A stretch of DNA of 64,000 bases, taken from NCBI RefSeq assembly GCF_019598945.1, contig NZ_CP080598.1:3472001-3536000 (forward strand), in the 5' to 3' direction. A program made the position numbers and the translations under genes. The notes below the pieces were generated by a model that saw only the letters and a list, made by a program, of their open reading frames with translations, searched no databases and had not been told where the DNA came from. Shown one piece after another: positions 1-64,000 of this stretch (positions are counted from its first letter, which is position 1; every line of letters starts with the position of its first letter). The stretch is from Sphaerospermopsis torques-reginae ITEP-024 (lineage in GTDB: Bacteria; Cyanobacteriota; Cyanobacteriia; Cyanobacteriales; Nostocaceae).

Positions 1-556
1 AAGGTAAATTTTTGAGTAAATATTCTAACCTTTCATTGCGATGGGAACGACTAACAACCAAGATTAAATCTTCAAGTGCTTTAGCAGCAGCCACTTTCAA
101 AGGACGAGAACCATTAACAGTTTCCACAAAAGTACCACCACCTTTAGTAGCATAATATATCTTTTCCGCTTCCGGTATTGCTACCACTGCTAAAATTGGC
201 CTTGTGTTTTGCACTAAAGCAATATGTATTGCATATTCCCCAGTTTTATTAATAAAATCTCTTGTACCATCCAAAGGATCAATAATCCAAACTAACTCCC
301 CAGGATATTTACCTTGTTGAGATTTATAAGTTTCTTCGCTGATATAACCAAAATTTTCATCAACAAATGCTGCCTGTAGGTGAGATAGGATATACTCACT
401 CACAGCCTTATCAGCAATGGTTATGGGTTCATTTTGCTTATATTCTATTTCTAAGTTAGAGTTGTTAGCAGTTCCTTGATAATAGGAGCGCAGTAACTTA
501 GCTGCACCCCAACCCACTTGACGGGTAATTTTAAGTATTTCTTGTAAGTTTGTCAT
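1..556 (-). CDS. Inositol monophosphatase family phosphatase (3' end outside window)
   Basis: Translating back from the ATG at 554-556 gives an open frame that leaves the window at position 1, so about 185 residues are present and the C-terminus is missing. The metal-binding signature WIIDPLDGTRDF is present, followed by an EYAIHIALV segment and the VVAIPEAEKIYYA strand typical of the inositol monophosphatase / CysQ / HisN superfamily. Members remove phosphate from inositol phosphate, 3'-phosphoadenosine 5'-phosphate or histidinol phosphate in a Mg2+-dependent way. The visible part does not settle the substrate; a CysQ-like or HisN-like role is possible. Nothing lies in the same operon within the window. 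Confidence 0.88.
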   Translation of the reverse strand, partial: MTNLQEILKITRQVGWGAAKLLRSYYQGTANNSNLEIEYKQNEPITIADKAVSEYILSHLQAAFVDENFGYISEETYKSQQGKYPGELVWIIDPLDGTRDFINKTGEYAIHIALVQNTRPILAVVAIPEAEKIYYATKGGGTFVETVNGSRPLKVAAAKALEDLILVVSRSHRNERLEYLLKNLP

Positions 557-683
557 TTGTTAGTTGAAACATGAAAAGCTTGAGGTGATAAATTCACCAA
601 ACATAACATAACATGAGTTCGTATAAATTTGTAAAACCTCTCTCCAAACCTTTCCCCGCCACGGAAAGAAGCTTTTCAATAAT

Positions 684-749
684 GGACAATTGACAATGAA
701 CAATTGACAATGAACAATTGACAATGAACAATTGACAATGAACAATTGA
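684..749. repeat. 14-bp tandem repeat (CAATTGACAATGAA)
   Basis: About four and a half head-to-tail copies of CAATTGACAATGAA lie between the phosphatase gene and the DGR unit. A related motif appears at 50003-50022 and 37848-37878. No gene is supported across 557-1289. Confidence 0.85.
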
Positions 750-750
750 G

Positions 751-911
751 AGGATGTTTTAAAAGTCGCTGATGGTGTATCAAATATTTATAGATCCCCC
801 TAAATCCCCCTTGAAAAGGGGGACTTTGACTCTAGTTCCCCCCTTTTTAAGGGGGTTAGGGGGGATCAGGGGAGTGCCTAAAATCACGATCCAAAACTTT
901 TCAAACACCCT
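751..911. mobile_element. MITE-like palindromic element
   Basis: The segment starts AGGATGTTTTAAAAGT and ends with the imperfect inverse of that (ACTTTTCAAACACCCT), and contains an inner palindrome of C-runs and G-runs (GATCCCCCTAAATCCCCC and its inverse). It encodes no protein. The left half recurs at 47893-47975. This is the form of a small non-autonomous element folding into one long hairpin; no transposase partner is visible. Confidence 0.55.
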
Positions 912-1289
912 CTGACATCTCCGAAAATGAATGTAGGGGCAATTCATGAATTGATCAGCCTGATTACTATTACTAAATAAATCAAAAATAGTCGGTTTTA
1001 AACGACTTCAGCTATCAGACAGGGAATTTATTCCCTGGCTTTAATGATTAGCTTTTATTACATGGCAAGCCTTTTTCCTCTGGGTTTTCACTAGGTAAGT
1101 CATACATTGTGGGTAAATTTTCCCACGGGGGAAGGGGTGGATTTGATTGTAAAATCTGGGGAGGGGAGAAATTTATAAATAGATTCAAGAAATTTTCCTG
1201 CCTTAATTCCCAGTTTAGTGACTATTATGATATATTGGTCTAAAAATACGCTAAACTCTGAAATATTCCCGGATTCAGGAGTTATACTC

Positions 1290-1973
1290 GTGCTTGATGA
1301 CATTTTTCGCAAGAGACTACAAGATTTACAAGATCACCTTGAGCAAGACCGAGAATTACTCAAAGAATTTGAGAACGCATTGAGGGACGACGACGACATC
1401 CTCAGAGTTAGGAGGTATAAAAAACAAGTCAGAATCATCAAGAAATCTATTGCTAATTATACAGAACAATATCAAGAAATAGAACAAAAGTTGGCGGCAA
1501 CTTCTGAACCTCAAATGCAGGTGGTAAAAAATCAATTGCAATTAATAGAAAGCCAAATAGATCAAATAGACGCAAAGTTAAATATTGTCCTTGTTAATCA
1601 GGATTCACTACTAAATCGTTATGATGCTGCTGAACAATCCATATTGAAAGTTATTATTGAGCAACTAAATCACACTCAATTAGTTCTGATAGAAAAGATG
1701 CTAGATGCCATAGAAACTAATCAAATATCTGAATCAGAAATGCTGCAAATGTTGGCAGTGTTAGAGGAACGTATACCTTCTTTACCACCAAGCAGTCAGC
1801 CAGCAGTTGCAGAAATTATTAAATCTCCTCAACTGGATGCAAAACATAAATTAGTAGTTTCTATGCCTATTGTTCCCTTTTTGATAAATTATGAAGGTGA
1901 ATTAGAATTAGGCACTGGTTTTAATCTTCAGTCTACTTGGGATTACATTAAGAATAAATTACGGAGAGAATAG
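1290..1973 (+). CDS. Unknown helical protein with an effector-associated-type N-terminal module, partner of the DGR target
   Basis: I chose the GTG at 1290 because AGGAG at 1276-1280 sits at the right distance; an upstream ATG at 1218 would add 24 unlikely residues and lacks a ribosome site. Residues about 1-60 form a charged two-helix module (LQDLQDHLEQDRELLKEFE...) resembling the N-terminus of the next gene. The middle is coiled-coil-like with many Gln, Glu and Asn. The C-terminal 50 residues contain a hydrophobic strand region (MPIVPFLINYEGELELG) and no catalytic motif. The next gene starts 3 bp after the stop, so the two are surely co-transcribed. I infer an adaptor for the FGE-fold sensor; the exact family is not recognised. 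Confidence 0.7.
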   Translation: MLDDIFRKRLQDLQDHLEQDRELLKEFENALRDDDDILRVRRYKKQVRIIKKSIANYTEQYQEIEQKLAATSEPQMQVVKNQLQLIESQIDQIDAKLNIVLVNQDSLLNRYDAAEQSILKVIIEQLNHTQLVLIEKMLDAIETNQISESEMLQMLAVLEERIPSLPPSSQPAVAEIIKSPQLDAKHKLVVSMPIVPFLINYEGELELGTGFNLQSTWDYIKNKLRRE

Positions 1974-1976
1974 ATT

Positions 1977-2954
1977 GTGAATTTGCGTCAACATTTGGAA
2001 GAGCAATTAGAAACAGATTTTGATTTACTCAAGCAGTATGAAGATAAATTACGCTTTGAATATGATCCGGGTCAACGTGGTAATTGGAATAGTCAAATCG
2101 CACAAATAAAACAACAAATTAGTAAGCGTCAGCAGGAATTACAAAACTTACTTCAATCTTCTTCAACTCCAGTTGCAAATCAATCTTTTATCGAAGATTT
2201 GGGTTTTGATGTCAAATTAGAAATGGTTTATATTTCTGGCGGGACATTTTTAATGGGCGCACCAGAAAGTGAAGAAGGTAGTAGTGATGATGAACGTCCC
2301 CAACACTATGTAACTGTGAAACCTTTTTACATGGGGAAATACACCATTACCCAGGAACAATGGGAAAAAGTAGTTTATTCCTGTCCCACTGTTAAGAACT
2401 GGCTAGACCCCCATCCGTCTTATTTTAAAGGTGATAAATTACCTGTAGAACAAGTATCTTGGCACGATGCCGTCGAATTTTGTGCTAGACTAAGTAAGAA
2501 GACAGGACGACAATATCGTTTACCCAGCGAAGCGGAATGGGAATATGCTTGTCGTGCTGGTTCGGCAAAACCTTTTGCTTTTGGTGACACAATCACCACA
2601 GATGTGGTAAACTATGATGGTAACTACACCTATGGTAATGCCTCCAAAGGAAAATATCGAGAACAAACAACAGCAGTAGGAAATTTTAAGCCCAACGCCT
2701 TTGGTTTATATGATATGCACGGCAATGTCTGGGAATGGTGCGCCGACACATGGCATCATAGCTATAATGGTGCGCCCAGTGATGGCAGTGCTTGGAAAAA
2801 TGATAATGATAATCAATATCCTCTGCTGCGCGGTGGTTCGTGGAGCAACAACCCTCCTAACTGTCGTTCTGCCAATCGCAGCAGGGTTACCCCCGACAAC
2901 CGTAACCGCAATGTGGGTTTTCGGGTGGTGTGCGGTGGTGCTGGCAGGACTTAG
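1977..2954 (+). CDS. DGR target: helical N-terminus plus FGE-sulfatase (C-type-lectin fold) domain ending in a variable repeat
   Basis: GTG start with GGAGAG just upstream. Residues 1-60 form a helical module like that of the preceding protein. Residues about 78-320 are a formylglycine-generating-enzyme/sulfatase-modifying-factor domain: MVYISGGTFLMGAPESE, the HDAVEFC strand, RLPSEAEWEYACRAG, GLYDMHGNVWEWCAD, and the terminal RGGSW...GFRVV block. Proteins of this type mostly lack FGE enzymatic activity and use the lectin-like fold to bind ligands. Codons 283-324 are the DGR variable repeat; changed residues are S290, P294, S302, V304 and R311, where the template codes N, Q, N, N and N. I infer a hypervariable ligand or antigen sensor, co-expressed with the upstream partner. 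Confidence 0.9.
   Translation: MNLRQHLEEQLETDFDLLKQYEDKLRFEYDPGQRGNWNSQIAQIKQQISKRQQELQNLLQSSSTPVANQSFIEDLGFDVKLEMVYISGGTFLMGAPESEEGSSDDERPQHYVTVKPFYMGKYTITQEQWEKVVYSCPTVKNWLDPHPSYFKGDKLPVEQVSWHDAVEFCARLSKKTGRQYRLPSEAEWEYACRAGSAKPFAFGDTITTDVVNYDGNYTYGNASKGKYREQTTAVGNFKPNAFGLYDMHGNVWEWCADTWHHSYNGAPSDGSAWKNDNDNQYPLLRGGSWSNNPPNCRSANRSRVTPDNRNRNVGFRVVCGGAGRT
2823..2947 (+). repeat. DGR variable repeat (VR)
   Basis: This 125-bp segment at the 3' end of the FGE-fold gene aligns without gaps to 3268-3392. Eight mismatches (2845, 2857, 2858, 2881, 2886, 2887, 2907, 2908) all face an adenine in the template: four A to G, two A to C, two A to T. None of the roughly 97 non-adenine positions differs. 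The last 36 bases (from GTGGGTTTTCGG on) are identical and nearly A-free, as expected for the initiation-of-mutagenic-homology end. Confidence 0.95.
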
Positions 2955-3043
2955 TAGCCCTTTACACTCTTGCCCTTTTGCCCTCTACCCTTCTTCTCTT
3001 TACTCTCTTCAAGCGGAACGAAGTGGAGCGATCAAATTTTTTT

Positions 3044-3117
3044 TAGATTTTTGGGTCTTTAGATTTTTGGGTCTTTAGATTTTTGGGTTTTTAGATTTTT
3101 GGGTCTTTAGATTTTTA
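3044..3117 (+). repeat. 16-bp tandem repeat between VR and TR
   Basis: Four to five imperfect copies of GATTTTTGGGTCTTTA run head to tail. The tract separates the variable repeat gene from the template region. Whether it has a role in the DGR RNA is not visible. Confidence 0.8.
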
Positions 3118-3267
3118 AGCAGCCTGAGTTACTTAATGTAACAAAAACTTTTACAGCCTTGGTTTGATTTATAATAACATATAAATCTGAATCTGTAAAT
3201 CAGATTCCTAAAGCTATTTATTTCTCTTGCTCAAACAAGAGGATAGAGAAGGGGCAGGCAATTCCGA

Positions 3268-3392
3268 CTGCTGCGCGGTGGTTCGTGGAACAACAACCCT
3301 CAAAACTGTCGTTCTGCCAATCGCAACAGGAATACCCCCGACAACCGTAACAACAATGTGGGTTTTCGGGTGGTGTGCGGTGGTGCTGGCAG
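3268..3392 (+). repeat. DGR template repeat (TR), non-coding
   Basis: Same orientation as the variable repeat and offset by 445 bp. It carries about 28 adenines clustered in AAC, AAT and CAA triplets at the positions that vary in the target. Read in the target frame it would encode a further FGE C-terminus, but there is no start codon or upstream domain, so it is a template and not a gene. Just upstream are two hairpins, GAATCTG/CAGATTC (3189-3207) and CTCTTG/CAAGAG (3224-3241), and a TATAAT box at 3170-3175 that could start the template RNA. About 120 bp of unique sequence follow (to 3510), which could be the spacer RNA. A reverse transcriptase and avd normally follow; here the next gene is a hydrolase on the other strand. 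Confidence 0.93.
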
Positions 3393-3596
3393 CACTCTCT
3401 TGTACCAGAACTGGCGGATGGGAATTCGTCGGGCGTGTCAAAAGAGAGTCCAGACCTGTCCCTGTGATGTTGGTGACAGCATCCAAACATAAAACTGGTT
3501 TGGGTAGCTTGGTAGGTGTCAAAACCGAAGACTTACCCAGCCTTAAAAAGCAAGGAGTCAGGAGTCAGGAGTCAGAATAGAAGAGAAAATCAACCA

Positions 3597-4337
3597 TTAG
3601 CTTTTAAATTTCCTTTCCAAAAAAGCAATTATTTCTCGCCATGCAGATGTCGCTGCTTCCGCATCATAACGATAACCGTCATCTCTCATAAAAGTATGTT
3701 CCGCTTCATAACAGAAATATTGATGAGGTATTTTCGCAGTTTCTAAACCATTAATAATAGTATGTCTATCTTGTTCAGGAATGTGGGGATCTTGAGTACC
3801 AAAAATTAACAACATTTCGCCTTTAATTTCTGCAAACCTGTGAATAGTATCCGCCACACCTTTACCTAATTTACCGATAGGAATACCTGTAGGATAACAA
3901 GAAACACAAGCTTTGATTTCACTTTCAAAAGCTGCCCTAAATGCTAAATGTCCACCAATACAAAAACCCAAAGTTCCAATTTTTTCACTAATAACTGATT
4001 TCTCATTTTTCAGCCAATTAATGACAGCGCGGGTATCATTGTCATATTCAGAAATTAATGTTTTGCGTGCGTTATCATTACCGCGCATTCTCCCTAGATC
4101 ATCAGGTTCAATAACAGCACCTATGGGTTCAATACGGTGAAAAATTTCCGGTGCGGCGACAACATAACCAAAACCAGCTAAATAATTAACTAAGCGAATT
4201 ATAGCATCACCTAATTGATAAATATCACTGTAAAAAACAATTCCCGGATATTTACCTTCTGCTTTAGGAGATGCGACATAAACCCGCATTAAACTATCAT
4301 CTACTCTTAATTCGATATTGCGTTTTACAATTTGCAT
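3597..4337 (-). CDS. Dienelactone hydrolase family protein
   Basis: The 246-residue protein is an alpha/beta hydrolase of the dienelactone hydrolase family. It shows the cysteine nucleophile motif GFCIGGH, an acid residue in FGTQDPHIP and a histidine in YEAEHTFM, in the usual order. Dienelactone hydrolases open lactones in chloroaromatic breakdown, but bacterial paralogues often have unknown substrates; no ring-cleavage genes are near. ATG start at 4335-4337. It is probably a single-gene transcript; its 3' end faces the DGR template region. Confidence 0.88.
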   Translation of the reverse strand: MQIVKRNIELRVDDSLMRVYVASPKAEGKYPGIVFYSDIYQLGDAIIRLVNYLAGFGYVVAAPEIFHRIEPIGAVIEPDDLGRMRGNDNARKTLISEYDNDTRAVINWLKNEKSVISEKIGTLGFCIGGHLAFRAAFESEIKACVSCYPTGIPIGKLGKGVADTIHRFAEIKGEMLLIFGTQDPHIPEQDRHTIINGLETAKIPHQYFCYEAEHTFMRDDGYRYDAEAATSAWREIIAFLERKFKS

Positions 4338-4579
4338 TTTTTGATTTTTTGGTAATGTGTTAATTTGTAATTCTTCAGGTTTTATAATAATCAGTAAATT
4401 TTTCAGATACCCTAATTCTTCAAAAAGTCCAGGATCTAAAACCGATTTGGAGAGGTCTATTCTAAAAATGCTACAAAACTCTTAACTCCTCCCCCCGCAA
4501 AAACTCATCACAGGTAAGATGACACCAACTCAGCAAACCATTACACTAAACAATGGTGTAAATACTACCGGAGTTGAAA

Positions 4580-6961
4580 ATGACATTAGCCAGCACTCCC
4601 AAACTAAAGCCTTTAACAGACACAGAATTACAAAAAATTAACGCTTATTGGCGTGCAGCAAACTATCTCTCAGTGGGACAAATATACCTCCTCGACAACC
4701 CCCTACTGAAAGAACCCCTCAAACAAGACCACGTAAAACCCCGTTTATTAGGACATTGGGGAACTACACCCGGACTGAACTTTATTTACGTCCACCTCAA
4801 CCGCATCATTAAAAAATACGACCTCAACACCATCTACATCGCAGGACCCGGACATGGTGGACCCGGACTTGTAGCCAACACCTACTTAGAAGGAACATAC
4901 AGCGAATATTACCCGAACATTTCCCAAGATGCAGAGGGAATGCAAAAACTATTTAAGCAATTTTCCTTTCCGGGTGGTATTCCTAGTCACGTAGCTCCAG
5001 AAACACCAGGTTCTATCCATGAAGGGGGAGAATTGGGGTATGCTTTAGTACACGCCTTTGGTGCTGCTTTTGATAACCCAGACCTGTTAGTAGCTGCGGT
5101 TGTGGGTGACGGGGAAGCGGAAACCGGCGCACTAGCAACCAGTTGGCATTCTAACAAGTTCCTCAACCCGGTTACTGATGGGGCGGTTTTACCGATCCTA
5201 CATTTGAATGGTTATAAAATTGCTAACCCCACCGTATTAGCACGGTTGCCCAAGGACGAATTAGAAAGCCTGTTTATCGGTTATGGGTATAAACCTTACT
5301 TTGTGGAAGGTGCTGATCCGGCGGATGTCCATCAACAAATGGCAGCAACTTTAGATACCATAGTTACCGAAATTCAAGGTATCCAAAGAGAAGCGCGGGT
5401 ACATGGGTTTACAAAACGCCCACAATGGCCAATGATTATTTTAAAAACGCCTAAAGGTTGGACAGGACCAAAGGAAGTAGACGGGAAGAAAACAGAAGAC
5501 TATTGGCGATCGCACCAAGTCCCCTTTAGTGATATAGCTGGTAAACCGGAACATCTGAAACTGTTAGAAGACTGGATGAAGAGTTACAAACCAGAAGAAC
5601 TCTTTGACGCAAACGGAAAACTCATTCCCGAACTTGCAGAACTCGCACCCACAGGCCAGCGACGCATGGGAGACAACCCCCACGCAAACGGCGGTATCTT
5701 ACTCCGGGATCTAAAAATGCCAGACTTTTGCAACTATGCAGTAGCAGTCCCCAAACCCGGTACTGTTAACGCTGAAGCAACAAAAGTTACTGGCAAATTT
5801 TTACGGGATGTGATGAAAGAAAACCTAGAAAGCAAGAACTTCCGAGTTTTTGGACCCGATGAAACCGCATCCAACCGTATTGATCCAGTATTAGAAGTCA
5901 CTGACAGAACTTGGATGGCGGAAACCCTCCCCGAAGATGATCATTTATCACCCACCGGTCGGGTAATGGAAATGCTCAGTGAAACCAACTGTCAAGGATG
6001 GTTAGAGGGATATTTGCTAACAGGAAGACATGGTTTCTTCTCCTGTTATGAAGCATTTATTCATATCATTGACTCCATGTTTAACCAACACGCTAAATGG
6101 TTAAAAACAACTCGTCATATTTCTTGGAGAAGACCAATAGCGTCTTTAAATTATCTTCTCACTTCCCACGTTTGGCGACAAGATCATAACGGTTTTTCTC
6201 ACCAAGATCCTGGTTTTTTAGATCATGTAGTTAACAAAAAAGCCGACGTTATTCGTGTTTATCTTCCACCCGATGCTAACACTTTATTATCAGTAACCGA
6301 CCATTGTTTAAGAAGTCGCAACTATGTAAATGTAATTGTGGCTGGAAAACAACCAGCACTACAATATTTAGACATGGATGCAGCCATAAAACACTGTACC
6401 AAAGGTTTAGGAATTTGGGAATGGGCAAGTAATGATCAAGACGGTGAACCCGATGTAGTCATGGCCTGTGCGGGGGATATTCCCACCTTAGAAACCCTAG
6501 CTGCTGTGGATATTTTAAGACAAAATTTCCCAGAATTAAAAGTGCGGGTAGTGAACGTTGTAGACTTGATGACATTACAACCAAAAAGTGAACATCCTCA
6601 CGGTTTAAGCAGCAAAGATTTTGATAGTATCTTTACCACAGATAAACCAATTATCTTTGCATTTCATGGTTATCCTTGGTTAATTCATCGTCTCACATAT
6701 CGCCATACAAACCACAAAAATCTTCACGTTCGTGGATACAAAGAAGAAGGTACAACTACCACACCTTTTGATATGGTGGTAATGAATGATTTAGATCGTT
6801 TCCATTTAGTAATGGATGTAATTGATCGTGTACCAAAATTGGGTTATAAAGCCGCTTATGTGAAACAAAAATTACAAGATAAATTGATTGAACATAAGCA
6901 ATACATCGAGAAACACGGTGAAGATATGCCAGAAATTAGAGACTGGAAATGGCCTTATTAA
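4580..6961 (+). CDS. xfp: Phosphoketolase (xylulose-5-P/fructose-6-P)
   Basis: The thiamine-diphosphate enzyme splits xylulose 5-phosphate or fructose 6-phosphate with phosphate to acetyl phosphate plus glyceraldehyde 3-phosphate or erythrose 4-phosphate. I prefer the ATG at 4580, six bases after GGAG; a TTG two codons upstream is less likely. At 793 residues it has full family length. Visible motifs include [37 protein letters not shown] and the ThDP motif GDGEAETGA, plus the C-terminal [14 protein letters not shown] and [14 protein letters not shown] blocks. No acetate kinase or phosphotransacetylase gene is adjacent. The gene links with the pentose phosphate genes at 55.5-61 kb in central carbon flow. 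Confidence 0.97.
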
Positions 6962-6985
6962 ACTATAACAACTAAATAACTCCAG

Positions 6986-7022
6986 ATCCCCGACTTCTTC
7001 AAGACATCGGGGATTTTATTTT
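6986..7022 (+). terminator. Rho-independent terminator after xfp
   Basis: Stem ATCCCCGA (6986-6993) / TCGGGGAT (7007-7014) followed by TTTATTTT. It belongs to a dispersed hairpin family that recurs at 9031, 40165, 61269 and 62235. Confidence 0.75.
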
Positions 7023-7081
7023 GATCAAAGTTATGAATTATTTGTTATAATACTATTAAATAACCTTTGAGGTTAATTAAT

Positions 7082-7600
7082 ATGACACAGGAATTAATAG
7101 ACTTGAGAAATAGTATTTTAGCAGGACGTTATCAAGATGCGTTAGCAATTGTAGATGAGTTAGAGGGGATGAGTAAACAGGCAATTTTAAGGAATATTCA
7201 ATCATTTTTAAGGGTGTTATTAATACATTTGATTAAAAATCAAATCGAACAAAGATTAACAAATTCTTGGGTAGCTTCTATTCGTAATTCCTTGGTAGAA
7301 ATCAAAAAAATCAATCTTAAAGAAAACAAAAAATCCTATTACATCAATAAAGATGAATGGGATACATGGTTACAGGAAGAAATAGAAGCAGCTATTTCTG
7401 ATGCAAGTATAGAAGTTGCAAATGGTATGTATACCCCATTTCAACTAGCGGAAATTGTTGATAAACAACAAATTATAAATGAAGCTCATAATTTATTACA
7501 ATTAACATATAATTATCCCAGTAGTGAATTAACGGGAATTATTAATAATGCTGTGATACAGTTCCCCGGTGGTGAAAATTGGAAATTAGGTAACAGCTAA
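7082..7600 (+). CDS. DUF29-like protein, tandem copy 1
   Basis: The ATG at 7082 is preferred over a TTG 15 bases upstream because the next copy begins with the same MTQELIDL. The 172-residue protein has the helical layout of the DUF29 family (ILAGRYQDALAIVDELEGM..., then RVLLIHLIKNQIEQRLTNSW), a family common in cyanobacteria and without known function. Its first 93 residues match the next gene at 90 positions, while the rest is far less similar. The 13-bp gap to copy 2 suggests one transcript. Two more typical DUF29 genes are at 36400 and 42146. Confidence 0.75.
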   Translation: MTQELIDLRNSILAGRYQDALAIVDELEGMSKQAILRNIQSFLRVLLIHLIKNQIEQRLTNSWVASIRNSLVEIKKINLKENKKSYYINKDEWDTWLQEEIEAAISDASIEVANGMYTPFQLAEIVDKQQIINEAHNLLQLTYNYPSSELTGIINNAVIQFPGGENWKLGNS

Positions 7601-7613
7601 GAGGTGATAAAAA

Positions 7614-8120
7614 ATGACACAGGAATTAATAGACTTGAGAAATAGTATTTTAGCGGGAAGATATGAAGATGCTTTGGCAATTGTAGATGAGTTAGAGGGG
7701 ATGAGTAAACAGGCAATTTTAAGGAATATTCAATCATTTTTAAGGGTGTTGTTAATACACTTGATTAAAAATCAAATAGAACAACGGTTAACAAATTCTT
7801 GGGTTGTATCTATTCGTAACGCTTTAGTAGAAATCAAAAAAATCAATCTTAAGGAAAACAAAAAATCCTATTACATCAATAAAGACGAATGGGAGAATTA
7901 TTTAGAAGAAGAAATAGAATTAGCAATAGGTGATGCAAGCGTAGAAGTTTTAAATGGTATCTACACTGAATTTCAACTAGCAGAAATAGTAGATAAAAAT
8001 AACATAATTTCCACTGCTTTAAATTTTCTAGAATTGACTTATGTACATTCCGTAAAAGACTTACCAAAAGCGATGACAGAAATTATTATTAAATTACCTG
8101 GTAGTGAAAAATGGCAATAA
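7614..8120 (+). CDS. DUF29-like protein, tandem copy 2
   Basis: 168 residues, ATG start with GAGGTGA upstream. The N-terminal 93 residues differ from copy 1 only at residues 18, 65 and 70; from residue 94 on the two proteins keep only scattered identity. That pattern fits tandem duplication with later gene conversion restricted to the 5' part. Function unknown. Confidence 0.75.
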   Translation: MTQELIDLRNSILAGRYEDALAIVDELEGMSKQAILRNIQSFLRVLLIHLIKNQIEQRLTNSWVVSIRNALVEIKKINLKENKKSYYINKDEWENYLEEEIELAIGDASVEVLNGIYTEFQLAEIVDKNNIISTALNFLELTYVHSVKDLPKAMTEIIIKLPGSEKWQ

Positions 8121-8314
8121 ATGTATGAATTATCTCTAATATCTGCGTTAATCTGCGTGTATCTGCGTTTAAAAACAGACTCCAAAATATACCGTGTAGT
8201 AATACCCGTACAAAATAATTACCTAAATATTGACAATAACGATAGGAATAGGTGTCTTTAATAAGGTAGGATGAAACTTAACACAAAGTAAAAATACCTT
8301 ACTAGAGAATTATC

Positions 8315-9019
8315 ATGACAGTCGCTGCAACTTTTGATTTAGATAGCTTAAATCAGAAATTTGAAACCGCTACCCCTACAGAGATTTTAGCTTGGTCTGT
8401 GGAAAACATCCCCACAGGGTTAGTACAAACCAGCGCGTTTAACGTTGATGACATCATCCTCACCCACATTTTATATACTGTACTCAAGCATCCAGTACCC
8501 GTTATCTTCCTAGATACTCTGTATCACTTCAAAGAAACTTTAGAATTAGTTGCTAAAGCAAAAGACCTATATAACCTAGATTTAAAAACCTACAAAGCAC
8601 CTGATGTAGACACCCGTGAAGCTTTTGCGGCTAAGTACGGTGAAGCATTATGGGATACAGATATTATCAAATTCCACGACGTTACTAAAATTGAACCTTT
8701 AACACGCGGTTTAAATGAATTAAACACAGTTGCATGGATTACAGGTCGTCGTCGTGACCAAGCTGTTACTCGTGCGAATATGCCTGTGTTTGAATTAGAC
8801 AACCAAGGACGTTTAAAAATTAATCCTTTAGCTGCTTGGACTCGTAAACAAAGCTGGGCTTATGTTGCAGAACACAAAGTAATTTATAATCCTTTGCATG
8901 ATCAAGGATATCCTAGCATTGGTGATGAACCTATTACTACTAAAGTAGGTGAAGGTGAAGATGAACGCGCTGGACGTTGGAGAGGAACTGGTAAGACTGA
9001 GTGTGGTATTCACATTTAG
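8315..9019 (+). CDS. cysH: Phosphoadenylyl-sulfate (PAPS) reductase
   Basis: This cytosolic step of assimilatory sulfate reduction converts PAPS to sulfite using thioredoxin. The protein has 234 residues, usual for CysH, with the TGRRRDQAVTR segment, the arginine-rich tail and the terminal catalytic motif TECGIHI. The only cysteine is the one in ECGIH; the paired CC/CxxC iron-sulfur cysteines of APS reductases are absent, so the substrate is most likely PAPS. It stands alone between a DUF29 pair and a repeat region, with a strong hairpin downstream. Confidence 0.95.
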   Translation: MTVAATFDLDSLNQKFETATPTEILAWSVENIPTGLVQTSAFNVDDIILTHILYTVLKHPVPVIFLDTLYHFKETLELVAKAKDLYNLDLKTYKAPDVDTREAFAAKYGEALWDTDIIKFHDVTKIEPLTRGLNELNTVAWITGRRRDQAVTRANMPVFELDNQGRLKINPLAAWTRKQSWAYVAEHKVIYNPLHDQGYPSIGDEPITTKVGEGEDERAGRWRGTGKTECGIHI

Positions 9020-9030
9020 TTTTTAGTTAA

Positions 9031-9104
9031 AGATCCCCGACTTCTGAGATAATTTATAGCATAAATGAGAAGATTGATCAAAGAAGTCGGGGATCTAAAA
9101 TTTT
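9031..9104 (+). terminator. Hairpin terminator after cysH
   Basis: A 15-bp inverted repeat AGATCCCCGACTTCT (9031-9045) / AGAAGTCGGGGATCT (9082-9096) encloses 36 bases and is followed by AAAATTTT. Probably bidirectional; member of the same dispersed hairpin family as 6986. Confidence 0.6.
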
Positions 9105-9109
9105 GCATT

Positions 9110-9535
9110 TGTCTGAATCAGGATGTCCAGGATTATAGGATTTTCAGGATGTTTTTTGATGATGGTTTGTGGGGATATTAGGATTTTCAGGATGTTTTTT
9201 GATGATGGTTGTTCAATGATTATCAACTATCTATAAATTACCATCCTGTAAATCCTTTAATCCTGGTTATCCTGATTCTGACAAAATGCAACTTTCATCA
9301 CCAACGAACTATCTAAAAATTACTATCCTGTAAATCCTTTAATCCTGGTTATCCTGATTCTGACAAATACAACTTTCATCACCAACGAACTATCTAAAAA
9401 AGACCATCCTGTAAATCCTTTAATCCTGGTTATCCTGATTCTGACAAATACAACTTTCATCACCAACGAACTATCTAAAAAAGACCATCCTGTAAATCCT
9501 TTAATCCTGGTTATCCTGATTCTGACAAATGCAAA
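9110..9535. repeat. Dispersed ATCAGGATGTCCAGGAT repeat, single copies and an 81-bp tandem array
   Basis: Two copies in one orientation (from 9114 and near 9170) are followed by four inverted copies (TCCTGTAAATCCTTTAATCC..., starting near 9243, 9325, 9406, 9487) spaced by about 81 bp with a shared CAACTTTCATCACCAACGAAC linker. The same core recurs at 27058-27866, 28784, 48014, 55309, 59818, 61305 and 62303. Nothing coding is seen in 9020-9697. Confidence 0.85.
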
Positions 9536-9621
9536 CAGATAAACACAGATAAAAATTAAAACCTTTTACCTCTGTCTCCTCTGTGTCTGAAATGATTCGC
9601 TATCATAAAACCTATAGAAAA

Positions 9622-9670
9622 TCTCTATTAAACCCTCTTACCTTCGTGTCCTTTGCGTTCTTTGCGGTTC
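9622..9670 (-). repeat. About 49-bp repeat, left of sbcD-like gene
   Basis: Inverted relative to 11002-11050; the motif contains GTGTCCTTTGCG and TTTGCGGTTC. A third copy lies at 48130-48182. Confidence 0.7.
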
Positions 9671-9697
9671 GTTTCAAAAAAAATCCCACTCAGCAAC

Positions 9698-10924
9698 ATG
9701 ATCAAAATCCTACACCTTTCAGACATCCACATAGGAAGCGGTTTCTCCCACGGCCGCATCAACCCCACCACAGGCTTAAATACACGATTAGAAGATTTTG
9801 TCAATACCCTATCTTTATGTATTGATCGCGCTTTATCAGAACCAGTAGATATGGTGATTTTTGGAGGTGATGCTTTTCCCGATGCCACACCCGCACCCTA
9901 CGTACAAGAAGCATTTGCTAGTCAGTTCCGCCGCCTTGTAGATGCCAATATTCCTACAGTTTTATTAGTTGGTAATCATGACCTACATTCCCAAGGTGTG
10001 GGCGGTGCAAGTCTCAATATTTACCGTACTCTTGGCGTTCCTGGTTTCGTCGTTGGTGATACTTTAACTACCCATCATATCCACACCCGTAACGGTAAAG
10101 TACAAGTTATTACCCTTCCTTGGTTGACTCGTTCTATGTTGATGACTCGTAAAGAAACAGCGGGTTTATCTATGGCTGAAGTCAATCAACTTTTAACGGA
10201 ACGCTTAGAAGTAGTTTTAGAAGGAGAAGTGAGAAAACTTGATCCTGATGTACCTACCGTGCTTTTAGCCCATTTAATGGCTGACAATGCGATGTTAGGT
10301 GCAGAACGTTTGTTAGCTGTGGGCAAGGGTTTTACTTTGCCTATTTCTTTATTAACACGACCATGTTTTGATTATGTTGCTTTAGGTCATGTTCACTATC
10401 ATCAAAATCTAAATAAATCTAATGATCCACCGGTGATTTATCCTGGGAGTATTGAACGGGTTGATTTTAGTGAGGAGAAGGAAGATAAAGGTTATGTGAT
10501 GGTAGAGTTGGAAAAAGGTAATGTAGAGTGGGAATTTTGTTCTTTACCTGTGCGGACATTTCGTACTATTGAGGTAGATTTATCTAAAAGTGATGATCCG
10601 CAGGAAGTTTTGTTGAAGGCAATATCCAAGTATAATCTTGAAGAAACTGTAGTTAGGTTAATCTATAAATTGCGTTCTGAACAATTAGATTTAATAGAAA
10701 ATTCCGCAATTCATAAAGCTTTAAATACAGCACATACTTATACAATTCAACCAGAATTAGTTAGTCAATTAGCTAAACCTCGGATTCCTGAATTAAGCGC
10801 CAGTAGCAGTATAGATCCGATGGAAGCTTTAAGAACTTATTTAAATAATCGGGATGATTTAAAAGATATTGCTGCATCTATGTTAGAAGCAGCAGAAAAT
10901 CTCTTAGTGGAAGAAATTTATTGA
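9698..10924 (+). CDS. sbcD: SbcD/Mre11-type DNA repair exonuclease (metallophosphoesterase)
   Basis: I start at the ATG at 9698 (MIKILHLSDIHIG) because the 15 residues encoded upstream come from a dispersed repeat. The 408-residue protein carries all phosphoesterase metal motifs: DIHIG, GGDAFPD, VGNHDLH and GHVHYH, then the capping domain. SbcD works with the SbcC ATPase in cleaving hairpins and processing double-strand breaks. SbcC is not adjacent, which is common in cyanobacteria. The gene is flanked by inverted copies of one repeat. Confidence 0.9.
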   Translation: MIKILHLSDIHIGSGFSHGRINPTTGLNTRLEDFVNTLSLCIDRALSEPVDMVIFGGDAFPDATPAPYVQEAFASQFRRLVDANIPTVLLVGNHDLHSQGVGGASLNIYRTLGVPGFVVGDTLTTHHIHTRNGKVQVITLPWLTRSMLMTRKETAGLSMAEVNQLLTERLEVVLEGEVRKLDPDVPTVLLAHLMADNAMLGAERLLAVGKGFTLPISLLTRPCFDYVALGHVHYHQNLNKSNDPPVIYPGSIERVDFSEEKEDKGYVMVELEKGNVEWEFCSLPVRTFRTIEVDLSKSDDPQEVLLKAISKYNLEETVVRLIYKLRSEQLDLIENSAIHKALNTAHTYTIQPELVSQLAKPRIPELSASSSIDPMEALRTYLNNRDDLKDIAASMLEAAENLLVEEIY

Positions 10925-11001
10925 ACACAAACTGGATCATCCCAAATGTGTAAATTTATTTTTATCTATGGAAATAATATGCACCAAAGCTGAATATGAT
11001 T

Positions 11002-11050
11002 GAACCGCAAAGGGCGCAAAGGACACAAAGGTAAGAGGGTTGATCGAGAG
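11002..11050 (+). repeat. About 49-bp repeat, right of sbcD-like gene
   Basis: GAACCGCAAAGG...GGTAAGAGGGTT, inverse of the copy at 9622-9670. Flanking bases (CATCCCAAATGTGTAAAT at 10940, GGGATGCTCCCA at 11086) also recur around 48131-48252, so the full unit is longer on this side. Confidence 0.7.
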
Positions 11051-11128
11051 TTTTTGGTGTGGCTGTGTTTATTTTTTTCAACATTGGGATGCTCCCACAC
11101 AAACTGCAATTTATCTGCCAAAATTCAA

Positions 11129-11317
11129 CTAAAAACCTTCCCCTCTATTCAATCTTTCTTCATGTTTGGTAATTACCCACAGTGCATGAATACTACCAGG
11201 AAGCCAACCTAACAAGGTTAACAAAATGTTAATTATCAAAGTTATACCTACACCTTCTGTCAGAAATACTCCCACAGGAGGTAAGAATAAACCAAGCAGC
11301 AAACGAGTTAATTTCAT
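11129..11317 (-). CDS. PMP3/YqaE (UPF0057) small membrane protein
   Basis: 62 residues with two membrane segments, the family signature LPPVGVFLTEG in the first helix turn and INILLTLLGWLPGSIHALWVI in the second (shown here as positions 29-49). Proteins of this family sit in the plasma membrane and are linked to salt and cold stress and membrane potential; the mechanism is unknown. It lies 42 bp downstream of the next membrane gene on the same strand, so the two may be co-transcribed. Confidence 0.9.
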   Translation of the reverse strand: MKLTRLLLGLFLPPVGVFLTEGVGITLIINILLTLLGWLPGSIHALWVITKHEERLNRGEGF

Positions 11318-11359
11318 GAGATAATTCCTACTTTTTCAAAACTACTTACTTTCTTTAAT

Positions 11360-11749
11360 TTAAGATTCAGTCGTGATTTGACTATTATTGCCTTGTAACT
11401 CCAGATTTTTTTCTGCAAAGTATTTATTGATGAAGGTATTAGCCAAAGATAGAACTACTGGAGCGAGAATAAAAGCAATAATTCCTTGTACTCTAAACCC
11501 AGGAACTAAAACTGATGCTAACCAAAAACAAATTCCATTAACTACTAAAGAAAATCCACCGAAAGTTACATAAGTCAATGGTAAAGATAGGGAGGAAATA
11601 ATTGGTTTAATTGAACCATTAATTACACCAATTACTAACCCTGCAATTAAAGCTGCGGGAAAATTGGCAATCCTCACACCAGGAAAGATGATATCGACAA
11701 TTAACAAGCTTAATGCTGTTGCGAGTGCGGTTAAGAATGTCGCCCACAT
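11360..11749 (-). CDS. Phage holin superfamily IV-type membrane protein (DUF360-like)
   Basis: The 129-residue protein has four predicted membrane segments and the pattern INGSIKPIISSLSLPLTYVT typical of the Phage_holin_4_2 family. Despite the name, such proteins are widespread chromosomal membrane proteins of unknown role and no phage genes are near. ATG start at 11749. C-terminal tail is polar (NSQITTES). Confidence 0.88.
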   Translation of the reverse strand: MWATFLTALATALSLLIVDIIFPGVRIANFPAALIAGLVIGVINGSIKPIISSLSLPLTYVTFGGFSLVVNGICFWLASVLVPGFRVQGIIAFILAPVVLSLANTFINKYFAEKNLELQGNNSQITTES

Positions 11750-11951
11750 TATTTTTACCTCTGTAACTGCTACTTTTATTTTTAAAGAATTTTGCAGTTT
11801 TCACATCTGTTGATGGATAGGATTGAGGTATGTCGAAAGGAGGATTTTTTGCACGCAGAGGCGCAGAGTCGCAGAGAGAATTAGATTCTTTCTTTGCGTC
11901 TACCCTGCGGGATCTCCTGACGGAGATTGCGTCTTTGCGTGAGGGTTAATT

Positions 11952-14111
11952 CTATTGTTTTACTGCTTTCATGGATAAACCAATGCGTTTTAATTTTTCG
12001 TTCACTTCTAACACTCTGACTTTTACTACTTGTCCAACTTTAACTATTTTCTTAGGATCATCTACAAATCTATCTGCAAGTTGGGATATGTGAACTAAAC
12101 CATCTTGATGTACTCCGATATCAACAAATGCACCAAAGTTAGCAACATTTGTGATTATTCCTTCTAGTTCCATTCCCTCTTTTAAGTCGCTAATTTCTTT
12201 TATTCCTTCTTTGAAGGTTGCATACTTAAATTCTGCACGGGGATCTCTTCCTGGTTTTTCTAGTTCGTTGAGAATGTCACGCAGTGTGGGTTCTCCAATG
12301 GTGTCAGTTACGTATTTTTTGAGGTTGGTTTTTTTCAGGTTTTCGGCTATTTGTGTTACCTGTTTTAATGGTACTTGTAAATCTTTAGCGATCGCCTCTA
12401 CTACAGGATAACTTTCTGGGTGAACTGCGGTGTTATCTAAGGGGTTTTCTCCATCTCTAATTCTTAAAAAACCTGCTGCTTGTTCAAATGCTTTGAGTCC
12501 TAATTTCGCTACTTTTAACAGTTGTTTGCGATTTTTGAATGCGCCATTTTGGTTGCGATAAGCAATAATATTGTTAGCAACTGTGGGGGTAATTCCTGAA
12601 ACAAAGGTTAGCAATTCTTTGGATGCGGTGTTTAAATCTACTCCCACATAATTCACACAACTTTCTACTGTTTCATCGAGTTTCTTTTTCAGCAATTTTT
12701 GATCAACATCGTGTTGATATTGTCCTACACCAATTGATTTGGGGTCAATTTTTACTAATTCTGCTAGGGGATCTTGTAATCTTCTCCCGATACTAATTGC
12801 ACCTCTGACGGTAACATCTAAATCAGGAAATTCTGCAAGTGCAACTTTGCTGGCTGAATATATGGAAGCACCAGATTCATTGACTATAACTTTAACCGGT
12901 TTTCTTTCACAAGTTGTTAATACTTCTGTTACAAATTCATCGGTTTCACGGGATGCTGTTCCGTTACCAATGGCGATTAATTCAATGTTGTATTTTTCGA
13001 TTAATTTCTTTAGTGTTTGTGCTGCTTTTTGTCGTTGTTCTGCTGCTTGATGAGGGAATACAGCTTGATATTCTAAGAATTTACCAGTTTGATCCAAAAC
13101 TGCAACTTTGCAACCTGTTCTAAAACCTGGATCTACAGCTAAAGTTGGTTTCATTCCCGCAGGTGCAGATAATAATAATTCCCGCAAATTAGCTTCAAAG
13201 GTTTTGATTGATTCTATATCAGAATAAGTTTTCTTTTCAGAAATTACTTCACTGATAAGTGAGGTTTTCATCAAGCGGTTAAAGGCATCTTTTAACATTG
13301 CTTGATAAAAGTCTCTGATATTTCTAACTTTGGTTTTAATTTCTTGGGATTCTAAATAAGAAAGTACAAAATCTTCATCAAAATCAATGTCAAAATTTAA
13401 GATTTTTTCCGCTTCCCCCCGACACAAAGCCAACATATTATGAGGGGCAATATTTTTGACTTTGATTTGATAATTGCGGTACATTTCAAATTTGGTTGTA
13501 CCTTCAGGATGTTCTTCTTTAATACGGGAAACAAACACCCCTTCAGCTAAGAAATAATCCCGCAGATAGGCACGTAATTCAGCTTTTTCTGCTACTTCTT
13601 CAGCTAAAATATCTGATGCGCCTTTTAATGCTTCCTCTGCATTTTTTACGCCTTTTTCTTCAGAAATATATTTTGCTGCTTCTGTTTCTAAGTCAGCACC
13701 TACGCCATTTTTCACATTTAATGATTTAATAAATGCTGCTAAAGGTTCTAGTCCTTTCTCTCTAGCGATAGTTGCACGAGTGCGGCGTTTTGGTTTGTAT
13801 GGTAAGTATAAATCCTCAAGTTCTGTTTTTTGCAGACAAGATTCGATTTTCTCTTTTAGTTCTTCTGTGAGTTTACCTTGTTCGGTAATCGCATTTAAAA
13901 TTACTTGCTTTCTTTCTTCTAATTCTGTTACGTATGTATGTCTATCAGATAATTCCCGCAATTGCACTTCGTTCATTTCTCCAGTGCGTTCTTTGCGATA
14001 CCGTGCAATAAAGGGAATTGTCGCACCTTCAGCGAAAAGTTCCAGTGCGTTCTGCACCTGACGGGGTTTGAGTTCTAGTTCTGTTGCTAGTAATTGCGGA
14101 ATGTTCAACAT
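11952..14111 (-). CDS. tex: Tex-family RNA-binding transcription accessory protein
   Basis: 719 residues, normal for Tex. The N-terminus (LKPRQVQNALELFAEGATIPFIARYRKERTG) is the classic Tex helical entry; the middle has the YqgF-like nuclease fold (AVDPGFRTGCKVAV), followed by helix-hairpin-helix modules and a C-terminal S1 RNA-binding domain (about residues 640-715, GIITNVANFGAFVDIGVHQDG). Tex associates with RNA polymerase and affects transcription and virulence gene expression in other bacteria. The gene stands alone. Confidence 0.97.
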   Translation of the reverse strand: MLNIPQLLATELELKPRQVQNALELFAEGATIPFIARYRKERTGEMNEVQLRELSDRHTYVTELEERKQVILNAITEQGKLTEELKEKIESCLQKTELEDLYLPYKPKRRTRATIAREKGLEPLAAFIKSLNVKNGVGADLETEAAKYISEEKGVKNAEEALKGASDILAEEVAEKAELRAYLRDYFLAEGVFVSRIKEEHPEGTTKFEMYRNYQIKVKNIAPHNMLALCRGEAEKILNFDIDFDEDFVLSYLESQEIKTKVRNIRDFYQAMLKDAFNRLMKTSLISEVISEKKTYSDIESIKTFEANLRELLLSAPAGMKPTLAVDPGFRTGCKVAVLDQTGKFLEYQAVFPHQAAEQRQKAAQTLKKLIEKYNIELIAIGNGTASRETDEFVTEVLTTCERKPVKVIVNESGASIYSASKVALAEFPDLDVTVRGAISIGRRLQDPLAELVKIDPKSIGVGQYQHDVDQKLLKKKLDETVESCVNYVGVDLNTASKELLTFVSGITPTVANNIIAYRNQNGAFKNRKQLLKVAKLGLKAFEQAAGFLRIRDGENPLDNTAVHPESYPVVEAIAKDLQVPLKQVTQIAENLKKTNLKKYVTDTIGEPTLRDILNELEKPGRDPRAEFKYATFKEGIKEISDLKEGMELEGIITNVANFGAFVDIGVHQDGLVHISQLADRFVDDPKKIVKVGQVVKVRVLEVNEKLKRIGLSMKAVKQ

Positions 14112-14326
14112 TCGATTTTTTAGTTAAAAATGCTACTTCAAAATTTAATATGCTTGCTCAATATGTGAGTACAAGCTTGTAAATGGCATAATATACCCAA
14201 TTATATAATTTAAACTGTTTCCTATCCTCAGTTTAAGCTTTGTTCAAGAAAAATATTGTAAAATTCTTGTAAAGGAAACATACGTAAGTGTATAATCAAT
14301 CCTTATTATCAACATAGGTTGAATCT

Positions 14327-14578
14327 ATGGATTTCAACTATGAGGCTGTTAGTTCAGGATTTGGTAAAATGCCTTTGTTTTTTCTGATTCCATTACTTAC
14401 TGGGTTAGTTACTGGTTATTTTTGGAACAAACATAATGATGAAGTTGCTTGTATTTCAGGTGTATTGACGGCTGTAACGCTGATTTTGAGCCTGATTGTT
14501 GCACCTTGGCAAATTCAGTTAAGTTTGTTAGTTTTTGTACTTTTTCTTTCTAACAAGTTGTTGAAGAAATTTTATTAA
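14327..14578 (+). CDS. Small membrane protein, unknown
   Basis: 83 residues with three hydrophobic stretches (about 15-31, 41-58, 61-77) and a basic end (NKLLKKFY). It is divergent from tex with its own upstream region. I do not recognise a family. It is followed by STRR-type repeats. Confidence 0.6.
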   Translation: MDFNYEAVSSGFGKMPLFFLIPLLTGLVTGYFWNKHNDEVACISGVLTAVTLILSLIVAPWQIQLSLLVFVLFLSNKLLKKFY

Positions 14579-14753
14579 ACGGCTCAGAATTCAGGAGTCA
14601 GGAGTCAGGAGTCAAAATATTTAGGGCTTGTGGTAAAAAAGTAGTAATGCGACTCTACTCTTTTCCCTTGTCATAACGACAATTTTTAACGCCCACTTAT
14701 TTAGTTACCAATTACCAATTACCCATTACCAATTACCAATTACCAATTACCAA

Positions 14754-17375
14754 TTATGAATTAATTTCCCCTCTCACTAAAATTACTGTACTATCAACAC
14801 CAGAAGCAATATTTTCAGGAATATTACCGTGAATTGCTTGTTGTAGTAAACCCTCACGAGAAGCACCCAAAACTACAACATCAAAATCTTCTTTCTTGAC
14901 TAAATTAATTACCCCTTCAGTAACAGAATCAGCTTCTATAGGTGTTGCAAAAACATTACTATGTAAATTGCGATGTCGGATTAACTGACGAGTATATTCT
15001 TCTAAAAATTGCATATTAGGTTTTAATTCCGATGGTTTAAATACTTGAGTGAGGCGAATTTCTGGCTCATTTCCTAATGTGACTAAAGCTGGTAATAATT
15101 TAATAGCTATAGGTGCATTTGGTCCCCCTGCCATTGGTACTAACCAACGGTTAAAATAGGGATGTTTTAAATAATTACCTAACTTAACGACAACTACATC
15201 ACAGGTAGCTTGACGAATTATAGTATCAACAACAGTACCAAAAATGCGTCCTGGGGTGGAAGTATTTCCTTTCCAACCCATGAAAGTTAAATCTATATGA
15301 CGTTCTTTAATTGTTTCTAAAATGGCTTGGGCGACATCATGGGCGACTCTTATTTGTGTATGAATGGGAATATCCCATTTTTTGGCTAAAGCTTCTGCTT
15401 TGTTAAGTAAACGACGACTTTTAGTAGTTCTAACTTTTGTTTCTGAGGGGGAACTGTTACGGGATACTAAAATAATTTGTAAACACTCTAATTCATAATG
15501 GCGATCGCGGGCAATAGTAGCAGCCATTTTTAAAATAGTTTCTGCTGTATCTGGGTTAGCAAGTGTAACTAATAATCTACCTCTACCAATATTAGGCGAT
15601 CGCGTCTGATAAACAACATAAGATGGTTCTGGTTGTGGTCCAGTAACGCCATTTTTACAGTTCAGACGATCTGCTTCTGCTCTAATAATATCTGCACGAG
15701 TAATAATACCAATCAGTTTTTGTTTTTCTACCACTGGTAAACGACTAATTTGATAACGATCCAGTAAATACAGTACATCACTCAAGGTTTGTGTCGGCTT
15801 AACTGTGATTGGTTTTGGTGTCATTATTTCCCTTAAAACTGTATGCTGGAAGGGGTAAATATTTTGTATATCTGATTGAGTAATAATTCCCACTAATTGA
15901 TTTTTTTCTACCACTGGAAAACCCCGATGATGAGAACGAGAAAAGGCTTGAATTGATTCTTCTATAGACATTTCTGCCTCTAGAGTTTCTACCCGTTGCT
16001 GCATTACATCCTGGGCTTTTAATTCTGTTAATACCCCTTCAAGTGGAACATTTTTTTGTAGTTTGATCCCATTCAATTGTAAAAGTTTTTCATACAGTGA
16101 ACCAGGTAAAACTTGATCGGCAACTAAATAAGAGGTGACAGAAACAATCATCAAAGGTAATACAAGATTGAAATCTGTTGTCATTTCAAAAATAATGACA
16201 ATAGCTGTCATTGGAACTTTAGAAACGGCGCTAAAAAATCCCCCCATTCCTGCTAAAGCGTAGGTAGTCGGAGAACCAAAACCCCACAGTTGAAACTCAC
16301 AAACTCCAACTATATGACCTAAACAAGAACCTAAAATTAAACTGGGTGCAAATAATCCTCCTGGTGCGCCAGAACCAAAAGCAATTAATGTTAAAATAAA
16401 TTGAGTAATAAAAGTGATAATTGCTAACAAAAGATTCGGTTGACTAGCAATCATATACTCCCGCAAACCAGCATTATCACGATAATATTCTGGGAGTAAA
16501 GCCACAATTAAACCCGAAATCAAGCCAGCTAAAGCCACTCTTAAAGATAAGCTAATGTGTAATCTCCGATAAGTTTTAATACTGAATATTAAACCGTGAT
16601 TAAATACAGCACCTAGCAACCCTGCCAACACACCCAACAATAAAAATATAGGAATTTCTTGCAGGGAGAATCTGCTAGAATAGTTCATTAATTCCAGGTT
16701 TAGTTGCAAACTTCCACCACCTAATAATCGGGAAATTACACCACCGATAAAACAGGCAATAATGGCAGTTCCTAAAGTTAGTCCTGATAAATCTTGGAGT
16801 AATTCTTCAATAATAAATAATACCCCAGCAATAGGGGCATTAAAAGCAGCGGATAAACCTGCTCCCGCACCTGCGGCGATCATTTGGCGACGATGTTCTG
16901 GAGAAGTGGGAAAAATGCGACTCATTCCGGCCGCTAAACCTGCACCCACTTGCACCGTGGGACCTTGTCTTCCTAATGTGATACCTGAACCCAAGGCAAT
17001 GATAGCACTGAGTAACTTAATCAATGCCACCCGCCAGGATAACTTAATAGGAATATTGGCAAGACTAGCTTTAACTTGAGGAATACCACTACCAGCTGCT
17101 TCTGGTGCTAACCTTTGCACCAACCAACCAGCTAAAAAGCCAAAACTCATCCCAATTAAAGGTAAAGTTAGCCAAGCTGGTAAAATTTGGGTACTGTGAA
17201 CTCGCCATGTTCCTAACCAACCTGAACCTTGTTTGAGTAATACTGCTGATAAAGCTGCAATAATTCCTATCGCACAAGCTTCAACATTGGCATAGCCCAT
17301 TGAAGATATTGTTAAACTTTTTTTGGACTGCCACAAGTTGCGAAAACGCTGGGTTAGTATGTCCGGGGAAATCAT
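14754..17375 (-). CDS. ClC chloride channel/transporter with CBS pair and two Usp-like domains
   Basis: 873 residues. Residues 1-430 are a ClC core with GSGIP (95-99), the GRxGP motif (135-139), FIIEE and GAPGGLFAPSLILG. Residues about 445-570 are two CBS domains (DVMQQRVETLE..., REIMTPKPITV...), followed by universal-stress-protein-like domains to the end. Family members move chloride or other anions, some in exchange for protons; CBS and Usp parts usually bind nucleotides. The gating glutamate of GREGP is replaced by Gln137 while the internal EE pair that carries the proton glutamate is kept, so coupling may be altered. It stands alone between repeat tracts. Confidence 0.95.
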   Translation of the reverse strand: MISPDILTQRFRNLWQSKKSLTISSMGYANVEACAIGIIAALSAVLLKQGSGWLGTWRVHSTQILPAWLTLPLIGMSFGFLAGWLVQRLAPEAAGSGIPQVKASLANIPIKLSWRVALIKLLSAIIALGSGITLGRQGPTVQVGAGLAAGMSRIFPTSPEHRRQMIAAGAGAGLSAAFNAPIAGVLFIIEELLQDLSGLTLGTAIIACFIGGVISRLLGGGSLQLNLELMNYSSRFSLQEIPIFLLLGVLAGLLGAVFNHGLIFSIKTYRRLHISLSLRVALAGLISGLIVALLPEYYRDNAGLREYMIASQPNLLLAIITFITQFILTLIAFGSGAPGGLFAPSLILGSCLGHIVGVCEFQLWGFGSPTTYALAGMGGFFSAVSKVPMTAIVIIFEMTTDFNLVLPLMIVSVTSYLVADQVLPGSLYEKLLQLNGIKLQKNVPLEGVLTELKAQDVMQQRVETLEAEMSIEESIQAFSRSHHRGFPVVEKNQLVGIITQSDIQNIYPFQHTVLREIMTPKPITVKPTQTLSDVLYLLDRYQISRLPVVEKQKLIGIITRADIIRAEADRLNCKNGVTGPQPEPSYVVYQTRSPNIGRGRLLVTLANPDTAETILKMAATIARDRHYELECLQIILVSRNSSPSETKVRTTKSRRLLNKAEALAKKWDIPIHTQIRVAHDVAQAILETIKERHIDLTFMGWKGNTSTPGRIFGTVVDTIIRQATCDVVVVKLGNYLKHPYFNRWLVPMAGGPNAPIAIKLLPALVTLGNEPEIRLTQVFKPSELKPNMQFLEEYTRQLIRHRNLHSNVFATPIEADSVTEGVINLVKKEDFDVVVLGASREGLLQQAIHGNIPENIASGVDSTVILVRGEINS

Positions 17376-17457
17376 AATTTAAAATTTAACATTCAATATT
17401 CAATATTCAAAATTGAAAAATAACCTCCATAAATCATAATTCTCTATAATGGCTCAT

Positions 17458-17574
17458 TGGTGATTGGTAATTGGTAATTGGTAATTGGTAATTGGTAATT
17501 GGTAAAATTATTACCTATTCTCTCTTACCTTCTTACTGTCACCTGTCACCTGTCACCTGTCACCTGTCTCCTGA
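17458..17574. repeat. STRR tracts (GGTAATT and CACCTGT heptamers)
   Basis: TTGGTAATTGGTAATTGG-type heptamers at 17458-17505 and GTCACCTGTCACCTGT at 17538-17574, between ClC and pmbA. Similar GGTAATT tracts are at 14700-14756 and 42650-42683. Confidence 0.85.
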
Positions 17575-17576
17575 AA

Positions 17577-18890
17577 TCAACTATTTTTCCCAGTTGTAGA
17601 AAGTCCTTCCACTATCAAAGATGGAGTATAACAAGAACCATTCCAGTCTGCATCCCCACCTAATTTAACTATTTGTTTGAGGGCTGTGTAAATATTACCA
17701 GCAACCATTGTATCTTTAACTCTACCAATGATTTGACCTTTTTTTACCAAATATCCCAAATCAATATTGATAGAAAAATCACCAGAAATTCCTCCTCCTC
17801 CTCCTAGCATTTGATCAACAATTAAACCTTCATCCATATCTTGAATTAATTCTTGTAAGGTTGCCTTACCAGGTTGGATGAGAAAATTGAATAAACCAGG
17901 GGTGGGATAACTACCCAAACCAGGGCGAAAACCATTACCAGTGCTACCAATACCTAATAGTCTGCCAGTAGTGCGATCGCTATAAAAATTGCGTAAAATT
18001 CCGTTTTCGATGAATATCAAAGATTGGGTAGGATTGCCTTCATCATCAAAAGGACAACTGTAAGGACCTGCTTGAGGGTTTTGGTAAAGGGTGAGAGAGG
18101 GTGCAACAACAGGTTGACCTAATCTTTCTGCCCAAGGAGAAGCTTTTTCCAAGACTTGTTTACCATTTAAAGCTGCTTGTACTGTTCCCCAAATCATATC
18201 CGCAGCTTTGGAAGTAAATAAAACTGGAAACCGACCGCTAGGGGTAGAAACGTTTTCTTTTGCCCAATTTAATCGCTGTAAAATTTGATGTGCTACTCTG
18301 GTGGGATCAAGTTCACCACGTTGGGTTTGTCCATCCGCAACACTGAGAAAATCATCACCCCTGACCCATTCTGCGGACATATAGCAACTGAGAGTAGTAT
18401 CAGTATAGTGACAATCTAAACCTTTGCTGTTGATTAACCGAGTATTTTCTACATCACATTCCCAATCACTATTACAGAGAACATCAGGATAGACATCATG
18501 AACAAGAGCGATCGCACTTTTGCCCCAGTCTATCAATTTTTCCACTGGAACAGCTTCCCCCAAATCAGGGTAAGATTTTTCAGAATTACTACTGAGTTCT
18601 ACAGGTTCAGGGTGATTTAACTGACTGAGGGCTAAAGCTCGTTCTACCATCCCTTGAGGATCTACAGAACCATAAGCCACAGTCAGTCCCGGACAACCAT
18701 CGCGCCATAAACGTAGTGCTGTACCTTCAGCTTGACTGGTTTCTAGTTGTTTTAAGCGGTTGGCCTCAAAAAACACAGGACGAGAAAGCGATCGGGACTG
18801 ATACACTTCCGCCGCCTCTGCGCCAGATTTTAAAGCCAGTTCTAGCAACTGTTCCGCTAGTGTATCTTGTGACAATTTTGCAGAACCCAT
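17577..18890 (-). CDS. pmbA: TldD/PmbA family protein (PmbA/TldE type)
   Basis: 437 residues. The TldD/TldE pair acts as a metalloprotease that matures modified peptides and degrades unfolded ones. This protein lacks the HExxxH zinc motif of TldD, so it is the TldE/PmbA-type subunit. It has the glycine-rich block MLGGGGGISGDFS and the C-terminal GNIYTALKQIVKLG. The tldD partner is not in the window. Confidence 0.93.
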   Translation of the reverse strand: MGSAKLSQDTLAEQLLELALKSGAEAAEVYQSRSLSRPVFFEANRLKQLETSQAEGTALRLWRDGCPGLTVAYGSVDPQGMVERALALSQLNHPEPVELSSNSEKSYPDLGEAVPVEKLIDWGKSAIALVHDVYPDVLCNSDWECDVENTRLINSKGLDCHYTDTTLSCYMSAEWVRGDDFLSVADGQTQRGELDPTRVAHQILQRLNWAKENVSTPSGRFPVLFTSKAADMIWGTVQAALNGKQVLEKASPWAERLGQPVVAPSLTLYQNPQAGPYSCPFDDEGNPTQSLIFIENGILRNFYSDRTTGRLLGIGSTGNGFRPGLGSYPTPGLFNFLIQPGKATLQELIQDMDEGLIVDQMLGGGGGISGDFSINIDLGYLVKKGQIIGRVKDTMVAGNIYTALKQIVKLGGDADWNGSCYTPSLIVEGLSTTGKNS

Positions 18891-18983
18891 TTCCCTTGAT
18901 TAATTGTGGATTTTGGATGGTAAAGCTCAGATAGACCTAGCTATTATCTCATCAGCGTGCCTCAACAGTCGTAATTTTTGGGT

Positions 18984-19158
18984 AATTGGGGACTGGTGAT
19001 TGGTGATTGGTGATTGGTGACTGGTGATTGGTGATTGGTGACTGGGGGTTATCTCCCCTACTTCCCCTACTTCCCCTGCTCCCCTGCCTATTTACTGTCA
19101 CCTGTCACCTGTCACCTGTCACCTGTTACCTATCACCTGTCACCTGTCACCTGTCACC
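18984..19158. repeat. STRR tracts (GGTGATT and CACCTGT heptamers)
   Basis: Tandem GGTGATT/GGTGACT heptamers at about 18984-19050 and CACCTGT heptamers at 19094-19158 fill the gap between pmbA and the tab2 gene. No gene is seen. Confidence 0.85.
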
Positions 19159-19160
19159 TA

Positions 19161-20021
19161 CTATAGATTCACCTCTTGTAACAGCCAAAAACCAGCAAAA
19201 GATTGAGCTTGGGGATCGGACTGGACACCAATAAAATGGACTCCATTGGCTTGTTGTTTGGCTGCTTCAAATCCTTGTGCTTCTTTGAGCAGTTGAGGTG
19301 TTCTGATATTTGCCACAACCCAGCTTTCCGTTGCACCAGTTTCTAATATCAATCTGTCTCCTTGACTGGTATCGAATCGCAAATAAGCTAACTCTAAACC
19401 TGACATCCACCCAGCGATGGGTAAAGCTCTAGGTGAAAAAATCAAAATTCCTGGAATACGCGTTTCTGGGGGTAACTGGGCTAAATCTAGGGGAAAAGCT
19501 TCACCAAAGCCAATTTCCCAATCTGGCATATCTGCAAAATCACTTGCTTCTAAACTCACAAATGCCCATTGTTTGCCTTCCAGCGCATCCGGTAAACGCT
19601 GGGGTAAAGGTCTTTCTAAACGTACAGAAGAATTTGTACCGCCTTGATATCCTGGTTCTTGGGGATAAACTTCCTCCATTCGCTGTTGTATCCATTGATT
19701 GAGAATCAATGCTTTACGACTAGGTAATGCGGGAATACCTATATCTTGACAGGCTTTTGTAATCATATTATTCATTTGCCGACGGAAAAAGCGGATTTTA
19801 ATTGGCGCTTTTCCCGCTTTCTCGATCGCTTCCTGTAACGCTGTCCGCAACCAAACCGAATTTACTTGGGTACTAGGGCAATATTGAGCATAGCGAAACA
19901 AGGAGTCTGTTTTAGTGCGTACATCAGTAGGACTTTCACACACTAAGACTTCCCAAACTTTTTTTTGATTTGCGTCCAATATCGGACGAGAGTAAAAATC
20001 GAGTTCCCAAATACTGCCCAT
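19161..20021 (-). CDS. Tab2/Atab2 family RNA-binding protein
   Basis: I start at the ATG at 20019-20021 (MGSIWELDFYSRP), where the family begins; a longer frame to 20099 would add 26 residues. 286 residues with the family opening WELDFYSRPILD, FRRQMNNMI and the conserved end GFWLLQEVNL. In plants and algae Tab2 proteins bind the psaB leader and are needed for photosystem I translation; the cyanobacterial role is inferred. The gene follows a hydrolase gene at 75 bp on the same strand. Confidence 0.9.
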   Translation of the reverse strand: MGSIWELDFYSRPILDANQKKVWEVLVCESPTDVRTKTDSLFRYAQYCPSTQVNSVWLRTALQEAIEKAGKAPIKIRFFRRQMNNMITKACQDIGIPALPSRKALILNQWIQQRMEEVYPQEPGYQGGTNSSVRLERPLPQRLPDALEGKQWAFVSLEASDFADMPDWEIGFGEAFPLDLAQLPPETRIPGILIFSPRALPIAGWMSGLELAYLRFDTSQGDRLILETGATESWVVANIRTPQLLKEAQGFEAAKQQANGVHFIGVQSDPQAQSFAGFWLLQEVNL

Positions 20022-20095
20022 GTTATACGATGAAATCTGGCGAGTTGATGTTTTGTTATCTTTCCACTCTACCAATCTACAGCCGCAATGAACGA

Positions 20096-20983
20096 TCACT
20101 CATTACTCATCACTGGTTCTAATTTTCCCAGTTCTCTAATTAAATGCTGCTCCATCCAATTACTCAAATCAGCTAGAAATTCACGATAATTAAGATCACA
20201 ATGTAAATCGTGATATGCTCCCGGATATTCAATACGCAACTTATCTGCACAAGTCACTCGTTGATAAAAAATTTCACTCCCCTCTGGAAAAACTACTCTG
20301 TCAGCACTACCATGTAAAATTAATAAAGGTGCTGTCCATTCATGGGCGTGGGCATTAATCCAAGCTAATGTAGTAAAGAACTCTGTGGAAAACCGGGCTG
20401 TTGCACGGGTATGGCGTAAGGTATCTTGAGTGTAGGTAGCTACAATTTTCGGATCTCTTGAACCTGCGGTGATGTCGAGTCCAGTATTTAAGGAAAAACG
20501 CGGCCACAACCTCGAAAGCATTTTTCCCAAGAGTACGCGCACTGGTGATACTCCCACTTCTCCAATACTAGGTGCAACTGCAATTACTCCCTGTAATGCA
20601 GATATATCTTCTGGATAACGCAAAGCATACTCTAAAACTATCATTCCCCCCATGCTGTGTCCAAATAGAAAAATTGGACATTCTGGTTGTTGCTGTTGAA
20701 TCATTTTTAAGAATGTTCGCACATCATCACGAAATTCAGCCCAGCTATTAATGTAACCTCTTTGACCTGGTGATTGGCCATGACCACGCAAATCTAAGGC
20801 ATAAACAGCATATTGCTGAGGTAACAAATGTTCAATTATATTTTTGTAAACTCCGCTGTGTCCTCCGAGTCCATGTACTAATGCTAATATTCCCCTGATT
20901 TTACCCCCTGGATTCCAGTTTTGATAATACAGATTAATTCCCCCAACACCTTTAAATGTGCCTACGCTGTGGTAAATAGTCAT
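20096..20983 (-). CDS. Alpha/beta hydrolase, monoacylglycerol-lipase / serine aminopeptidase S33 type
   Basis: 295 residues with the oxyanion segment LVHGLGGHSG, the nucleophile elbow GHSMGG, an acid in LHGSADRVV and histidine in GAYHDLHCD. This pattern matches lysophospholipase/monoglyceride lipases (hydrolase_4). Likely acts on a lipid ester in the cytosol or at the membrane. The next gene upstream, divergent at 21128, is a lysophosphatidate acyltransferase, so both could touch lipid turnover, but they are not in one operon. Confidence 0.9.
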   Translation of the reverse strand: MTIYHSVGTFKGVGGINLYYQNWNPGGKIRGILALVHGLGGHSGVYKNIIEHLLPQQYAVYALDLRGHGQSPGQRGYINSWAEFRDDVRTFLKMIQQQQPECPIFLFGHSMGGMIVLEYALRYPEDISALQGVIAVAPSIGEVGVSPVRVLLGKMLSRLWPRFSLNTGLDITAGSRDPKIVATYTQDTLRHTRATARFSTEFFTTLAWINAHAHEWTAPLLILHGSADRVVFPEGSEIFYQRVTCADKLRIEYPGAYHDLHCDLNYREFLADLSNWMEQHLIRELGKLEPVMSNE

Positions 20984-21127
20984 GATTAGTTTTTTACCTA
21001 ATTTCCCAGCAACTTTTTAGCCTATCAACGTACATTGTAGGGAAAATATCTTCTAACTGTGGGAGGATTACAGAAATTTTGCTGTTAGGTGACAGGTGAC
21101 AGGTGACAGTTAAGAAAGAATAAGCAG

Positions 21128-22051
21128 ATGGAAAATAATAACGAGTTAGAAAATTTACCGCTTTTGACTGATAACGCTATTCAGCGGGTTTGGGAAGGTG
21201 TGGCGGCAGCGAGCGATCGCACTATTCGAGATACTATTGATACTACTCTTAATCAACTATCTGCTATTGATCAGGAAAATACAGAACCGCGAGTTAGTTC
21301 TAATATCAGACGTTGGGTGTTGCGATCGCTCATTCATTTCTTTTTCCGTGTCCGTGTGGAAAATATCGAAAATATACCGCAGACATCAGCCATTTTAGCG
21401 GCTAATCATCTCCATCATTTTGACCCTTTAGTTTTACTCGCAGAAATACTCACTCAACCGTATTATTATATTCTCGGTGATGCCCGCACTCTCTATAATA
21501 AATGGTGGAAACGCCTGATTTTAGGTTTTGCGGGTGGTGTTATTCCTTTAGAAAGAATTTGGGGAGAAGAACAAGCTGTTATTTCTGCTGCTGAAGCGGG
21601 AAGGGATGATTTAAAGGAACTAGCAGAAGTTATTAAAAATACTGTTAACCCTGGTGGAAATATCCAAACAGTACGCCGCATAGACCGCATTGTTGCCGCA
21701 ATTTTAGCCCGTGGGGATGGGTTGATGATATTTCCTGAAGGAAGACTGGGAACTGCTGAGGGTCATTTGCATCCCCTAAAACGGGGAACTGTAATTTATG
21801 CGTTGCGGGGTGGAGTGCCAATTGTACCTGTAGCATTAATCGGCACTCATGACTTATTTTTGAGAAAAAAATTAACAATTCGGGTGGGTAAACCTTTATA
21901 TTTTCCTGCAAGTTCCACACCAAAGCGTCAAGAAATAAATGCTGCTTTGGAAACTTTGGAGAAAGCAATACGAGATTTGTTACCTACAGATTATCATGAA
22001 CCGGAGGGGATAAAGCTGTTACAACATTTTTTGAATCGGATGTTATGGTAA
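21128..22051 (+). CDS. plsC: 1-acyl-glycerol-3-phosphate acyltransferase (PlsC-type)
   Basis: 307 residues. It carries the acyltransferase HxxxxD motif in NHLHHFDPL, then FPEGRLG and a conserved GVPIVPVALIG. The enzyme adds the second acyl chain to lysophosphatidic acid at the membrane. The N-terminal 70 residues are extra and carry two HIP1 sites. ATG start after STRR repeats; the RBS region is AAGAAAGAATAAGCAG. Confidence 0.9.
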   Translation: MENNNELENLPLLTDNAIQRVWEGVAAASDRTIRDTIDTTLNQLSAIDQENTEPRVSSNIRRWVLRSLIHFFFRVRVENIENIPQTSAILAANHLHHFDPLVLLAEILTQPYYYILGDARTLYNKWWKRLILGFAGGVIPLERIWGEEQAVISAAEAGRDDLKELAEVIKNTVNPGGNIQTVRRIDRIVAAILARGDGLMIFPEGRLGTAEGHLHPLKRGTVIYALRGGVPIVPVALIGTHDLFLRKKLTIRVGKPLYFPASSTPKRQEINAALETLEKAIRDLLPTDYHEPEGIKLLQHFLNRMLW

Positions 22052-22145
22052 CTCTTCTACTTAAAATATATCAAAAAATATATCAAATTATTGTGGGGTG
22101 GGCATCTTGCCCGCCCTATCATTTGCACATTAAAAGTTGATCAAA

Positions 22146-23618
22146 TTAACCCTGCAACAATCCTTTAAAGAAATAAATCATGTTCATAAATATCACTTCT
22201 ATCCACACCATGATATAATCTAACCACTCTAAAATTTGCTCTAAAGGGTGTTTTTCATACCCGATAAATGTAGCGGTTGTTTCTATCCAGTCCGGTTTTA
22301 ATCTGTGTTGTTTTTGTTGTTGTTTTTGTTGTTGTTTTTGTTGTTGTTTTTCCGCTTCTCTCTCATTTGCAAAACTAGATTCATGTGTTGCTGATGCAGC
22401 TTGTTTGTTTTTAAAAACCTTTCTTCCCACTGTATTTAATACTTGTTGATTTTTGTCTTCTGTGGTGTTAGATGTGATTTCTAAATTACCAAATAAATCA
22501 CCCCAAGTCAACCAAGAATCTCCGGGTAAATCAGATGTTTGAATTTGGCGACTATCAATAAATCTGTTAACGGTTTGTTTGGGAATTTCATTAAATTTAT
22601 AGTCTTTTTCATCTTCCCTGAGTTGGGGAATTTTTCTACCACCAAAAAAGTAATTAATTGCAGATTCTATTAAAGCTGGAATATTCAAATTTTGCTGGTT
22701 CAAAGTATTAGCATTTACAGAAATTTCTCCCCTGGCTTCTACCTGATCTTTACCATAAATAAAGATATCTAATTGAGTTTTAGCAACTTTAATCATTCCC
22801 TGACTTTGTTGTTTTACAGGTACAATTGCTTTAGCTTCTAATTTGGCTAATGCTGTATCTAACAATGCTAAAATTGTACCAGGATAAGATTTGATTTCTA
22901 GAGGATTTCGATTTTCCGTATTTTCTGTTATACTGGAATCTGAACTATTAGTTAATTTATTTAAAAGTCGGTCAATTTCTGGTAATAAATTCTGCTCTTT
23001 TTGGGCTGCTACTAATTGTAAAACTTGGGAATATTCGGCAATTTCTTGATTAATTGTCTCATGTAAATTTCTTTGTTGAGCAATTGTCAAAACATCAAAA
23101 ACTTTGTTATTGTCGCTGACAAGTACCAAATTTCTAGTTTCTAATTTGACGGCAATTCCCTGTACAGTGGGGATATGATGCTGTAAAGTATTTTCTGATG
23201 GTAATTTCGGCGCTTTTGGAGATTGTAACCAACCAAAACTATGAGTAATTTTTTCCCAAGTTCTACCCAAAAAACCTGAAGATTTGACATTTTGTAAAGT
23301 TTCTGATTCAGAAGCAGCGGCAGATGGTAAACTTTTAACTAATTCTAGTACGTTCTGAATAGGCGCGTCTGCTGGTGGGGGAGTATGGGATTGTAAGTAT
23401 GTTTGGGTAGTTTGACCTGGGGTTTGTAATCTTTTTCCTATCAGTTTGTCAGGTTGTAATGCTTGATACAATGGATAAAGTAACGCCTCTACACTCCATT
23501 TTGTGGCAACTTGTAAGTTACGAATGGTACTTTCTAATTTTTGACTCAACCGCCGAGATTGCTGATTGAAGAAGTTAAATACTTTACTTTGATAAGGACG
23601 AGAAGAACTAGAGGACAT
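22146..23618 (-). CDS. Unknown cyanobacterial protein with Gln/Lys repeat and C-terminal membrane segment
   Basis: 490 residues, not recognised. The start is Ser-rich (MSSSSSRPYQSK) and basic. A long middle part is helical and charged. Residues about 420-440 hold a KQQQ repeat encoded by a TTGTTGTTT tract (22313-22352). The last 35 residues contain a hydrophobic segment (YIMVWIEVIFMNMIYFFKG). I infer membrane anchoring by the C-terminus. Confidence 0.7.
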   Translation of the reverse strand: MSSSSSRPYQSKVFNFFNQQSRRLSQKLESTIRNLQVATKWSVEALLYPLYQALQPDKLIGKRLQTPGQTTQTYLQSHTPPPADAPIQNVLELVKSLPSAAASESETLQNVKSSGFLGRTWEKITHSFGWLQSPKAPKLPSENTLQHHIPTVQGIAVKLETRNLVLVSDNNKVFDVLTIAQQRNLHETINQEIAEYSQVLQLVAAQKEQNLLPEIDRLLNKLTNSSDSSITENTENRNPLEIKSYPGTILALLDTALAKLEAKAIVPVKQQSQGMIKVAKTQLDIFIYGKDQVEARGEISVNANTLNQQNLNIPALIESAINYFFGGRKIPQLREDEKDYKFNEIPKQTVNRFIDSRQIQTSDLPGDSWLTWGDLFGNLEITSNTTEDKNQQVLNTVGRKVFKNKQAASATHESSFANEREAEKQQQKQQQKQQQKQHRLKPDWIETTATFIGYEKHPLEQILEWLDYIMVWIEVIFMNMIYFFKGLLQG

Positions 23619-23801
23619 GATATCAATGAATTAGGCTAAATTGGATTGATTTTGGCGATTCCCGTAAAATGTGATTGAGATTTAGTTAGTGATATAATCA
23701 TAACTGAAAATAAATTCAGATGAGTTTAATTTTGACAATCTCAATTTCTGTTTAAGTCCTGAGAATAATCTTTTATTGTTAATTTTAAGTGTTAATTTTT
23801 T

Positions 23802-26800
23802 ATGACTTTTCATCTTCCTCCTGTGGATACTACATCTATATTAAAGACTGTTGAGAATTTACGCTCTTTATGTCAAATTAATATACTTTCTTCTTGGGTT
23901 TATCAGCAAGGTAATTTAGAAATTAACGAGGTGGTAAATTCTGATCTATCTGATTGGCAATCTGTTAAGCTAAATGAGAAAAATCAGGTTGTTTGGGATG
24001 GGGGAAAACAGGTTCTTTGGTTAGCACAAAGGTTTACTGTTCCTGAAAGTTCGCAAGGTTATCCTTTGACGGGTTTATGTTTGCGGTTGTCTCTACTTTG
24101 GTGGGCTGATGCGGTTGAGGTTTATATTAATGGTAATCTGGTTTTAATTGGGGATTTATTTGATTGTTCCCCACGGGTGCTTTTAAGTCAAGGGGTAAAA
24201 CCAGGTGATGAGTTTTTTGTTTGTTTGCGGTTGGTGAGTCCTGGTCATTGTGATGGTGCTTTGGTGCGATCGCTTTTAATTTTTGAAGGTTTGGGTTACA
24301 ATGAGTTAGATGCGGGTATTGTGGCTGATGAGTTGGCGATCGCTCAAATTCTTTTAGAAAGGTTTTCACCGCAGGGTTTAGCTGGTTTGGTTGCGGGGGT
24401 TGATGAGGTAACGAACCACGTTCTGCGAAGCAGTTCCCGAAGGGTAGACACGAAGAACACGAAGGAAGAGGAAGAAGAAGAAGAAGAAGGAAGGGAAGAA
24501 GGTTGGAAAGATTATCTTCTAAAAATACGAGAAGTCTATCTGCGTTCATCTGCGTTCATCTGCGTTCAAAACTATAAAATCTTTTTGTTGGGTCATGCTC
24601 ATTTAGATTTAGCATGGTTATGGCCTGTTTCGGAAACTTGGAACGCTGCACAAAATACTTTTGAGTCGGTTTTAAGGTTACAAAAAGATTTTTCTGAGTT
24701 GATATTCTGTCATACTACTCCCGCTTTGTATGCTTGGGTTGAAGAAAATCGTCCTCAGTTATTTCGGGAGATTCAAATTCAGGTAAAATCTGGAAGATGG
24801 GAGGTTTTGGGGGGTTTCTGGGTTGAACCAGATTTAAATTTGATTTCTGGTGAGTCTATTGTTAGACAATTATTATATGGTCAGCGTTATTTTTTAGAGA
24901 AGTTTGGGAAAATATCTCCGATAGTTTGGGTCCCTGATACTTTTGGGTTTTGTGCTACTTTACCACAGTTTTTAGTAAATGCAGGGGTTGAGTTTTTTGT
25001 TACTCAAAAGTTACGCTGGAATGATTCTACTAAGTTTGATTATGGTTTATTTTGGTGGCGATCGCCAGATGGTAGTCAAATATTAAGTTATATGTCTGCT
25101 CTCATCGGGGAAGGTATTGATCCGGTTAAGATGACTCAATATCTGTGTGAGTGGCAAACTCAAACGGGTTTAAATGATGCGCTTTGGCTTCCTGGTGTCG
25201 GTGATCATGGTGGTGGTCCTACTCGTGATATGCTGGAATTAGCACGACGCTGGGAACATTCCCCCATTTTACCAAGGTTGGAATTTACAACCGCAGAAAA
25301 TTATCTACAACAAATAAAGTTAGAATCTGAAAGTTTACCCGCACCTCTCCCAATATGGGAAGATGAGTTATATCTGGAATTTCATCGCGGATGTTATACG
25401 ACTCACGCAGATCAAAAACGCTTCAATCGTAAATCTGAACATCTATTATATCAGGCTGAGTTATTCGCAACTCTGGCAACTTCTCTTTATGGTTGTGAAT
25501 ATCCGAAAATGGAAATAGAAACCGCTTGGAAAAAAGTTCTGTTTAACCAGTTTCACGACATTTTACCCGGTTCTTCCATTACCCAAGTTTATCAAGATGC
25601 ACTCCCAGAATGGGAAGATGTGCAAAAGACAGGAAATAGAATTTTAGATGATGCTTTAAAGGCGATCGCCTCTCATATAATTTTACCATCTACTTTACCA
25701 CAACCACCCCAACCCCATAGCATTCCCATCATAATTTTTAACTCTCTCAACTGGGAACGTTCGGAAGTTATACATATTATAATGAACCACGAAGAACACG
25801 AAGGACACGAAGTTAAGAAAGTTTTAGAGAGTTCTTCTGTAAGTTCTCATATTTTTAGTTTAGAAGATCAGAGTTGGAAAGTTTACGATGTTCAAGGAAA
25901 GGAAGTTATCACCCAACAAAATGAAAATTCTTTATTATTTATCGCTACTGTCCCATCAATAGGATATCAAATTTATTGGCTTTCTCCCACATCAGAAAAA
26001 TCAAACATCGCAAAAAACAAACTTCCCAAAAATTGGACTTTAGAAAATGACTATCTCCAAGTAAAAATTAACCCCCAAACTGGAGATATAGACAGCATTT
26101 TTGATAAACACCAACAACGGGAAATATTAAACGGTGCAGGAAACCAACTCCAAGCTTTTCAAGACAGTGGACAATATTGGGATGCGTGGAATATTGACCC
26201 CAATTATAACACCAAACCCCTACCCCCAAGCGAATTACTATCAATTCAATGGTTAGAAAATGGAGAAATTCAACAAAAATTACAAGTAATTCGTAAAATC
26301 GGCAAATCTGAATTTATCCAAAATTACATCTTACAAAAAAATACCCCAATTCTGAAAATTCAGAATACTGTAAACTGGCAAGAAAATCAAGTATTAGTTA
26401 AAACATCCTTTCCTTTAAACTTTACCACCGAAACCGCCACCTATGAAATACCATGTGGAGTCATAAACCGCCCCACCAACCCCCAAACCCCCGCAGAACA
26501 AGCAAAATGGGAAGTACCCGCTTTACATTGGGCAGATTTAACCACAGAAACAGATAGCGGAAAATACGGATTTAGTTTACTCAATAATTGTAAATATGGA
26601 TACGACGTTAAACCCAATCAAATCCGCCTCACATTATTAAGAAGTCCCAACTGGCCAGACCCCGAAGCAGATAGAGGAAACCACAAATTTACATATAGTT
26701 TATATCCTCATCTTGGCAGTTGGCAAGAAGCGGAAACAGTCAAAAAAGGGTATGAATTAAATATACCATTAAATGTGTTAATAAATCCAGAGATTAAAAA

Positions 26801-27086
26801 ATCTGAATCTGGTATTTTACCAAATCAAAGTTTTCTAAAATTAGCAGATGATAATTTAATTATTACAGCTTTTAAAGTCAGTGAAGATGATAGTAAAAAA
26901 ATCATTCTGCGTTTTTATGAAAGTCAGGGAGAAACAGCAGAGTTAGGTTTAGAAAGTGAATATTTCCGGTTAGGGGAAGCGGTTGATTTATTAGAAAGGA
27001 AGGTAAATAAAGAAGTTGGAAAAATCGCACCTTGGAAAATTGGGAGTTTTGAGATTATGTCTGAATCAGGATTTCCAGGATTTTAG
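23802..27086 (+). CDS. GH38 alpha-mannosidase with repeat-derived inserts
   Basis: 1094 residues. The catalytic GH38 domain begins with the zinc motif GHAHLDLAW, includes the nucleophile segment VWVPDTFGF (Asp near residue 379), and FNQFHDILPGSSI; C-terminal beta-domains follow. The N-terminal 200 residues form the usual beta-domain. Between them, codons about 204-258 (24411-24580) are made of dispersed repeat sequence (Glu-rich EEEEEEEE stretch). A second short repeat insertion (NHEEHEGHEVKK) lies at about 25783-25820, and the last nine residues (MSESGFPGF) come from the ATCAGGAT repeat. Likely cytosolic, trims mannosides; substrate unknown. Confidence 0.93.
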   Translation: MTFHLPPVDTTSILKTVENLRSLCQINILSSWVYQQGNLEINEVVNSDLSDWQSVKLNEKNQVVWDGGKQVLWLAQRFTVPESSQGYPLTGLCLRLSLLWWADAVEVYINGNLVLIGDLFDCSPRVLLSQGVKPGDEFFVCLRLVSPGHCDGALVRSLLIFEGLGYNELDAGIVADELAIAQILLERFSPQGLAGLVAGVDEVTNHVLRSSSRRVDTKNTKEEEEEEEEGREEGWKDYLLKIREVYLRSSAFICVQNYKIFLLGHAHLDLAWLWPVSETWNAAQNTFESVLRLQKDFSELIFCHTTPALYAWVEENRPQLFREIQIQVKSGRWEVLGGFWVEPDLNLISGESIVRQLLYGQRYFLEKFGKISPIVWVPDTFGFCATLPQFLVNAGVEFFVTQKLRWNDSTKFDYGLFWWRSPDGSQILSYMSALIGEGIDPVKMTQYLCEWQTQTGLNDALWLPGVGDHGGGPTRDMLELARRWEHSPILPRLEFTTAENYLQQIKLESESLPAPLPIWEDELYLEFHRGCYTTHADQKRFNRKSEHLLYQAELFATLATSLYGCEYPKMEIETAWKKVLFNQFHDILPGSSITQVYQDALPEWEDVQKTGNRILDDALKAIASHIILPSTLPQPPQPHSIPIIIFNSLNWERSEVIHIIMNHEEHEGHEVKKVLESSSVSSHIFSLEDQSWKVYDVQGKEVITQQNENSLLFIATVPSIGYQIYWLSPTSEKSNIAKNKLPKNWTLENDYLQVKINPQTGDIDSIFDKHQQREILNGAGNQLQAFQDSGQYWDAWNIDPNYNTKPLPPSELLSIQWLENGEIQQKLQVIRKIGKSEFIQNYILQKNTPILKIQNTVNWQENQVLVKTSFPLNFTTETATYEIPCGVINRPTNPQTPAEQAKWEVPALHWADLTTETDSGKYGFSLLNNCKYGYDVKPNQIRLTLLRSPNWPDPEADRGNHKFTYSLYPHLGSWQEAETVKKGYELNIPLNVLINPEIKKSESGILPNQSFLKLADDNLIITAFKVSEDDSKKIILRFYESQGETAELGLESEYFRLGEAVDLLERKVNKEVGKIAPWKIGSFEIMSESGFPGF

Positions 27087-27866
27087 GATGTACAGGATGG
27101 TAATTTTTAGATGGTTTGTTTGGTGTTTAAAATTGTATTTGTCAGAATCAGGATAACCAGGATTTTAGGATGTACAGGATGGTAATTTTTAGATGGTTTA
27201 TAAACATTCAAAAACAATCATTAAATAATATCATCAGAAAATCCCAACTTCCCAAAAAATAATCATTCAATAACATCATCAAAAAATCCCCAACTCCCAA
27301 CAAATAATCATTCAAAAACATCCTGTAAATCCTTTAATCCTGGTTATCCTGATTCAGACAAATAAAATCTCCAACTTCCCAAAAAATAATCATTCAAAAA
27401 CATCCTGTAAATCCTTTAATCCTGGTTATCCTGATTCAGACAAATAAAATCTCCAACTTCCCAAAAAACAATCATTAAAAACATCTTCAAAAAATGCCCA
27501 ACTTCCCACCATAAATCATTCAACAACATCCTGTAAATCCTCAAATCCTGGACATCCTGATTCTGACAAATAAAATCTTCAACTTCCAAAAAACAATCAT
27601 TCAACAACATCATCAAAAAATCCCCAACTCCCCACCATAAATCATTCAATAACATCCTGAAAATCCTCAAATCCTGGACATCCTGATTCAGACAAGTAAA
27701 ATCTTCAACTCCCAACAAATAATCATTCAAAAACATCCCGTAAATCCTTCAATCCTGGACATCCTGATTCAGACAAAAAAATCCCCAAGTTCCCAAAAAC
27801 AATCATCCAAAAACATCCTGAAAATCCTTAAATCCTGTAAATCCTGATTCAGACAAATAACAGTAT
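27058..27866. repeat. Cluster of ATCAGGATGTCCAGGAT-type repeats
   Basis: About nine copies of the dispersed repeat, two in the forward and the rest in the reverse orientation, are separated by diverged linkers such as AATCATTCAACAACAT. It fills most of the 1.08-kb gap after the mannosidase gene. Repeat and spacer lengths vary and the spacers resemble one another, so this is not a CRISPR array. No protein gene is supported. Confidence 0.85.
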
Positions 27867-27899
27867 ATAATTAACATTATCAAATACAAATATTTACCA

Positions 27900-27977
27900 A
27901 TGACAAATCATCCACAACAACCGGGAAAATACGATGCTGTACTTGGTGGTCAAAATCAAACCCGTCGAGACTTGTAA
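27900..27977 (+). pseudogene. Fragment of a cyanobacterial protein N-terminus (EYDAVLGGQ-type)
   Basis: A 25-residue frame MTNHPQQPGKYDAVLGGQN... ends at TAA. The KYDAVLGGQ block is typical of the start of larger cyanobacterial proteins (pentapeptide or WD40 type as I remember them). The rest is missing and replaced by other sequence, including a dispersed AGGTTGGGTTAAGGAACGAA repeat at 28028. Confidence 0.4.
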
Positions 27978-28166
27978 ACTGTAACATTTAAGGGTTGCAT
28001 AAAATTATTAAGCATTGTGAACAGATGTAGGTTGGGTTAAGGAACGAAACCCAACACATTAAAACTTTGGAAATGTTGAGTTTCACTGCGTATCCTACGG
28101 GAAACAAGCTACAACTTAACTTACATATTGTTTATAATAAAAACTATCAATTATAGAGAACAAACC

Positions 28167-28433
28167 ATGAATATTACCCTCAACCCAGAACAAGAACAGT
28201 TTATAAAAACCCAACTAGAACAAGGTAAATTTCCAGACGCTCAAGCAGTAATTAATCAAGCATTACAACTGTTACAAGAAAAACAAAAAGAATATGAAGA
28301 ATGGGTAGAAGATGTCAGAATTAAAGTCAACGAAGCAGCAGCAGAATTAGAACGAGGTGAAGGAGTTCCTTTAGAAACAGTTGTTGAACAAATGCAAGCA
28401 AAATTCAGCCATGCGCGTGAGGTGAAAGAATGA
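28167..28433 (+). CDS. ParD-type antitoxin
   Basis: 88 residues from the ATG at 28167 (a longer frame from 28128 begins in AT-rich leader). The N-terminus MNITLNPEQEQFIKTQLEQG with FPDAQAVINQALQLLQ is the ribbon-helix-helix ParD/CopG type, followed by a toxin-wrapping helix. It overlaps the toxin start by ATGA (28430-28433). Expected to bind its own promoter together with the toxin. Confidence 0.88.
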   Translation: MNITLNPEQEQFIKTQLEQGKFPDAQAVINQALQLLQEKQKEYEEWVEDVRIKVNEAAAELERGEGVPLETVVEQMQAKFSHAREVKE

Positions 28434-28720
28434 ATCAATGTTTAATTTCACCTCAAGCAATTAAAGATTTAGATAATATTTCCGAATATTTTTTAACTAC
28501 AAATATTGAAACAGGAGAAAAAATTTTTCAAGAATTTACAAAAAAGTGTAAAAACTTGCTGCAATTTCCCCAAATGGGACGCAGTTACGAACACATCAGA
28601 AAAGGAATGCGAGGAATACCTCTTAATGGTTACATCATTTTTTATCAAATTGTTGATGATAATATAGAAATTCTCAGAATTGTCAATGGTCGTCAAGATT
28701 TAGAATCTTTGTTTACATGA
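28430..28720 (+). CDS. ParE/RelE-family toxin
   Basis: 96 residues with the RelE/ParE fold pattern ISPQAIKDLDNISEYF, MGRSYEHIRKGMRGIPLNGYIIFYQIVDDNIEILRIVNGRQDLESLF (shown as residues about 43-95). The pair with the preceding ParD is a complete type II system. The precise target (gyrase for ParE, mRNA for RelE) is not decidable from sequence. Confidence 0.88.
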   Translation: MNQCLISPQAIKDLDNISEYFLTTNIETGEKIFQEFTKKCKNLLQFPQMGRSYEHIRKGMRGIPLNGYIIFYQIVDDNIEILRIVNGRQDLESLFT

Positions 28721-28779
28721 TCAATACTTAGTCAAAGATACCCGACTTCTAAGATCATTTATCTGTGAATCTGAAAGTT

Positions 28780-28832
28780 GTATTTGTCTGAATCAGGATA
28801 ACCAGGATTTAAGGATTTACAGGATATAATTT
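28780..28832 (+). repeat. ATCAGGAT dispersed repeat copy
   Basis: GTCTGAATCAGGATAACC followed by AGGATTTAAGGATTTACAGGAT; same family as 27058-27866. Confidence 0.8.
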
Positions 28833-28894
28833 TTAAATGGTTTACATTATTCAAAAACAATTCATGATTTTATAGTGTAATCTCAGTATATACT

Positions 28895-29668
28895 TTACGT
28901 TCTGCTTTTATTTTCCTGGCTGGAACGAAAATTGAAAAGATAATGATAAAGTTCCCGAAACAAAGGACATTTTCTTTGTACTTCATCAGGTTGTATTTCT
29001 AATAACAGCAAGGGAGTGTGATAACCTTTAGAAAATCGTGTTACACTACCAAACTCTGCCAAAATGCTAGATTTGACTAATGCTTCTGATAGTTTTTCTT
29101 TACAACAATCTCTTTTAGGATTATCATCATCATATTCACTAAAAGATTCAGGAGCATCAAAGGGAATATCTTTTTGGGTACTTAACCACCAACGCATTTT
29201 TTCATGTCTACCGCGAAAATCTGAACTTTTAGCTATGGTATTATCCCAATCAGCAATAATCCAAGATTCTATTTCCGGTGCAGCAAAACCAACAAACTTT
29301 GGTATTTCATCAGTGTTAGGTATTTCAGAGATTGCTGCTAAAAACTTCTCTCTTTGTAAAATCGGATTTCGACAATCTAAATCATCAAATACTAAAATTA
29401 AATCACATTTATTAGGTTCATTTTTCAAAGCAATCGGTAATTCTTGATTTATTTGAGCAATTAAACTTTTACCTGTTTTACCATAACCAACTGATTTACC
29501 GGGTTTTGGTCCCGGTTTTATACGTGCTGGTGTTTTGCGGACAAATGTACAACCAGGAAAATTTTTCTGTAAAAATTTAATTAATCCTCCTTCATCTTTT
29601 TTATCCTTACTCCTCAATCCAATCTCAGCTTCTCCCCCACCAGAAAATACCCAAATTACCACGGCCAT
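28895..29668 (-). CDS. Toprim-like (DUF4276-type) protein, partner of AAA ATPase
   Basis: 257 residues. A glycine and acid cluster GGGEAE (E13, E15) near the start, DDLD (D95, D96, D98) and a PEIESWIIAD block (131-140) match the acidic Toprim-like layout of DUF4276 proteins, which are usually found beside AAA ATPases. A P-loop-like GYGKTGKS (61-68) is also present but is not a clean Walker A. Its start overlaps the end of the ATPase gene by 13 bp, so translation is coupled. I infer a nuclease effector in a two-gene defence-like unit. Confidence 0.65.
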   Translation of the reverse strand: MAVVIWVFSGGGEAEIGLRSKDKKDEGGLIKFLQKNFPGCTFVRKTPARIKPGPKPGKSVGYGKTGKSLIAQINQELPIALKNEPNKCDLILVFDDLDCRNPILQREKFLAAISEIPNTDEIPKFVGFAAPEIESWIIADWDNTIAKSSDFRGRHEKMRWWLSTQKDIPFDAPESFSEYDDDNPKRDCCKEKLSEALVKSSILAEFGSVTRFSKGYHTPLLLLEIQPDEVQRKCPLFRELYHYLFNFRSSQENKSRT

Positions 29669-30969
29669 CCTCCCACAGTCGGATCACCAACTCGGTATAA
29701 ATCACCGAGTTCCCAACCTTCTTCTAATTTATCATTCAGCATTTCTTGATTAAGTCTTTTCATGGAAAAATGGGGTTGATTTTCAGAATAAAAACAATAA
29801 ACATTTTCTAAACAATCGGTAAAATGATCCAATAAATCAGGACTATGGGTAGTGATAATAATTTGTGTTTTTCTAGCAGCTTGTTTAATCCATTCTGCTA
29901 AAATTGGCATCCAGGAAACGTGCAAACCTAACTCTGGTTCATCAATAACTAATAATGAAGGTAGTACAGGAGAATGTAAAATAGTCGCCCAACATAACAT
30001 TCTCACAGTTCCATCAGACATTTCAGTTAAATAAAACGGCTCTGTATTTTTACTATCCTCAAAATACCATCCCACCGTTAAAGATAATCTACCCGAACGA
30101 ATAGAACGTAAACGACGAGTTTTAGGTAAAATCGCCCTCATAGCTTGATTAATGCTATCTTCAAAGTCAATATTTTCTTGGATTAAATTATCTAAAACTA
30201 AAGGTAAATTATCACCAGAAGCAGATAAATAAATATCACTTCCTCCTATTTTGTTTTCTGAATTTCTAATTTGATTCAAGTCCATATTATTGGCGTTATA
30301 AAATTGCCATTTAGAAATAAATTCTACTAAATCTCTTCTGGTTTTATACGCAGGTGTATTTTCCGGTGAATATTCACTATCTTCAAGTAACCTTGGTAGT
30401 ATAGTCAAACCTAAAGAATTAGTGGGTATGTTATCTAACCTTTCAAAGTGTGTTTTTGAATTTTGTTTTGGTGCATCATAAACTGAAACAACCCCTTTAC
30501 CAACTTCTTGATCATGAAACTTATAATAATAAAAAGGTGGTGATTCCAATTTACTTAAATTTTGTCCACTTAATAAAAACTCTTGTGAAATAACTACTTT
30601 ATTTCTCTTCCTATCCACGAAAAGGCTTAAAGTTAGCATTGTACTAAATTTATCAACTTGTGGATCATTTGGTGATTTTTGAGAGAAACAATAGCTAAAA
30701 TTAATAACAGCAGGACTTTCTACGCTATTATCTAAAATTCTATCAGCCCCAATTTTGCTCACTGCATCTTCAAAACTACTCACACCCCGACTTGCATCAG
30801 AAATAGTAGTTAAACAATCTTTCAAAAATTTCAAACAACTGATAAAATTACTTTTACCTGAACCATTAGAACCGATAAAAATATTCAAATTATCTAACTC
30901 TACAGGATGCGGTAAAGACAAATTTTTATAATTCTTATTTTCAATAAGTTGTAAAATAGTTTGATTCAT
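29656..30969 (-). CDS. AAA (AAA_21/OLD-like) ATPase
   Basis: 437 residues. Walker A GSNGSGKS at 33-40, Walker B LLVIDEPELGLH, and a following THSPDLLDHF switch are of the ABC/OLD-type ATPase family used in several anti-phage systems. The partner is the Toprim-like protein directly downstream. Similar ATPase plus Toprim pairs are known as PARIS and AbiL; membership in either is not shown. The end of the gene overlaps the partner start. The ParD/RelE pair lies beyond it on the other strand. Confidence 0.85.
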   Translation of the reverse strand: MNQTILQLIENKNYKNLSLPHPVELDNLNIFIGSNGSGKSNFISCLKFLKDCLTTISDASRGVSSFEDAVSKIGADRILDNSVESPAVINFSYCFSQKSPNDPQVDKFSTMLTLSLFVDRKRNKVVISQEFLLSGQNLSKLESPPFYYYKFHDQEVGKGVVSVYDAPKQNSKTHFERLDNIPTNSLGLTILPRLLEDSEYSPENTPAYKTRRDLVEFISKWQFYNANNMDLNQIRNSENKIGGSDIYLSASGDNLPLVLDNLIQENIDFEDSINQAMRAILPKTRRLRSIRSGRLSLTVGWYFEDSKNTEPFYLTEMSDGTVRMLCWATILHSPVLPSLLVIDEPELGLHVSWMPILAEWIKQAARKTQIIITTHSPDLLDHFTDCLENVYCFYSENQPHFSMKRLNQEMLNDKLEEGWELGDLYRVGDPTVGGWPW

Positions 30970-31060
30970 AAATGTTTACTTTATAGATCAGTCGGGGATC
31001 TTACTGTTGACTTCCTGCAAGGTGGGCATAGCCCACCATCATATCAAACTAAACACACTT

Positions 31061-31198
31061 CTAATCTTCGTGATCCTCAAAAGGATCAGCTAATTCTCTA
31101 CTTGGTGGACCAAAGGATGTGTAAATTGCCATACCAGTAATCGCAATCAGGATGGCAGAAAAAGAAACACCAAGCACTAAACCAGGTTCTAAGTCCAT
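31061..31198 (-). CDS. psbN: Photosystem II protein PsbN
   Basis: The 45-residue frame (MDLEPGLVLGVSFSAILIAI...) is PsbN, needed for photosystem II assembly in chloroplasts. It has a single membrane helix and the conserved YTSFGPPSRELADPFEDHED tail. It is divergent from psbH, the arrangement seen in many cyanobacteria. A perfect hairpin GGTGGGC/GCCCACC (31020-31036) lies just downstream. Confidence 0.97.
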   Translation of the reverse strand: MDLEPGLVLGVSFSAILIAITGMAIYTSFGPPSRELADPFEDHED

Positions 31199-31432
31199 AA
31201 AGTTAGAGTTATATTATGAGCGGTATCTTCTAGAATATTACAAAACTTAACTTAAATACTATATTCTCCATTCATTAAAGTCAGGTAAACCACCCTACCC
31301 TGATAATGGTATTATCGTCATAGTCAGAATCATCCCAAACGTAAGGTTAAAATCCTGCTGAAATATTGCAGCACCCTACAACGGGGAATAAAAAAATTAA
31401 AAAAAGTTTTGGCAACTGATCTTAGGTGAACT

Positions 31433-31636
31433 ATGGCACAACGGACTAAATTGGGAGATATCCTCAGACCCTTAAACGCTGAATATGGTAAAGTATCCCC
31501 CGGTTGGGGAACAACACCTTTAATGGGTGTTTTTATGGGTTTGTTTTTCGTATTCTTGCTCATTATTCTGCAAGTTTACAACAAGTCTCTGTTAATTCAA
31601 GACGTACTTGTTGATTGGCGCAGTTTAGGCGGCTAA
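31433..31636 (+). CDS. psbH: Photosystem II protein PsbH
   Basis: 67 residues, normal length. [21 protein letters not shown], the [10 protein letters not shown] segment and one membrane helix ending in [16 protein letters not shown] are diagnostic. PsbH stabilises the QA/QB side of photosystem II in the thylakoid. A clear terminator follows. Confidence 0.98.
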
Positions 31637-31677
31637 TTGCTACACAGCTATTATAACTTGGATGCAAGTTAATATAG

Positions 31678-31698
31678 ACCCGGCCAGTCCGGGTTTTT
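31678..31698 (+). terminator. Rho-independent terminator of psbH
   Basis: ACCCGG (31678-31683) / CCGGGT (31689-31694) stem with a 5-base loop, then TTTT. Confidence 0.8.
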
Positions 31699-31706
31699 CA
31701 GTTAAT

Positions 31707-31752
31707 AGGTGACAGGTGACAGGTGACAGGTGACAGGTGACAGGTGACAGTT
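31707..31752 (+). repeat. GGTGACA STRR tract
   Basis: Six heptamers of GGTGACA, next to the psbH terminator. Confidence 0.9.
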
Positions 31753-31867
31753 AAGAGAGCTTGTCCTAAGTTGACAATTTCATAGACAAAACTATACTTA
31801 TATTGACAAAAATCAATATATTTTCCGGAAAAAATCAACTACTTGATATATAATACGGTGATATCAA

Positions 31868-32045
31868 GTATTGAATTGAGACTATTGCCGACGCGAAAAC
31901 CAAGCAATGATGGTGGTAGTCTTTTTCAGAAACTTAATTGGAACACAATCGCGTTGGGCTACAGCGTGAAGGTCTACAGAGGGATAACCGCTCCCATGCT
32001 CCCGTTGAAGTAGAAAGTAAAGTCTAGCTTTGTCTAGGTTTTATA
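31868..32045 (+). other. Structured-looking intergenic stretch, possibly a tnpB remnant
   Basis: Between psbH and tatA. CCGACGCG (about 31891) can pair with CGCGTTGG (about 31950) over eight bases with one G-U. The following GGGATAACCGCTCCCATGC... CCCGTTGAAGTAGAAAG text reminds me of the 3' end of IS200/IS605 tnpB genes, but I cannot align it. All frames are short. It may instead be a conserved leader of tatA. Confidence 0.25.
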
Positions 32046-32067
32046 TCGCAGCTAAAGGAAAAAAATA

Positions 32068-32319
32068 ATGAATATATTTGGTATTGGTCTGCCAGAAATG
32101 GCTGTAATTATGGTAGTAGCTTTATTAATCTTTGGTCCTAAGAAACTACCAGAAATCGGTCGTAGTTTAGGTAAAACCATTCGCAGTTTCCAGGAAGCTT
32201 CTAATGAGTTTCAAAATGAATTTAAGAAAGAAGCGGAAAAACTGGATCAACCTGTAAAAACTACTGCTGAATTAGAACCTAAGCAAATAGAATCTACTAA
32301 ACAGGATAATTCTGTCTAA
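32068..32319 (+). CDS. tatA: Sec-independent translocase protein TatA/E
   Basis: 83 residues. A short periplasmic tip (MNIFGIGLPEM), one membrane helix, the hinge FGPKKLPEIGRSLGK and an amphipathic helix, then an acidic tail. TatA forms the pore for folded twin-arginine substrates in plasma and thylakoid membranes. Ribosome site AAAGGAAAAAA precedes the ATG. Confidence 0.95.
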   Translation: MNIFGIGLPEMAVIMVVALLIFGPKKLPEIGRSLGKTIRSFQEASNEFQNEFKKEAEKLDQPVKTTAELEPKQIESTKQDNSV

Positions 32320-32349
32320 AATTCTCCAAATTCCAGATTTATCCCGTAA

Positions 32350-32404
32350 ATTCATCCAAAATCCAAAATCCAAAATCCAAAATCCAAAATCTAAAATCCC
32401 AAAT
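32350..32404. repeat. AATCCAA STRR tract before pth
   Basis: Tandem AATCCAA heptamers ending at the start of pth. Same unit at 58077-58106 and 59838-59883. Confidence 0.9.
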
Positions 32405-32407
32405 CGG

Positions 32408-33040
32408 ATGACAGAAGTTGTTAAGCAACCTGCTTTGGTTATTCCCCAGTTAATAGTCGGGTTGGGGAATCCAGAGCCTAAGTATGATCAAACACGCCAT
32501 AATATTGGTTTTGCGGCTATTGATGCTCTTGCCCGTGCTTGGCAATTTTCCTTAACTGAAAATCGTAAGTTTCAAGGACAGTTTGCAGAAGGTTTAGCAC
32601 TAGGAGGCGGTAAAATTCGGCTTTTAAAACCGCTAACTTACATGAATCGTTCTGGGCAATCAGTCCAATCGCTAACAAGTTGGTATAAAATACATCCTGA
32701 ATCTGTGTTAGTCATTTATGATGATATGGATTTACCCTTGGGGAAAACTCGCCTGCGTTTATCTGGTTCAGCAGGTGGACATAATGGGATGAAGAGTATT
32801 ATTTCCCATTTGAATAGTCAAAACTTCCCCCGCTTACGCATCGGTATTGGTAAACCCAAAGGTGCAGCAAATGATGATAATGCTGACACAGTTTCTCATG
32901 TTTTGGGAAAGTTTTCTGCTACAGAATCAAAATTGATGAATGTGGTTTTAGACTTTGTGGTTGAGTGTGCAGAACTCACCTTAAAGCAAGGTGTAGAAAA
33001 AGCCATGAACCGTTGTAATAGCTGGAGTGCTGAGGGATAG
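32408..33040 (+). CDS. pth: Peptidyl-tRNA hydrolase
   Basis: 210 residues. VGLGNPEPKYDQTRHNIGF (active histidine in RHNIG), the TYMNRSGQSV segment, VIYDDMDLPLGKTRLR and GSAGGHNGMKSI are the diagnostic blocks. It recycles tRNA from dropped peptidyl-tRNA in the cytosol. ATG start directly follows STRR repeats, so the ribosome site is weak. Confidence 0.97.
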   Translation: MTEVVKQPALVIPQLIVGLGNPEPKYDQTRHNIGFAAIDALARAWQFSLTENRKFQGQFAEGLALGGGKIRLLKPLTYMNRSGQSVQSLTSWYKIHPESVLVIYDDMDLPLGKTRLRLSGSAGGHNGMKSIISHLNSQNFPRLRIGIGKPKGAANDDNADTVSHVLGKFSATESKLMNVVLDFVVECAELTLKQGVEKAMNRCNSWSAEG

Positions 33041-33184
33041 GAGTCAGGAGTCAGGAGAAGAATATTTAAAAATTCCCTATTCCCTATTCCCTATTCCCTA
33101 TGTCTTGGTAGATGGGAAGCGATTTCCGCTAACTCCATCTAACCAACTTAACAGGCTTACGCACTAAGTTCCACCAATAAAATT

Positions 33185-33204
33185 ACACCCCCATCAGGGG
33201 TGTG
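33185..33204 (-). terminator. Hairpin after rpsU / pth
   Basis: ACACCCC/GGGGTGT inverted repeat between the convergent genes pth and rpsU; on the minus strand it is followed by AATTTT. Probably ends rpsU transcription. Confidence 0.45.
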
Positions 33205-33300
33205 TCGCAGCTTCCTGAATTATTTTAAGAACATGGTAAAGGGATTGTCCTTGATTGATAAAGATATCTTCAAGAAAAACCAGTACCAAACCGAATAGGT

Positions 33301-33480
33301 TTATTTAAAACGGCGTTTCCGTCTAGCTGCGACTGCTTTACGTTTGCGCTTTTCCAGGGGGGTTTCAAAGTGACGATGATACTTTACGTCAGCCAAAATA
33401 CCAGCTTTGGAAACCTGGCGTTTGAACCGACGCAGGGCTGAATCTATTCCTTCGTTTTCTCCTAGAACCACTTGGGTCAT
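33301..33480 (-). CDS. rpsU: 30S ribosomal protein S21
   Basis: 59 residues: [20 protein letters not shown]..., then the very basic tail ending RRKRRFK. S21 is the small late-assembly protein near the anti-Shine-Dalgarno region. Length and sequence match bacterial S21. Confidence 0.97.
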
Positions 33481-33699
33481 TCTCGGTCTTTCCTCAATTT
33501 GTCAATTATCTCCATTGTAATATTAGCCGCAAACTTAGCAAAACTATATAGTGTCAAACGAGTTTGATCCTATTTTGGAATTAACTATCTTACCCATTTA
33601 AGCTGATTCATAAATATTTTAATATAATTAAAATTTTTACATCCTTAACTTGTGATTAATATTAAATTAAACAAAAATTAGGAAATAAATAAGTTGTAA

Positions 33700-33740
33700 T
33701 TAACCCCTGTTGTAACTTCTCTTAACAATTACCTAGTTAA
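33700..33740 (+). promoter_or_regulatory. Candidate Pho box
   Basis: Four octamers, TTAACCCC (33700), TGTAACTT (33711), TTAACAAT (33722) and CTAGTTAA (33733), are spaced exactly 11 bp apart. This is the spacing of the cyanobacterial Pho box bound by SphR/PhoB. It lies 45 bp before an alkaline phosphatase remnant. The match to the consensus is partial. Confidence 0.5.
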
Positions 33741-33784
33741 GTGAGGGTAAATCCCAAAAACTGAACTGGTTATTCAGAGGTTTT

Positions 33785-34581
33785 ATGACTACAGGTAATC
33801 ACGGTAATCACGTTATTTTCATTCACCCAGATGGTGCTAGTCCTTCTCACTTCATGGCACTTCGCAACGTTGATAAGGGTCCCGATGGCAGATTGAATTG
33901 GGATATGATGTCCAATGCCGGTGTTTACCTGGGACACATGGAAAACCAGTTAACTGGTACTTCCAACGCTGGGTCGGTAACTCATGCTAATGGTGTGAAG
34001 GTATTTAATGAATCCTTTGGTTTAAATGAGGATAACACCACTGTTACACCTGCTTCTGGGAAAGTCGGTTATACAATTTTAGAAGAGGCGATCGCCGCAG
34101 GTAAAGCCACAGCTTTAATTCAATCTGGACAAATGGCAGAACCTGGTACTGCTGCTTTTGCTGCGGAAACCACCAACCGTTTAGGTAACGATATTCGCGC
34201 ACGGGATAAATACGCGGAAATCATCGAACAAACCATTCGTTCTGGTACAGATATCATCATGGGTGGTGGTGAACTGTATATGCTACCTAAAGGTAAAACC
34301 GGTTTTCACTCACCGCCGAAATTGACGCTTCTGAACAACGGGATGAGCGCCGCCCCAGTATTAACTTAATTGAACTAGCCCAATCTTTAGGTTATACGGT
34401 AGTTTACACCGAACAGCAAATGAACCAGGTGGTAAATAGCCAAAACCCACCTACCAAAATCTTGGGTGTATTTGCTGCTACAGATACCTATGATGACCGC
34501 AGGGAAGAACAACTAGGATTAAATAGTCCTAATCCCTTACCTCTCTATGTGGCTACCGCACCCACAGTAGCAGATAGATGA
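33785..34581 (+). pseudogene. Alkaline phosphatase (PhoA-type), frameshifted and truncated
   Basis: The first 180 codons read cleanly (VIFIHPDGASPSHFMALR, SNAGSVTHANGVK, IIMGGGELYMLP). Around 34300 (GGTTTTCACTC) the frame shifts: the intact frame then runs to TAA at 34369, while frame +1 continues the homology (LTAEIDASEQRDERR, INLIELAQSLGYTVVYTEQQ, GVFAATDTYDDRREEQL) to a TGA at 34579. Family members are several hundred residues, so the C-terminal half is also absent. The break is joined to a TAGCCTGTTGACGGGCAAG repeat. It is a dead gene. The intact enzyme would release phosphate in the periplasm. Confidence 0.85.
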
Positions 34582-34704
34582 AAGCAGATAAATGTGGAAC
34601 AGGCTTCTAGCCTGTTGACGGGCAAGATGCCCATCCCACATTTTATATTTAATTACAACCAGCTAGTTATCAATCTCTGTGTCCTCCGTGTCCTCTGCGG
34701 TTCG

Positions 34705-35562
34705 TTATTCCGAATCTAATTCAATTGTCAAAGCCAACTGATATAATTTATTACGAGAAATTGATATTTCTTTTGCTAGTTGACGACTTGCTTGGGAACG
34801 AGAAGCACCTTGTTTCATCATTCCTAATAGTTCGGCTTTGAGTTCTGCTTCTGTAATTTGTGGTTTACTTGGTTCTATTCCTGCCACTAACAGGGTATAT
34901 TCTCCTTGGGGTTCTTTTTGTTGATAATGGGCGATCGCCTCTTCTATTGTTCCTCGCCAAAATTCTTCATATAATTTGGTTAATTCCCGTGCTATAACTA
35001 TTTGGCGATTGCTCCCTAATATATCTGCAAAATCTTGTAATGTCTCCCGCAACCGATGGGGAGATTCATAAAATACTAATGTCCTGGTTTCTATTAATAA
35101 TGATTCTAAATATTCCCTTCTTTGTTGACTTTTTGCAGGTAAAAAACCATCAAAAACAAACCGATTTGTGGGTAAACCAGAAGCACTTAAAGCAGTAATG
35201 GCAGCAGTCGCACTGGGAATAGGAACAACATCAATTTCTGCATCTACACAAGCTTTAATTAACTCATATCCTGGATCAGAAATTCCTGGCATTCCCGCAT
35301 CACTAACTAATGCGATCGCTTTTCCATATTTTAACTGTTCTATAATTTCAGGAATGCGACTATTACGATTATGTTCATGATAGCTAATTTGGGGGGTTTT
35401 AATTTGAAAATGTTGTAATAATTTTCCTGTATGTCGAGTATCTTCCGCCGCTATCATATCCACAGATTGTAATATTCTCACCGCCCGAAAAGTCATATCT
35501 TCGAGATTTCCAATTGGTGTCCCGACAATGTATAATGTTCCTGGTTTGGGTTCAGTTGCCAT
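34705..35562 (-). CDS. rsmI: 16S rRNA (cytidine-1402 2'-O)-methyltransferase
   Basis: 285 residues with the tetrapyrrole-methylase fold. GTLYIVGTPIGNLEDMTFRAV, AAEDTRHTGKLL, SDAGMPGISDPGYE and FYESPHRLRETL are the RsmI blocks. It methylates C1402 in the decoding centre using S-adenosylmethionine. Single gene with STRR-like repeats upstream. Confidence 0.97.
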   Translation of the reverse strand: MATEPKPGTLYIVGTPIGNLEDMTFRAVRILQSVDMIAAEDTRHTGKLLQHFQIKTPQISYHEHNRNSRIPEIIEQLKYGKAIALVSDAGMPGISDPGYELIKACVDAEIDVVPIPSATAAITALSASGLPTNRFVFDGFLPAKSQQRREYLESLLIETRTLVFYESPHRLRETLQDFADILGSNRQIVIARELTKLYEEFWRGTIEEAIAHYQQKEPQGEYTLLVAGIEPSKPQITEAELKAELLGMMKQGASRSQASRQLAKEISISRNKLYQLALTIELDSE

Positions 35563-35581
35563 AATTATTATTTTTAAGCTA

Positions 35582-35630
35582 TCAGTAATCAGTAATCAGT
35601 AATCAGCTTTCAGTAATCGGCTATCAGCTA
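35582..35630. repeat. ATCAGTA / ATCAGCT tandem tract
   Basis: Heptamer-like AATCAGTAATCAGTAATCAG followed by TATCAGCTAT-like units, upstream of rsmI. Another short copy lies at 35711-35730. Confidence 0.75.
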
Positions 35631-35739
35631 TAGTAAGAGAAGTTTATCATCAAATCAACAAAAGGTTAATTCATATCTCAACTTCTCAACTCCTAAAACC
35701 TAGAACCTAAAAGCTGATTACTGATAGCTGAATACTTAC

Positions 35740-36351
35740 TTAATTATTAATAAACTTCTCAAAAATCTCCCCAAAATCTTTCCTCACATAAGTTTCATGG
35801 GCATATTTTAACCAATTAAAAGCATACCAGTTAATTGCCTTAAACTGTTCTTCTGAAGTAGAAACATTAGTAGCTCTACCCACTGTACTAGAAGCAGTAT
35901 TTAAGCTAGTTTGAGCATATTGGTAATAAACTCCATTTTCTTTTTGAATAGAAGAAATTTTCACCAATGCTTTGTATAAATCTTTTAAGGGAGCAATAAA
36001 ATTTTTTGCCACATCTATAGAATAGGATTTATCCCCCATAACAAACTTAATTTCAATATCTAAATCTACCGTTCCTGCGGTTTCTAACCTGACATCTCTA
36101 ATGATATTTTGACTGTAGCTATAACGATTTAGTAACCGTTTCTTGCTCACAGCAGAACTACCATCAAGATGAATTAAAGCTAAATTTGTAAAACAGTATT
36201 CATCAGTTTTTGATTTAATCAAAAAGTAGATTTTTTCCCCTTCTTCGTGCATTACATAGTCATCACTATCAACCTTATTATAATCTTCGGGTTTGATCAC
36301 AGCACCGATATCACTTAAACCGAGTGCATCCATTGCCATGTTCTTAAACAT
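35740..36351 (-). CDS. Bacterial PH-domain protein (YvbH-like, bPH_1 type)
   Basis: 203 residues from the ATG at 36349-36351, placed after GGGAG; a longer frame to 36369 is possible. The first 130 residues (YFLIKSKTDEYCFTNLALIHL...RLLNRYSYSQNIIRDVRLE) match the bacterial PH-like domain with a C-terminal helical part (FKAINWYAFNWLKYAHE) typical of YvbH. Function unknown. It lies 48 bp downstream of a DUF29 gene on the same strand. Confidence 0.72.
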   Translation of the reverse strand: MFKNMAMDALGLSDIGAVIKPEDYNKVDSDDYVMHEEGEKIYFLIKSKTDEYCFTNLALIHLDGSSAVSKKRLLNRYSYSQNIIRDVRLETAGTVDLDIEIKFVMGDKSYSIDVAKNFIAPLKDLYKALVKISSIQKENGVYYQYAQTSLNTASSTVGRATNVSTSEEQFKAINWYAFNWLKYAHETYVRKDFGEIFEKFINN

Positions 36352-36399
36352 AATTTCTGTTTCTCCCAAAAGGAAAGATTGTTAATATTATAATGTAAA

Positions 36400-36834
36400 T
36401 TATATCTCATTGGGTAAAAATTCGGATGAAAAAATTTCTGTTAAGCTGTAAGGGCAGTTTTCAGGGAAGGAAGATAAACCTGTTTCTCTTTCAGCACTAA
36501 TAATAGCAAGTTGATAAATTTTTTCTAATGAATCTGATAAATAGGAATTAAGACTGGGATTTTCTTTCAATAATTTTTCTAAACGTATACGTTGTTCTTT
36601 GATAGTTAGTTGCCAACTGCGAGAACGTAAGTTAGGCTGAAATTGCCATTTTAGTAAGTGCATAATTAATATTTCTAATCTGCTTTCTAACTCGCGTTTT
36701 TCAGAACGTCCCATGTCTTCTATTTCTTCCGCAATATTCGCCACATCAATTTGATGAAATTGTCCAGTTCTTAGTAGATATGCTTGTTCTTGTGTCCAAG
36801 CATAAAAATCATTGTCGTGAGTAATTTTATTCAT
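36400..36834 (-). CDS. DUF29 family protein
   Basis: 144 residues. DFYAWTQEQAYLLRTGQF, NIAEEIEDMGRSEKRELESRL and HLLKWQFQPNLRSRSWQLTI are the DUF29 blocks. Function unknown. It may share a transcript with the PH-domain gene downstream. Confidence 0.85.
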   Translation of the reverse strand: MNKITHDNDFYAWTQEQAYLLRTGQFHQIDVANIAEEIEDMGRSEKRELESRLEILIMHLLKWQFQPNLRSRSWQLTIKEQRIRLEKLLKENPSLNSYLSDSLEKIYQLAIISAERETGLSSFPENCPYSLTEIFSSEFLPNEI

Positions 36835-36984
36835 AGATAAAAGGAGTCAGGAGTCAGGAGTAAAACTTTTTGTTTGTCTATGTTTTACATTAACTTATGT
36901 ACCTATTCATCTGCAATCTGATGTAAAATCAGTATTGTATAATATCCCAATCACCAATCACCAATTACCAATCACCAATCACAA

Positions 36985-37884
36985 ATGACTAAATCAGCTT
37001 TATTTGTGGGTTTAATTACTTTAGATTTAATTTACCTTGCCGAATCACCACCCCAGAATAATCAAAAATTAGTTGCTAATGATTATACTGTAGCAGCAGG
37101 TGGGCCAGCAACCAACGCATCTGTTACATTTAGTTACTTGGGTAATAAATCTCAACTTTTAGGTGTTCTGGGTTCTCATCCAATGACACAATTAATTGTT
37201 ACAGATTTAGAAAATTATCAAGTTAAAATAATTGACTTAGAACCAAGTAAAGAAACATCCCCACCAGTATCTTCAATTATTGTCACCCAAGGTACAGGAG
37301 AAAGGGCTGTAATTTCTATAAATGCTGTAAAAACCCAAGCTGATATAAACTCTATTCCTGCTAATATATTAGATAATATTGACATTGTTTTAATTGATGG
37401 ACATCAAATGGCAGTAAGTAAAATTATTGCCGAAAAAGCGAAAAATAAAAATAAAAATATTCCTGTTGTCATTGATGGAGGAAGTTGGAAAGCAGGTTTT
37501 GCAGAAATTTTACCTTTTGTAGATTATGCTATTTGTTCAGCTAACTTTTATCCTCCAGACTGCAAAAATCAAGCAGATGTTTTTCAGTATTTGCAAAGTT
37601 TTAAAATTCCGCACATTGCTATTACTCATGGGGAAAAACAAATTGAATATTTAACTGATCAAACCAGAGGTTTTATCAATGTTCCTAAAATTCAAAGTGT
37701 TGATACATTGGGAGCGGGTGATATTTTTCATGGTGCTTTTTGTCATTATATTCTACAAAATAACTTTCCTCAATCCTTAGAATTAGCAAGTAATATTGCT
37801 GCGGAAGCTTGTAAATATTTTGGTTCACGTCGTTGGATGAAACAATTATCAATTGTCAATTGTCAATTATCAATTGATCAGTAG
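36985..37884 (+). CDS. PfkB-family sugar kinase
   Basis: 299 residues. PfkB signature 1 is seen as AAGGPATNASVTFSYLG and signature 2 as DTLGAGDIFHGAF with its catalytic aspartate. Substrate unknown (ribokinase/adenosine kinase superfamily). The last 12 residues (LSIVNCQLSIDQ) are encoded by the CAATTGTCAATTATCAATTG repeat. It starts directly after a tract of AATCACCAATTACC heptamers. Confidence 0.88.
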   Translation: MTKSALFVGLITLDLIYLAESPPQNNQKLVANDYTVAAGGPATNASVTFSYLGNKSQLLGVLGSHPMTQLIVTDLENYQVKIIDLEPSKETSPPVSSIIVTQGTGERAVISINAVKTQADINSIPANILDNIDIVLIDGHQMAVSKIIAEKAKNKNKNIPVVIDGGSWKAGFAEILPFVDYAICSANFYPPDCKNQADVFQYLQSFKIPHIAITHGEKQIEYLTDQTRGFINVPKIQSVDTLGAGDIFHGAFCHYILQNNFPQSLELASNIAAEACKYFGSRRWMKQLSIVNCQLSIDQ

Positions 37885-37929
37885 GGTAGACATCTTAGCT
37901 ACCCCACAAGAATTTTTGATTAAATACTG

Positions 37930-38598
37930 CTAATCATTAATTGATAATAAACCAACAGGAGGAGTAATTTCAATCCGTTTTTTTTCCAAATCAACAACAG
38001 GAACAATTTCCATCACAAAAGGAATTAAAACAGTTTTTTCCGCCTTCTTTTCATCAAAAGCTGGATCAAATTTCACCTCTAATAAATCATGACCAGAAGG
38101 TAATAAATCTACAACAGTTCCGATTAACTCCCCAGATTCCTGCATGAAAACAGACAATCCTATCAAATCTATAACATGAAATTCCCCTTCTTCCAATTGA
38201 GGGCGATCGCTAATAGGAACAAACAACCGACAATCTCGTAAACCTTCCGCAGCAGTGCGATCGCTCACCCCCTCCAACTTAATCACATATAAATTCTTAC
38301 CTTCAACATACCGCCCCTGTAACAACTCCACCGCTTGCGGTTCACTCTCCCCAGGCCGCAACATCCAGCGAGTACCCGCCTCCTCAAACCGTTCAGGAAA
38401 ATCAGTAGAAGGATAAACCCGCACTTCCCCACCCAAACCTTGAGGAGCAACAATTTTACCAATTTCTATCCAATCATCAAGATCGGGGACTGGTGACTGG
38501 GGACTGGTGACTGGGGAAGATTTTATACTCACCTCCCCTTTACCCTTCCTTCTCTTCTCTTTCTTCTTCTTCGCTTCCTTCGTGTCTTCGTGGTTCAT
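37930..38598 (-). CDS. rimM: Ribosome maturation factor RimM, repeat-encoded N-terminus
   Basis: 222 residues. The core from about residue 40 (DDWIEIGKIVAPQGLGGEVRVYP) to the C-terminal PRC barrel (GTVVDLLPSGHDLLEV, LIPFVMEIVP) is normal RimM, which binds S19 and helps 16S processing. The first 40 residues (MNHEDTKEAKKKKEK... SSPVTSPQSPVP) are read from dispersed repeats (ACCACGAAGACACGAAGG and GACTGGTGACTGGGG). There is no other in-frame ATG upstream of the core that I could find, so this start is likely real. Gap to avtA is 31 bp. Confidence 0.9.
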   Translation of the reverse strand: MNHEDTKEAKKKKEKRRKGKGEVSIKSSPVTSPQSPVPDLDDWIEIGKIVAPQGLGGEVRVYPSTDFPERFEEAGTRWMLRPGESEPQAVELLQGRYVEGKNLYVIKLEGVSDRTAAEGLRDCRLFVPISDRPQLEEGEFHVIDLIGLSVFMQESGELIGTVVDLLPSGHDLLEVKFDPAFDEKKAEKTVLIPFVMEIVPVVDLEKKRIEITPPVGLLSIND

Positions 38599-38629
38599 TA
38601 AATCCTCTTAAATCGTATCTTCTGCCTTC

Positions 38630-39916
38630 TTACACACCAACCGCTGCACGTTGATAAACCTGTTCTGCTACCTTAGCCAAACGCTGCATACCGATAGTAA
38701 TTTCCTCATCACTACCAGTTAAACTGATACGCAGACATTGATGTTTATGTTCCCATTCCTCCTTTAAACCAGGGAAGAAACCACTACCAGGAACAACAAT
38801 CACACCGACTTTCTTTAATTCCTGGTAAAATTCCCAGTCGGTGATCGGTAAATCTTGCAGCCATAACCAGCCAAAAATCGCCCCTTCACCACGATGTAAG
38901 AACCAAGGTAAATTTTTAGGCATAGCTGCTGCTAACGTGCTTTCTAATACCTCAAACTTTTGCTGATAGAAAGGTCTAATGACATTTTCTGCAATATCCG
39001 CTAATGCACCTGATTCTATCGCTCTAGCTGCGATCGCCTGACCATACCGAGAAGAATGAATACCTGCATTAGTTTGGAAACACTCTAAAGCTTGCAGCAG
39101 TTTTTCATCACCAATCGCTACCCCCAGTCTTTCCCCTGGTAAACCTGCCTTTGATAAACTCATACAATGGATAGTATTATCACCAAACACAGGTGTCATA
39201 TCTGTAAAATTCAAAGCCGGGAAAGGTGGCGCATAAGCAGAATCTATTAAAACCGGCACATTATAAGGTGCAGCTAAAGCGGCGATTTTCTCAACCTCAT
39301 CATTAGTTAAAACGTTACCTGTAGGGTTGCAAGGACGAGAGAAAATCACACAACCAGTATTTTCATTAATAGAAAGTTGGCTAAAATCAGGACGATACTT
39401 AAAGCGATGATTCGCGCTATCAATATCTAAAGTCGGTTTATAAGCAATTAACGATTCTGGGCATAAACTCACCCCACCATAACCAGTATAATCTGGACTT
39501 AAAGGTAAAACAATTTGTTTTAAATCCCCATCATCAGTATAGCCACCGTAAGCATTAGCAGCGTAGAAATAAATAGTTTGACTACCAGCAGTAACTAAAA
39601 TATTCCGTTCTGTTAAATTTAAACCATAACGCTGGTTAAAATCCTTCACCATCACCGAAATAAACGGTGCATAACCCTGGGAAGAACCGTAACGACAAAC
39701 AACCTCACCATATTCAGAACTAGCTAACAAATCTGCGGTACAGTCACGCCATAACTGCTCAACCTCTGGTAAAATCAGGGGATTACCCGCACTCAAATTA
39801 TACAATACCTGCCCCTGATTGGCTCGGAGAGTTTCATTAATATCTTTCATAATCGCTCTTACGCCAGTTAAGTTAGACATTTGAGCGCCGATTTTAGTAA
39901 GGGCAGGTTTCATCAT
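38630..39916 (-). CDS. avtA: Valine--pyruvate aminotransferase
   Basis: 428 residues, class I PLP aminotransferase with the AvtA opening NLTGVRAIMKDI and the lysine motif SLSKAGLPGERLG. FSRPCNPTGNVL and the C-terminal CLRISLTGSDEEI fit. It makes valine from 2-oxoisovalerate. It precedes rimM on the same strand with a 31-bp gap and may be co-transcribed. Confidence 0.93.
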   Translation of the reverse strand: MMKPALTKIGAQMSNLTGVRAIMKDINETLRANQGQVLYNLSAGNPLILPEVEQLWRDCTADLLASSEYGEVVCRYGSSQGYAPFISVMVKDFNQRYGLNLTERNILVTAGSQTIYFYAANAYGGYTDDGDLKQIVLPLSPDYTGYGGVSLCPESLIAYKPTLDIDSANHRFKYRPDFSQLSINENTGCVIFSRPCNPTGNVLTNDEVEKIAALAAPYNVPVLIDSAYAPPFPALNFTDMTPVFGDNTIHCMSLSKAGLPGERLGVAIGDEKLLQALECFQTNAGIHSSRYGQAIAARAIESGALADIAENVIRPFYQQKFEVLESTLAAAMPKNLPWFLHRGEGAIFGWLWLQDLPITDWEFYQELKKVGVIVVPGSGFFPGLKEEWEHKHQCLRISLTGSDEEITIGMQRLAKVAEQVYQRAAVGV

Positions 39917-40081
39917 GTTTGTTACAAAATAAGGAAATTGTTATTGAGATTTAGATTTTAACAAAATCTGCGAATCACCGTACCCGAAAATCATTGAAAA
40001 AACATTCAAAAATAATAACCCAAGTTGCTAGTTAGGAATAGGAGTCAGGAGTCAGAAGTCAGGAGTCAGAAGTAAATAATA

Positions 40082-40115
40082 AAACCCCAGTTTGTGAGAC
40101 TGGGGGGTTTCTCTT
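40082..40115. terminator. Terminator-like hairpin in the avtA/frmA divergent gap
   Basis: AAACCCCAGT (40082) pairs with ACTGGGGGGTTT (40099-40110). Read on the minus strand it is followed by TTTATTATTT, 166 bp upstream of the avtA start, so it could end a short leader RNA. No gene ends here on either strand. Confidence 0.5.
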
Positions 40116-40164
40116 GTGATAGGTACTAATGTACTATACAAAAGAAAAATTGACAAGTGGGGAT

Positions 40165-40197
40165 AGATCCCGGACTTCTTGAAGAAGTCGGGGATCT
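40165..40197. repeat. AGATCCCCGACTTCTT hairpin repeat
   Basis: 33-bp near-perfect inverted repeat AGATCCCGGACTTCTT / AAGAAGTCGGGGATCT; same family as the terminators at 6986, 9031, 61269 and 62235. Confidence 0.8.
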
Positions 40198-40240
40198 GGG
40201 TGAGATAAACTCTAGATCAGTTAATTTAGGGGAGAAGTGA

Positions 40241-41353
<1,113 letters not shown>

Positions 41354-41405
41354 ATTTCTGGTAATGGGTAAATTATGAATCATAAATTATTGAAAGGAAA
41401 ATAGA

Positions 41406-42026
41406 ATGGAAATGGAAGACCTAAAAATTGTTTATGTCCTTACAAATCCAGCAATGCCAGGGTTAGTGAAAATCGGTTATACTGGAAAAAATGATGCTAA
41501 TACCCGCATTGGCCAACTCTATACAACAGGTGTTCCAGTTCCATTTGAGTTGGAATTTGCCTGTAAGGTCAAAAATGCTGAGGAAGTTGAAAAGGCACTT
41601 CACATTGCATTTTCTCCCTATAGAATTAATCCAAAGCGTGAGTTCTTTCAAATTGAGCCAAGTCAAGCAATTGCTATCTTACAGCTACTTCATGAAGACG
41701 CAACTAAGGAAGTTGTGCAACAGCCCAGTAATATAGATCAACAGTCAATTGCGGCTGCTCAACAAATGAAAAATCGTAGACCGAATCTAAACTTTGAAGA
41801 AATGGGAATCCCTATTGGTTCTGAACTAAAGTCAGTTCATTCCGATGATTTCGTCACTGTGGTTACTCCAAAGAAAGTTAAATTCGGTGAGGAGGAAATG
41901 TCGTTAACTGCCGCTACACGCCAAATTCTTGGGATTGGATATAGCGTTGCTCCAAATTCTCACTGGACTTATAACGGTATGCACTTGAATGAGATATACA
42001 ACGAAATTTATGGTGAAACTGAGTAA
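41406..42026 (+). CDS. GIY-YIG (T5orf172-type) nuclease-family protein
   Basis: 206 residues. The first 100 residues (YVLTNPAMPGLVKIGYTG, FELEFACKV, EKALHIAF, FQIEPSQAI) are the T5orf172/MUG113 branch of GIY-YIG nucleases. The last 70 residues (SELKSVHSDDFVTVV... GIGYSVAPNSHWTYNGMHLNEIY) resemble the RAMA-like/DUF4357 module that often follows such nucleases. Its role is unknown; similar proteins are linked to DNA modification systems or mobile elements. It sits 53 bp behind frmA. Confidence 0.8.
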   Translation: MEMEDLKIVYVLTNPAMPGLVKIGYTGKNDANTRIGQLYTTGVPVPFELEFACKVKNAEEVEKALHIAFSPYRINPKREFFQIEPSQAIAILQLLHEDATKEVVQQPSNIDQQSIAAAQQMKNRRPNLNFEEMGIPIGSELKSVHSDDFVTVVTPKKVKFGEEEMSLTAATRQILGIGYSVAPNSHWTYNGMHLNEIYNEIYGETE

Positions 42027-42145
42027 TTATTTCTAGTTATTTTGGTGTGTTACGCTATTGCTAACACACTCTACATTCTTTTCAAATATCAAACCAGACT
42101 ATCATTATAGTTAGTATAATTATTACAGTTAACCAGGTTTTGATT

Positions 42146-42643
42146 ATGCAAATCCCGAAAATTCAACCAACCGCAGCAAACCTGAAAAACAATCTCTATG
42201 AAAGTGACTTTTATCAATGGACTCAAAAACAAGCTAACCTTCTACGTCACCAACAATGGCAGGATTTAGATATATCAAACTTAATAGAGGAAATTGAATC
42301 TTTGGGTAAAAAAGAAAAACAGGAATTAAGAAACCGTCTAAGTATTTTAATCGGACATTTATTAAAATGGGAATTTCAACCAGGTAAACGCAGCCGTAGT
42401 TGGTTAGCAACAATTCGCATTCAAAGACGGGATATTATAAAATTATTACAGGAAAATCCTAGTTTAAAATCTCAACTAGAAATATTGATGAGTGAGGCTT
42501 ATGAAAATGGCAGAGATTTAGCATCAGGAGAAACTAATTTACCATTTTCAACTTTTCCAGAACAATGTAATTACAGTTTAGATGAAATTCTCAAAGATAG
42601 CTTTTTACCCGGTGAACCTGCACAAGATGATTTAATGAAATAA
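42146..42643 (+). CDS. DUF29 family protein
   Basis: 165 residues from the ATG at 42146. DFYQWTQKQANLLRHQQWQDLD, NLIEEIESLGKKEKQELRNRL and HLLKWEFQPGKRSRSW (residues about 22-85) are canonical DUF29. Function unknown. Fourth DUF29-type gene in the window. Confidence 0.85.
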   Translation: MQIPKIQPTAANLKNNLYESDFYQWTQKQANLLRHQQWQDLDISNLIEEIESLGKKEKQELRNRLSILIGHLLKWEFQPGKRSRSWLATIRIQRRDIIKLLQENPSLKSQLEILMSEAYENGRDLASGETNLPFSTFPEQCNYSLDEILKDSFLPGEPAQDDLMK

Positions 42644-42727
42644 ACTTTGTTTGGTAATTGGTAATTGGTAATTGGTAATTGGGTTAAATTATCCTTTGAA
42701 TCCTGACTCCTGACTCCTTGATATTTT

Positions 42728-43474
42728 ATGACAACAGAAAAAACAACTTTATCGAAAATAAAAATTATCTTAGTAGAACCAGCAGGAGAATTAAATGTAG
42801 GTTCAATTGCCAGAGTGATGAAAAACTTTGGTTTATCTGATTTAATATTAGTAAATCCCCAGTGCGATCGCCTATCTTTTGAAGCCTTAAAAATGGCAAT
42901 TCACGCCAAAGAAATCTTAGAAAATGCGGTTGTAGTAGACACCTTACCAGAAGCATTACAAGGATGTACCCGTGCGATCGCCACCATCGGGAGAGATTAT
43001 AACGGAGAACTACCCTTAGAAAATCCCCGTAACGCTTTCCCCTGGTTATTAGCAGAACCAGAAAAACCCACAGCATTAATATTTGGTAGAGAAGATCGGG
43101 GATTAACCAATCAAGAAATAAATTATGCCCAAAAGTTAGTATTTATCCCTACAAATCCCGAATATCCATCATTAAATTTAGCCACGGCGGTGTCAATCTG
43201 TTGTTACGAATTATCACAACTAGCGGAAAATTTTATCACACAGAAAACACCGACTACAGAAATAGCACCTTTGGATGTTGTAGAACCTTACTATCAAGAA
43301 TTAGAATCTCTACTACTTGCTATAGGTTATCTTTATCCTCACACAGCAGCCAGTCGCATGGAAAAATTCCGCCATTTATATAACCGCGCCCACCTGCAAA
43401 CCACGGAAGTTGCTATGCTCAGAGGTATTATCAAACAAGTGCAATGGGCAATTAAAAATCACAGTCAAATCTAA
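42728..43474 (+). CDS. trmJ: TrmH-family RNA 2'-O-methyltransferase, TrmJ type
   Basis: 248 residues. SPOUT methyltransferase with ILVEPAGELNVGSIARVMKNFGL, the ATIGRDYN segment and the knot motifs ALIFGREDRGLTNQEI and PSLNLATAVSICCYEL. TrmJ methylates position 32 of tRNA in the cytosol. Gene symbol is by family, not certain. It follows STRR repeats. Confidence 0.85.
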   Translation: MTTEKTTLSKIKIILVEPAGELNVGSIARVMKNFGLSDLILVNPQCDRLSFEALKMAIHAKEILENAVVVDTLPEALQGCTRAIATIGRDYNGELPLENPRNAFPWLLAEPEKPTALIFGREDRGLTNQEINYAQKLVFIPTNPEYPSLNLATAVSICCYELSQLAENFITQKTPTTEIAPLDVVEPYYQELESLLLAIGYLYPHTAASRMEKFRHLYNRAHLQTTEVAMLRGIIKQVQWAIKNHSQI

Positions 43475-43661
43475 AACTAGGGAGTATGATGGAAGTATAT
43501 TTTCAGATATCATCTTCCAAAAGGATTAATTATGACTTACACTAAACAGCAAAATGCTACTTAGTCCCAGAAGGCGATCTGAGTATCAAGGTGCATAATA
43601 TAATTAATTTTGGGTCGAATGTTGACAAACAAAACAGTCGAGCGGGTAACAAGGAGTAGCA

Positions 43662-45293
43662 GTGTCAGAATCAAGTGACAAACTAATAGCTGTCTCAAGG
43701 CGACAACCTACCCAGCGTCGTCGCCGTCCGCGTCCAGTGCAAAACCAAGATCAAAAACAAGCTCAAAGTCAAGCTCAAAGGCAACCCCAAAAGGCAAGAC
43801 AAAAAGCGGTCAAGAAGCAGCAACAGAGCGGAAACAAAGGCGAAACTGTGGCATTAACACGGCTAAATCATAATATCAGTTCTGCCAATGTTGGGACTGG
43901 GGGGCAAAGACCATCAACCAAAGTAGTCATACCGACAGCAGTAAAACCCATCCCTAAACCCAAGGAAAAAATGCCACAAGTGGTTGCGAAGCCAAAAACA
44001 TTGCGTATACAAAAGCAAGGCAGCCTGAAAATACAAAGACAACCATCGCGGAAAACGCGGTTAAAGCCAATGGCTAAAACCATATTGTATACCTTGCGGT
44101 TGTTGATTATCGGCATTGGGCTAGGTGCAATTGTTGGCACTGTTTTGTCAATTTTAGACCCTGCTAATCGCATCACCACCACTTCTGTCCCCGCATCAGG
44201 GACAAATATCACCCAATCCTCTAATAATCAAGCCTCTGCTGCTGGCTTATCTTTGTCACAAGAAATTATACCTTTAAAAACCACTGTACAAAATCTAGCT
44301 ACAGCCAACCCAAATCTAACCCCTGGGGTTTTCATGGTAGATTTAGACACAGGTGGTTATGTAGATATTAATGGTAATGCTAGTTTTTCCGCTGCCAGCA
44401 CCATCAAAATTCCGATTTTAGTAGCTTTTTTCCAAGATGTCGATGCCGGAAAAATTCGCCTCGATGAAATGCTGACAATGGAAAAAGAAATGGTTGCAGG
44501 AGGTTCTGGGGATTTGCGTACCAAACCTGTAGGTAGTAAACACACGGCGTTGGATGTAGCCACAAAAATGATGGTCATCAGTGATAACACTGCGACAAAT
44601 ATGCTCATTACCAGATTGGGAGGCCAGGAAGTATTAAATGGGCGTTTTCGCAGTTGGGGATTAACAACTACAGTTATTCGTAATATTTTACCAGATTTAG
44701 AAGGTACAAATACCACATCTCCCAGAGAATTAGCAGATTTAATTGCTAAAGTGAATCAAGGTAATTTAGTCAGTATGCGATCGCGTGATTTAATGTTAGA
44801 TATTATGCGTCGCACAGAAAGAGACACTCTCATACCTTCTGGGTTAGGAGAAGGAGCAAGAGCATATCATAAAACCGGTGATATTGGCACAATGTTAGGA
44901 GATGCAGGTTTAATTGATATTCCCACCGGTAAGCGTTACATTGCTGCTGTCATGGTACAACGTCCCCATAATGATCCTGCTGCGGAAAAACTGATCCGTT
45001 CTATCTCTAAAGCAGCTTACGAAAACTTTAGTCAAACGAATGTCACACCCCGCACTCCTACAAATAATCCACCATCAACAAGTTTTCAACCACCAGTTCA
45101 ACCAGTCCAACCAGTCCAACCAGTTCAACCAGTTCAACCAGTTCAACCAATTCAACCAATTCAACCTTTTACTCAACCTTTCATTCAACCTCAAGTAATG
45201 AATCCAATACCACCTAATGGGATGGTTAATAATGTACCAATGGGAACTTATCAAGCTCCTATAATGACTCCACAATATTATCCACCAAGATAG
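43662..45293 (+). CDS. Membrane-anchored class A beta-lactamase-like serine hydrolase
   Basis: 543 residues from GTG at 43662 after AAGGAG. The first 135 residues are highly basic and Gln-rich (RRQPTQRRRRPRP, then a QDQKQAQSQAQRQPQKARQ stretch). One membrane segment lies about 140-165, so the rest faces the periplasm. The domain has S246-x-x-K249, S307-D-N309 and K404-T-G406, the class A beta-lactamase/PBP active-site triad. The C-terminal 70 residues contain tandem PVQPVQP repeats. Such cyanobacterial proteins may be carboxypeptidases rather than true beta-lactamases. Confidence 0.88.
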   Translation: MSESSDKLIAVSRRQPTQRRRRPRPVQNQDQKQAQSQAQRQPQKARQKAVKKQQQSGNKGETVALTRLNHNISSANVGTGGQRPSTKVVIPTAVKPIPKPKEKMPQVVAKPKTLRIQKQGSLKIQRQPSRKTRLKPMAKTILYTLRLLIIGIGLGAIVGTVLSILDPANRITTTSVPASGTNITQSSNNQASAAGLSLSQEIIPLKTTVQNLATANPNLTPGVFMVDLDTGGYVDINGNASFSAASTIKIPILVAFFQDVDAGKIRLDEMLTMEKEMVAGGSGDLRTKPVGSKHTALDVATKMMVISDNTATNMLITRLGGQEVLNGRFRSWGLTTTVIRNILPDLEGTNTTSPRELADLIAKVNQGNLVSMRSRDLMLDIMRRTERDTLIPSGLGEGARAYHKTGDIGTMLGDAGLIDIPTGKRYIAAVMVQRPHNDPAAEKLIRSISKAAYENFSQTNVTPRTPTNNPPSTSFQPPVQPVQPVQPVQPVQPVQPIQPIQPFTQPFIQPQVMNPIPPNGMVNNVPMGTYQAPIMTPQYYPPR

Positions 45294-45403
45294 GAGTCAG
45301 GGGAATTTTAGATTTTAGATTTTGGATTTTGGATTTTGGATTTTAGATTAATCTATTACCCATTACCCATTACCCATTACCCATTACCAATCACCAATTA
45401 ATT

Positions 45404-45775
45404 ATGACATCTACTCTTCCATCAATTCAATTTTTTGCAGGTTTATTTGAAGAACTGAGTAACGTGAGTTTACGACGGGAAACCCGCACTGGTAAACTGA
45501 TTGTAGTTATGCAATTTGAACAATTAAAAGCTTTATCCGGTTTTAATAGTTTTACAAAACAGTCTTTAAATTCCCTATTATTAACAGATGAAGAAGGAGA
45601 AATTCGCGTTACTCCTACGGGAACAAAGTTTATTTTTGGTGGAGATGAAGGAGATGAATTAAAACGGGTAGATTGTAAATTTGAAGTAGAACGAGAAGAT
45701 CATTTTGAAAGAATCATGCGTTTTTTGCACCGTTACGCCGATGCAAACGGAATGGAATATGGGGAAAATAATTGA
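45404..45775 (+). CDS. psb28: Photosystem II assembly factor Psb28 (Psb28-2-like)
   Basis: 123 residues with FFAGLFEELSNVSLRRE, MQFEQLKALSGF, LLLTDEEGEI and the end FMRFLHRYAD-like block (RIMRFLHRYADANGM). Psb28 proteins bind assembly intermediates of photosystem II on the stromal face. The shorter form and divergent N-terminus suggest the Psb28-2 paralogue. It lies after STRR repeats and ends in ATAATTG repeats. Confidence 0.88.
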   Translation: MTSTLPSIQFFAGLFEELSNVSLRRETRTGKLIVVMQFEQLKALSGFNSFTKQSLNSLLLTDEEGEIRVTPTGTKFIFGGDEGDELKRVDCKFEVEREDHFERIMRFLHRYADANGMEYGENN

Positions 45776-45849
45776 TAATTGATAATTGATAATTGATAAT
45801 TGATAATTGGTAGATTTATTTCTGTCACCTGTCACCTGTCAACTGTCAC

Positions 45850-47043
45850 CTACAATTTCTGATATCTCATTCCGGGAAGTTGGGAGACTAAACCCATTAA
45901 TTCCAACTGTAACAAAGAACTAGAAACTAAACCCGCATCCATACCTGTTTTCTGCACAATAAAATCAAAAGGTAAAGATTCAACAGCTAAAATATCTATT
46001 ACCTTTTGTAGTTCTGGTTCTAATTTAGGAGTTTCTAATTTAGAAGTTTGTAATTTAGGAGTTTCTAATTTAGAAGTTTCTAATTTAGTTTGAGTTGGTT
46101 GAGATAAAGGAACAGAATTAAAAAGAGGAGTTTCTACATCTATTTGGGGAATAGCACCCAACATAATTAATAATTCATTTAATTGTTGATTTATTAAACC
46201 TGCACCTTGACTAATTAATTTTAAACATCCTTGAGATGGTTCATCATCAACTCTTCCCGGTAAAGCGTACACATCACGACAAAATTCATTTGCATAATTT
46301 GCAGTTATTAAAGCACCTGATTTTGCTCCCGCTTCCATCACCAATACTGCACGACTTAAACCAGCGATAATGCGATTTCTGCGAGGAAAATGAGTCCTGT
46401 TAGGTGGAGTTTTCGCGGGATATTCACTAATTACTATGCCAGATTTTAAAATTTGTTGATATAAATCTTTATTTTTATAAGGATAAATAACATCTACACC
46501 AGTTCCCATAACCGCTATAGTTCTACCTCCCGCTTTCATTGCTGCGGTATGACTTTCCGTGTCTATTCCTTCGGCCATTCCCGAAACCACAGTAAAACCA
46601 TTTTTAGCTAAAGCGGTACTAATTTGACGAGTCCATTTTATGCCATATTCTGTAGGTTTACGAGTTCCCACAATACCTACTAAGGGTTTTTTTCCTGAAT
46701 TTTCTTGTAAATCAACTTCACCACGATAATATAAAATTGGTGGAGGTGTGGGAATTTCCCTTAATAATTGCGGATATTCTGGATCTCCTGGAGTCCAAAA
46801 ATTGGGGTTTATTTGTTGATGTGAAATCAGTAATTGTTCTGGGTTTATTCTGCTTCTTTGTTGAACAACTTTTTCTAAAGTTTGAAAACCAAAACCTTCG
46901 ATTTTTCTTAATTCCGCAGGACTAGCTTTCCAAGCATTTTCTAATTGACCAAAATGCTGGTGTAATCGTTGTAATAATATGGGACCAATACCCGAAATTT
47001 GCGACCAAGCTAACCAATATTTGCGTTCTTCTCTAGTAGACAT
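45850..47043 (-). CDS. dprA: DNA-processing protein DprA
   Basis: 397 residues. N-terminal helix-hairpin-helix (SQISGIGPILLQRLHQHFG), Rossmann-like DprA core (GIVGTRKPTEYG, VVSGMAEGIDTESHTAAMKAGG, FPRRNRIIAGLS) and a C-terminal winged-helix (LPFDFIVQKTGM). DprA loads RecA on incoming single-stranded DNA during transformation. A linker near residue 320-345 is a tandem repeat of KLETPKLQTS units. Confidence 0.95.
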   Translation of the reverse strand: MSTREERKYWLAWSQISGIGPILLQRLHQHFGQLENAWKASPAELRKIEGFGFQTLEKVVQQRSRINPEQLLISHQQINPNFWTPGDPEYPQLLREIPTPPPILYYRGEVDLQENSGKKPLVGIVGTRKPTEYGIKWTRQISTALAKNGFTVVSGMAEGIDTESHTAAMKAGGRTIAVMGTGVDVIYPYKNKDLYQQILKSGIVISEYPAKTPPNRTHFPRRNRIIAGLSRAVLVMEAGAKSGALITANYANEFCRDVYALPGRVDDEPSQGCLKLISQGAGLINQQLNELLIMLGAIPQIDVETPLFNSVPLSQPTQTKLETSKLETPKLQTSKLETPKLEPELQKVIDILAVESLPFDFIVQKTGMDAGLVSSSLLQLELMGLVSQLPGMRYQKL

Positions 47044-47096
47044 TTTAAAAAATCAACCTCTGCGTCTTTGCGTCTTTGCGTGAGATATTCTGATCT

Positions 47097-47774
47097 TTAA
47101 CCCTTTGCTAATCTTTGATTTCTCAAATACTCAAAAACCGACTTATCACCAATATCTGCGGGAATATTTTGTATTGTTTTCCGCAAAGCAAAGACTAAAA
47201 AAGCAATTACCCAAATTCCTAATAAAACCTGTTCTGCTTGGGTTGATAAAATTCCTGCTAAATGTCCTAATAATAAAAGGGGAACAAGGGGAGTTAAGAT
47301 TTTAGTTTCTAACCGATTAAAACAAAATCCTTCTTTAAAGAAAATACCTGTTAAAGCAGCAAAAGTAAAACCGACACCAAATAAAGTTAGTGGTTGGTTG
47401 TAAATGGTAATGGCAAAAGGTTGATTATCCAAATGTGCGAAAATCAAAGCGGAAATACTACCAATTATCCAGAAAAGTTGTAGAATTTGGTGTAGTAATT
47501 TCATGTATATGTGAATAGTTAATAAACTCACTCCTAATGCTAAAATAAAACAAGTGTAAAGAGGGGTAATAGCTTGAATTGCTAAAGGTTTATCTGCATA
47601 AAATAAAGCTAAATTACTAGCAATTGCAAAACTAATTGCTGCTATCATTAAACTGGTACGATAGATGATCACACCGATGCGATCGCTCTTAGTAATAGTA
47701 AATTCTCCAAACTGTCCTTGATATACTTCTGCTGTAGGTTGTGGTTCTGGGGTTGATATTGATTGTGTCGTCAT
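47097..47774 (-). CDS. DUF2301 integral membrane protein
   Basis: 225 residues from the ATG at 47772-47774 (MTTQSIST); upstream TTG is less likely. After an N-terminal YQGQFGEFTI segment, five to six membrane helices follow, ending with DKSVFEYLRNQRLAKG. Cyanobacterial DUF2301 proteins have no known function. Confidence 0.85.
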   Translation of the reverse strand: MTTQSISTPEPQPTAEVYQGQFGEFTITKSDRIGVIIYRTSLMIAAISFAIASNLALFYADKPLAIQAITPLYTCFILALGVSLLTIHIYMKLLHQILQLFWIIGSISALIFAHLDNQPFAITIYNQPLTLFGVGFTFAALTGIFFKEGFCFNRLETKILTPLVPLLLLGHLAGILSTQAEQVLLGIWVIAFLVFALRKTIQNIPADIGDKSVFEYLRNQRLAKG

Positions 47775-47892
47775 ATTCAATAATAGAGGATATTTTTAAC
47801 TGACTGCTATAGCTATTCTAGTATGATATTGTGAATTTTTACAGCATGAAAAACCCCATCTTTGCATAATTTATCTTAGCCCCCCTTTTTCA

Positions 47893-47975
47893 GAGTATCT
47901 TTTAAAAGTCACTCATGGGGTATCAAAAACTTTTAGATCCCCCTAAATCCCCCTTAAAAAGGGGGACTTTAAAGA
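47893..47975. repeat. Half copy of the MITE-like element
   Basis: TTTTAAAAGTCACTCATGGGGTATC followed by GATCCCCCTAAATCCCCC and GGGGGACTTTA matches the left half of 751-911. ATCAGGAT repeats follow at 48014-48055 and the sbcD-flanking repeat at 48130-48182. Nothing coding is seen in 47775-48388. Confidence 0.7.
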
Positions 47976-48388
47976 ATTTAATCAATAGAAATTAAATAAT
48001 TAGGATGGGATTTTGTCTGAATCAGGATGTCCAGGATTAGAGGATTTACAGGATTTTAGATTCCCGACTTCTTACCATATTTAGGGGAACATCCCAATTT
48101 TGAAAAAATAACCGCAGCAACACCAAAAAATATCTTAAACTCTCTTACCTTTGTGTCCTTTGCGTCCTTTGCGGTTCAATCATATCAGTTCATTGGATCA
48201 TTTTTACCGTTAGATCAAAAAAGATTTACACATTTGGGATGCTCCCATATTTAGTAATTTCTCTCAAGAGGAAATAAAAGAAGTTAAGGATCTGTTGGCA
48301 GTGAGATTTTATCAAAATATTCCTCAAAAACCCCTTGACATTTTTCTAGTTTCGGTTATCATAATATTATAGTGGGAATCTGTGTAGC

Positions 48389-48637
48389 CTAAAATCTTGA
48401 TGATACTTCATAACATCTGTTTTGAGGATTATGAGGTGCGGGAAATTATGTGGATGTCCATTTCATCACCCGATATTTTCTCCCGTCTTCTGTGCGTGCA
48501 AAAGTGAAATATTCACCACCAACTCTATCACAATAAAATCTAGTACCACCTGCATAGCTAGGTTTACTGATACTGACAGTGGTAGCTAAAGCCAGTAAAG
48601 ACGATAAAATAAGAGTTGTTGAGAATTTTCCTTTCAT
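48389..48637 (-). pseudogene. COP23-like secreted protein, interrupted by stops
   Basis: ATG at 48635-48637 opens a Sec signal peptide (MKGKFSTTLILSSLLALATTV... PSYAGG) then FYCDRVGGEYFTFARTEDG, typical of COP23-domain proteins. The frame hits TAA at 48446-48448. The same frame continues beyond it as FPAPHNPQNRCYEVSSRF, which is the expected family continuation, to a TAG at 48389-48391. A tyrosine-like codon therefore looks mutated to a stop, and the rest of the domain is lost. The intact protein would be exported. Confidence 0.6.
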
Positions 48638-48750
48638 ATTAGTTTTTAGTAGACAGTAATTTTATACATCAATCAAAACAATTTCTTCCTTTCTTCCTTT
48701 GCGCCTTTGCTCCTTAGCGCCTTGGCGCGAAACTACCCTTTAAGTATAAA

Positions 48751-49548
48751 TTAACAATCTTCCAAAAACAAGACTTGTAAATTATCTAAATATTTCATTT
48801 GCAATTGTATCTGTGCATTACCGCTATTTACAGCAACTTCTACCCACCCATGACTACCAACCAAAGCTAAAACTTCCCCAGCTTCCACATCACTGTAAGT
48901 TGCACATCCTGGTATTTGCAAACCCTGAACTTCTACACACCAGGTTTTACCCTCCACAAAACTACCAGGGATATTACTGATTAAATTACCAAAGTGATCT
49001 ATATATTGAATACAACTTGCTACACCATTAGTTATAATTTGACATTTTGCAATATTTAATTTTACCAAAGTTTCAGGATTTATTTCCCTGCCTAACTTTT
49101 GCAGAGATACACCACTTGCTAAATGTGCCGCGACAGGTGCGAAAATATCTCTACCGTGAAAAGTGCTGCTAGGTTGAGATATTCGCCAATATTCAGAGTT
49201 TGTTAATTCTATTGCTGTAATTACCGGATTTTCAGCAATTATACCGCTAAAAATGCCGTTATCTGGTCCAACAAGATAACCTTTTTCTAATTTTAGGGCG
49301 ATCGCTCTCCTTTGACCACCTACTTCCGGATCTACTACCGCTAAATGTACCGTACCCTGGGGAAAGTAAGGATAAGCATTCATCAAGGAAAATCTAGCTG
49401 CGGCGATGTTTTGCGGTGGAATTTGATGATTTAAATCTATTAAGGTTAGATTTGGGTTAACTTGGCAAATTATACCTTTCATTACTCCGACATATACATC
49501 ATTATATCCAAAATCACTTAACAAAGTCAAGATATTTACTTGATTCAT
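48751..49548 (-). CDS. SAM hydroxide adenosyltransferase / SAM hydrolase (DUF62)
   Basis: 265 residues from the ATG at 49546-49548 (MNQVNILTLLSDFG). LLSDFGYNDVYVGVMKGII, VDPEVGGQRR, GPDNGIFSG, STFHGRDIFAPVAAHLA and DHFGNLISNI are the DUF62 signature blocks. These enzymes split S-adenosylmethionine to adenosine and methionine. The physiological role is unsettled. Confidence 0.93.
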   Translation of the reverse strand: MNQVNILTLLSDFGYNDVYVGVMKGIICQVNPNLTLIDLNHQIPPQNIAAARFSLMNAYPYFPQGTVHLAVVDPEVGGQRRAIALKLEKGYLVGPDNGIFSGIIAENPVITAIELTNSEYWRISQPSSTFHGRDIFAPVAAHLASGVSLQKLGREINPETLVKLNIAKCQIITNGVASCIQYIDHFGNLISNIPGSFVEGKTWCVEVQGLQIPGCATYSDVEAGEVLALVGSHGWVEVAVNSGNAQIQLQMKYLDNLQVLFLEDC

Positions 49549-49647
49549 AGATTTACAATTATTAACAATTTTCTGTAACAACAACTACAAAAACGTGGTA
49601 TGTTATCAAAACATGACATCAAAATCAAGAGTATCAAGGTAAAAATT

Positions 49648-49809
49648 ATGGCAATGAGTAGAAATAGACTACAAGCAATTCAAAAAGCTGAAGAAGCACA
49701 CAGACAAAGTATGAAAAAAAGCGTTGAACATCGTTTACAGGTGGCAAAATCTCAAGGTGATGAAAATTTGATTCGTCAGTTAGAAGCTGAACAAGCTTAT
49801 TACCAATGA
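49648..49809 (+). CDS. Small helical protein, unknown
   Basis: 53 residues, MAMSRNRLQAIQKAEEAHR..., one long charged helix (AEEAHRQSMKKSVEHRLQ). A longer frame from 49600 has no better start. A clean Rho-independent terminator follows at 49875, which supports a real short transcript. Not recognised. Confidence 0.6.
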   Translation: MAMSRNRLQAIQKAEEAHRQSMKKSVEHRLQVAKSQGDENLIRQLEAEQAYYQ

Positions 49810-49874
49810 AGTATTTTCAATATTGATGTTTATTCATGTTAATTTTTTAGGCTTTTTAGTTTGGTTGTGTGTTT

Positions 49875-49897
49875 ACCTGCGAAAGCAGGTTTTTTTA
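49875..49897 (+). terminator. Rho-independent terminator
   Basis: ACCTGC-GAAA-GCAGGT stem-loop followed by TTTTTTT. It ends the transcript of the small gene at 49648. Confidence 0.9.
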
Positions 49898-50135
49898 TGG
49901 GGTCGTAAAATCAAGACTAAACAAAAAACCAGGGAAAGATAATTCCCCTGAAACTTCCTAAAATTTGTTTAATTTTGGTAGTTTTTCAATAATCGACAAT
50001 TAACAATGAACAATTGACAATGAGGAAGAATATTGAAAAAGCGGATTTTTTTGGGTTTTATCCCCTTGAAAGGGGAGGGTTTAAACCTTGAATTAAACAA
50101 TTATCAATTGTCAATTATCAATTGTTAATTGTTGT

Positions 50136-50426
50136 TTAATCAGCATTGAGAATTTTAGGAACTTTGAAAAAATCTCCTTCCTGTTCAGGTGCGCTGCTGA
50201 GAATAGCTTCTCGATCAGGATAGGGTTGTAATTTATCTTCTCTTGTGACATTGCTAACATCAATAGCTCTAGTTGTGGGAGGTACATCAGCAACATCAAG
50301 TTCGCTCAGTTGTTCGACATACTCTAGAATACTACTGAGTTGGGTGGAAAATTGCGCTTCTTCCTCTGGTGTTAATTCTAACCGAGCGAGGTTAGCAACT
50401 TTATGGACTTGTTCACGATCTATCAT
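50136..50426 (-). CDS. gatC: Asp-tRNA(Asn)/Glu-tRNA(Gln) amidotransferase subunit C
   Basis: 96 residues. [27 protein letters not shown] and the tail ILNAD-like end ([19 protein letters not shown]) are GatC. It holds GatA and GatB together for transamidation of mischarged tRNA. gatA/gatB are elsewhere. Confidence 0.95.
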
Positions 50427-50577
50427 AGTCAGGGAATAGGGAATAGGGAATAGGGAATAGGTGACAGGTGACAGGTGACAGGTGACAGGTGACAGGTGAC
50501 AGGTGACAGAAAAGAGTTGTTTCTAACTACCAATTACCAATTACCCATTACCAATTACCAATTACCCATTACCAAAT
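50427..50577. repeat. STRR tracts (GGGAATA, GGTGACA, ATTACCA)
   Basis: GGGAATA heptamers, then eight GGTGACA units (50458-50510), then ATTACCA units, between ycf3 and gatC. No gene. Confidence 0.9.
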
Positions 50578-51098
50578 TAAAAGAATACGTCAATTTGCGA
50601 TCGCCCGGTAGTTTTTAACCAGTTTTGTGCTTCAATATAATTATTAGGAGCTAGACGAATCGCTCTAATCCAATAATCCGCGGCTTGATCAAACAACGCT
50701 TCACCAGCGTCATTATCACCCTCTTCTTTAGCTTTTTCACCTTTGTAGTGATAAATTACAGCGATATTATTTAAAGCCTGGGGTAGACGGGGGTTTAATT
50801 CAATTGCTTGATGATAAAATTCTAAAGCTTTTTCATGATCGCCATTACTAGCATAAATCAAACCCATATTATAGAGAATAAAACTCTTATCGTTAGAGTC
50901 TTCTTCTAAAGATAAAGCTTCTTCATAATATTCTAAAGCTTCAGCATATTCGCCTTCAGCTTGTGCTGACATACCATCACGGTAATATACAAATGCTTCC
51001 TTCGCTTTTTTGTTAGTTGGCAGTATTTTGAGAATAATATCTGCCATAACGGTAAAAGACTTGTCAACAAAGTTATCGTTTTTCTGTGTTCTTGGCAT
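50577..51098 (-). CDS. ycf3: Photosystem I assembly protein Ycf3
   Basis: 173 residues, usual length. [24 protein letters not shown] then three TPR repeats ([52 protein letters not shown]). It is the chaperone that puts PsaA and PsaB together on the thylakoid surface. It stands alone. Confidence 0.97.
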
Positions 51099-51138
51099 AT
51101 TTGCCCCTTTCTTATCCTATAAGTTAATCTAGCTGATT

Positions 51139-52734
<1,596 letters not shown>

Positions 52735-52766
52735 ATATCGCACCTCGCCACAAGCTAACCTTGCGC

Positions 52767-53066
52767 CTATTCTGCATTATTATTTTCCATATTGGGAATA
52801 TATTTTAAAAGCAATTGTTCCAACTGCCGAACATTTGCGCGAGGAGAAAGACGAGGTATAGAATGTAACACCTCTGCGCCCTCTGCGTCTGGGCGGTTCG
52901 ATAAAAACAAAACCGGTATTTCATACTGATAAGCATTAAACCAGTCTTCACGAGTCGTAATATCGCGTATTTCCAAATCAAAAGCAATACTTGTAATTTG
53001 TTCTAGCTTTTCTTGTAAACCTTCACAGAGATGGCAACCGGGTTTACTGTATAATATTAACCTCAT
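52767..53066 (-). CDS. Glutaredoxin-like (DUF836 type) protein
   Basis: 99 residues; CxxC motif at C11-H-L-C14 in SKPGCHLCEGL, then the thioredoxin-fold pattern LEIRDITTREDWFNAYQYEIPVLF. Such small proteins may be redox or disulfide carriers; client unknown. It lies 32 bp upstream of murE on the same strand. Confidence 0.85.
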   Translation of the reverse strand: MRLILYSKPGCHLCEGLQEKLEQITSIAFDLEIRDITTREDWFNAYQYEIPVLFLSNRPDAEGAEVLHSIPRLSPRANVRQLEQLLLKYIPNMENNNAE

Positions 53067-53168
53067 TTTTCAGTGTAATCTCCATTATAATAACAACTGT
53101 ATTATATATACAACTGTATTAAGCCTTTATGGATCTAAAAATCTTTTAAGATTAGCTGCATCTGGAAT

Positions 53169-54344
53169 ATGTTAAATAACCGTGACGCAATTGGAAAATG
53201 CCTCGAATTACTTTCTCAAGGTTTATATCCTTATGTTGAAGAGAAAATGAAACTTGAGTATACTAATCAATGGCTTGCTCAAGCTGGACAATGCTTATCT
53301 CCAGATACAAATTTAAAACGAACTACAGAAGAACGGTTAAAGCAAGATATATCATCATTACTTTCCGTGATGACAAAAAGATGGGACAGAGTATTTAAAT
53401 CTCATTTATCACCTGTTGAAAGAGGCTTTGCTAGTGAAATTATTGATATTCGCAATAAATGGGCGCATAATACACCATTTTCTACAGAAGATGCTTTTCG
53501 TGCAATAGATAGTATTTATCGTTTATTGCAAGCTATTGAAGCAGAAGAACCACAAGAAGTTGAAAAATATAAACAAAAGATTTTTCAAACCCTAATACAA
53601 GAACAAAATCGTAGTCAAAAACGTACACAACAGCTATCTAGTCAAGAAATAAGACTTAAAGAACGTTTAGCACCTATTCTTAATGATATTCCTTTTGAAG
53701 ATGTGACGTTATTAGAAAGAGCATTAACCCATGATTCTTATGCCTACGAAAAGCGAATAAGTAAAGATAATGAGCAATTTGAGTTTTTAGGAGATTCTGT
53801 TTTAGGTTTCTTAGCAGGTGCTTATGTTTATAGTAAGTGTGGAGATATTTCTGAAGGGAAATTAAGTAAATTAAAGGAACGGCTAGTTGATAATCCCCAA
53901 TTAGCTAAACTAGCGAAGAAATTAAATTTAGGTCAATGGGTTTTATTAGGAAAGGGAGAAAAACTACAAGATGGTAGTAACAGAGAATCTTTGCTGAGTG
54001 CTACTTTTGAAGCTATTATGGGTGCGTATTATCTGGATTCTGGTATTGAAGCTGTTCAAGATTTAGTATATCCTCTATTTGATGCCATATTTGATCATCA
54101 AATTCCTGAAGATATAACTGTAGAGAGTTTAGAAAATCCGATAGGATTGTTACAACAATACGCACAAAAAAATGGATTTGATAAACCTGTATATGAGATT
54201 GTTCAAGAAACAGGACCCGATCACGATAAAGAGTTTACTATCCAAGTCAAAATAAATGGTAAAGTCTACGGTCAAGGTAAAGGTAAGAATACAAAAGATG
54301 CAAAAAAACAAGCAGCGATAAATGCTTTGCGTAACCTAGAATGA
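53169..54344 (+). CDS. Swt1-type HEPN domain fused to RNase III and dsRBD
   Basis: 391 residues. Residues 1-130 (IGKCLELLSQGLYPYVEEK... IIDIRNKWAHNTPFSTEDAFRAIDSIYRLL) match the Swt1-like HEPN domain, with an RxxxxH motif at R95-H100. Residues 155-310 are an RNase III domain (LERALTHDSY, NEQFEFLGDSVLGF, ESLLSATFEAIMGAYYLDSG), with E202, E205, D209 and E281 kept but Ala278 at the position of the usual aspartate. Residues 322-390 are a dsRBD. The gene stands alone next to toxin-antitoxin remnants; direct repeats lie upstream. The normal housekeeping RNase III of the strain is probably elsewhere. HEPN parts are RNases or sensors in conflict systems, so a defence or RNA-processing role is possible. 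Confidence 0.88.
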   Translation: MLNNRDAIGKCLELLSQGLYPYVEEKMKLEYTNQWLAQAGQCLSPDTNLKRTTEERLKQDISSLLSVMTKRWDRVFKSHLSPVERGFASEIIDIRNKWAHNTPFSTEDAFRAIDSIYRLLQAIEAEEPQEVEKYKQKIFQTLIQEQNRSQKRTQQLSSQEIRLKERLAPILNDIPFEDVTLLERALTHDSYAYEKRISKDNEQFEFLGDSVLGFLAGAYVYSKCGDISEGKLSKLKERLVDNPQLAKLAKKLNLGQWVLLGKGEKLQDGSNRESLLSATFEAIMGAYYLDSGIEAVQDLVYPLFDAIFDHQIPEDITVESLENPIGLLQQYAQKNGFDKPVYEIVQETGPDHDKEFTIQVKINGKVYGQGKGKNTKDAKKQAAINALRNLE

Positions 54345-54355
54345 ATGTAAGTGCC

Positions 54356-54377
54356 GACTGGGAATAAATTCCCAGTC
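54356..54377. other. Hairpin after the HEPN-RNase III gene
   Basis: Perfect inverted repeat GACTGGGAATAAATTCCCAGTC without a T-run. A related hairpin is at 1018-1041 (AGGGAATTTATTCCCTGGC) and 55410-55432. Confidence 0.7.
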
Positions 54378-54505
54378 TTATATCTGAAGTCATCTAAAGA
54401 TGACTAAATAGAGAGAATATTTTTAACTTTAGTTAACTTTAATAGTAAAGACAGGTATGCTTGTGGTATAATAACAATAAATCTATATTTAAATGGTAAA
54501 GAATT

Positions 54506-54799
54506 ATGAAAAAAATAGAAGTAGAACTCGATCAAGAAACGTATGATAAAATACAACAGCTAACCCAAACTCATCATTGTCAACTTTCCGATCTCATTAA
54601 AGCAATGATTGAGCAACTAACGCAACCAGAAATTATCAATGATTCATTTATTGGTAAATGGTCGGATGATGCAGAATTAGTTGATAAAATGATTGAAGAT
54701 ATAAACTTATCTGTTTATAGAAAACAAGACACAAAATCAATGTTGACAGATGAAGAAAAATTAAAAAGATTAAATCAATTATTTGGAATTTGGAAATAA
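54506..54799 (+). CDS. Ribbon-helix-helix antitoxin-like protein
   Basis: 97 residues. KIEVELDQETYDKIQQLTQTHHC with LSDLIKAMIEQL resembles an RHH DNA-binding head; FIGKWSDDAELVDKMIEDI resembles the toxin-neutralising tail of VapB-type antitoxins. A TATAAT box lies at 54465. No toxin gene follows in the same direction. Confidence 0.5.
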   Translation: MKKIEVELDQETYDKIQQLTQTHHCQLSDLIKAMIEQLTQPEIINDSFIGKWSDDAELVDKMIEDINLSVYRKQDTKSMLTDEEKLKRLNQLFGIWK

Positions 54800-54890
54800 T
54801 AACCTGAACTAAGAGAAATTTTTGCAGAAATAGATACACAGGTTCAATACATTCTTTAATATTACTTAGATATAAACGTTCATCTTTCAT
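54800..54890 (-). pseudogene. Remnant of hepT (HEPN toxin)
   Basis: The ATG at 54888-54890 overlaps the mntA stop as ATGA, as in MNT/HEPN pairs. About 18 codons (MKDERLYLSNIKECIE) match the HepT start, then the reading loses similarity and the frame runs into the antitoxin-like gene on the other strand. I read this as a truncated or frame-broken HEPN toxin. Confidence 0.5.
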
Positions 54891-55177
54891 AATGGTACAG
54901 CTTCACTTAATACTTTCTCTTTTATTAAATCATGTAAGTTTTCAGGTTCAGCAATATCTACTTTACGCCCTAACAATACTGCCAAATCTTGAGTTAAGGC
55001 GATATAATCAAATAAACTGAGATGTGGTTCTAGTTCCACCAAAAAATCTACATCACTATCTGGTGTTGCTTCACCTCTAGCAACTGAACCAAAAATCCGT
55101 AGATTATAAGCTCCATATTTAGCAGCAATTTGTAATATTTCCTCACGAAATGGCAGTAATACTTCTTTAATTCCCAT
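54887..55177 (-). CDS. MntA-type minimal nucleotidyltransferase (antitoxin)
   Basis: 96 residues from the ATG at 55175-55177 (MGIKEVLLPF); a GTG 7 codons upstream is less likely. GSVARGE (30-36) and DSDVDF (D42, D44) are the nucleotidyltransferase motif. Such proteins neutralise a HEPN toxin by adding nucleotides. The partner is broken. Confidence 0.85.
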   Translation of the reverse strand: MGIKEVLLPFREEILQIAAKYGAYNLRIFGSVARGEATPDSDVDFLVELEPHLSLFDYIALTQDLAVLLGRKVDIAEPENLHDLIKEKVLSEAVPL

Positions 55178-55299
55178 AAATTCATTTATTAAAATCACTA
55201 CTTCTATTGTAACCTAAAATCACACTTAGATACCCAAATTGTTTTTTAAACTTGTCTCTTTACCACTCTGAGATTAGAAGAATATCTGATAAAAATCAT

Positions 55300-55440
55300 T
55301 AAAATCACATCCTGTAAATCCTCAAATCCTGGAAATCCTGATTCAGACAAAAACTATCAACATTATTTTACATGGTTGTGAGTCAGAGACTCAATGACAA
55401 CATTCCCAGCCGGAGACTGGGAACGAGAAATTCTTTAGTT
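55300..55440. repeat. ATCAGGAT repeat and GGGA-hairpin upstream of fbp
   Basis: TCCTGTAAATCCTCAAATCC...CTGATTCAGACAAA at 55309-55352 and a hairpin TTCCCAGCCGGAGACTGGGAA at 55410-55432. No gene seen in 55178-55551. Confidence 0.75.
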
Positions 55441-55551
55441 TATCTAAAATCACATTTAAGTTATCCGAATACCTTTCTAAGATAGAAGTAGTGGCTAAAA
55501 ACCGCCATAGATAAACATGGACTCACAGCAAAATCCCAGGCAGTAACTAAA

Positions 55552-56589
55552 ATGACTTCAGTATCAAAACCTGTAGATTTATCCACCGATAAAGCCTTAG
55601 ACCGAGATTGTACAACCTTATCCCGTCATGTACTGCAACAACTCCAGAGTTTTGGACCCGATGCCCAGGATTTGAGTGCGTTAATGAATCGGATCGCCTT
55701 AGCTGGTAAACTGATTGCCAGACGGTTTACCCGTGCAGGTTTAATGGAAGATGTTCTTGGTTTCACTGGAGAAGTGAATGTCCAAGGTGAATCTGTAAAA
55801 AAGATGGATGTCTATGCAAATGAGGTGTTTATTTCCGTATTTAAGCAAAGTGGCTTAGTTTGTCGCTTGGCTTCGGAAGAAATGGAAAAACCTTATTACA
55901 TCCCCGAAAACTGCCCCATTGGACGTTATACCCTATTATACGATCCCATTGACGGTTCATCTAATACAGATATTAATTTAAGCTTAGGTTCGATTTTTTC
56001 CATCCGTCAACAGGAAGGAACAGACTTAGATGGTGAAGCTAAAGACTTACTCGCTAACGGAAGGAAACAACTAGCAGCAGGTTATATTCTTTATGGACCA
56101 AGTACCATGCTAGTTTACAGTATTGGTAAAGGTGTACATTTCTTTACCCTTGATCCCAGTTTAGGAGAATTTATTCTCACAGAAGAAAACGTCAAAATTC
56201 CTGAACATGGTGCTGTTTATAGTGTTAATGAAGGAAATTTCTGGCAGTGGGAAGAATCCTTTAGAGAGTATATTCGTTATGTTCATCGTACAGAAGGTTA
56301 TACTGCCCGTTATAGTGGGGCGATGGTGAGCGATATTCACAGAATTTTAGTTCAGGGTGGTGTATTTCTCTATCCTGGTACATTACAAAAACCAGAAGGT
56401 AAATTACGACTACTGTATGAAACTGCACCTTTAGCATATTTGATAGAACAGGCTGGAGGTCGCGCTAGTAATGGAACAGAGGATATTTTGGATGTAGTAC
56501 CAACCAAACTACATGAACGGACACCGTTAATTATTGGTAGTCAACAGGATGTAGCCAAAGTCGAGTCATTTATTCAAAAAGGTCAGTAG
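55552..56589 (+). CDS. fbp: Fructose-1,6-bisphosphatase class I
   Basis: 345 residues. The metal site [21 protein letters not shown] (residues about 131-151) and the C-terminal [21 protein letters not shown] block are class I FBPase. It removes the C1 phosphate in gluconeogenesis and the Calvin cycle. First gene of the fbp-tal-zwf-opcA cluster, 195 bp before tal. Confidence 0.96.
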
Positions 56590-56784
56590 CCAAAATCTAG
56601 TAAAAGCATTTAGTATGGCCAGTAATCAAAGCTAAACATTGGCACTCTGGGATTGGAATGCAGGACTAGCGTTGTTTCGATAGTAGTTTGAGTAGTGTAG
56701 CGGTTAGTTGGATTAATTACCAATTCACTAAGTACATTCCTCACCTACGCTCAAAAACACCGTTATAGGAGTTAAAAAATAGTT

Positions 56785-57930
56785 ATGGCAACCAATCATT
56801 TATTAGAGATCAAAAACCACGGTCAAAGTATCTGGATGGATAATTTAAGCCGTGACATTATTCAATCAGGGGAACTGCAAAACCTAGTAGAAAATCAAGG
56901 AATCTCTGGTATTACCTCCAACCCAGCCATCTTTGAAAAAGCAATTACTGGTAATGCCATTTATGATGCGGATATTGAAGCGGGGATGCGTGCTGGTTTA
57001 CCCACATACAAAATTTATGAATCTCTGGTTTTTGCAGATATCCGCAATGCTTGTGATATTTTGCGTCCTGTTTATGATGCCACCAATGGAGTTGATGGTT
57101 ATGTGAGTATTGAAGTCCCACCAACCATAGCCCATGATACCCAAGCTACAATAGATGAAGCCCGTCGCTATTTCCAAGAAATTGGACGGGAAAATGTGAT
57201 GATTAAAATTCCGGGAACTGAAGCTGGTTTACCTGCTGTAGAGGCAACAATAGCCGCAGGAATTAACGTTAACATTACCCTATTGTTTGCAGTAGAAAGT
57301 TATGTAAATGCAGCTTGGGCTTATATTCGGGGTTTAGAAAAACGGGTAAGTGAAGGTAAAGACATTAGCAAAATTGCTTCCGTAGCCAGCTTTTTCTTGA
57401 GTCGGATTGATACCAACATTGATGGCAAGATTGATAGCAAATTACAGAAAGGCGTTGATGATATTACCTTTGAGGCAAAACTTAGGGCTGTAAGAGGAAA
57501 AATTGCGATCGCCAATGCAAAAATCGCCTATCAAGAATATCAAAATATAATTGCCAGTGATAGGTGGCAAGCATTAGCAGCCAAAGGGGCAAAAGTGCAG
57601 CGTCTACTGTGGGCAAGTACCAGCACCAAAGACCCCAGTTACAGCGATGTCATGTATGTTAACGAATTAATCGGACATGACACAGTAAACACCCTACCAC
57701 CAGACACTATTAAAGCCTGTGCTGATCATTGTCATGTGAGTGACAGTTTAGAAACAGGAGTTGCAGAAGCTCAAAACCTCATCGAAAGCTTAAAAGATCC
57801 TGACATCAATATCAATCTCGATGGAGTGATGTCAGAACTACTTGTAGAGGGTATTGACAAGTTTGTTAAACCCTTCCAGTCCCTAATGAACTCTTTAGAA
57901 GAGAAACTCAAGGTATTGTCACCAGTATAG
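56785..57930 (+). CDS. tal: Transaldolase
   Basis: 381 residues. SIWMDNLSRDIIQSGELQ, GITSNPAIFEKAI, VSIEVPP, IKIPGTEAGLPA (Schiff-base lysine region) and the AKGAKVQRLLWASTSTKDPSY segment (shown as residues about 272-292) identify the long transaldolase form. It exchanges three-carbon units in the pentose phosphate pathway. It is followed by repeats, then zwf. Confidence 0.97.
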   Translation: MATNHLLEIKNHGQSIWMDNLSRDIIQSGELQNLVENQGISGITSNPAIFEKAITGNAIYDADIEAGMRAGLPTYKIYESLVFADIRNACDILRPVYDATNGVDGYVSIEVPPTIAHDTQATIDEARRYFQEIGRENVMIKIPGTEAGLPAVEATIAAGINVNITLLFAVESYVNAAWAYIRGLEKRVSEGKDISKIASVASFFLSRIDTNIDGKIDSKLQKGVDDITFEAKLRAVRGKIAIANAKIAYQEYQNIIASDRWQALAAKGAKVQRLLWASTSTKDPSYSDVMYVNELIGHDTVNTLPPDTIKACADHCHVSDSLETGVAEAQNLIESLKDPDININLDGVMSELLVEGIDKFVKPFQSLMNSLEEKLKVLSPV

Positions 57931-58108
57931 GGAACAGGGAACAGGGAACAGGGAACAGGGAAGAGAGCAGGGGAAGCAGGGGAAGCAGGGGAAGCAGGGG
58001 AGGTTGATAATTCAATAATCACCTGTCACCTGTCACCTGTCACCTGTCACCTGTCACCTGTCACCTGTCCCCTAATCTAAAATCCAAAATCTAAAATCCA
58101 AAATCCTT
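57931..58108. repeat. STRR tracts between tal and zwf
   Basis: GGGAACA units, GGGGAAGCA units, CACCTGT units (58020-58070) and AATCCAA units. The intergenic part of the operon is entirely repeats. Confidence 0.9.
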
Positions 58109-59638
58109 ATGGTCAGTCTGTTAGAAAATCCCTTGCGGGTTGGTTTACAACAACAGGGGATGGCCGAACCCCAAATTATTGTTATCTTTGGCGCGTCAGG
58201 GGATTTAACCTGGCGTAAACTCGTACCTGCATTATTTAAACTCCGTCGGGAAAGACGCATTCCTCCAGAAACCACTATTGTTGGTGTTGCCCGTCGTGAC
58301 TGGACTCATGATTATTTCCGGGAACAGATGGAAAAAGGAATGCGGGAAGCTCACAGCAAAGTCGAACTGGGAGAACTCTGGCAAGACTTTTCCAAGGGTT
58401 TATTTTACTGTTCCGGTGATATTGACAACCCCGAAAGCTATCAAAAACTGAAAAACTTTCTCGCTGAACTCGACCCCCAACGGGGAACACGGGGAAATCG
58501 GATGTTTTACCTTTCTGTCGCTCCCAACTTCTTCCCCGAAGCTATTAAACAGCTAGGAGGGGCAGGAATGTTAGATGATCCGTACAAACACCGTCTCGTT
58601 ATCGAAAAACCCTTCGGGCGTGATTTAGCATCGGCGCAAAGTCTCAACCAAGTAGTCCAGAAGGTTTGTAAAGAAAACCAAGTTTACCGCATTGACCACT
58701 ATCTGGGTAAAGAAACAGTACAAAACCTGTTAGTGTTCCGTTTTGCCAATGCCATTTTTGAACCATTATGGAATCGGCAATTTGTGGATCACGTACAAAT
58801 CACCGTAGCTGAAACCGTCGGTGTAGAAGACAGAGCCGGATATTATGAAAGTGCCGGGGCGTTGCGGGATATGCTGCAAAACCACCTCATGCAGTTGTAT
58901 TGCTTAACCGCAATGGAAGCACCTAACTCAATGGATGCTGACAGTATTCGTACAGAAAAGGTGAAAGTATTACAAGCCACTCGTTTAGCAGATGTCAATA
59001 ACCTTTCCCGTTCTGCCATTCGCGGACAATATAGCGCCGGTTGGATGAAAGGAGAAAAAGTTCCTGGATATCGAGAAGAACCAGGAGTTGATCCCAATTC
59101 CACCACACCCACCTATGTAGCGATGAAATTTGTGGTGGATAACTGGCGCTGGCAAGGTGTACCTTTCTATCTGCGGACAGGGAAACGGATGCCGAAAAAA
59201 GTGAGTGAAATTTCCATTCACTTCCGGGAAGTACCTTCCAGAATGTTCCCCTCTGCCGCATTACAAGCAAACGCCAATATTTTAACCATGCGGATACAAC
59301 CCAATGAGGGTATTTCTCTCCGTTTTGATGTGAAAATGCCCGGTGGTGACTTCCGCACCCGTTCTGTGGATATGGACTTTACTTATGGTTCATTTGGGAT
59401 TGAGGCCACATCTGATGCCTATGATCGCCTGTTTTTAGATTGTATGATGGGCGACCAAACATTATTTACCCGATCTGACGAAGTAGAAGCTGCTTGGCGT
59501 GTAGTTACACCTGCGCTGTCTGTTTGGGACTTACCCGCAGATCCCGCCACTGTTCCTCAGTATGAAGCGGGTACTTGGGAACCAGCAGAAGCTGAATTAT
59601 TAATCAACCAAGACGGCCGCCGTTGGCGCAGACTCTAG
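58109..59638 (+). CDS. zwf: Glucose-6-phosphate dehydrogenase
   Basis: 509 residues. [16 protein letters not shown] (NADP site), [19 protein letters not shown] (active site), and the C-terminal [24 protein letters not shown] region are diagnostic. Oxidises glucose 6-phosphate to 6-phosphogluconolactone, giving NADPH; in heterocysts this supplies nitrogenase electrons. Precedes opcA by 246 bp of repeats. Confidence 0.97.
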
Positions 59639-59884
59639 AATTTTAGATTTTAGATTTTAGATTTTGGATTGGTGATTGATGATTAGGAATTGGTAATTAA
59701 AAAAATCAAAATTACCAAATAACTAACACTCATTATTCAATCATTAATCCGAAATAGTTTGAATCAGAATTTCTATGATTCATCTAAAATCTAAAATCCC
59801 AAATTCAAAACCTAAAATTCTCCAGGATTTCCAGGATTTATCTAAAATCCAAAATCCAAAATCCAAAATCTAAAATCCAAAATT
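59639..59884. repeat. STRR tracts between zwf and opcA
   Basis: TTTTAGA units at 59640-59668, ATTGGTGATTG-like units, AATCTAAAAT-type units to 59883; one ATCAGGAT core at 59818-59842. No gene. Confidence 0.85.
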
Positions 59885-61255
59885 ATGGCTACTGAAGCTT
59901 CTACAATTTATTCTCTCCAAGCCCCTAAAGATGTTTGTTTGACTGATATTGAAAACGAACTCAGTCAAATTTGGCAAAGTTACGGTATTCAAGGGGAAGA
60001 AGGCGGTTTACCTGCGGCTACCCGTGCTGCAACATTTACTCTAGTGGTTTATGAACCAGAAGAAACCCAGTATTTGTTAGCCGCTATTGGTGTTTATAAC
60101 GGTCCTATTGATGGGATTTTGGGACCCCAAACCCAAACTTCACTCCGGGAACTACAGAAAAAACACCGACTCCCAGAAAGCGGTATTCCCACACCGGAAA
60201 CCATCAAGGTTTTACGGGAAGAATATTTTAAACTTCAGCACAGTGGGGAACATGGTGATAGTCATGGTGCTGCAATGGGCTATACTTACAGTCCCACCAG
60301 TCCCACTATTGCTGATGATATAGCTTTGCGTAACCCTTGCCGGATCATTGCTTTATGTCCGATCGCGGGGGAAGATGAGGGTGTAAAGGCGCAAGTTTCT
60401 GCCTATTGTCCTATTCAAAAGCAGTCTTCTAGTACATTAATTTGTTGTGAATACATTACCTTAACTGGTACTGCTGCGGCTTTGGAACGTATTGGGGGGA
60501 TGATTCCCGCTTTGTTAATTGGTGGTTTGCCTAAGTTTTTATGGTGGAAAGCTACTCCTGATTCTCAAAATCCTTTGTTTAAGAGATTGGCGGCAGTTTG
60601 TAATAATGTAATTGTTGATTCTTGTAATTTTAATGCTCCTGAAAGTGATTTATTAACTTTGCAAGATTTGGCTGATACAGGAGTTCCTTTAGCTGATTTA
60701 AATTGGCGACGTTTATCTGCATGGCAAGAATTAACAGCCGAAGCTTATGATGCGCCCCAACGTCGTGCAGGTTTGAGGGAAGTTGATCGGGTAAATATTG
60801 ATTATGAAAAGGGTAATGCTGCCCAAGCTTTATTATTTTTGGGTTGGTTAGCGAGTCGCTTGGAATGGCAACCTGTTTCTTACAGCAAAGAATTTGGTGA
60901 TTATGATATTACCAATATTGTTTTTGTGTCGAAAGATCAAAGACAAATTAATGCAGAGTTAGCAGGTGTTCCTGTTGCTGATATTGGGGAAATTGTTGGT
61001 GATTTGATTGCTTTGCGTTTGAGTTCTACTAATACTCAAGCTAATTGTGGTACGGTAATTTGTTCTGAAACCGGCGGTTGTATGCGGATGGAAACTCAAG
61101 GTGGCGCTCAATCTGCTGGTTTATTTCAACAAGTTAGTTCTCTTGCTGAACAAAAACCGGAGTTTTTGTTAAGTCAGCAGGTACAACGTTGGGGGCGTGA
61201 GGCTTTGTTTGAGGAAAGTTTATCGGTGATTACGAAAACTATTAAGTTGGGTTAG
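59885..61255 (+). CDS. opcA: OpcA, activator of glucose-6-phosphate dehydrogenase
   Basis: 456 residues. Residues about 60-110 are a peptidoglycan-binding-like PG_binding_1 fold (YLLAAIGVYNGPIDGILGPQTQTSLRELQKKH). The rest is the OpcA domain with LPKFLWWKATPDS and DSCNFNAPESDLL, ending SVITKTIKLG. OpcA binds Zwf and makes it redox-tuned by thioredoxin. Ends with a terminator. Confidence 0.95.
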   Translation: MATEASTIYSLQAPKDVCLTDIENELSQIWQSYGIQGEEGGLPAATRAATFTLVVYEPEETQYLLAAIGVYNGPIDGILGPQTQTSLRELQKKHRLPESGIPTPETIKVLREEYFKLQHSGEHGDSHGAAMGYTYSPTSPTIADDIALRNPCRIIALCPIAGEDEGVKAQVSAYCPIQKQSSSTLICCEYITLTGTAAALERIGGMIPALLIGGLPKFLWWKATPDSQNPLFKRLAAVCNNVIVDSCNFNAPESDLLTLQDLADTGVPLADLNWRRLSAWQELTAEAYDAPQRRAGLREVDRVNIDYEKGNAAQALLFLGWLASRLEWQPVSYSKEFGDYDITNIVFVSKDQRQINAELAGVPVADIGEIVGDLIALRLSSTNTQANCGTVICSETGGCMRMETQGGAQSAGLFQQVSSLAEQKPEFLLSQQVQRWGREALFEESLSVITKTIKLG

Positions 61256-61268
61256 TTTGTGTTTTTAG

Positions 61269-61304
61269 ATCCCCGATTTTTGAAGAGGTCGGGGATTTTT
61301 TTTG
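61269..61304 (+). terminator. Terminator after opcA
   Basis: ATCCCCGA (61269-61276) / TCGGGGAT (61289-61296) stem and TTTTTTTT. It ends the fbp-tal-zwf-opcA cluster. Confidence 0.85.
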
Positions 61305-61440
61305 TCTGAATCAGGATGTCCAGGATTTGAGGATTTTCAGGATTATTTAATTTGTCTGAATCAGGATGTCCAGGATTTAAGGATTTTCAGGATTTAATAA
61401 ACCACGAAGGCACGAAGGACACGAAGGAAGAAGAGAGGAA
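61305..61440. repeat. Two ATCAGGATGTCCAGGAT copies and an ACGAAGG tract
   Basis: Tandem copies at 61304-61346 and 61352-61395, then ACCACGAAGGCACGAAGGACACG. Confidence 0.85.
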
Positions 61441-61544
61441 GAGAGATTTTTAAAGATATGCACCACTTTTTACTTCTGACTTCTGACTCCTGACTCCTGC
61501 TGTAAAATGTGTTATTATAAATGATAATTTTTTTGTTATTAATT

Positions 61545-61883
61545 ATGGTTTTGGCAATTGTTACTGAACCTGCACCACTGGAAACTACTAAAGATGGTGT
61601 GGTTGTTATTCGTAATTCTCGCGTGACTTTAGATACGATTGTTGCTGTTTTTAATCAAGGGGTAACTGCTGAAGAAATAGCTTATCGTTATCCATCTTTG
61701 ATGCTTGCTGATGTTTATGCTGCTATTGCTTTTTATTTACATCATCAAGAGGAAGTTGATAGTTATTTACAACAAAGACAGCAGCAAAAACAAGAAGTTC
61801 GGCAAATTAATGAGGCTCGTTTTAATGCTCAAGATTTGCGAAATAGATTAATTTCTCGTCAAGCAAATCAGAAGGTATGTTAA
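61545..61883 (+). CDS. DUF433 antitoxin
   Basis: 112 residues from the ATG at 61545 (MVLAIVTEPAPLET). VVVIRNSRVTLDTIVAVFNQGVTAEEIAYRYPSL (residues about 20-53) and YAAIAFYLHHQEEVDSYL are the DUF433 fold, a usual partner of PIN-like toxins. It overlaps the toxin start by 7 bp. Confidence 0.88.
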   Translation: MVLAIVTEPAPLETTKDGVVVIRNSRVTLDTIVAVFNQGVTAEEIAYRYPSLMLADVYAAIAFYLHHQEEVDSYLQQRQQQKQEVRQINEARFNAQDLRNRLISRQANQKVC

Positions 61884-62227
61884 AGTTTTTAGCTGATGAG
61901 AATTTTGATAATACTATTGTGAGAGGATTAATTAGACGTAATCCTAATGTTGATATTATCAGAGTTCAAGATGTTGGTTTGTTGGGTAAAGATGATGTTA
62001 CTATTCTCGCTTGGGCAGCTACAGAAAATAGATTTCTCTTAACTCATGATGTGGCGACAATTACAAGCTATGCTTATGAACGAATAGCAGCAGGTGAGAT
62101 GATGCCAGGGGTGATTGAGGTTTCTACAGATGCTAGAATTGGACAGGTAATAGATGATATTTTGTTGTTAGTTGATTGTTGTTTTGATGGAGAGTTAGAA
62201 GGACAAATATATTATTTGCCATTTTGA
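61877..62227 (+). CDS. DUF5615 PIN-like toxin
   Basis: 116 residues. LADENFDNTIVRGL (acidic metal site), VGLLGKDDVTILAWA and ENRFLLTHDVATITSYA are DUF5615. PIN-like fold toxins cut RNA. With DUF433 it makes a complete VapBC-like pair. Confidence 0.88.
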   Translation: MLKFLADENFDNTIVRGLIRRNPNVDIIRVQDVGLLGKDDVTILAWAATENRFLLTHDVATITSYAYERIAAGEMMPGVIEVSTDARIGQVIDDILLLVDCCFDGELEGQIYYLPF

Positions 62228-62234
62228 TGATTTA

Positions 62235-62304
62235 GATCCCCGACTTCTTACTATGATCTCTCTTTTTTGGTGAGGTTTATAAAAGAAGTTGGGGATGTTT
62301 TTTT
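62235..62304 (+). terminator. Hairpin terminator after the DUF433/DUF5615 pair
   Basis: GATCCCCGACTTCTT (62235-62249) / AAGAAGTTGGGGAT (62283-62296) with a 33-base loop, followed by GTTTTTTTG. Confidence 0.65.
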
Positions 62305-62460
62305 GTCTGAATCAGGATGTCCAGGATTTAAGGATTTTCAGGATTTAAGAAACCACGAAGACACGAAGAAACGAAGGAAGAAGGGAAGAAGAGGGATTTT
62401 TAGACAGATGCACCACTTTTTTAAGTTTCACGCAAAGACGCAAAGGAAGTAAGGGAAGTG
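62303..62460. repeat. ATCAGGAT and ACGAAG repeats
   Basis: Repeat core at 62303-62345, then ACCACGAAGACACGAAGAAACG, then GAAGGGAAGAAGAGGGA, then ACGCAAAGACGCAAAGG. Confidence 0.75.
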
Positions 62461-62512
62461 TAAGGGTGTGGTGCAAGTATCTAAAAGTTGCTTTAGTTTT
62501 TTCTTTGAGATG

Positions 62513-62695
62513 TTAAGCTACGTTTTTTATTGATACAATTCCTTTGGAAAGAAAGTCATCAAAAATTGACTCCTGGGATACAGAAGCTACGGTCAGTAAT
62601 AATGAAATTACAAGTATGAATAGTAACTGATTAGATAAATGCTTCTTGCAGAGTGAAGGCAAAAATAAATGCCTGCCAATTATTTCTTTTAACAT
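62513..62695 (-). CDS. Short protein with one membrane segment, possibly a remnant
   Basis: 60 residues, one hydrophobic segment (LLFILVISLLLTVASVS), then a short polar end. It has a strong ribosome site (GGAGGGG) five bases before ATG. I do not recognise it; it could be the 5' part of a lost gene, since its tail has no family signal. Confidence 0.45.
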   Translation of the reverse strand: MLKEIIGRHLFLPSLCKKHLSNQLLFILVISLLLTVASVSQESIFDDFLSKGIVSIKNVA

Positions 62696-62698
62696 ACT

Positions 62699-62725
62699 CC
62701 CCTCCTTTTTTTCTGACTGGAGGGG
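62699..62725 (-). promoter_or_regulatory. Hairpin that covers the ribosome site of the 62513-62695 gene
   Basis: CCCCTCC (62719-62725 on the minus strand) pairs exactly with the GGAGGGG ribosome site (62699-62705), with a 13-base loop. It may block initiation. As plus-strand DNA it also has a short T-run, so a terminator role is possible. Confidence 0.4.
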
Positions 62726-62865
62726 ATTTTATTACTTTATTGACCCACTGACTTCACAAATTCCCCCCTGGCGTTCACGAAGTGCAGCGTAGCTATCGCT
62801 CTTCCTCATAACTAGCAACTTGGGTTACATAAACTTTTGAGTGACTGATTGGTAATATAAATCTT

Positions 62866-63615
62866 TTAATCTGTCTTCCGCACACAGAAAATACAATTTT
62901 CCATTGGTCTGACATCAGTAACATAAATAATTCCTCCTAAATTGCCATTCTCTTCTGGAATTAAAGACAATCCATATCTCGCCAGTATTTCTAGAATTTC
63001 CTCTGGTTGATACAGATAAAAACTACGTTGATCGTTAAATTCTACATCATGAATAATTTGAGTTCCATGACCAGACCTAAACATTAACTGAATGATTCCA
63101 CCAGGCTTAAGTATTCGTGTCCACTCTGGAAAGGTTACATTAGTTAAAGAATTGAGATTAATGTGTTGAATTACTGTATTGCAAATAATAAAATCAAAGG
63201 AATGATCAGGGACATCAAGTGGCTGCGTCAAATCAGCCAAAAAAAGCCGATCAGCCAATGAAGGATGATACTCCAGTGCCGTTTGGATATTTTCTGGAAC
63301 TACATCCATACCATACATATCATAACCATCTTCATAAAAGCAGAATACCTCCCGGGCAAGAGGACCACAACCAGCATCAATTCCTTTTGCACCAGGAGCA
63401 ACAAGTTCTTTTACTTGACGAATGAGGTCGAGATCATTTTTGAAGCCAGGATGAGAAATATTCGTGTATTCTGACCAAGATTCGTTGAGAATCTTAGCAA
63501 ATACTCCTGCTTGTCTTGCATAAAAATCACGTGCTTCTGCCTGAATGTGATCTGAACTTAAATCAGTGGAATTATAACCTACAACATTACGACTTAAAAT
63601 ATTTGATTTTACCAT
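62866..63615 (-). CDS. Class I SAM-dependent methyltransferase
   Basis: 249 residues. Motif I VAPGAKGIDAGCGPLAREV, the acidic MDVVPENIQTAL and FDFIICNTVIQHINL with PGGIIQLMFRSGHGTQ fit a class I methyltransferase of the type 11 fold. Substrate unknown. It is divergent from the partial gene at 63878. Confidence 0.88.
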   Translation of the reverse strand: MVKSNILSRNVVGYNSTDLSSDHIQAEARDFYARQAGVFAKILNESWSEYTNISHPGFKNDLDLIRQVKELVAPGAKGIDAGCGPLAREVFCFYEDGYDMYGMDVVPENIQTALEYHPSLADRLFLADLTQPLDVPDHSFDFIICNTVIQHINLNSLTNVTFPEWTRILKPGGIIQLMFRSGHGTQIIHDVEFNDQRSFYLYQPEEILEILARYGLSLIPEENGNLGGIIYVTDVRPMENCIFCVRKTD

Positions 63616-63877
63616 TTTATTACACCTTGAAAGTAGTTTATATGCAGTAATGAAGCATCTATAGGAATCTGGTTTTGTTTCTAATCAAAGGGAGCATAAC
63701 ATTCTATACTAGTCCTTTAGATAATTCTTAATTTTTTCTTAAACATTGCCTAATAATTGGTTAAATTTTATTAAAACCCCCTGATTATGCTTTTTTTGCT
63801 GTATAAACAGAGCTGTATAAACAGAAAAGTTAAGCTCATTCCCCGGCTCAACGATAAAAAAAATCTTATAGATTGAT

Positions 63878-64000
63878 ATGCGAAAAAATCCTTTTGAAAG
63901 TAATCTAGCACTGGAACACAGTTGTTATGCCAAGTTTGATGGAACAGAATTTAAAATACTTGAGAGTGGTACAAAAATATCAGAGAAGGTAACTGAAGTA
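63878..64000 (+). CDS. Partial gene start, unknown product
   Basis: An ATG at 63878 opens a 41-codon frame (MRKNPFESNLALEHSCYAKF...) that runs to the window end without a stop. No family recognised. The 260 bp before it contain only AT-rich sequence and no gene. Confidence 0.45.
   Translation, partial: MRKNPFESNLALEHSCYAKFDGTEFKILESGTKISEKVTEV

Follow-up and report, generated by a model that had tools for sequence, protein, structure and literature searches.

A diversity-generating retroelement cassette without an adjoining reverse transcriptase in Sphaerospermopsis torques-reginae, likely rewritten in trans

Can a gene still be diversified from its own template through a diversity-generating retroelement (DGR) when no reverse transcriptase (RT) lies beside them? 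This question is raised by a locus of Sphaerospermopsis torques-reginae ITEP-024, whose genome is a single contig of 5,254,442 bases; we analysed 64,000 nucleotides of it (3,472,001-3,536,000), hereafter called the window, and coordinates below are window positions unless they refer to the genome. The functional unit, spanning about 1977 to 3548, reaches past a pair of repeats and comprises, in this order, a target gene with an FGE/C-type-lectin domain, a 316-bp gap, the template repeat TR1 and a spacer of about 160 nt. Compared with an autonomous DGR, the locus has the adenine-directed repeat pair and the lectin-like target but neither an RT nor an Avd in cis. We consider it likely that this is a cassette whose adjoining RT and avd genes were probably both lost, and whose VR probably continues to be rewritten in trans, by the RT and Avd encoded at 4.88 Mb. 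The features are as follows:

1218..1973, + strand: upstream gene, 251 aa from the GTG in the ORF list (a later GTG start is possible)
1977..2954, + strand: variable protein (VP), 325 aa, with an FGE-sulfatase/C-type-lectin-like domain at residues 82-318
2823..2947, + strand: variable repeat (VR) at the 3' end of the VP gene, from the repeat alignment and variants P0001/P0003/P0005
2946..2951, + strand: VR-side end motif AGGACT, a likely IMH-type junction (TR counterpart AGCACT at 3391-3396)
2955..3036, + strand: pyrimidine-rich flank after the VR, common to RT-less cassettes of other genera (comparison with relatives)
3037..3210, + strand: junction region, site of avd and RT in RT-linked relatives (low-complexity repeats, then 3145-3210)
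3211..3240, + strand: remnant of an RT gene, last codons (KLFISLAQTR, against KIFASLVATR of an intact RT)
3224..3241, + strand: 5' hairpin of the presumed template RNA just before TR1 (CTCTTG-loop-CAAGAG, read from the sequence)
3268..3392, + strand: template repeat TR1, from the repeat alignment
3388..3548, + strand: predicted structured TR-RNA spacer (Sp), related to Rfam RT-14 RNA, from covariance model R1
4,880,575-4,880,686 of the genome: TR2, the RT2 locus's own template

The repeat pair and its variable protein

VR and TR1 are 125-base direct repeats offset by 445 that differ at eight positions (3290, 3302, 3303, 3326, 3331, 3332, 3352 and 3353 in TR1), all of them A in the downstream copy. 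Thus, eight of the 28 adenines of TR1 are changed and none of its 97 other bases. Our alignment reproduced the repeat coordinates and mismatches reported by the first-pass annotation; its figure of about 6e-6 for the chance of such a pattern holds in order of magnitude, the value that we compute being 2.6e-6 (hypergeometric, eight of eight random mismatches on A, 28 A among 125). Five codons change from TR1 to VR (N-S, Q-P, N-S, N-V, N-R), exactly the replacements of Asn/Gln by Ser, Pro, Ser, Val and Arg that had been read earlier, and in a whole-genome search the best match of TR1 besides itself is the window VR, at 93%. VP matches PF03781 (FGE-sulfatase) with an E-value of 2.3e-63, which agrees with the earlier placing of the VR at the end of an FGE-sulfatase-fold (C-type-lectin) domain, and is related by sequence to the variable protein TvpA of Treponema denticola (2y3c, E 3.4e-24) and to PvdO (5hha, E 5.5e-50), suggesting a C-type-lectin-like fold at the VR end. 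Given the strictly A-directed mismatches, the FGE/C-type-lectin-like target end, and a DGR-type RT with Avd elsewhere in the genome, the original DGR reading stands: the window pair is a real DGR target and its template.

The first mismatch beyond the repeat is a C at 3393 on the TR side and a G at 2948 on the VR side. The same post-repeat letter differs in 55 of 58 family TR/VR pairs with few non-A mismatches, and 39 of these 58 combine AGGA[C/T]T in the VR with AG[C/T][A/G]CT in the TR. This mismatch therefore looks meaningful, and is reminiscent of the IMH/IMH* end difference of the Bordetella phage BPP-1 DGR (PMC12875486).

Concerning the upstream gene, there are no family matches above cut-off. 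Its N-terminus and that of VP are alike (32% identity, E 6e-7, in a helical-looking segment; window 1218-2240), and this common segment is perhaps a pairing module of a conflict system. The gene adjoins VP in four of the five orthologous loci described below (L307, L308, L309 and L311, 227-228 residues); at the fifth, L310, the match spans 22 residues only. Further downstream in the window (7067-8120) lie two neighbouring similar genes whose DNA is 90% identical over 300 bases, the first of which matches DUF29.

A cassette with no adjoining RT, and a distant RT

We could not find any DGR-type RT near the window in a whole-genome search with RVT_1 (PF00078), which returned two RTs, both away from it. 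Over the whole 64-kb window, the best tblastn hits had E-values of 5.8 for the DGR-type RT of this genome (RT2) and 1.0 for Avd, and none of ten ORFs scanned around the locus has an Avd or RT family match. An alignment of 333 nt without gaps links window positions 3207-3539 to pANA02 (NC_019429), a plasmid of Anabaena sp. 90; it covers the hairpin, the TR and the spacer, the last being 89% identical, and starts inside the 3' end of the plasmid's RT gene. It is on this DNA alignment, starting at window 3207, that the RT remnant is based, a protein match alone being weak (E 8.2). The pANA02 DGR is complete in cis (FGE gene, FGE gene, avd, RT, TR, spacer), whereas the window cassette is without avd and RT. 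From the KLFISLAQTR remnant and the pANA02 gene order, avd and almost the entire RT appear to have been lost from the window locus, through a deletion that appears to have spared the hairpin within the last RT codons. The gap that lacks avd and RT holds TTTAGATTTTTGGGTC repeats (3042-3121), which are much shorter in the cyanobacterial genome G154. No terminators were called on the + strand of the flank 2955-3036, nor any + strand promoter before TR1.

The DGR-type RT of this genome, RT2 (352 aa), lies at 4,880,706-4,881,761 on the minus strand, about 1.4 million bases from the window. Its motifs, as read from the sequence, are IGNLTSQ and YVDD, which fit the rule for DGR RTs, (I/V/L)GxxxSQ and YxDD (PMC3521204), and the genome thus encodes an intact DGR RT. 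RT2 is adjoined upstream by an Avd (NF033474, E 1.8e-39; bAvd, E 1.2e-16), and a 915-residue FGE-domain protein, with a VWA match below cut-off, also lies upstream. The second RT (L035, 451348-452178, a 276-codon frame) is retron-like (NF038237, E 2.2e-95, below the model cut-off); we rejected it as a helper of TR1 given its retron-like family matches and the QGAPTSP of its domain 4.

The RT2 locus has its own template, TR2, which aligns with TR1 over about 330 nt that include the 5' hairpin, the TR and the 3' spacer. Compared with TR2, mismatches fall at its adenines in 16 of 18 cases for the local VR (4882.7 kb), 11 of 12 for a VR at 4040.4 kb, and 14 of 15 for a VR at 3418.2 kb. The search of the rest of the genome for DGR RTs and other variable repeats that the first-pass annotation had proposed thus uncovered one DGR-type RT, TR2, and three more VRs. 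We also considered V_4365 (L038, 4365139-4365836) as a current target of TR1 and rejected it, as only 18 of its 41 mismatches are at A. The end of L038, an FGE gene, is closer to TR1 than to TR2; the gene is perhaps a target of a lost third template.

To describe the spacer, we built a covariance model, R1, from 30 spacers, the window's included (two from this genome and 28 from other family genomes). Its consensus has 43 pairs, 27 of which show two-sided changes in one or more of the sequences. The window spacer scores 171.1 bits and forms 41 of the 43 pairs; in two of them (alignment columns 12-59 and 13-58), both partners depart from the usual pair. The RT-14 RNA model RF02921 matches both spacers of this genome over its full length (1-144) below the cut-off of 48.1 bits, with 34.8 bits (E 0.074) for the window and 44.6 bits for TR2. 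By this covariation, the spacer appears to be conserved as a structured RNA. In BPP-1, the RT-Avd complex is recruited by the 3' spacer of the TR-RNA, where the priming adenine also lies (PMC12875486), and by analogy the window spacer may recruit RT-Avd in the same way. A short repeat of the AAGGAGTCAGGAGTCAGG type lies just after the spacer (3546-3579). Dozens of near-identical copies of it occur in the ITEP-024 genome as well as in the other genome of the genus (G031), where we found neither a spacer RNA nor an RT of this type, FGE paralogues being present.

These elements suggest how the cassette would operate. Transcription of TR1 would yield an RNA to which RT2-Avd binds at the 3' spacer; adenines of this RNA would be miscopied into cDNA; the cDNA would home into the VR beside the end motif; and the changed lectin-like face of the protein would alter what VP senses.

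Cassettes without an RT in other genomes

A search with VP in 217 family genomes found five besides its own with a match that includes the N-terminus (E up to 1e-105, 70-78% identity). In one of them, G154, which belongs to another genus, the VP ortholog is followed by a TR and spacer 93% identical to those of the window over 343 nt, with no RT in between. Between the two loci, the stretch 3145-3241, which contains the RT remnant, shows two mismatches and one 2-nt insertion, with 3145-3210 identical; the RT-less junction is therefore most simply taken as shared. At the other four orthologous loci, no TR was found in the fetched flanks (L308, L309 and L311 have matches to the VR region only, L310 none).

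Comparison of the two cassettes is informative about their later history. The VR of G154 differs from its own TR at 13 of 27 adenines and at none of 98 other bases. The window and G154 TRs differ at seven sites, and all nine non-A letters at these sites (four in the window, five in G154) are carried by the respective VR. The two VRs differ at 20 sites, which are those seven plus 13 where both TRs have A, and their own adenine changes number eight in the window and 13 in G154. The first-pass annotation had held that non-A mismatches in equal number, or parallel drift of the repeats, in relatives would speak against a DGR; in G154 there are no non-A mismatches, and the VR of each cassette goes with the TR beside it. 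An intact RT is encoded on another contig of G154, together with a TR/VR pair of its own (18 of 28 A and no non-A changed), and this RT is only 64% identical to RT2. As each VR tracks its own diverged TR and has separate A changes, the sequences indicate that TR-to-VR copying continued after the lineages split, without an RT in cis and in genomes with different RTs, most likely in trans.

Protein variants agree with this pattern when compared with the translation of the window TR1 (41 residues, 15 codons with A). All eight differences of P0001 (94% identical; p 6.7e-5), all 12 of P0003 (84%, Sphaerospermopsis sp. FACHB-1094; p 5.8e-8), and ten of 11 of P0005 (79%; p 2.5e-5) fall at A-containing codons. 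Of the 20 differences between P0001 and the window protein, nine lie inside the 41-residue VR.

How common are such cassettes? In 145 family genomes, R1 searches run with stricter filters gave 138 spacer matches, of which we kept the 109 with at least 90 bits, leaving out 29. Among these, 47 follow an intact RT and 62 are without one in cis, three of the latter having less than 1500 nt of contig upstream, so that an RT could be cut off there. The 62 comprise 17 orphans with an intact RT elsewhere in the genome, 38 orphans without, and seven spacers beside a partial RT. Conversely, 47 of 48 intact RTs have a spacer match within 2 kb downstream. The 38 orphans in genomes where no intact RT was found reject the idea that a lost cis RT always has a stand-in elsewhere in the genome.

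We found a VR for 46 of the 47 RT-linked spacers and for five of the seven beside a partial RT. Among the orphans, ten of the 17 with an RT elsewhere have one, and so do 15 of the 38 in genomes without; for 32 of the 62 spacers without an intact cis RT, there is no VR in the fetched stretch. Taking the best VR per locus on the same strand, and calling clean a pair with at most four non-A mismatches in 115 positions (a cut that we set), there are 36 clean RT-linked pairs, eight for orphans with an RT elsewhere, nine for orphans without, and five beside partial RTs, these five not being counted among the 17 clean orphan pairs. For the RT-linked pairs and the two orphan classes, the changed share is 47%, 45% and 48% of A sites and 0.5%, 1.0% and 0.6% of non-A sites, respectively. 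Ten of the 46 cis pairs have 11 to 35 non-A mismatches; they are kept in the totals and lie outside the clean set, and are probably gapped or out of register. At least six non-A mismatches are present in eight of 25 orphan pairs, and with 32 of 62 spacers lacking a VR, many RT-less spacers are probably fossils.

Nine of the 17 clean orphan pairs occur in genomes where no intact DGR RT was detected. When 13 RT-negative genomes, among them these nine, were searched with RVT_1, G009 had no match at all; the others yielded mostly long frames (over 500 codons), which are probably group II intron RTs, and partial DGR RTs. The RT-negative genomes with clean pairs may have lost their RT recently, may miss a replicon or plasmid, or may use another enzyme. 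RT relatives occur on 26 plasmid records, with identities of 63-71% in six of these, making plasmid-borne RTs a possible source. The plasmid AP018311.1 of Aulosira laxa NIES-50, which is not among these 26, carries a spacer-like sequence (30742-30823) that is possibly a plasmid-borne RT-less cassette.

One form of the cassette is compact, with about 180-200 bases between VR and TR; eight loci from six genera (L088, L113, L127, L132, L135, L095, L126 and L096) have a gap that is homologous along most of its extent. In five non-overlapping contrasts between RT-less cassettes, picked among 29 within-group pairs so that no locus is used twice, both VRs follow their own TRs at 33 of the 36 non-A differences between TRs. 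Tracking is absent from the single-site pairs L135-L095 and L131-L137, and the VRs of L095 and L137 are decayed. Some adenines at usual AAC codons have been lost from the TRs of L126 (G108), L084 (G096), L095 (G006) and L307 (G154); in L126, L307 and L084 the non-A letters there are much as in the own VR, as if the VR had been copied back into the TR, and in L095 the TR and VR letters differ at these sites.

In the spacer tree, 14 of 18 compact cassettes fall in one part (39 rows, 32 orphans; support 99/75). The window TR1 lies away from it and groups with the RT-linked G027 (support 96/74), a placement that does not support a single origin of all RT-less cassettes and argues that RT loss has happened more than once.

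Competing explanations and known systems

If the RT had been deleted recently, the eight A differences could be the last trace of activity in cis, and TR1 would now be inert. The absence of RT and avd with an RT remnant left, and the many RT-less spacers elsewhere with no VR or a decayed one, are in line with such a relic, as is the fraction of TR1 adenines changed, which at 8/28 (29%) is below the median of 47% of the 36 clean RT-linked pairs, so that homing at the window VR may be slow or have stopped. However, another genus has the RT-less junction too, and since the split each VR has changed in step with its TR while gathering A changes of its own; P0001, 94% identical overall, concentrates nine of its 20 differences in the VR; and the spacer pairs are intact. 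We thus regard an inert relic as unlikely. An RT-free gene conversion that keeps the repeats alike while old adenine changes persist would suit their direct orientation and starts 445 bp apart, as well as the non-A changes that TR and VR have in common in each lineage, but it would also erase the adenine differences; that the non-A sites all agree while A sites differ per lineage (eight and 13), as in clean RT-linked pairs, makes it very unlikely.

DGR loci contain repeats that can collapse, and avd and RT might have been dropped between VR and TR during assembly. Since the genome is one 5.25-Mb contig and the separate G154 assembly has the same junction (3145-3241), we give hardly any credence to such an artefact. 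As TR1 is related to TR2, and TR2 fits remote VRs, the window VR might instead be a target of the RT-linked TR2, TR1 being a decayed copy. The mismatch pattern refutes this and leaves it next to no probability, the VR having 29 mismatches in 106 positions against TR2, 15 of them non-A, and only eight in 125, all A, against TR1. We therefore retain the reading of a cassette rewritten in trans by RT2-Avd.

Parts of this arrangement have precedents. Cyanobacterial RT-linked DGRs with C-type-lectin targets and remote variable proteins have been described (Vallota-Eastman et al., 2020, PMC7517822); these share with the present case the kind of target domain and the assignment of remote targets to the genome's DGR, here TR2 with its three VRs. 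As presented there, remote genes are recognized as targets by homology to the DGR's TR, whereas here a second template and spacer lie beside their own target, far from the RT. In Thiohalocapsa PB-PSB1, loci without DGR parts were proposed to be diversified in trans from another locus, and the incomplete loci DGR 3 and 7 were taken to owe their diversity either to earlier activity or to cells in which intact variants are present (Dore et al., 2024, PMC10907252). The trans cases of that account have VRs matched to the TR of another locus, whereas here the RT is missing, the TR is local, and tracking is seen between genera.

DGRs with several TRs, as here, are also known (Yan et al., 2019, PMC6642488; Treponema denticola, PMC4891356); in the descriptions consulted, these are TRs called together in one DGR, or strain variants, and no cross-genus RT-less cassette is mentioned. 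In BPP-1, unlike in the window, avd, TR, spacer and RT are adjacent. Hypermutation has been examined in Nostoc punctiforme (PMC12691664), and the DGRscan work allowed partial systems without an RT in scans of metagenome contigs (PMC4159848). The open-licence literature searched yielded no description of RT-less target-template cassettes maintained across genera. Remote targets, diversification in trans and multiple TRs being already known, what appears new here is the cross-genus RT-less target-template cassette, for which the step in trans is the one we infer.

On balance, we favour the view that non-autonomous DGRs are widespread in Nostocaceae-type cyanobacteria, as compact target-plus-template cassettes that use a resident chromosomal or plasmid RT-Avd. 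The enzyme would then be a shared mutator for separately templated sensor genes, and the cassettes would outlive and exchange RTs. The DGR survey of Roux et al. (2021, PMC8144416) starts from the RT in its step i; such RT-first surveys would miss RT-less cassettes, and hypermutated genes may therefore be undercounted. With one DGR RT and two separate templates, the genome of S. torques-reginae offers a natural test of what RT-Avd recognizes in the template RNA, and of the mutator enzyme as a shared resource.
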